A stretch of DNA of 23,438 nt from a virus, in the IMG/VR virus record IMGVR_UViG_3300013126_000252, positions 1-23,438 of that record; one strand, 5' to 3'. Position numbers and translations under genes: made by a program. The notes under the pieces are model-generated. The model saw only the letters and a list, made by a program, of their open reading frames with translations, did not search any database and had not been told where the DNA came from. Shown piece after piece: positions 1 through 23,438 of the stretch. Position 1 is the first letter of the stretch; each line of letters opens with the position of its first letter.

Positions 1-1536
1 GACCGCGTTTGGCGCGTTGTATTCAGATCCGCGCCCATTAGTATTGGCATTCCATGTAGTGCCAGCATAAGGGCCACCACGATCATCTCCCCATACCCAC
101 AATATGCCAGTGGCCTGCATCACACCCCATTTTGAAGTGTAGGCCGCATTTAAAATCGTACTTACCTGGTCAGTTCCGATGGCCGAAGCTTCCGTTGTTC
201 CGTAAGCGGCTGCCATAAATTCGCGCTGCGTCAATAAGCGTTTGCCGTATGCGCTTGAAATTTCACTTGCTTCAAACCAAGTTAATGAGGTGTAAGCTGT
301 CGTGCCGTTACCGCCAAAAGCTGAAGGTACTTTAGAAGGGCTTGCGCCATCTGCCATGGTGACGTTATATTTTGAGGTACCATTAACGTCTGGATTGGTA
401 TTGGTGAGATAAATATCCGCCCAGAAACCGCCAGCAACTAAAGTCATGCCACGTGGATCTGAACAGGCTGGACGGAATTTTAAGTCCCAAAGGCTGTATG
501 GGTTGATTGCTGGCGTTGTATTGCCGCCAGTTTGTGCCGTGGCATTTCCGCCTGGCGCGTAGTGGAATCCGCCAATCTTGCGCCAGTTTCCTGTTGCTGG
601 AGCATTGATGTAATCTGATGTTGCTTGAATCGTGCCATCATCTTTTACCCAAACAATGTAATCTGTACCCGCTGTTAATGTCGGCATTGAAACCGCTGTT
701 GCCGTGCTGTATGTGACTAAGTTATTGCCGACTGCGATTTTTGTGCCAGCTTTAATGCTAATCGTACCAGCACCTGTAGCGGTAAATACCACGGAAGTTG
801 GGTCAGTACGCGTAAAGATGCCAGATGCAGTTACTACGGCTGATGCTACCTGATACACGACACAGCGTACAACGCCAGATGCTTCACCTCGGAATATCGC
901 AGTGTCACCCGCTGCTGTTGTGATGTTTCCTGAACTCGGTAAGATTAAGTTAGCGCCTGCCGTTAACGTCAAAGCACCTTTAAATACAACTGTGCGTTCG
1001 GCGCCTTGAGCAAGCGTAATTCCCGTAATTGCCGTTGTGCCAGTAATATTGACGTAGTTACCTGTCGCAGTTGTCAAGTTGACAGTGGCGGATGATGCAA
1101 TATCAGCGCCCTGAGCTTCATTTAATGCGCCTGTTAAAGTGCCGCCCCCCAGGCCAAGATAGTTTGTGTTTTGTGCTAAATAAACATTTGTACCATCGCT
1201 CCATAGGTTCATTGCTTGGCCTTGTGGTACAGCAACCCCTGCGCCACCTTGAGCAATTACAGTGATGGTGTAATTTCCAGTAGTTGCATTTTTAATCACC
1301 CAATCCATCGAGCTGGCGGGCATAATGACGCTGATGTTTCCTGTAAGTGCACCTGATAACTGAATAAGTTTGGTGTTAGCCTCATCTGCTGTCAACGTAA
1401 CGTTAGTATTTCCTGCCACATTTTTAGATAAAAACCCGCCAATACTTGCTTGCAATACTGTAAAACCAGAGTTCACATCCTGGACTAGAGTTAGTCCAGA
1501 TAGAACTCCTGTTACCGGGATTGAAATATCTTTCAT
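1..1536 (-). CDS. Receptor-binding tail protein with C-type-lectin-like C-terminus (3' end outside window)
   Basis: The ATG at 1536 follows a good ribosome site (AAAGGA just upstream). The frame stays open for 512 codons to the window edge, so the C-terminus is missing. Residues 60-130 and 130-230 look like beta-rich phage fibre modules (for example NLWSDGTNVYLA at 110-121 and LAQGAERTVVF at 175-185). From about residue 345 the protein resembles the C-type lectin / formylglycine-generating-enzyme fold used by phage tropism proteins: LWDLKFRPACSDPRGM (349-364), GKRLLTQREFMAAAYG (431-446), and WVWGDDRGG (480-488). The final stretch is rich in Asn/Tyr codons (WNANTNGRGSEYNAPN). Such folds sit at the tip of tail fibres and bind receptors; several are targets of diversity-generating retroelements. 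It follows the tip protein J gene by 17 bp, the expected place for a fibre. Assignment of the fold is by motif recognition; variation of this protein is inference. Confidence 0.85.
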   Translation of the reverse strand, partial: MKDISIPVTGVLSGLTLVQDVNSGFTVLQASIGGFLSKNVAGNTNVTLTADEANTKLIQLSGALTGNISVIMPASSMDWVIKNATTGNYTITVIAQGGAGVAVPQGQAMNLWSDGTNVYLAQNTNYLGLGGGTLTGALNEAQGADIASSATVNLTTATGNYVNITGTTAITGITLAQGAERTVVFKGALTLTAGANLILPSSGNITTAAGDTAIFRGEASGVVRCVVYQVASAVVTASGIFTRTDPTSVVFTATGAGTISIKAGTKIAVGNNLVTYSTATAVSMPTLTAGTDYIVWVKDDGTIQATSDYINAPATGNWRKIGGFHYAPGGNATAQTGGNTTPAINPYSLWDLKFRPACSDPRGMTLVAGGFWADIYLTNTNPDVNGTSKYNVTMADGASPSKVPSAFGGNGTTAYTSLTWFEASEISSAYGKRLLTQREFMAAAYGTTEASAIGTDQVSTILNAAYTSKWGVMQATGILWVWGDDRGGPYAGTTWNANTNGRGSEYNAPNAV

Positions 1537-1553
1537 AGCTTTCCTTTCTCTAT

Positions 1554-4547
1554 TTAATAGCCTTGGGCTTGAATGTTGACGGTTCTTATTACACGAGAAC
1601 CGCCGTTATATACGTCTAAACTCAATCCAGTTGCTGTAACATTACTGAGCACTACAACATCACCCGATGCCGCATTTACAATTGTTGTTTGAACGGTCGG
1701 AACGCTAGAAGCGCCATTTCCGCCATTAAATGGCGATGTGTAAGTTAGTGAGGTGGTGGTTGTGCTAGATGTTATGCTCTGGTAAGAATCAATACGATCC
1801 GGAACATCTACTGAAAAAGTAAATTGGGGGATGAGTGTTGTCACAGCGGTATCTGAAGATGTGACAAGCAATCTTGCTTTAAAATATTGAGCGTTATATG
1901 TCCCTGTTATAAAGTTTTGCCAAGCGCCATAAACTCCGTTGCTATTAGCGATTGCAATTTGTGGTTGGATCGTGATTTTTGATCCAAGTACAGAGGCAAG
2001 GATGTCCGTTGCAGATAATATGTCTTTGATGTTAAGTGTATTATCGTAAATTGATTGGGCATAGGCTATGTAGTTCATTGTGACAATACATGGTGCAATG
2101 CGGCCAATATTTACTAAATGACTAGCTGGCAAATCATATTCACCGCTAGTGCATACACCTCCGTACCATATTACGTCAGTTATTGATAAGGCATTAGGCT
2201 CGCCGAGTATGTTTCCGCTTGCGCCCAAATACAAATTATTATTTACAACTTCCATGTTGATGCGCGTACCAAGCCAGCCTAAATTTGGCTCATTAAAACT
2301 AGCAATTACATTTCGAACAAGCGTTGCTCCTGACACTTGAATGGCCACGGGAGCGGTTGAATAGATATTAATTCCGCTGCTTGTTTGATAATGTGCCGCA
2401 ATCCAGTGAGTTCCATTACAAATAGCTGTAAAACTAGCTAATGAAGTGCGGCCAAATACGGACGCCGTTTCCCATGTATTTCCTACGCGAATCTCATAGT
2501 CAACATTGGGCTGTCTGAAATCTTTGATAGCATCCCAATACAGGTTTAATACATTACCAACAAAGTTGCTTGTCACATTCTGCACATTTGGCAATGCGCT
2601 GGTAAGCGCAGAACCTTGAATTGTATAAATAATCGCTTCAATGTCTGCAATTGATTGAACCGCTGCACCATATTGATTGAAGCTTGGTAACTTGATATAA
2701 ATCTTATTGCCAATCTTGTCAGGTGTGAACGCGTATTTTGCTAGTGCTTTGTCGTCAATACGAATAAATGGGGAGTTGGCTGCGTGCGTTGAAATATTTG
2801 AGTGATATACACCTCGGCGCAAATAACTCAAATTGTATTTATTAGCCCCCACCAAAGTTGAATTTTGATAGCTGATATATTCACCATCCACATATGCAAG
2901 TGTTGTGAAGTTATCCGCATCTGCTTGAGACCCGCCATCAAGCGTTGCACGACTGATGCTTAGGTCTATAGATAATGTATCATCTTTGTCAGGGTCAGCA
3001 TGTGAAACTAATGGGGAGTTTAGCCAGCCCATTCGAGCCGGATTAGTGATCGTAGCAATCTGTTGGTAGTTAACGCCATCAATAGATACCCAAACCTGAC
3101 AGCCGCCCCATAGCGTACCCCCGCATGCGCCAATCCATACTTCCAAGCCATTAGAAGTTAAAATAGCAGGCGCTTCAAAAATGACAGGGGCATTGGTATC
3201 GCTAGCGCTTGCATTTGTATAAAAGCTATTGGCCTCACTTGATTGCTGAGAGTAAACGGCATGACTTGATATGCCAGCTGGCGCATCCTCTGCAATAATC
3301 GTTAGCAAGCCATCTTCGTTTTCTTCAACAGATAAAATTCGGATTGGATAACTATTCAAACCAAGCGCGGCATCGGTAATCGTTACATAGTCTGTGGGCT
3401 CAAGTAAGCAATATTTCCAAGAAAGCGTAAATTCATAGGTATTTCGAATGTAACAACTTCTTTGCAGTAATAACTGGGCCACAGACCGCGCAACAGAAGG
3501 TAATGCAATTTCATGTGCTGTAATTGGCTGCATTGGGCGCAATCCAAGCGAATCGATATTGACCTGATCTTTTGCTTCTGCGATTTCAATATTGTATTCA
3601 TTGAAGCGATTTACAAACTCTACTTGCACTGAGTTGAAGGCGTCTGAGGTGGCATTGCGTAATAACCTCACGGGATCTTCCCCGGCAGTCACGATAAAAT
3701 CATCATCGTTAAGCGCGTAAATCGGCATTACGTTTGGCGTATAAGCTACGCCGTTTCCTACGGAGGAAGAATCTCCAAATGGTGTAATTTTAAGTTTACC
3801 CTCGCTGAAATAAATTCCTGAATTTGTAATTCTGCAAAGGTCGGTCAAGATTTCATTAGCTCGTTTTTGTGTGGTGTACGCGGGAGACAAAAACAAATTA
3901 TTGGATACACAATAATTGGAATATTGCGTTAAATCTCCAATTTTAATGGCTGGAAAACCAACGCCATAATGACCATTGGTCAGAAAATCAACGACAATAT
4001 CCCTAGGGTTAGCGTCATCAATCACGCCACTATTAAATTGCAGGCGACCACTCACGTCAAACGTATGATTAGGTAATGACGAGTTGTTACCTAAGTCGTA
4101 TGCGCTAGCTGCAACGTAAGATAGCCCCTCATAAGCTAACGCGCTATCTGGGTGCTTAGTTGCAATCCATGTCCATACAGATTGCGGATAGGAACCTAAG
4201 AATTTACTAAATTTGCTACCAGCGTCAGTGATATAGTCCTTGTCAGACCAAAAAGCATTGATTCCGGAGATTTGTCCTTCGCACAAACCAAGAGCAAGCG
4301 CAGCTGTATAGGTGTAGGTGGTATTGGTTGAATCAACACTACCGCCGCCTTTTCCGCCACCGCTGGAGGTGGTTGTAGTATGTGGTACCGCCGTAAAATC
4401 ACTATACCAAATCAGATTGCCAGCAATACGGCTGCGGCCATATAAAATTGGTACAACAAGTCCATAAGCTGACGTTTGAATTCGTAAGCCAAGCGCCATT
4501 GGCTCAGTCGTGTTAATCGACTGACTGCTTCCAAATATACCACCCAT
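1554..4547 (-). CDS. J: Tail tip / host-specificity protein (J-like)
   Basis: A 997-residue protein, slightly shorter than lambda gpJ (1132). It occupies the J position, directly after the NlpC/P60 protein and before the fibre gene. The N-terminus (PMALGLRIQTSAYGLVVPIL, about 16-35) is typical of the tail-hub family that begins with a short segment reading through 'YG...ILYGRSRIAGNLIWY'. The middle contains hub-like beta domains (roughly 170-430), followed by fibronectin-like and Ig-like regions (600-800) and a Thr/Ser-rich C-terminus. The family forms the baseplate hub and central tip that contacts the host surface. Start codon and upstream stop overlap the neighbouring gene by one base, indicating translational coupling. 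Confidence is high for role, lower for precise domain borders. Confidence 0.88.
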   Translation of the reverse strand: MGGIFGSSQSINTTEPMALGLRIQTSAYGLVVPILYGRSRIAGNLIWYSDFTAVPHTTTTSSGGGKGGGSVDSTNTTYTYTAALALGLCEGQISGINAFWSDKDYITDAGSKFSKFLGSYPQSVWTWIATKHPDSALAYEGLSYVAASAYDLGNNSSLPNHTFDVSGRLQFNSGVIDDANPRDIVVDFLTNGHYGVGFPAIKIGDLTQYSNYCVSNNLFLSPAYTTQKRANEILTDLCRITNSGIYFSEGKLKITPFGDSSSVGNGVAYTPNVMPIYALNDDDFIVTAGEDPVRLLRNATSDAFNSVQVEFVNRFNEYNIEIAEAKDQVNIDSLGLRPMQPITAHEIALPSVARSVAQLLLQRSCYIRNTYEFTLSWKYCLLEPTDYVTITDAALGLNSYPIRILSVEENEDGLLTIIAEDAPAGISSHAVYSQQSSEANSFYTNASASDTNAPVIFEAPAILTSNGLEVWIGACGGTLWGGCQVWVSIDGVNYQQIATITNPARMGWLNSPLVSHADPDKDDTLSIDLSISRATLDGGSQADADNFTTLAYVDGEYISYQNSTLVGANKYNLSYLRRGVYHSNISTHAANSPFIRIDDKALAKYAFTPDKIGNKIYIKLPSFNQYGAAVQSIADIEAIIYTIQGSALTSALPNVQNVTSNFVGNVLNLYWDAIKDFRQPNVDYEIRVGNTWETASVFGRTSLASFTAICNGTHWIAAHYQTSSGINIYSTAPVAIQVSGATLVRNVIASFNEPNLGWLGTRINMEVVNNNLYLGASGNILGEPNALSITDVIWYGGVCTSGEYDLPASHLVNIGRIAPCIVTMNYIAYAQSIYDNTLNIKDILSATDILASVLGSKITIQPQIAIANSNGVYGAWQNFITGTYNAQYFKARLLVTSSDTAVTTLIPQFTFSVDVPDRIDSYQSITSSTTTTSLTYTSPFNGGNGASSVPTVQTTIVNAASGDVVVLSNVTATGLSLDVYNGGSRVIRTVNIQAQGY

Positions 4548-4975
4548 TATTTAAGACCTTTTAATCTGTAGTAGCCAGCAAATCGGCTTTGCATTTCCGT
4601 GTGGTCTAAATCCGTTAAAACTACCGATTTTTCATCTCGGTATGCATGAATGATGGTATGGCTATCCACTACGATAGCGCCATGCGCTGGATGCCTGCCG
4701 TACTTAAACATGGCAATATCACCGCGCTCCCCTTCGGCAATGGGGTCGGCATATTGCATTAGGAATTGCAAAAACATAGGTTCATTTCGATGTAAGTGCC
4801 AGTCGCGTGGATAAAACCCCGTATCAATATGTGACACAAGCCCAACATTTGAATACACGCCAATTAAAAATTGAGCACAATCAACACCCACGCCTTTTAA
4901 TAGTGCGTTGTGATGCCAAGGCGTACCAAGCCATGTCATTGCCTCAGCAATGATGGATTCTCGAATATTGCTCAT
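4547..4975 (-). CDS. K: NlpC/P60 tail tip peptidase (K-like)
   Basis: A 142-residue NlpC/P60 cysteine peptidase of the phage tail-assembly type. The catalytic Cys33 lies in VGVDCAQFLIGVY and the catalytic His98 in PAHGAIVVD; His106 or His110 could complete the site. The N-terminal WLGTPWHHNALLKG block (15-28) is the family signature. It lacks the JAMM half found in lambda gpK, so it matches the shorter gene-transfer-agent-like version. These proteins sit in the tail tip and are thought to cut peptidoglycan stem peptides during DNA entry or act in tip assembly. It overlaps the DUF2163 gene by 4 bp and abuts J, the conserved L-K-J order. Confidence 0.9.
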   Translation of the reverse strand: MSNIRESIIAEAMTWLGTPWHHNALLKGVGVDCAQFLIGVYSNVGLVSHIDTGFYPRDWHLHRNEPMFLQFLMQYADPIAEGERGDIAMFKYGRHPAHGAIVVDSHTIIHAYRDEKSVVLTDLDHTEMQSRFAGYYRLKGLK

Positions 4976-5844
4976 CGTGTCGTTTCTGGTACTGGAACGT
5001 AAGGAAAACCTCTGAAATGCGCGAGGTTGTTAAATTTGTTTTTACAGGTCGATTGTTGCTTATCGCATCCTGCATAGACATAAAAACTGTCGCCTGGCGA
5101 TGGCGCTTGCGGCAATGGATTCATCAAAGAAAGACTGCTATTGGTGTACGCTTTCACGGTACGTTTAATGCCAGTCAGCGCGCCTGAGGTAAATTCAATG
5201 TACCCCATATCAAAATATCCATTAGCCTTAGATGTCACGTTGCACAAAACCAAAGAGGCGGTGCTGTTGGCATTAACAATGCCGCTAGTCCTAAAGCTTA
5301 TCCTGCTTGCTTGGCAATCTGTGTCATAAAGATTATGCGGGCATCCAGCTTGATACAAGTTGCGGGGCATTTGAATATTTAACAGCTCAATATCGCTTTT
5401 AACGACTAGATCAATTTCATTGCGCGACATGGTAATGTCAGCAACACGACCACTAAAATTCACGTACCCGCCAATGACTGTCGTGTTATCGCTTAAAAAT
5501 ACGCGCTCAAGCAATACCATAGAGCCATCCAACACTCCTTTGGCTGCGGACTGAATCCAGCTTATAGCACCAAGCATATCTGACGATTTGGCGTAAATCT
5601 TGAGGTCAAGAGTATCTACCTCAACACCCAAAATAGTTCTCACGCGCGAGCGCTCAAAAAGTGGATTGGTGCCATCCCCTGCTTTATTAAAGGTGATTCC
5701 GTTATAAGTGACATTCAAATCCCAAAGGGCATAACGATAGTTTGTGCCATCGAGCAGCGTGAACGTCAATAAATCCACCATAATGTATTCTTGATGGTTA
5801 TTGAGATAGTTAATTAAATCCGCTGAAGCTGATTTCATGCTCAT
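4972..5844 (-). CDS. L: DUF2163 / BR0599-family tail tip protein (L-like)
   Basis: A 290-residue protein with the DUF2163 layout: an N-terminal beta domain (DLLTFTLLDGTNYRYALWD at 24-42) and a C-terminal region ending AHFRGFPYVPVPE. Four cysteines (168, 177, 260, 267) in AGCPHNLYDTDC and AGCDKQQSTC match the cluster that, in lambda gpL, binds an iron-sulphur centre in the tail tip. Binding here is inferred from cysteine placement. The gene lies between the DUF2460 and NlpC/P60 genes with 4-bp overlaps on both sides, so the three are probably translated together. It corresponds in position to lambda L. Confidence 0.9.
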   Translation of the reverse strand: MSMKSASADLINYLNNHQEYIMVDLLTFTLLDGTNYRYALWDLNVTYNGITFNKAGDGTNPLFERSRVRTILGVEVDTLDLKIYAKSSDMLGAISWIQSAAKGVLDGSMVLLERVFLSDNTTVIGGYVNFSGRVADITMSRNEIDLVVKSDIELLNIQMPRNLYQAGCPHNLYDTDCQASRISFRTSGIVNANSTASLVLCNVTSKANGYFDMGYIEFTSGALTGIKRTVKAYTNSSLSLMNPLPQAPSPGDSFYVYAGCDKQQSTCKNKFNNLAHFRGFPYVPVPETTR

Positions 5845-6449
5845 ACCTTATTTAGGGTGCTACCAACAAAATCGAGCTTTTTCAGTTCCCATAGGTCGCG
5901 CACCATTAAATTAAACTCACTGGTATCCTGGACAAATCGACAGCGGTAATAATAGGTGCCAGACCAACGCACAACCGAGCCAATGGCTGGCGGTGAGACG
6001 AATGTCACCATGCCTGTTGAATTGACTGTGTAATTGGTGACAACCGAACCATCAACTGTAATATTGGTAATCACGTTTACGTTTTGCACTGGCTCTAAAA
6101 ATACATTGCCTACACCCAGAGAGCGCACCAATTGAAAACTTACATTGCTGCCATCACCAATGCCGATGGTTTGATCTGTCATTGCATTATCTGTCGGGTC
6201 TGAGTACAAGAAGCTATCAAATGCCCCTTGGCGCGCAATAATAAAACCTATAAGCCTGTCATAATCGTTACCAAAATTTCCATCGCGTAACACTTCATAA
6301 CTAAGTTTGAATGTCCATAATGGATAAGACATAAATGCGGCTCTGCGTTCAAAACCATTTACTGAGCGATGAACCTTGGTACTAAACTCTGGCTGTTTAA
6401 CGACATTCCAGCTTTGGCCAACTAAAACTGGAAAAATAGCGTTACTCAT
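5841..6449 (-). CDS. DUF2460 distal tail protein (M-position)
   Basis: A 202-residue protein of the DUF2460 (TIGR02217) family, recognised from FPVLVGQSWNVVKQPEFST near the N-terminus, the FIIARQGAFDSFLYSDPTDN block (about 68-87) and the C-terminal beta-strands ending in LVRDLWELKKLDF. The family is common in gene-transfer agents and in siphophages with a GTA-like tip, where it acts as the distal tail ring joining tube and hub. It lies directly after the tape measure, as lambda M does, though it is about twice the length of gpM. Three bases separate it from the tape-measure stop codon. Confidence 0.88.
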   Translation of the reverse strand: MSNAIFPVLVGQSWNVVKQPEFSTKVHRSVNGFERRAAFMSYPLWTFKLSYEVLRDGNFGNDYDRLIGFIIARQGAFDSFLYSDPTDNAMTDQTIGIGDGSNVSFQLVRSLGVGNVFLEPVQNVNVITNITVDGSVVTNYTVNSTGMVTFVSPPAIGSVVRWSGTYYYRCRFVQDTSEFNLMVRDLWELKKLDFVGSTLNKV

Positions 6450-6451
6450 GA

Positions 6452-9028
6452 TTAAACCTTTATGGGTGTGAAGTTGCGCGCCATATTGCGGAGCGCCGGG
6501 GCTAGGGTATGGCTATTTGCTTTGAAATAATCACGCACGCTCTTGGCATCCATTGCATTGATATGAACGTGGACAGGTGCGCCTCCAGCCCCGCCGCCAT
6601 CGGATAAAGCACGAATGGTGTCGGCATATTTTGAAGGGAGCACCATCTCGTTTTGGTGAAGTTGGGCCACTGGATTAAGGCCCTTCGGAATGTCATAACC
6701 ACCCTCAGCAGAAATAATAGATCCTGCAAACCCAGCAACCGTAGCAAAAGCACCCGCAGCGACAACTGGCGCCATAAACGGCCCCACAATAGGAATTGCA
6801 GCAATGGCTTTATAAGCCCCAGCCATTGCCTCCCATGCATCGTTCATAATGCTTTTAATAGCAGTGCCAGCACTGATTACCATGCTTTCGCCTGCAGCCG
6901 CTTCTTCAGCTGCAGTCCGTTCTTGGGTGCCTAAGATGGTGGCGGCAGTCATCTTCACTTCTTTCATGATCCAATCGGCCAACATTTTTACGCCAAGATT
7001 GGCAAACTCAAGCGCGATGCTTTGGAAGATGTTATGAAGGGCTTTAGAGAGTGAGGTGGTGCCTTGGATGATGCCATCAATGGATTTGGAAAATGCCGCT
7101 TTAATCGGATCCGAAAACTTATCCCAGGTCTTTTTCTCTTCAATCAGGATTTGATTGTTGATTTGCGCCATGTCTTTGGCATGCTTTTCAGCCATGGCTT
7201 GGATTTTGTCGTAAGCTGCTTGCTGTGCAATCACATCATCTTTAATTAAATCGGCTTTATCCTGAGCAGCTTTTAATTCAATTTGATATTGCTGCTCTGC
7301 CAATGCTTGTAAGCCTGCCAACTCTTCTTGCGCGCTGATTTGGCCTAGTTCTTTTTTGGTTTTAAGCTGATCGCGCTCCATCTCGATTAGCGTGACATCG
7401 TGCGTACGCTGCCGATCAATGCGCATGTCTTCTAGCTTATCCATCTGCATCCGATGCTCTTCGGCTGCTTTGGTCATATCCGCAAGCGCTTTGATGTACT
7501 CTTTAGACTGCAGGCCGTAAGTGTCACCAATTTTGGCAGCAATTTCGCCAGCAATTTTGATGCGTTCGGTTCCGCCTGCTTGCTCTGCAGCGGATTGGGC
7601 TTTTAGCCCTTCGATTTCATTTTGGAAGTTTTCTTGCGCTTCTTTTTTGTGAAGTGCATAAATCTCATGCTCAACATCACGGCGCTCTTTAGAACCTTTT
7701 TTAGTTTGCGCTAGCTTTTGTTCCCAGAAAGCAATTTCTGCTTGGAGTGAGTCTTTGAAATAATTCTTTTCATTTTCGAGCATCAACTCCAATTCAGCTT
7801 TCCACTCGGTTGCACGGGATGTTTTAGTGCCCTTTGGGTCTGCGGACGCATCGGCGCCAGATTGATTCTTTTTTGAATCTTCTACAGTATCGGGATGAAT
7901 TAATCCTCGAAGGGCCTCTGCGGTCTTGCTTCCCTCTTTAATAATGTTATCAAAGCGCTTTTTAGCAATATCTTCGATGTTACCAAGGCCTTCATCCCAA
8001 GCTTTTTTAGCGCCTGAGAAATCGAGGGTTTTTAATCCCCACAAAATCTGATCGACTACTTTAATCACAGTCAATGCAAACTCTCTAATAGCTTCGCCAA
8101 TTGCTGTAGTGATCTGCCAAAGTATGTAAAAAGCGTCCCAGGCTAATTCACAAACGAAAACGACAGCATTCATCGCTACTTTAAATTTCTCAATCGCAGC
8201 AGGTGCCTCATCTCTAAACCATTGGCCGATTTGAGTTAACAATGGCATGAGTGCATCCGCGACAACTTTACCAACAGCCTCCAATACATCGCCTACATCT
8301 TTCATGGCTTTACGATAGGCTTCTTGATTTTGGGCGCCGCGTACTCCGACCGTTAATCCCAGTTCCTCATTGGTTTTTCTGGCTTCTTCAGTACGTTGCG
8401 CATTGAGTTCCAACAGCCGAGAACCATCCTCAATCCCTTTACCAAAAAACCGGATGGCAGTGACGTTTCGATCGGTACCTTCACGGTGATCGTTGGTAAT
8501 TTTGATGGCATCAAGCATCAAATCATTGAGAGGCCGAAGATGACCACTCGAATCGCGTGTGGTAAGCCCCATCTTATTGAGGCCTTCTTCGTTTTTGTTG
8601 ATTTGTTTTTCTAGCCCTTTAGCTGCGCTGGAGTAATCATCCGTGCTGACATGAATATCACCCAAAGCCTGATTAAGGGTTGCAGCATCATTGGCCGTAA
8701 TACCTAATGCACGGCCTAATTTTTCATTTTCTTCGTAATACTTAGAAGCCCCTGAAATCGCTTCTTTAAATAACTCACCGCCAGCAAATACCGCACTAAA
8801 GGCCATCATGGCGCCATTGAGTTTAGAAAACATTTCCCCAATTTGGCCAAAGTTGGAATTAATGGCAGATGTTGCCTGATTCATGGCACTTGTCATCTGC
8901 TCACTTGCTTCGCGGATACTGGATTGCATCCGCTGAGAAGTGCTCAGCGCTCTATCACCTAATTTTTCAAACTCCGCATTGGCCTGACTCGCGTCTGCGC
9001 CAATTTGAATAATAGAATCATTTGACAT
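6452..9028 (-). CDS. H: Tape measure protein
   Basis: An 858-residue protein, nearly the same length as lambda gpH (853), and the longest helical protein in the tail block. The N-terminus (1-100) is a predicted coiled coil rich in Ala, Gln, Ser and Glu. Hydrophobic segments occur near 285-335 (VAMNAVVFVCELAWDAFYIL and following). A charged coiled coil runs through about 400-640 (KAELELMLENEKNYFKDSLQ). A Gly/Ala-rich hydrophobic stretch lies near 745-790 (IAAIPIVGPFMAPVVAAGAF). The C-terminus carries VHVHINAMDAKSVRDYF, a motif often seen at the end of tape measures. It sets tail length and is ejected with the DNA. Its position after the G/T chaperones is diagnostic. Confidence 0.93.
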   Translation of the reverse strand: MSNDSIIQIGADASQANAEFEKLGDRALSTSQRMQSSIREASEQMTSAMNQATSAINSNFGQIGEMFSKLNGAMMAFSAVFAGGELFKEAISGASKYYEENEKLGRALGITANDAATLNQALGDIHVSTDDYSSAAKGLEKQINKNEEGLNKMGLTTRDSSGHLRPLNDLMLDAIKITNDHREGTDRNVTAIRFFGKGIEDGSRLLELNAQRTEEARKTNEELGLTVGVRGAQNQEAYRKAMKDVGDVLEAVGKVVADALMPLLTQIGQWFRDEAPAAIEKFKVAMNAVVFVCELAWDAFYILWQITTAIGEAIREFALTVIKVVDQILWGLKTLDFSGAKKAWDEGLGNIEDIAKKRFDNIIKEGSKTAEALRGLIHPDTVEDSKKNQSGADASADPKGTKTSRATEWKAELELMLENEKNYFKDSLQAEIAFWEQKLAQTKKGSKERRDVEHEIYALHKKEAQENFQNEIEGLKAQSAAEQAGGTERIKIAGEIAAKIGDTYGLQSKEYIKALADMTKAAEEHRMQMDKLEDMRIDRQRTHDVTLIEMERDQLKTKKELGQISAQEELAGLQALAEQQYQIELKAAQDKADLIKDDVIAQQAAYDKIQAMAEKHAKDMAQINNQILIEEKKTWDKFSDPIKAAFSKSIDGIIQGTTSLSKALHNIFQSIALEFANLGVKMLADWIMKEVKMTAATILGTQERTAAEEAAAGESMVISAGTAIKSIMNDAWEAMAGAYKAIAAIPIVGPFMAPVVAAGAFATVAGFAGSIISAEGGYDIPKGLNPVAQLHQNEMVLPSKYADTIRALSDGGGAGGAPVHVHINAMDAKSVRDYFKANSHTLAPALRNMARNFTPIKV

Positions 9029-9042
9029 TTGAATCTCGCAAT

Positions 9043-9066
9043 AAAAAGGGGCGCCATAAGCGCCCC
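9043..9066 (-). terminator. Intrinsic terminator between tail chaperone T and tape measure
   Basis: A perfect 7-bp stem GGGGCGC/GCGCCCC (9048-9054 with 9060-9066), loop of 5, followed on the minus strand by five U residues. It fills the 44-bp gap between the T frame and the tape-measure start, so it could lower expression of the tape measure relative to upstream tail genes unless RNA polymerase is antiterminated. Confidence 0.75.
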
Positions 9067-9072
9067 TGCGGT

Positions 9073-9384
9073 TTAATGTGATTGGGTTGGAATTTTAAAT
9101 TGCGCTAATACCTGATCAAACTCGGATTCGCTCAATTGATTAACTGGAATAAATTCTGAAACAGATTCAATCTCTGTTGAGTCAATTAAACTCACTTTTT
9201 CCGGCTCTTCATAACCGAGTAAGTGAGCGATGATCCTCAACTGAGTTTGCTGAGGCGGAATTTTGTCCCAGTACTGAACGTAGGCTTGCAGGCGAGGAAT
9301 TGTCATAAACTCGTCGATATACTCCCACGTCACCCCCAATGCGGTGGTGAGGTGGCAATATAATTCGTCCCAGTTTAATTCCCC
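9073..9384 (-). CDS. T: Tail assembly chaperone, T-domain reading frame (probable -1 frameshift extension of G)
   Basis: An open frame of 103 codons that starts without a normal initiator inside the last codons of the G-like gene and is reached by a -1 shift. Read from the shift region it gives GELNWDELYCHLTTALGVTW, then YIDEFMTIPRLQAYVQYW. The W..L...LT...G..W.EI/YI.EFMT.PR pattern is what I expect of a T domain in the lambda-type G/GT pair. A TTG at 9339 could start a shorter 88-residue product, but this would lose the conserved first helix. The C-terminus is Glu/Ser-rich. GT helps hold tape measure and major tail protein during tail assembly and is not part of the virion. Confidence 0.72.
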   Translation of the reverse strand, partial: GELNWDELYCHLTTALGVTWEYIDEFMTIPRLQAYVQYWDKIPPQQTQLRIIAHLLGYEEPEKVSLIDSTEIESVSEFIPVNQLSESEFDQVLAQFKIPTQSH

Positions 9385-9402
9385 GCCAGCACCTCCCCCG
9401 CA
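9375..9402 (-). other. Candidate programmed -1 ribosomal frameshift region (G to GT)
   Basis: The 0-frame ends GCG GGG AAT TAA (stop at 9375-9377), while the -1 frame continues GGG GAA TTA AAC TGG into the T domain. Two G-runs lie here, GGGGG at 9395-9399 and GGGG at 9381-9384. Either allows a P-site GGG codon to re-pair after slipping back one base. Neither is a perfect X XXY YYZ heptamer, so the exact slip site is uncertain. Confidence 0.55.
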
Positions 9403-9704
9403 GCGACCATTCCAGAACGCCCCATGACAGCATTAATAATTGTGGCCATATTTCCCATGTCCAGAACATCCTCCACTTCTTCACGTGTCATGTCTGGATA
9501 GTTACGTGTCATGGCAGCATGGATAAGATCAATCATGGCATCTGTTTTTTCAGCATCCAAACTTCCGCTAGCGCCATTAGCTATCTCAAAAGTACCGTTC
9601 TTTTGAAAACGCTTGATGGCAGAAAAATTGAGGGGCGGAATAATATATTCTTGCCCCCCAACCTGCAGGCTGAATCCATCAATCAGATTATTATTCTTGG
9701 ACAT
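9375..9704 (-). CDS. G: Tail assembly chaperone, G-like
   Basis: A 109-residue protein starting at the ATG at 9704 (MSKNNNLIDGFSLQVGGQEY), which is preceded by GGTGA at suitable spacing. A longer in-frame extension reading into the major tail gene is possible but unlikely, since it would translate the coding end of that gene out of frame. The body (residues 20-95) is mostly helical: PPLNFSAIKRFQK, DAMIDLIHAAMTRNYPDMTREEVEDVLD. This matches the small acidic chaperones (lambda gpG, HK97 gp13 type) made between the major tail and tape-measure genes. It overlaps the major tail gene by 14 bp. The end of the gene holds a probable frameshift into the T frame. Confidence 0.82.
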   Translation of the reverse strand: MSKNNNLIDGFSLQVGGQEYIIPPLNFSAIKRFQKNGTFEIANGASGSLDAEKTDAMIDLIHAAMTRNYPDMTREEVEDVLDMGNMATIINAVMGRSGMVAAGEVLAGN

Positions 9705-10458
9705 AAATTTCACCAATGTTATAACCCGTTGAATCTGCTGACGCGCTGAAGTCCAGCGTTGGTACAGAGAAATCGTCATTCTTTGTTGCAAAAAGCTGCA
9801 ATTTTGGAGAAATGACGTTAAAAAGATTAACGAACGCGCGCTTGCCTTGGAATTGACCAAGATAGTTAATCGCATAAGTCGGCGCATAACCCATCGGCAA
9901 GTTTTGCAAGGTAATCTTCTTAGAAGCTACATTCGTATAGGTATAACTAAAGCTGATGTAAACCGTTTGACCCGTGTCCGCAGCCGCGAATGTATAAACC
10001 CCATTGGCAACTGAATATTGGCCTGTTGTCGGACCTGAAGCAACGCGCGTTAATGCTTGGTTATTGGCATTCATCACGCCAAGGTCTTCAACCCATGTGC
10101 CAGTATTCGGCACAGATGGTGTGACGGTGAATGGCGTCGCCGGGATGACATTACCTGTTGTATCGGCATAAATGGCTTTCATCGTGCCACCTGAAACGCC
10201 AGTACCAAAGAATAAGGTGTTCAAAGAAAGGCCATTAATCAGCGCGCCTTTGATTTTACCTGTTGATTTTACTTTACCTTGCGCCACAGCCAATGCGAAT
10301 CGGCCTTGACCAAAATACTCTTTCAAGTCGCCAGCGAAATCCAATGAGAACTCTTGCGCGCCGGCAATACGAATCGGCGTTGGGTTGCTAATTGAATTGC
10401 CATAGGCATCTTGTTTTAACGTAGCGAAAATGTCGCCAGCACCAAATACGAGCTGCAT
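9691..10458 (-). CDS. V: Major tail tube protein
   Basis: A 255-residue, beta-rich protein of the size of lambda gpV (246). Features of the tail-tube family include the N-terminal block MQLVFGAGDIFATLKQDAYG, the SLDFAGDLKEYFGQGRFALA segment (38-57) and the C-terminal ISPKLQLFATKNDDFSVPTL region. The insert around 115-175 (VEDLGVMNANNQALTRV to FAAADTGQTVYISFSYT) is a beta-sandwich-like addition often found in this family. It polymerises into the tail tube on the tape measure. It lies between the small proteins downstream of U and the G/T chaperones, the conserved position. A good ribosome site (AAGGA) precedes the ATG. Confidence 0.88.
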   Translation of the reverse strand: MQLVFGAGDIFATLKQDAYGNSISNPTPIRIAGAQEFSLDFAGDLKEYFGQGRFALAVAQGKVKSTGKIKGALINGLSLNTLFFGTGVSGGTMKAIYADTTGNVIPATPFTVTPSVPNTGTWVEDLGVMNANNQALTRVASGPTTGQYSVANGVYTFAAADTGQTVYISFSYTYTNVASKKITLQNLPMGYAPTYAINYLGQFQGKRAFVNLFNVISPKLQLFATKNDDFSVPTLDFSASADSTGYNIGEIYVQE

Positions 10459-10502
10459 ATATTATCCTTTTTAAAAAACCACTTAATCAGAGGTATAGAA
10501 AT

Positions 10503-10524
10503 AAAAAAACCGCTTATTCAGCGG
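10503..10524 (-). terminator. Possible terminator upstream of the major tail gene
   Basis: CCGCT/AGCGG stem of 5 bp with a 5-base loop (10510-10524), followed on the minus strand by seven U residues (10509-10503). It overlaps the stop codon of the small gene at 10514. The stem is short, so termination is probably partial. Confidence 0.55.
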
Positions 10525-10699
10525 CTTGTTGGTTATTTTTTGATTTTTGAACGACTGGATCAGGCGGCGCATAAAACCCTAACTGGTAATAATTTAAAGC
10601 CTCTGATTCCTCAATCTCTACCATGCCGTCTTTCATCACAAATGCAATCCCTTCAGGCGGCGTGTAGTTTTCAGGTATGACTAATTTAATTTTTGCCAT
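10514..10699 (-). CDS. Small conserved tail-region protein, function unknown
   Basis: A 61-residue acidic protein (MAKIKLVIPENYTPPEGIAF at the N-terminus). I start it at the ATG at 10699 because AAGGA lies six bases upstream; a GTG one codon earlier is possible. It contains no motif I can tie to a function. The middle (MVEIEESEALNYYQLGFYAPPDP) resembles small proteins found between tail terminator and major tail genes in related siphophages. A structural or assembly role is inferred from location only. Its stop codon sits within a terminator-like hairpin. Confidence 0.62.
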   Translation of the reverse strand: MAKIKLVIPENYTPPEGIAFVMKDGMVEIEESEALNYYQLGFYAPPDPVVQKSKNNQQAAE

Positions 10700-10708
10700 C
10701 ACTTATCC

Positions 10709-11143
10709 TTAAATAACTTGTTTAGAAGTAATGTCAGCAATGGGATGAAGATAACCAAAGGTATAGCTAGTCGTTAATACCCCAGCTTCCTGATCAGCTT
10801 CATGCGCTTCCCATTTGCTTCCAGATTTCTTGATCTGAAAACAAAGCCCACGCAAACCAGCATTCATCATAATGATGCTATGTGCAGCGATTGCAATTGG
10901 GTCTGCAATTTGATTGGGATAATCTCCACGGGTATAAATCTCAATGTTGACAGTCAATACAGACTCATTGATCCAGTCCGTAAATAAATTATCAGCCTCA
11001 GATTCGGGAACAACGACGATTGCAGGCGAAACTTCACGTTCAATCGGCGCGCTACGCTCTCTAAATACATTGCTTGCCGCTGCCGTATTATTTAAAAGCG
11101 CATTCAAGATACCGCTTAATATTTGTTCACGAATTGAGTTCAT
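10709..11143 (-). CDS. U: Tail terminator protein (U-like)
   Basis: A 144-residue protein, close to lambda gpU (131). The helical start IREQILSGILNALLNN, the strand-rich centre (REVSPAIVVVPESEADNLF, ESVLTVNIEIYTRGDYPNQI) and the terminal TTSYTFGYLHPIADI match the minor tail U / tail terminator fold. That fold caps the finished tube as a ring and joins the head. It overlaps the FII-like gene by 4 bp. Lambda has gpZ between FII and U; here that slot is empty and the Z-like gene lies elsewhere. Confidence 0.78.
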   Translation of the reverse strand: MNSIREQILSGILNALLNNTAAASNVFRERSAPIEREVSPAIVVVPESEADNLFTDWINESVLTVNIEIYTRGDYPNQIADPIAIAAHSIIMMNAGLRGLCFQIKKSGSKWEAHEADQEAGVLTTSYTFGYLHPIADITSKQVI

Positions 11144-11421
11144 TTTTTGAGGAGTGCCTGTGTAGTTGCCCCATCGTCCTGCATTTGGGGTGGCTGTCTG
11201 ACTTTAAATGATTGTCCATCGACTATTACGGTATCCTCTTTGGCCAAACTAACAGCACTCGTCAGATAAGTAATGGCGTAGCTTCGAGAAACAACATCTG
11301 CACCACTAAAGCCTACAAGGTCATCTGGTTGGTCAAATATGGCTTTAAATTGAACACCCTTTGCGCTGCATTGGGCGCCAAAGTCAGCCAAAAATACCGT
11401 AACGTCATCGACAAACATCAT
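11140..11421 (-). CDS. Head-tail joining protein (FII-like)
   Basis: A 93-residue protein with VFLADFGAQCSAKGVQFKAIFDQP near the start, followed by short strands ending EDTVIVDGQSFKVRQPPQMQ. This pattern (a start helix, 'GV.. A..D.P', 'GT/D.V.V.G..Y.V' strands) is that of lambda gpFII / Gifsy-2 FII-like attachment proteins. It is somewhat shorter than lambda FII (117). It would form the last ring of the head connector that docks the tail. Start codon overlaps the preceding gene's stop codon, and the stop overlaps the U gene. Confidence 0.8.
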   Translation of the reverse strand: MMFVDDVTVFLADFGAQCSAKGVQFKAIFDQPDDLVGFSGADVVSRSYAITYLTSAVSLAKEDTVIVDGQSFKVRQPPQMQDDGATTQALLKK

Positions 11422-11654
11422 TATTTATCAGCGTCACCGCCGCCGTTTTTCGCTGGGTCTTGACCGCCGTTACCCGTAGAAGGCGGGGTATTTGGTTTTT
11501 TATCATCCCCAACCAACTGCAATTGATGGGAATTGCCACCAATTTCAGTATCCAAAGAAACGGTATCGCCTTCAGAATAGACTTTTACGTCGCCTTTTTC
11601 ATTCACAGTGCGAAAGCTAAAACCTTCGCGGACCACATATTTTCGATTAGCCAT
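11421..11654 (-). CDS. Small protein between capsid and head-tail joiner, function unknown
   Basis: A 77-residue protein. The first 50 residues (MANRKYVVREGFSFRTVNEK, then VYSEGDTVSLDTEIGGN) form a compact beta-type domain seen in small proteins next to capsid genes of other phages. The last 25 residues are low complexity, rich in Gly, Asn, Pro and Asp, and probably disordered. In lambda this position is held by FI, a DNA-packaging helper, but I see no sequence similarity strong enough to claim FI. It could be a head accessory protein. AAGGA lies nine bases upstream of the ATG. Confidence 0.68.
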   Translation of the reverse strand: MANRKYVVREGFSFRTVNEKGDVKVYSEGDTVSLDTEIGGNSHQLQLVGDDKKPNTPPSTGNGGQDPAKNGGGDADK

Positions 11655-11670
11655 GTTGTATTTCCTTTTT

Positions 11671-11701
11671 AAAAAAACAGGGTGCGGCCAAGCACCCTGT
11701 T
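11671..11701 (-). terminator. Strong intrinsic terminator after the capsid gene
   Basis: A perfect 10-bp stem (AACAGGGTGC with GCACCCTGTT, 11676-11685 and 11692-11701), loop GGCCAA, followed on the minus strand by seven U residues. It lies between the capsid stop codon and the ribosome site of the next gene. It is the most stable hairpin in the operon and would separate abundant capsid message from the connector genes. Confidence 0.85.
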
Positions 11702-11728
11702 ATTTACTAATAAAGCAAAATTGCCTGA

Positions 11729-13729
11729 TTAAGCAGTCAACGCATCGCTCATGACAGCAAAGCTTGCTGAGTGACGCACAGCAATATCAAGCGATTGCAT
11801 TGCACGTAGCAAGATGCCGCCTTGTTTAAACAACGTTGCATCGTATGGGTTTGGCATAATTTCTAGTACGCCCCACTCGCCAATCAACAATTCAGACCAG
11901 TTACCGAAGTAAATTTCTGAACAGATACCTGATGCACTACCTTTGGTGAGGTTGCTTCGCGCTTGGTTTGTACGTGCAACTGTGTAACCGTTGATTTCAC
12001 CTGGTGTCATTGAACGTTGGCCATTAGGTGAATTTGTCCACAAGTATTGACCAGTAGTTGATTTCGCCTTTTTGAGCCAGCCAACTGTTTTTGCATTGGC
12101 CAAGTAAGCTAGGTTTTCTTCGTCAACGTTGGCGCTCGTCAATTGAGTTTCGAGGTCGATGAGGTGGTCAATGGTTAATTGCGCACCATTAGTACCGCCG
12201 ACCACTGAGCCAGTGCCTGATTGATTAGAAATACCAAGTGGCTGACCTGATGAGCCAGTGCCATATAAGGCTGCAGCATCAACACCCAATGCAAGTGACT
12301 TGATTAAATCTGCACGCGCCAACATTTCGATATCAGGTGTTGACTGTGCCAACATTTGACGCGTAATGGCTGAGTAAGTACCAATGCTCTTCATGCTGAG
12401 CGAAACTTTATCAAAGGTTGCTTCAGACTCGGTTAAGTTGCCGCCTTCAGTGACCCAGAAAGTGCTTGATTGGCTGATTTGACGTGGAATATCAACATTA
12501 CCAACCAAACCAGATAGCACTGTTGCGCCCATTTGCAACACGCGCGCCTGATTACGCAACACATCAATAAAGCTGCCAGCCAACAAATTAGTTGCAACTG
12601 TTGCACCGCCAGTGGCTAATGCGCCTGCTGCATATTGCGCACGTTCTGCAAACGGAATATTCGTTGGCATGTAGAAGCCTTGCGTATGTTTACCCATGCG
12701 CTTGCTAATGTCCGTAGAGACTTCCAGCTCAAAGCCAGCTTCTTTCCAGTTATTATTCATGACTGCGTTAATTGCACGTAGCATCGAATAATTTGCACGC
12801 TCTTTTGCGCTTAAATCAGGTGCAAAACCGTCACCTAATTTAGCCGCGCCTTTTTGACGTTCCAACTGAATATCAAGCACAGCACCACGTGCTTCTTCAA
12901 TTGAAGAGCCCTTTTGAATTAAGCCGGCACGCACTTCTGAAGGTACATTGTGCGCTGCGCACATTGCATCAATTTCAGAAATACGTTGACGCTCATCCGA
13001 CGCACCTAATGTACGCACTTTATTTTCATCGATGACTGCGGCACCACCTGCACTGCCTTGTGAGCCATCATTTGCCTGATCTAAAAAAACATGATTACGT
13101 TTGTTCATACCATTTCCTTTCATGGGGTCTTCATTTGCTTCGGGCGAAAAAAAACCCGCCGAAGCGGGTTCCGTTGTTGCTACTAAATTTTTCTGTCGGG
13201 TTGTTATTTCAATTTCATTGGCACTTTCTCCTACAGAACGACCTACACCAACCGTTGGGTCGGCTGGCACCGTTACTAAAGAAACCTCGTAAGGTTCCCA
13301 GTCCGTAGCGGTATAAGTTTCAGACTCAACATCTTCTTCAACTTTAAAAACGCGATACATAAATGAGGCATTCACCAAAATACCGTCATCGGCTTGCTGC
13401 AAGGCCCACTCACCCCGTTCATCTTTACCAAAACGAACGGTGCACCATCCGCGCGCATCGCCTTCAATATCGATTTGCTCGATGACGCCTAACAAATCGT
13501 CGCGGTTATGGTTATAAAGTAGCGGCATGTTCTGTTGGCGCGCACCATTGCGCATTGCGCCAGGGGCATGGCTAAGAATTTCAGTGCCATACCACATATC
13601 GCAAGGCTCTTCCGAGCTGAATGGAAAGCGCATAGTGCGGGCGTTCATATCGACAATACCCGCTGCATCTTGACGTAAATTCAATGTACGCAGTTGCGGG
13701 GACAGGTTCTTTGGACGTTCTTTGATCAT
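11729..13729 (-). CDS. Fused prohead protease (S78) and HK97-fold major capsid protein
   Basis: A 666-residue protein starting at the ATG at 13729, chosen because GGAG lies six bases upstream (a TTG four codons earlier has no better site). Residues 25-165 form an HK97-type prohead protease: the catalytic His is at about 74 in MPLLYNHNRDDLLGVI and the Ser at about 150 in YEVSLVTVPAD. Residues 170-230 are a linker. Residues 235-300 are a predicted helical scaffold-like delta domain (RQRISEIDAMCAAHNVPSEV). Residues 320-660 carry the HK97-fold capsid (TGGATVATNLLAGSFIDVLR, AALYGTGSSGQPLGISNQSG, LRAMQSLDIAVRHSASFAV). Protease and capsid are normally separate genes or need cleavage. An internal AAAGGA-ATG at 13108 could also give the capsid alone. 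Identity is clear; how much of the protein remains fused is inference. Confidence 0.92.
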   Translation of the reverse strand: MIKERPKNLSPQLRTLNLRQDAAGIVDMNARTMRFPFSSEEPCDMWYGTEILSHAPGAMRNGARQQNMPLLYNHNRDDLLGVIEQIDIEGDARGWCTVRFGKDERGEWALQQADDGILVNASFMYRVFKVEEDVESETYTATDWEPYEVSLVTVPADPTVGVGRSVGESANEIEITTRQKNLVATTEPASAGFFSPEANEDPMKGNGMNKRNHVFLDQANDGSQGSAGGAAVIDENKVRTLGASDERQRISEIDAMCAAHNVPSEVRAGLIQKGSSIEEARGAVLDIQLERQKGAAKLGDGFAPDLSAKERANYSMLRAINAVMNNNWKEAGFELEVSTDISKRMGKHTQGFYMPTNIPFAERAQYAAGALATGGATVATNLLAGSFIDVLRNQARVLQMGATVLSGLVGNVDIPRQISQSSTFWVTEGGNLTESEATFDKVSLSMKSIGTYSAITRQMLAQSTPDIEMLARADLIKSLALGVDAAALYGTGSSGQPLGISNQSGTGSVVGGTNGAQLTIDHLIDLETQLTSANVDEENLAYLANAKTVGWLKKAKSTTGQYLWTNSPNGQRSMTPGEINGYTVARTNQARSNLTKGSASGICSEIYFGNWSELLIGEWGVLEIMPNPYDATLFKQGGILLRAMQSLDIAVRHSASFAVMSDALTA
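13106..13120 (-). promoter_or_regulatory. Internal ribosome binding site for a separate capsid polypeptide
   Basis: Inside the protease-capsid frame, AAAGGA (13115-13120) is followed six bases later by an in-frame ATG (13106-13108), opening MNKRNHVFLDQ. It lies immediately after the protease domain and an in-frame terminator-like hairpin. Initiation here would make a capsid precursor of 459 residues without the protease. Seen in sequence; use is inferred. Confidence 0.5.
13147..13170 (-). terminator. Terminator-like hairpin inside the protease-capsid reading frame
   Basis: AACCCGC/GCGGGTT stem (13153-13159 with 13164-13170) whose minus-strand loop is the very stable UUCG, followed by eight U residues in total (13154-13147). 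It is translated as PASAGFFS in the linker between the protease and capsid domains, so it sits within coding sequence yet has all features of a Rho-independent terminator. Confidence 0.75.
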
Positions 13730-13743
13730 TGGATTCTCCAAAT

Positions 13744-13765
13744 AAAAAACCCGCCAAAGGCGGGT
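13744..13765 (-). terminator. Intrinsic terminator between portal and protease-capsid genes
   Basis: ACCCGCC/GGCGGGT stem (13749-13755 with 13759-13765), loop of three, then six U residues on the minus strand (13749-13744). It lies in the 71-bp gap after the portal gene. Its stem is nearly the same sequence as those at 13153 and 16023. Confidence 0.8.
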
Positions 13766-13800
13766 CTAAAGTGCAATTTTTAAGCGGTTAAATAAAAATG

Positions 13801-15414
13801 TTATTCGTTATTTTCTGGGTCTTTTCCATCGGGCGGTGGATCCACCTCTGCATTTGCATCAGGGGCTGCAGTCGTTTGAGCTTGGCCCTTGTCGGTCATT
13901 TGTGATGGGTCGGAATCAAATACCAGACCAAGCTCTTCCATCAGCTCAAGCTCTTGCGCTCTTGATTTAAAGACATCCTCTGCATCCATGCCGCCTGCAG
14001 TATCTGCGATGACATCAGAAACGGTCGTAAAGCCAGCGCGAACAGCCAAGCGATAGGCGTTAACCTCTTTGGTTGGATCAATCCATGACCAACCGCGCGG
14101 CTTGAAGCGCACTTTTTCATATTTCTTGCGATTAACGTAAAAGTCATTGATTTTCACTTCGCCAGAAAGAACAGCTGCTTCTAACCATTCGCGATGAATC
14201 TCTGCCCTGAAATTGCGAATTAACCAACCTTGTAAGATGCGCCACAAAGAGCGATCGTCAAGCAATGCCAATCGCGAGCTGCTGTAATTGCTTTGACTAT
14301 AGTCTCGGCTCAAGCTTTCGTAACTTACGCCAATACCCGCAGCCACTGAGCGCAGCATGAATCGCATAAATGGCTCAAGGGCGGCATTGGGACGCGCTGG
14401 ATTGAAGCCAACAAAATCTTCACCCGGCATCAACTGCCTAAATGTGCCTGGTTCGCTATCAATCAGGCGCTGATTAAACGCAACATCATCCCCAACGAGC
14501 GGCTCAGGTGATTTGATGAAGCCAACGATGTTTGCACTGGCCCGCGCTGCGACGATTTCTGCCTCGGCATAGCCTGCCATATCGTTTAGGCGCATGAGTG
14601 TCGAGTGAAACCATGAGATACCGCGCGTTTGTGGCCAGCGATCGATAATGTATAAATGGATGACTTCTTCAGCGGGTAATCGAATGAACTTGCTGGGCTG
14701 AAAGGTTTGAAATTGATAATCGCCAGGATGGGTTGGATACAACCAATAAGCAACTGGGCGCCCCCAGTCGTTAATTTCAACACCCATACGAATCATATTG
14801 CCGTTTGGGGCTCTTGCGGTTTGCCATTGATCCATTAAACGGTCAGATTCAATCACTTCTAAGGCAAAAGGAATCTTGCTTGAGCCGAATGGTTGCTTAA
14901 CTTTGCGAATAAGTACCTCGCCAGCCTCAACAAGCTGCCCGACAATGAGGCGTTCCATGTCTGAAAACCACAGCACGCCAGCGGTATGACAGCTTTTTTT
15001 GTCGCACCAAGTATCCCAAGCAGACTCAATTTGGTCATTTATCTTGCCAATTAGCTTGCCACTGGCACTGCTTACGAGTGATTGAATGCCGATTCCTGAA
15101 CCAACTACATTCGTTTGGACGATTCTCACGGCATTTTTGGCCGTTTCATTGTCACGAATAAGCTGACGCGCCCTACCTCTGAGCAAACGTAAGCTAGATA
15201 AAATCTCACTATCGCCAGATGAACTAAGCGCAGACCAATCCGAGGTTAATCGATTGATTTGTGCGCCCGCGTACATGCGCGCTGATTCCTTTGCTCTTGC
15301 TTCGCGCTCACGCTGCGCCTGACGCTTCGCCACAAAATCATTCAAAATGCGTGAGCCAGGGGTGCGAATTAATTTTTCGTCATACCAGCTTATTTTGTTA
15401 GGGGTTTCAGCCAT
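13801..15414 (-). CDS. B: Portal protein, lambda family
   Basis: A 537-residue protein, matching lambda gpB (533). Signature stretches of the lambda-type portal include LRGRARQLIRDNETAKNAVR (81-100), VVGSGIGIQSLVS, DSEPGTFRQLMPGEDFVGFN, and FMRFMLRSVAAGIGVSYESL followed by SRDYSQSNYSSSRLALLDDR. The C-terminal 40 residues are acidic and disordered, ending PPPDGKDPENNE. Twelve copies form the DNA gate at the packaging vertex and the docking point for the terminase. The start codon overlaps the stop of the gpW-like gene (TAATG), indicating coupling. Position A-W-B matches lambda. Confidence 0.95.
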   Translation of the reverse strand: MAETPNKISWYDEKLIRTPGSRILNDFVAKRQAQREREARAKESARMYAGAQINRLTSDWSALSSSGDSEILSSLRLLRGRARQLIRDNETAKNAVRIVQTNVVGSGIGIQSLVSSASGKLIGKINDQIESAWDTWCDKKSCHTAGVLWFSDMERLIVGQLVEAGEVLIRKVKQPFGSSKIPFALEVIESDRLMDQWQTARAPNGNMIRMGVEINDWGRPVAYWLYPTHPGDYQFQTFQPSKFIRLPAEEVIHLYIIDRWPQTRGISWFHSTLMRLNDMAGYAEAEIVAARASANIVGFIKSPEPLVGDDVAFNQRLIDSEPGTFRQLMPGEDFVGFNPARPNAALEPFMRFMLRSVAAGIGVSYESLSRDYSQSNYSSSRLALLDDRSLWRILQGWLIRNFRAEIHREWLEAAVLSGEVKINDFYVNRKKYEKVRFKPRGWSWIDPTKEVNAYRLAVRAGFTTVSDVIADTAGGMDAEDVFKSRAQELELMEELGLVFDSDPSQMTDKGQAQTTAAPDANAEVDPPPDGKDPENNE

Positions 15415-15983
15415 TAGCGGAATCTCACAAGTAGGTTTCTAGGATTACCAAGGCCGTCACTAATGCCTTTGGCTGCCTTTTCGTTGGTGACTTTGATACG
15501 CCAATAATTAATGGCTGCAATCAAATCTGTCGCCGTGAAATATTCAGCTTGACGCGAGCCGATCGAATACTTCTTCACTTTCTTACCGCTAGCGGTCAGG
15601 TCTGCTAATGCCGATTCCGCATCAGCTAAAGATTTTTCAGCAAGCGTTCTTCCATCATAGCCAGCAATGCTTGATGTGATATTTGACTGGACGTTGACTT
15701 CACCGCGCCCAATCGTATTTCGCACATTCGTTGCCGTTAAAATGGCCGCCCAAAACCACAATCCAGCAACCAAATTACTGCTATCTGTAAGGTCTAGCTT
15801 TGTTTTCCAACCCTGCCCGTCCGCAACCGCATTTAAAGTAATGGGGGCGCCTGGGCCACGGAGTTCATAAACAAGCGAATAGCCAGATGAATCGTATCGA
15901 TGATTAGATGCATCGATGTACGGAACATCGCTCCAGCTTGCACTGTCGCCAGCTGTAAGGTTTGCGGGTATGTTCATTACCAT
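15414..15983 (-). CDS. W: gpW-domain head-tail connector with extra N-terminal beta domain
   Basis: A 189-residue protein between terminase and portal, exactly where lambda W (68 residues) sits. Residues about 112-175 match gpW closely in pattern: LAEKSLADAESALADLTASG, then KKYSIGSRQAEYFTATDLIA and INYWRIKV, compared with the AxxALxxLxxGK...G..VEFTATS...L..YI layout of gpW. The first 105 residues are a separate beta-rich domain (PANLTAGDSASWSDV, SGYSLVYELRGPGAPITLNA, AGLWFWAAILT) of unknown role, perhaps Ig-like. gpW stabilises packaged DNA and readies the connector. The start at 15983 has AAGG seven bases upstream and overlaps the terminase stop; an ATG two codons later is equally possible. 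Confidence 0.82.
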   Translation of the reverse strand: MVMNIPANLTAGDSASWSDVPYIDASNHRYDSSGYSLVYELRGPGAPITLNAVADGQGWKTKLDLTDSSNLVAGLWFWAAILTATNVRNTIGRGEVNVQSNITSSIAGYDGRTLAEKSLADAESALADLTASGKKVKKYSIGSRQAEYFTATDLIAAINYWRIKVTNEKAAKGISDGLGNPRNLLVRFR

Positions 15984-18064
15984 TTTGAGGCCTTAAATCC
16001 ACCTGATTTTTGGGTAGAAAAAAACCCGCCTGCGGCGGGTTGTTGTACTTTTTTAATCTGTCCAGGCTCATTCACCTGATTTTCTGGCTGCGCGGTGATC
16101 GGCTCTGGATTAAGTAAGTCTGGCTGACGTATTCTCGACTCCTCGACTAGCCATCTGTCCTCTTTCCAAAGGTTGATTTTTAAGCTTCTAGCCGCATGCA
16201 GCGCGTAAACTTCGGTATCCAGTGCCTCATTGCGGACGCCAGATTTCTTTTGCCAGACTTTTTTATAACGAATCGTGCGATGTGGCGCTTTAATCTCGCT
16301 GGTTATCTGTTCATACCAGTCTGGGCGAATGCTTCCATACCAGTGCATCCGGCCTGGACCAGTCCCAATGAGTTTTAATCGACCAGCCCCTGCATCTTGG
16401 CCAAGAATCAAATCCTTGGCGCGCTGCACGCCCACAATAAACGGTCTAAGCCCGTACTTATGCGCTTTCTGATGCCTATCTTTATCAACTGCCACTTGTG
16501 GGCTACTAAAAATCTCACGCTCTGAGTTTTGATCAGCACCGCCTTTGATGGCCATGTAGTTTTTAGGCATCCGCTTGCGGACATAGCCATAAACTGCGTC
16601 AGAGGTTTGGCCATCCGATGAGTCAATCGAAACGGCCCGAATTCTCAGCGTAGTGCCAGAGACATGCGGAATGGGCTTATCGAGCAAAGCATCCAAATCA
16701 ATCCAGGCACCCTGCTCTGCCACTGAGGTTTGTCCGTGGATTTCTCCCCAGTACAAGCGCCAGCTTTCTTCACCTCGTCCCCAGCCAACAATGCTGACAG
16801 CGACACGATCATGCTGCACGTCAATCCCAGCAGTAATCACAAGCACGCCCCAAGGCGCTGTCAATTCGGCATAATCTTCCGCGCGCGCTTTAAGCGCTTC
16901 AATATCAGGAAGATCGGTTTTGTAGCTATACGGCAACCCCAGCGTGTTATTGGTAAACGCCCGTGATTTTGTATCGTCGCCTTGCGCCAGTGCATGTTCA
17001 GCGGCTAAAAACTTTTCTACAAGGCGCGCCATCACAGAGCCAGGGAACGGTGAAATCAATTCATTCCAAGAAAACCCAGCCACACCATGAAATTCAGCAT
17101 GCGGCACCCATTCGACGTTAGATTTCCCCGCTTTTTTTAACTCATGGGCGCGCTTTACGTTGCGATTCTTATCGTTATCATCCCAAATTCCACCACAATG
17201 CGGGCAAACATAGTAAGCCGTTTCTGGCTTGGCTTTGCCAAATACCTCATGATTAAGCTGCTCATCGGTATCCCAACGCACATAATCCCAGCTTAAAACG
17301 TGGCTTTCCTCGCAATGATGGCACGGAACGTAGTATTTTCTTTGGTCTGACAGCTGATAGGCTGCCTCAATTCGACTGATTCCTTCAATGGTTGGCGTAC
17401 CGCCGAACACAACCTTACGGCGTGTGTAGCTTTTTGTCCGTTCCTCAAGCAGGGTGATGGTATCGCCCTGGTCTTTAACGTTTTCATTACAATCATCTGG
17501 CTCTTCGATGCACACGACCGGCGCCGGTGTCGATTTCACTGAGCTCGGTGAGTTGGAACCAACCAGCTTTAAGAAACCGCCAGGGAACGTCTTAAAATTG
17601 ATATTGTTATCTCGGTGCCTGGACAAATGCACGGGGATGATTGTCGCCAAGCTAGGTGTTGCCTCAATCATTGGCGTGAATTTTTCAGAGTTGTACTCTT
17701 TCGCCGCGCCATCCTTGGCAAACATAATAATCATGGGGCATGGGGAGATATGAATATTCTTCCCCACAAAATTATTTAAAACCCCATCTGTCCAGGCAGC
17801 CTGCGCAGACTTCATCCCAACAACTTTAGTCACAGTTGGATCATCGAGCGCCTCATGAATACCAAATACCCAGGGCGTTAAATCTGGATTGTATCGCCCA
17901 GGTCTTGCAGAGGCCTTTGATGACATCCCGCGATACTTACGCGCCCAGTCTGTTGTACTCAGTCTTTCAGGTGGGTTAAGAAGCGACGTTAGCCGGCTCA
18001 ACAATTGCTTGATGGCTATTGTCGTATCGGCTGAGTTGGCTAAGGGCTGCGTAGGTGTACTCAT
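15977..18064 (-). CDS. A: Terminase large subunit, GpA family
   Basis: A 695-residue packaging motor of the lambda gpA type (641 in lambda). The ATPase region shows the deviant Walker A GMKSAQAAWTDG at 83-94 and a Walker B-like APVVCIEEPDDC at 181-192. A zinc ribbon is formed by CHHC (248-251) and CPHC (287-290). The C-terminal nuclease region starts near 400 (VLVITAGIDVQHDRVAVSIV) and carries acidic residues in AVSIDSSDGQTSDAVYG. The last 40 residues are low complexity and include PAAGGFFS, encoded by a terminator-like hairpin. It cuts cos and translocates DNA into the prohead. It overlaps the Nu1 gene by 89 bp, which is unusually long, and the proposed start has no clear ribosome site. Confidence 0.93.
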   Translation of the reverse strand: MSTPTQPLANSADTTIAIKQLLSRLTSLLNPPERLSTTDWARKYRGMSSKASARPGRYNPDLTPWVFGIHEALDDPTVTKVVGMKSAQAAWTDGVLNNFVGKNIHISPCPMIIMFAKDGAAKEYNSEKFTPMIEATPSLATIIPVHLSRHRDNNINFKTFPGGFLKLVGSNSPSSVKSTPAPVVCIEEPDDCNENVKDQGDTITLLEERTKSYTRRKVVFGGTPTIEGISRIEAAYQLSDQRKYYVPCHHCEESHVLSWDYVRWDTDEQLNHEVFGKAKPETAYYVCPHCGGIWDDNDKNRNVKRAHELKKAGKSNVEWVPHAEFHGVAGFSWNELISPFPGSVMARLVEKFLAAEHALAQGDDTKSRAFTNNTLGLPYSYKTDLPDIEALKARAEDYAELTAPWGVLVITAGIDVQHDRVAVSIVGWGRGEESWRLYWGEIHGQTSVAEQGAWIDLDALLDKPIPHVSGTTLRIRAVSIDSSDGQTSDAVYGYVRKRMPKNYMAIKGGADQNSEREIFSSPQVAVDKDRHQKAHKYGLRPFIVGVQRAKDLILGQDAGAGRLKLIGTGPGRMHWYGSIRPDWYEQITSEIKAPHRTIRYKKVWQKKSGVRNEALDTEVYALHAARSLKINLWKEDRWLVEESRIRQPDLLNPEPITAQPENQVNEPGQIKKVQQPAAGGFFSTQKSGGFKASKW
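16018..16041 (-). terminator. Terminator-like hairpin inside the 3' end of the terminase gene
   Basis: An 8-bp stem AACCCGCC/GGCGGGTT (16023-16030 with 16034-16041), loop of three, then seven U residues on the minus strand (16024-16018). It is in frame in the terminase C-terminal tail, where it is translated as QPAAGGFFS, about 40 bases before the terminase stop codon. Confidence 0.78.
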
Positions 18065-18458
18065 TTAAAATTGTTACATCGATTTTGACGCCATACAGCG
18101 CCGTAATGTCAGCGGCCAGTTTGTCATCACGGGCTAAAAGCTCGGATTTAAAGGCGCCGACCATATTGGTAAGTTCGGGCTCTAGCTGCGAGACGTTAAT
18201 CAACATGCCTCGCTTTTCTGAGAGCGCCATTTCTTTTAACTCACGATCCACGCGCTCTGTGAGCACGCGCTCTCTGGTTAAATCCAGGCCGTCCTCTGAG
18301 CGGTGGCCTGAGGCCACGCCGCGAAGATGCCGAATATAAGCAATTGTGATTGCATCGAGCGTTGCCTTCTTAGCATCGATGCCTAGCTTTCCCATCAATT
18401 CAGAAACAGCGCGTTGGCTTAAATCTAAACGGTCTGCGATTTGTTGTTGGGTTGGCAT
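17976..18458 (-). CDS. nu1: Terminase small subunit, Nu1 family
   Basis: A 160-residue protein with an N-terminal helix-turn-helix (TQQQIADRLDLSQRAVSELM, 3-22) that begins like the winged helix of lambda gpNu1 (181 residues). The central part is a charged helix (LTRERVLTERVDRELKEMAL, 60-79), typical of Nu1 dimerisation and holoterminase assembly. The C-terminus (AFKSELLARDDKLAADITAL and on) would contact the large subunit. It binds cosB and recruits the large subunit. A candidate cos lies 80-125 bp upstream, the same order as in lambda. The ribosome site is weak. Confidence 0.88.
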   Translation of the reverse strand: MPTQQQIADRLDLSQRAVSELMGKLGIDAKKATLDAITIAYIRHLRGVASGHRSEDGLDLTRERVLTERVDRELKEMALSEKRGMLINVSQLEPELTNMVGAFKSELLARDDKLAADITALYGVKIDVTILNEYTYAALSQLSRYDNSHQAIVEPANVAS

Positions 18459-18614
18459 AGTGAGAAAGATGAAGCCTTATTTTTAACAAGGAGGGGCAGG
18501 CAAATATACCCCCCCTGCAAAATTCATATCTGGAGAAATTTCGCGGTCTTCGCACCCGCAGTATTCAACAATAGTAAGGACCCGGAGATTTCTACGCTTG
18601 CGGCCATCCTGTGC
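18459..18614 (-). other. Candidate cos site region (cosQ, cosN)
   Basis: The 156-bp gap between the Z-like gene and Nu1 holds no gene. On the minus strand GGGTCCTT (18583-18576) matches the core of lambda cosQ as I remember it. About 26 bases from its start lies GCGGGTGCGAAGACCGC (18559-18543), whose ends GCGG and CCGC are inverted repeats, as expected of a cosN nicking site. A GC-rich inverted repeat (GCAGG/CCTGC, 18518-18514 and 18500-18496) follows toward Nu1. Location directly before nu1 is the lambda arrangement. Exact nick positions cannot be read. Confidence 0.6.
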
Positions 18615-19199
18615 CTACCGTTTGATAACTCTAAACTCAATCTCATGGGCGAATAGATCAGGAAAACGTTCTTCAACGAGTGCAATCAAGGCATCCCGCA
18701 CGGCTACATTGTTAAATGCGCTAGGGATGCTAGGGCCATACAGTTCTTTAATGGTGTTATATTTCCATGCACGACGATTAGGTTTGGCTGCCGTGCCTTG
18801 GCTAGTCTTATCTGTTCTAACAAACACGCCTTGATGGCCGTTAGGCATGGTGGCAATGAATGCACCCTTAATCAGCTTACGTCCATTCTTCACATTGACT
18901 GTGACGCCGCTGGATGTCTGCCTTGCCCCATAGTTAATCAATGCAATCGGCCTACCCGTGGCAATGATTAGCGCCCTCAGTTGACTTGGTGTTGCCTTGG
19001 TCAACCTAATCTGGGCTTTAATCGCATTTGCTTTAATGCCATAGCCAGCTGTGCGGATTTCTCTAGCGGCATTGGTCCTTACTAAAGCAGCCGTTTTATT
19101 CAATGCTGCACTTGCAGCCTTATTGATGACGTTATTCGCATTAAGTTTGAGTGAATGAATCACATTAAACATATTATCTTTTACGTTAATGCTGATCAT
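18615..19199 (-). CDS. Z: Minor tail protein Z-like
   Basis: A 194-residue basic protein, the same length as lambda gpZ (192). The N-terminal pattern AASAALNKTAALVRTNAARE (28-47) and following KANAIKAQIRLTKAT match gpZ. So do the central GAFIATMPNGHQGVFVRTDK and the end, where SAFNNVAVRDALIALVEERF leads to a terminal VIKR. In lambda it acts late in tail assembly at the head-proximal end. Here it is not between FII and U but is the first gene after the proposed late promoter, before cos. AAGG precedes the ATG by about eight bases. Confidence 0.85.
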   Translation of the reverse strand: MISINVKDNMFNVIHSLKLNANNVINKAASAALNKTAALVRTNAAREIRTAGYGIKANAIKAQIRLTKATPSQLRALIIATGRPIALINYGARQTSSGVTVNVKNGRKLIKGAFIATMPNGHQGVFVRTDKTSQGTAAKPNRRAWKYNTIKELYGPSIPSAFNNVAVRDALIALVEERFPDLFAHEIEFRVIKR

Positions 19200-19218
19200 T
19201 ACTGGGCCTTAAAATGCC

Positions 19219-19255
19219 AAAAGCCCGCGAAGTGATACACTTCAACAGGCTTTTT
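19219..19255 (-). terminator. Leader terminator (tR'-like)
   Basis: AAAAGCC/GGCTTTT outer stem (19219-19225 with 19248-19254) enclosing GAAGTG/CACTTC inner stem (19229-19234 with 19238-19243), with a small internal loop. It lies about 20 bases after the predicted start of the late transcript. On the minus strand the U-run is short (four, paired), so termination could be partial or could work on both strands. Confidence 0.62.
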
Positions 19256-19282
19256 GGTCGTAGCTAACAACAGCTTATAGAA

Positions 19283-19312
19283 ATTAGAACAGAAATCGGC
19301 AAATCGTGTCAA
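19283..19312 (-). promoter_or_regulatory. Predicted late promoter (pR'-like)
   Basis: On the minus strand, TTGACA (19312-19307, a perfect -35) and TCTAAT (19288-19283, five of six -10 bases) are 18 bp apart, directly downstream of the Q gene. Transcription would start near 19276 and run into the terminator at 19254, giving a short leader unless Q acts. Confidence 0.75.
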
Positions 19313-19331
19313 CATATTTTTTTAACTTTTT

Positions 19332-19682
19332 TTAAAAATTGATGCCGGCAGCCGAATCATTGAGTAAACCAAGGATGTCATTAAACGCCATTTCAAGTCG
19401 CAAGTCATAAGTGCGAATACTGATCCCACAGGATTTTGCCTTTTGTTCTTTGGTACCAGTAGCTGTAAACATCTTCATTACGACCAATTTACGCTCTGGA
19501 ATCAGATAACAGACGCATTTATCAATTTCTACGCAACTGAAATCCATCTCAGGCGTCCAGAATCCACTGCTAATCTCGCGAGCAAAGGTGGTTTTCTTGG
19601 GATAGCCCAAACCGTTATCAAATCGCTTTGCGCGCCAACTAGCCCATAAATTGAGGCGATTGAGAACGTAAGTATTTAACAT
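19332..19682 (-). CDS. Q: Antitermination protein Q family
   Basis: A 117-residue protein starting at the ATG at 19682, chosen because AAAAGG lies seven bases upstream; a longer start ten codons earlier lacks a site. The N-terminal NRLNLWASWRAKRFDNGLGY is typical of the phage_antitermQ family (Pfam PF06530 by recognition). The C-terminal half (KEQKAKSCGISIRTYDLRLE, about 79-98) is a sigma-region-4-like helix-turn-helix. Two cysteines in DKCVCYL are noted. The protein would bind DNA near the late promoter and modify RNA polymerase so that it ignores terminators. It lies immediately upstream of a promoter-terminator pair, as expected for Q. It overlaps the preceding gene by 7 bp. Confidence 0.8.
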   Translation of the reverse strand: MLNTYVLNRLNLWASWRAKRFDNGLGYPKKTTFAREISSGFWTPEMDFSCVEIDKCVCYLIPERKLVVMKMFTATGTKEQKAKSCGISIRTYDLRLEMAFNDILGLLNDSAAGINF

Positions 19683-19909
19683 TGATTGGCCTTTTCTTTG
19701 AAAAATTTGCACTTAATTCCAATTTTAGGAATTCCATTGGTATTTGTTTTTCTTGTATCTGAGCAAACTACTCTATCCAGCAAAATATGATGACTATCAC
19801 ATGCGCGACAGCCCAACTGATGAAGCTGCTTGGATTCAATAACCAATGATGGGTCGCGGTAGTAATAACTTGGTAGAGCATGGCTATTTTCTTTTGTCAT
19901 GTTGACCAT
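19676..19909 (-). CDS. Small cysteine-rich phage protein, function unknown
   Basis: A 77-residue protein with Cys34 and Cys37 (GCRACDSH), Cys49, and Cys67 (IGIKCKFF), a C-x2-C-x11-C-x17-C spacing that could bind zinc or an iron-sulphur cluster; binding is a guess. The N-terminal YYYRDPSLVIESKQL segment resembles small proteins found beside the antiterminator in other phages. It overlaps the preceding gene by 26 bp and the Q gene by 7 bp, so it is likely co-translated with Q. The start could be at 19909 or at 19900; neither has a strong ribosome site. Confidence 0.6.
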   Translation of the reverse strand: MVNMTKENSHALPSYYYRDPSLVIESKQLHQLGCRACDSHHILLDRVVCSDTRKTNTNGIPKIGIKCKFFKEKANQC

Positions 19910-20144
19910 CTAGCTTTTTTTCTGACTGATAAGGGTTGCCAATCACTACGTCTTTCAAAGAAACGGCTTTTCCAATCTCTCTACAACGAACCCCAAATGA
20001 AATGCCGTTTTCTTCAGCGTAAAAAGTAGGCTCACCTTGCTTAGCGCGCTTAATCAGATCATCCATGAACACATCACCGAACGCCTGGCGAAGATCGGCC
20101 ACGATTCTGGCCACTTCAGGCATCTTGTCTTTAAGTTTTGCCAC
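19884..20144 (-). CDS. Small conserved phage protein, function unknown
   Basis: An 86-residue protein if started at the GTG at 20144 (VAKLKDKMPEVARIVADLRQ), which has GGTGG about ten bases upstream; an ATG at 20123 would give 79 residues. The frame is open further upstream to 20420, but that part translates the origin repeats and the alternating GC tract and is rejected. The conserved core is EVARIVADLRQAFGDVFMDD followed by GEPTFYAEENGISFG, a pattern I have seen in small proteins next to phage replication genes; no function is known to me. It lies between the candidate origin and the Q gene cluster. Confidence 0.6.
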   Translation of the reverse strand: MAKLKDKMPEVARIVADLRQAFGDVFMDDLIKRAKQGEPTFYAEENGISFGVRCREIGKAVSLKDVVIGNPYQSEKKLDGQHDKRK

Positions 20145-20159
20145 AAATAACCATCCACC

Positions 20160-20179
20160 AACCCTCACCAAACTATCAA
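20160..20179 (+). repeat. 20-bp direct repeat, copy 1
   Basis: Identical to 20355-20374 (AACCCTCACCAAACTATCAA). Both copies are followed by CCGCTGAAA (20180-20188 here, directly adjoining; 20384-20392 for copy 2, after a short spacer). The copies are 195 bp apart and bracket the candidate origin. Confidence 0.85.
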
Positions 20180-20223
20180 CCGCTGAAAACCCGCATGAAA
20201 TATAGTTTTTTAATTTATTGGGG

Positions 20224-20250
20224 GATAGTTTTGATAGTTTTGATAGTTTT
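20224..20250 (+). repeat. Three tandem 9-bp iterons (GATAGTTTT)
   Basis: Exact tandem copies at 20224-20232, 20233-20241 and 20242-20250. GTTTTGATAGTTT (20228-20240 and 20237-20249) is the exact reverse complement of sequence at 20300-20312 and 20365-20377, so a 13-bp inverted repeat flanks the alternating tract. Confidence 0.9.
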
Positions 20251-20255
20251 TTTAT

Positions 20256-20295
20256 TGTGCATACGCGCGCGCGCGCACATACGCATATATACGCA
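20256..20295. repeat. 40-bp alternating purine/pyrimidine tract
   Basis: Strict alternation over 40 bases, from TGTGCATAC through a run of GC dinucleotides (20264-20276) into ACATACGCATATATACGCA. It combines a Z-DNA-prone GC core with a readily melted TATATA segment and sits centrally between opposed iterons. Confidence 0.9.
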
Positions 20296-20354
20296 AGGCA
20301 AACTATCAAAACACTCAACTTTCCAGTAATGGCGCGGCTTAAACCCTCAACCAA

Positions 20355-20374
20355 AACCCTCACCAAACTATCAA
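20355..20374 (+). repeat. 20-bp direct repeat, copy 2
   Basis: Identical to 20160-20179. It lies 34 bp beyond the helicase stop codon and contains one iteron in the same sense as copy 1. Confidence 0.85.
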
Positions 20375-20407
20375 AACCCTCCACCGCTGAAATTGAGCAA
20401 TTTCGCA

Positions 20408-21781
20408 TCATCTTCCCCAATCCGCCAAGCTTTGAGAAAACTCAATCACTTGATTTTCAATGTATTCTTTGATTTTTTGTGCTTGCACACATTCGGGGGG
20501 CGGGGGGACTGGAACATATACATTCCCTTGCCAGTTTTTGGTGCCAATCCACAGCTTGAAATTTTCTTTTTTCTCAATGTACCGAGAAATTTCACGCCCA
20601 AAAGCGGTGCTGGTCGGGTGATATTTTTCCCCGTTTTCACCACACCATTTGATAAATGCACGATATAAATCGCTGGCTTTACAGCAAATAAAATCGACGT
20701 TGAGGCGCTGCCCTTCCCACTCACTAAAAAATCGCTGTGTGGGCGATCTACCAAGCTCAATGAGGTCGTTTCTGGCTTTATTTTTGTAAGGTTTTGTATG
20801 CTCATTAAAACCATCCAGATTGATGGCCAACAAATGCTCATAAAATGCTTCTAAGCCACCGCTATTGATCTCATGCGACAGTGCATTAAAGTAATCTTTA
20901 GGAGGCACGTCATCGCACCAAATCACCGTATAACGCCTATCGCCAGTATCGAGAATCAAGGGCTGAATATCGTTGGATAAAAACACGAAATTCATGTGAT
21001 TTTTTTCCCAACGTTCCGGCAGATTCTTTTCATTGACGCTGACCTGACCGCCTGTGACGTAATATTTCAACCGTCCCTTGATGTGGCGTTTTTCAGCTTG
21101 AGAAACGACTTCATCCGCGACTGCAAATAGCTTGCAGCTGATCCATCCTGTAAATTGGTTTTCAATCTGAGACTGGGTAATCACAATCCCATATTTGCCG
21201 TACAACTTGCAGATAATTTCTTCCCAAAAAATGTTCTTACCTGTGCCCTCTTCACCATGCATGATGATGGAGGTTCGCATTTTGGAGCCTGGGTGTTGAA
21301 GCGGATAGGCAACCCATCGTAAAACCCAATTACATAACTCTGGGTCGTTATTGCAGAGTCTTAATACGTGCGCGAGGATAAGGTCGCACTTTCCTTTTTT
21401 AGGCTTGAACTCAAGCCCATAAAAGAGATTGATTTGATTTTTAAAGTATTCGGTTGGATCATCACTAATGACGTGGCCAATAAAAGTCGGGTCAAAAACC
21501 ACCTGGTCAGATAGGACCATTTTTCGGTAAGGCGAAGAAAGCCAAAATTTGACCGAATCCCCGAAAATATTCCGCATGTCACGAATGAGCATGATGCGCT
21601 TGGTTTCATTGTCATAAACGGTCGAGGTACCGTAAATCAAAAAGAAATTCTGAATGAGGCGGTTAATCACCCCCCAATCCATCGGCTTTTCTTTTTTCTT
21701 TTGAGCAGCACTCTCCGGAGGCGTGCCCCCATCCCCCGCCTGCTGGCTTAAAGCCTCATCAATCGCTGTTATTTCACTCAT
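20408..21781 (-). CDS. Phage replicative helicase, D5/DUF5906-like superfamily 3
   Basis: A 457-residue ATPase. Walker A is GEEGTGKN at 176-183, preceded by strand SIIMH; Walker B is KLFAVADEVV at about 217-226. Sensor-like NFVFLSNDIQPLILDTGDRR (about 267-286, Asn and Arg visible) follows. This layout is that of D5-like / DUF5906 primase-helicases. A C-terminal winged-helix segment is likely (STAFGREISRYIEKKENFKL, about 398-417), ending in a proline-rich tail. The primase portion is carried by the separate gene just upstream, which overlaps it by 4 bp (ATGA). Together they would unwind and prime at the origin that follows. Confidence 0.88.
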   Translation of the reverse strand: MSEITAIDEALSQQAGDGGTPPESAAQKKKEKPMDWGVINRLIQNFFLIYGTSTVYDNETKRIMLIRDMRNIFGDSVKFWLSSPYRKMVLSDQVVFDPTFIGHVISDDPTEYFKNQINLFYGLEFKPKKGKCDLILAHVLRLCNNDPELCNWVLRWVAYPLQHPGSKMRTSIIMHGEEGTGKNIFWEEIICKLYGKYGIVITQSQIENQFTGWISCKLFAVADEVVSQAEKRHIKGRLKYYVTGGQVSVNEKNLPERWEKNHMNFVFLSNDIQPLILDTGDRRYTVIWCDDVPPKDYFNALSHEINSGGLEAFYEHLLAINLDGFNEHTKPYKNKARNDLIELGRSPTQRFFSEWEGQRLNVDFICCKASDLYRAFIKWCGENGEKYHPTSTAFGREISRYIEKKENFKLWIGTKNWQGNVYVPVPPPPECVQAQKIKEYIENQVIEFSQSLADWGR

Positions 21782-22776
21782 ACAATGCTTTCTAGGGGCA
21801 CAAATGCTCTTAGCGGCAACGATAATTGACGCTCTAACTCATACACCCCACGCGTCACCATGAGATCGTTAAAATCGCTTGAAACTTGATCATTGCTCAA
21901 GAAAATTGGATAAATAATGCTGGCATTGTCGATAGCACGAATCACCTTTTTGGCTGATTTAATGCCTGGATTGCCTTTGGTTTTTTGATCATTGTCAGCA
22001 CAAATGATTAAATGCGCGTGCTTATACTTTTTTCGTAATATTTCGGCGACTTTCATTAAATTCCCGCTATCAAACGCCACATAAACAGGGATTAAATTCC
22101 TGAATCCAACCTTTAGGCTGCAGCCAGTGGAATAACCCTCACAAACTGCCATCACACGCTCATTGGGCTCACCCAAACGACACGCTGAACCACTTTTTGC
22201 GACACCACTTGGAAAAAGCTTCTTTCCATCTGGCCTGATTGTTTGAATCCCTACAAAAGATTCATCCTTAGGTAAGTCATACCGCATCATCGGGATGATG
22301 ATTGAGCCATCAGACAAGAAACGGATATTGACGGGATGAATACGCTTTTTAATTAAATAACGAGACACACCGAACGTGCTGGCATGGTCCCAAATCGCCC
22401 TGCTTTTCATGGCGACTTTTGAAGCAATCGATATGCGCTCAATTTCTGCAGCCGCAATATCCTTTTCTAATTTTTCTCGCCTGGCCTTTCTCTCTTCATC
22501 AGAAAGACGCTTGGCTGGCTGTGCAGGCTTATATCCATTCTGTTTGGCCAACTTGAGTACATAGCCAATTGGCACGATCTGACGCTTTAATGATTTCCAT
22601 GTGGCCATGGCTGATTTTTTATTAAAATTCGGTGCAAGCGAACTCCAATCCAGCCATAAATCTAGGCCATTCGCGCCGAATTCGCTTTTAATTGCATTGC
22701 CAACATTGATCCACACTTCGCGATCTGCGCTATCGACGTAACTTAATGCTGCTTGGATTTCAGAATAATCAGCCAT
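21778..22776 (-). CDS. Primase with PriCT-2 and Toprim domains
   Basis: A 332-residue protein. I use the ATG at 22776 because AGAGG lies seven bases upstream; a GTG seven codons earlier overlaps the previous gene. Residues 3-70 form a PriCT-2 domain (SYVDSADREVWINVGNAIKS, then LDLWLDWSSLAPNF). Residues 90-125 are a charged coiled coil. The Toprim domain lies at about 205-300, with the catalytic Glu213 in AVCEGYSTG and the Asp pair 261/263 in IICADND. No CHC2 zinc finger is seen. Such proteins are found beside a D5-like helicase and act as its primase partner. It is coupled with the helicase by an ATGA overlap. Confidence 0.85.
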   Translation of the reverse strand: MADYSEIQAALSYVDSADREVWINVGNAIKSEFGANGLDLWLDWSSLAPNFNKKSAMATWKSLKRQIVPIGYVLKLAKQNGYKPAQPAKRLSDEERKARREKLEKDIAAAEIERISIASKVAMKSRAIWDHASTFGVSRYLIKKRIHPVNIRFLSDGSIIIPMMRYDLPKDESFVGIQTIRPDGKKLFPSGVAKSGSACRLGEPNERVMAVCEGYSTGCSLKVGFRNLIPVYVAFDSGNLMKVAEILRKKYKHAHLIICADNDQKTKGNPGIKSAKKVIRAIDNASIIYPIFLSNDQVSSDFNDLMVTRGVYELERQLSLPLRAFVPLESIV

Positions 22777-22778
22777 AC

Positions 22779-22976
22779 CTATGCCTCTGGATTCCACTTT
22801 TCCCAGTCATCCCGACAGGTGCTATCGCACCAACGCTTTTCTTCGGTAACTTTCTCGCCACATGAAAGACAAAAGCCTGTGGCTTCAATTGTTCTTTTTT
22901 GCGCACGCGCAAGTGACAGGGCGATTTCTCGCTCTTGTATCTCACGTTCAGTAGCCTGGTCGAATATGTCCGCCAT
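22779..22976 (-). CDS. Small DksA/TraR-type C4 zinc-finger protein
   Basis: A 65-residue protein with four cysteines at 36, 39, 50 and 54 (FCLSCGEKVTEEKRWCDSTC), the pattern of a C4 zinc finger. The charged helical N-terminus (DIFDQATEREIQEREIALSL) is typical of the small TraR/DksA-like proteins carried by phages next to the CII gene. Known members bind RNA polymerase or are simply zinc-containing regulators; the role here is inferred. It begins one base after the CII stop codon and ends two bases before the primase ATG, so all three form one operon. Confidence 0.78.
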   Translation of the reverse strand: MADIFDQATEREIQEREIALSLARAQKRTIEATGFCLSCGEKVTEEKRWCDSTCRDDWEKWNPEA

Positions 22977-22977
22977 C

Positions 22978-23430
22978 TTATTTACCTACTAGGTCGCCAA
23001 TGCGGGAGACAAACATCGCTACTCGGCCTTGAATTTCGTTGGTATCGGCTTTGAGTTTCTCAAACTCTTCTTTTGTGATTCTTCCATCCGCCCAGCTTTG
23101 CCGAAAATCTTGAGCAAAAATACCGAGCTCTTCCAGAACCTCAAGAAAACCATCCAATAAACTCATGTCGCTGCCAACTGGAGATTCAGGGAGTGGAATA
23201 GCCACATGATTGAGCGCAAAGGCCATTGACTGAAGAATTCGACAATCTCCAGTAATGGCCTGAATCTTGACGCTTTCTTCTAAGGTCAATCGATGCGTAT
23301 CGATTTGGGGATGCACTTTCTTATTGAGGACATGGGCGCTTGCGCCACCCATACGCTGTGCAAGAGCCGGAATGCCACCAGGGAAATCATGCGCCGTATG
23401 ATAGGCAGCATCTAAAACGTTCATCACCAT
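22978..23430 (-). CDS. Phage regulatory protein, CII (CP76) family
   Basis: A 150-residue protein of the CP76/CII family. The N-terminal DAAYHTAHDFPGGIPALAQR, followed by MGGASAHVLNKKVHPQIDTH, is the DNA-binding region; LTLEESVKIQAITGDCRILQ (69-88) and SMAFALNHVAIPLPE complete the family signature. The C-terminal half (95-150) is a helical oligomerisation segment. It acts as a transcription regulator in the lysis-lysogeny choice, comparable in role to lambda CII but of a different family. Start at 23430 or two codons later (23424). It opens the visible part of the early operon; its promoter is outside the window. Confidence 0.85.
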   Translation of the reverse strand: MVMNVLDAAYHTAHDFPGGIPALAQRMGGASAHVLNKKVHPQIDTHRLTLEESVKIQAITGDCRILQSMAFALNHVAIPLPESPVGSDMSLLDGFLEVLEELGIFAQDFRQSWADGRITKEEFEKLKADTNEIQGRVAMFVSRIGDLVGK

Positions 23431-23438
23431 ATAACCCC

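Follow-up and report, generated by a model that had tools for sequence, protein, structure and literature searches.

The diversity-generating retroelement (DGR) of phage BPP-1 is arranged as mtd with its variable region (VR), avd (bbp7), the template repeat (TR), the reverse transcriptase (RT) gene brt and bbp4. Its VR is followed by a stem-loop (PMC12875486, PMC3521204), its spacer recruits RT–Avd and primes cDNA synthesis (PMC12875486), and DGR reverse transcriptases carry the signature (I/L/V)GxxxSQ plus YxDD (PMC3521204). The window analysed here, the entire IMG/VR record IMGVR_UViG_3300013126_000252 (23,438 bases, linear, probably a fragment), almost certainly ends within the target gene of a DGR of this Mtd type. 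Because the window is the whole of the fragment, the remainder of the locus cannot lie in it, and a search of this 23,438-base record found no RT. ORF translation confirms the 512-residue frame described in the earlier note: the minus strand is free of stops from base 1536 to base 1 and still open there, giving an mtd homologue (1..1536, minus strand) that is cut by the window end at 512 of 554 codons.

The encoded fibre is modular. Residues 240–511 align to the solved BPP-1 Mtd (phmmer, 8e-84; approximately 53% identity by tblastn), PHROG 11262 matches residues 236–510 (9e-100) and Pfam PF21916 (mtd_2nd) matches residues 250–351 (hmmscan, 4.9e-20), which places the second Mtd domain at 484..789 (minus strand). 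The C-type lectin part up to the VR forms a conserved scaffold (1..504, minus strand; residues 345–512, from phmmer and the homologue alignment). Judged by sequence comparison, the predicted Mtd-type lectin fold is far beyond chance; an AlphaFold model of the full Mtd had a mean pLDDT of 49, too low for structure searching, and was left unused. The motifs previously cited for this fold, GKRLLTQREFMAAAYG and WVWGDDRGG, both occur in the protein, within the stretch aligned to solved Mtd. A cluster of Asn and Tyr codons in the window (WNANTNGRGSEYNAPN), which had been taken for adenine targets, is rejected as a site of mutagenesis: it is conserved across the family (homologue consensus WNANTEGRGSEYNAPN) and sits upstream of the template repeat match, and is therefore scaffold. 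The N-terminal part (832..1536, minus strand; approximately residues 1–235) is not Mtd-like. Similarity begins at residue 240, where the PDB alignment starts, the N-terminal domain of BPP-1 Mtd is absent, and residues 28–123 resemble fibres of Bordetella phage vB_BbrM_PHB04 and others (tblastn). The Mtd N-terminal domain is not essential to the lectin–DGR module.

Searching viral contigs yielded IMGVR_UViG_3300013132_002072 (5,321 bases; hereafter L001), whose opening 2,232 bases reproduce the window's end on the minus strand with 0 mismatches (window base = 2233 minus L001 position) and which extends 3.1 kb beyond it. The two contigs probably join, as judged from an exact overlap between two assemblies rather than from a single molecule. 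L001 reads, in the gene order of BPP-1, VR, mtd stop, GAAA hairpin, Avd, TR, structured spacer, RT and a bbp4-like gene. The remaining mtd codons occupy L001:2233-2361, with the stop at 2361, and the VR (L001:2226-2343) covers codons 511–549 of 554 at the 3′ end of the gene. As the TR–VR match begins at L001:2226, the minus-strand counterpart of window base 7, the window ends 7 bases into the VR (CGCGGTC; 1..7, minus strand); NAPNAV, the point near the VR at which the earlier note had the window stop, is the last peptide. A hairpin, GAGGGC-GAAA-GCCCTC, starts 19 bases beyond the VR and is followed by Avd (L001:2392-2757; NF033474, 4.8e-31, 107 bits against a cut-off of 80) and the TR (L001:2770-2887), a 118-nt near-repeat of the VR. 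After a 140-base spacer comes the RT (L001:3028-4020; PF00078, 2.6e-19; PHROG 1423, 2.3e-108), an open frame bearing the DGR-type motifs IGSLTSQ and YMDD, whose end is overlapped by a 78-aa bbp4-like ORF (L001:3995-4231). The leftward extension proposed as a check is supplied by L001, and the TR, RT and Avd predicted to the left of the window are all found there, at most 1.8 kb from its end. This confirms a complete BPP-1-like tropism-switching cassette for an uncultivated phage.

The VR and TR of L001 differ at 12 of 118 nt, and 11 of these mismatches fall at template A, a base that makes up 27 of the 118 TR positions (hypergeometric p 1.4e-7). The anticipated near-repeat therefore exists, and the expected restriction to A holds for all but one mismatch, a C to G. 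Across 83 VR–TR pairs from 77 loci (L001 counted in), TR A accounts for 1,069 of 1,158 mismatches; the VR departs from the TR at half of the template adenines, but at just 0.4% of C, 0.8% of G and 3% of T. A occurs in 16 complete TR codons, none of which an A-to-N change can turn into a stop, with an upper bound on diversity of 4^27 DNA sequences and ~10^14.7 proteins. Eleven of these variable codons line up with A-bearing BPP-1 codons between 344 and 369, all shifted by the same 173 residues.

Adenine-specific variation in related phages, suggested beforehand as a check, is likewise found. Four pairs of relatives (L020/L085, L067/L069, L030/L035 and L105/L108) are 99–100% identical over 900 bases past the TR, and their VRs carry as many as 22 differences, all or most of them at TR adenines; these relatives come from different samples. 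Two further near-identical pairs (L095/L096 and L105/L107) have identical VRs.

Mismatches at bases other than A are mainly T to G: within the core of 80 non-identical VRs this change makes up 25 of 57, and once four poor pairs are removed, 19 of 26. They recur at identical sites across unrelated loci, AAC[T>G]CC being one such site. Either the RT sometimes sets C opposite U, or selection or recombination between TR alleles is responsible. The TR of L031 has G at one of these T to G sites. The same TR (L031:3406-3526) departs from those of its sisters at 3 sites, each agreeing with the VR of L031 itself, as would be expected had a stretch of VR been copied back to the TR.

The position at which the window breaks off may itself be informative. 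The first TR-A/VR mismatch, L001:2233, is the first base beyond the window end, so that the assembly stopped 1 base before it, probably because the sample held more than one VR variant; among other contigs, L075 terminates 8 bases into its own VR. Of 23 contigs (window included) with ends falling from 100 bases before the VR start to 2,000 bases past it, 6 break off within the VR zone of 126 bases, where 1.4 would be expected (binomial p 0.002); the numbers are small, the window is among the six and the zone was picked with the window in view. An assembler that mixed up VR and TR would also produce such breaks with no coexisting variants, and L005 and L064 do terminate near the TR 3′ end, where TR is almost identical to VR. 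We consider this unlikely for the window, since close to this end L001 has just short exact VR–TR matches (7 and 18 bases, below usual k-mers, the assembler itself not being known), and since the window stops precisely 1 base short of the first TR-A/VR mismatch and L075 8 bases into its VR. A search for other VR variants of the window's own phage found L001 alone. The reading with coexisting variants suggests that a contig breaking off within an Mtd-like gene can itself signal hypervariation.

Two elements in cis accompany the repeats. In 57 of 80 loci the VR is followed by a perfect stem of 6 bp or more, capped by a G--A tetraloop; the TR is followed by one in 0 of 80. The hairpin of L001 agrees with the BPP-1 stem-loop. 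For the TR–RT spacer, the fold derived from 24 sequences (BPP-1 among them) has 26 consensus pairs, of which 18 show compensatory change; by analogy, we infer that the L001 spacer acts as the RNA that recruits RT–Avd and primes synthesis.

With the parts and their order, the adenine-specific mismatches, the A-restricted VR differences of near-identical relatives, the conservation of the hairpin and the covariation in the spacer all directly observed, the biochemical steps can be sketched on the model of BPP-1. The TR would be transcribed, an Avd–RT complex would bind the structured spacer 3′ of it, and cDNA would be made with random bases opposite template adenines. This cDNA would then substitute for the VR at the mtd 3′ end, steered by the IMH and the hairpin right after the stop codon. 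Up to 16 lectin-domain codons would be rewritten, none able to become a stop, and the binding specificity of the tail would be altered. We infer in the same way that the cassette is active in the window's phage population and that host binding changes as a result.

Several relatives have lost part or all of the cassette. L071 (locus 5490-5940) keeps Avd with no TR or RT on the contig, and L072 (locus 6900-7000) has neither Avd nor RT/TR, with AAGGGC microhomology at the ends of the Avd deletion; the pattern from L071 to L072 is one of stepwise DGR loss. That the window's lineage likewise kept its Mtd-like fibre and lost a working DGR is very improbable: Mtd relatives without an RT anywhere on the contig do occur (for example L013, L029, L041, L060 and L072), but L001, which matches the window base for base along 2,232 positions, retains Avd, a TR, an open RT frame and a VR whose changes are A-specific.

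In L032, L034 and L145, from three metagenomes and of the same species as L026, L030, L031 and L035, a 617-base HNH endonuclease block (L032:3119-3736; L034:1910-2527; L145 from approximately 371; PF13392, 5.5e-8) replaces the Avd–TR–RT of these relatives. On the left it joins mtd inside the IMH, and on the right it abuts the start codon of the following gene. Two genotypes share the insert at 99.7% identity although their VRs differ at TR-A sites, which leads us to propose, tentatively and as somewhat less than an even prospect, that a homing-type HNH gene displaced Avd–TR–RT and either spreads into DGR loci or leaves DGR-less VRs that are rewritten in trans. If true, DGR loci would be a niche in which mobile elements compete. 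In a literature search, terms for DGRs and homing endonucleases co-occurred in the text of three papers and in no title or abstract. The family offers natural same-species sets, with intact and HNH-displaced DGRs, together with cases of partial loss, and such sets could serve to test DGR gain, loss and trans-activity.

The family is widespread: relatives are encoded on 457 viral stretches, and an alignment query found 25 loci in bacterial genomes, mostly of Proteobacteria (a scan with a single protein query found no relatives). In L040, L051, L052, L053, L113, L137, L138 and L139 two tandem mtd-like genes precede one TR, Avd and RT, a single DGR with two targets. In L122, L136 and L140 the RT comes soon after mtd, and no TR turned up between the two or nearby; Avd is present in L122 and L136 and absent from L140. 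The backbone of the window has a lambda-type portal, a GpA terminase and an Rcc01698-like tail protein, the last encoded upstream of mtd in the tail module (1554..4547, minus strand; Phage-tail_3, Rcc01698_C). The idea that an Mtd–DGR is common to relatives of this backbone was not borne out: none of 26 records with related terminases, many of them fragments, has an Mtd match, and two have another type of DGR. These two (L228:3799-6803, from G035, and L227, from G039) encode RTs of 467–476 aa with GNLSSQ and have TRs of 108–111 nt; in G035 a single TR supplies two VRs, which lie within two small genes adjoining a ParB-like gene. Since the terminase relatives lack an Mtd match and the fibre N terminus is not that of Mtd, the Mtd–DGR block is probably an exchanged module.

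DGRs of this kind are already known, and the cassette of the window's phage is a further, BPP-1-like member. In the global survey of Roux et al. 2021, other phage DGRs likewise have a C-type lectin VR at the C terminus of a modular tail protein, and because that survey mined IMG metagenomes (PMC8144416), the L001 cassette or a relative may already be in its lists. Mtd homologues of Synechococcus phages S-CBS1 and S-CBS3 and Marinomonas phage P12026 are more distant (37–45% identity, tblastn). Identity to BPP-1 is 55% for the RT (brt), 62% for Avd (bbp7) and 61% for the bbp4-like 78-aa ORF, and in both cassettes 11 variable codons occupy matching Mtd positions, a hairpin follows the VR and the spacer RNAs are homologous. 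They differ in the N-terminal part of the fibre and, read from the window side alone, in the phage backbone, with its lambda-type portal and GpA terminase. Beyond BPP-1, the TR of L001 has A-bearing codons at 513 and 540, and third-position adenines at 526 and 535.
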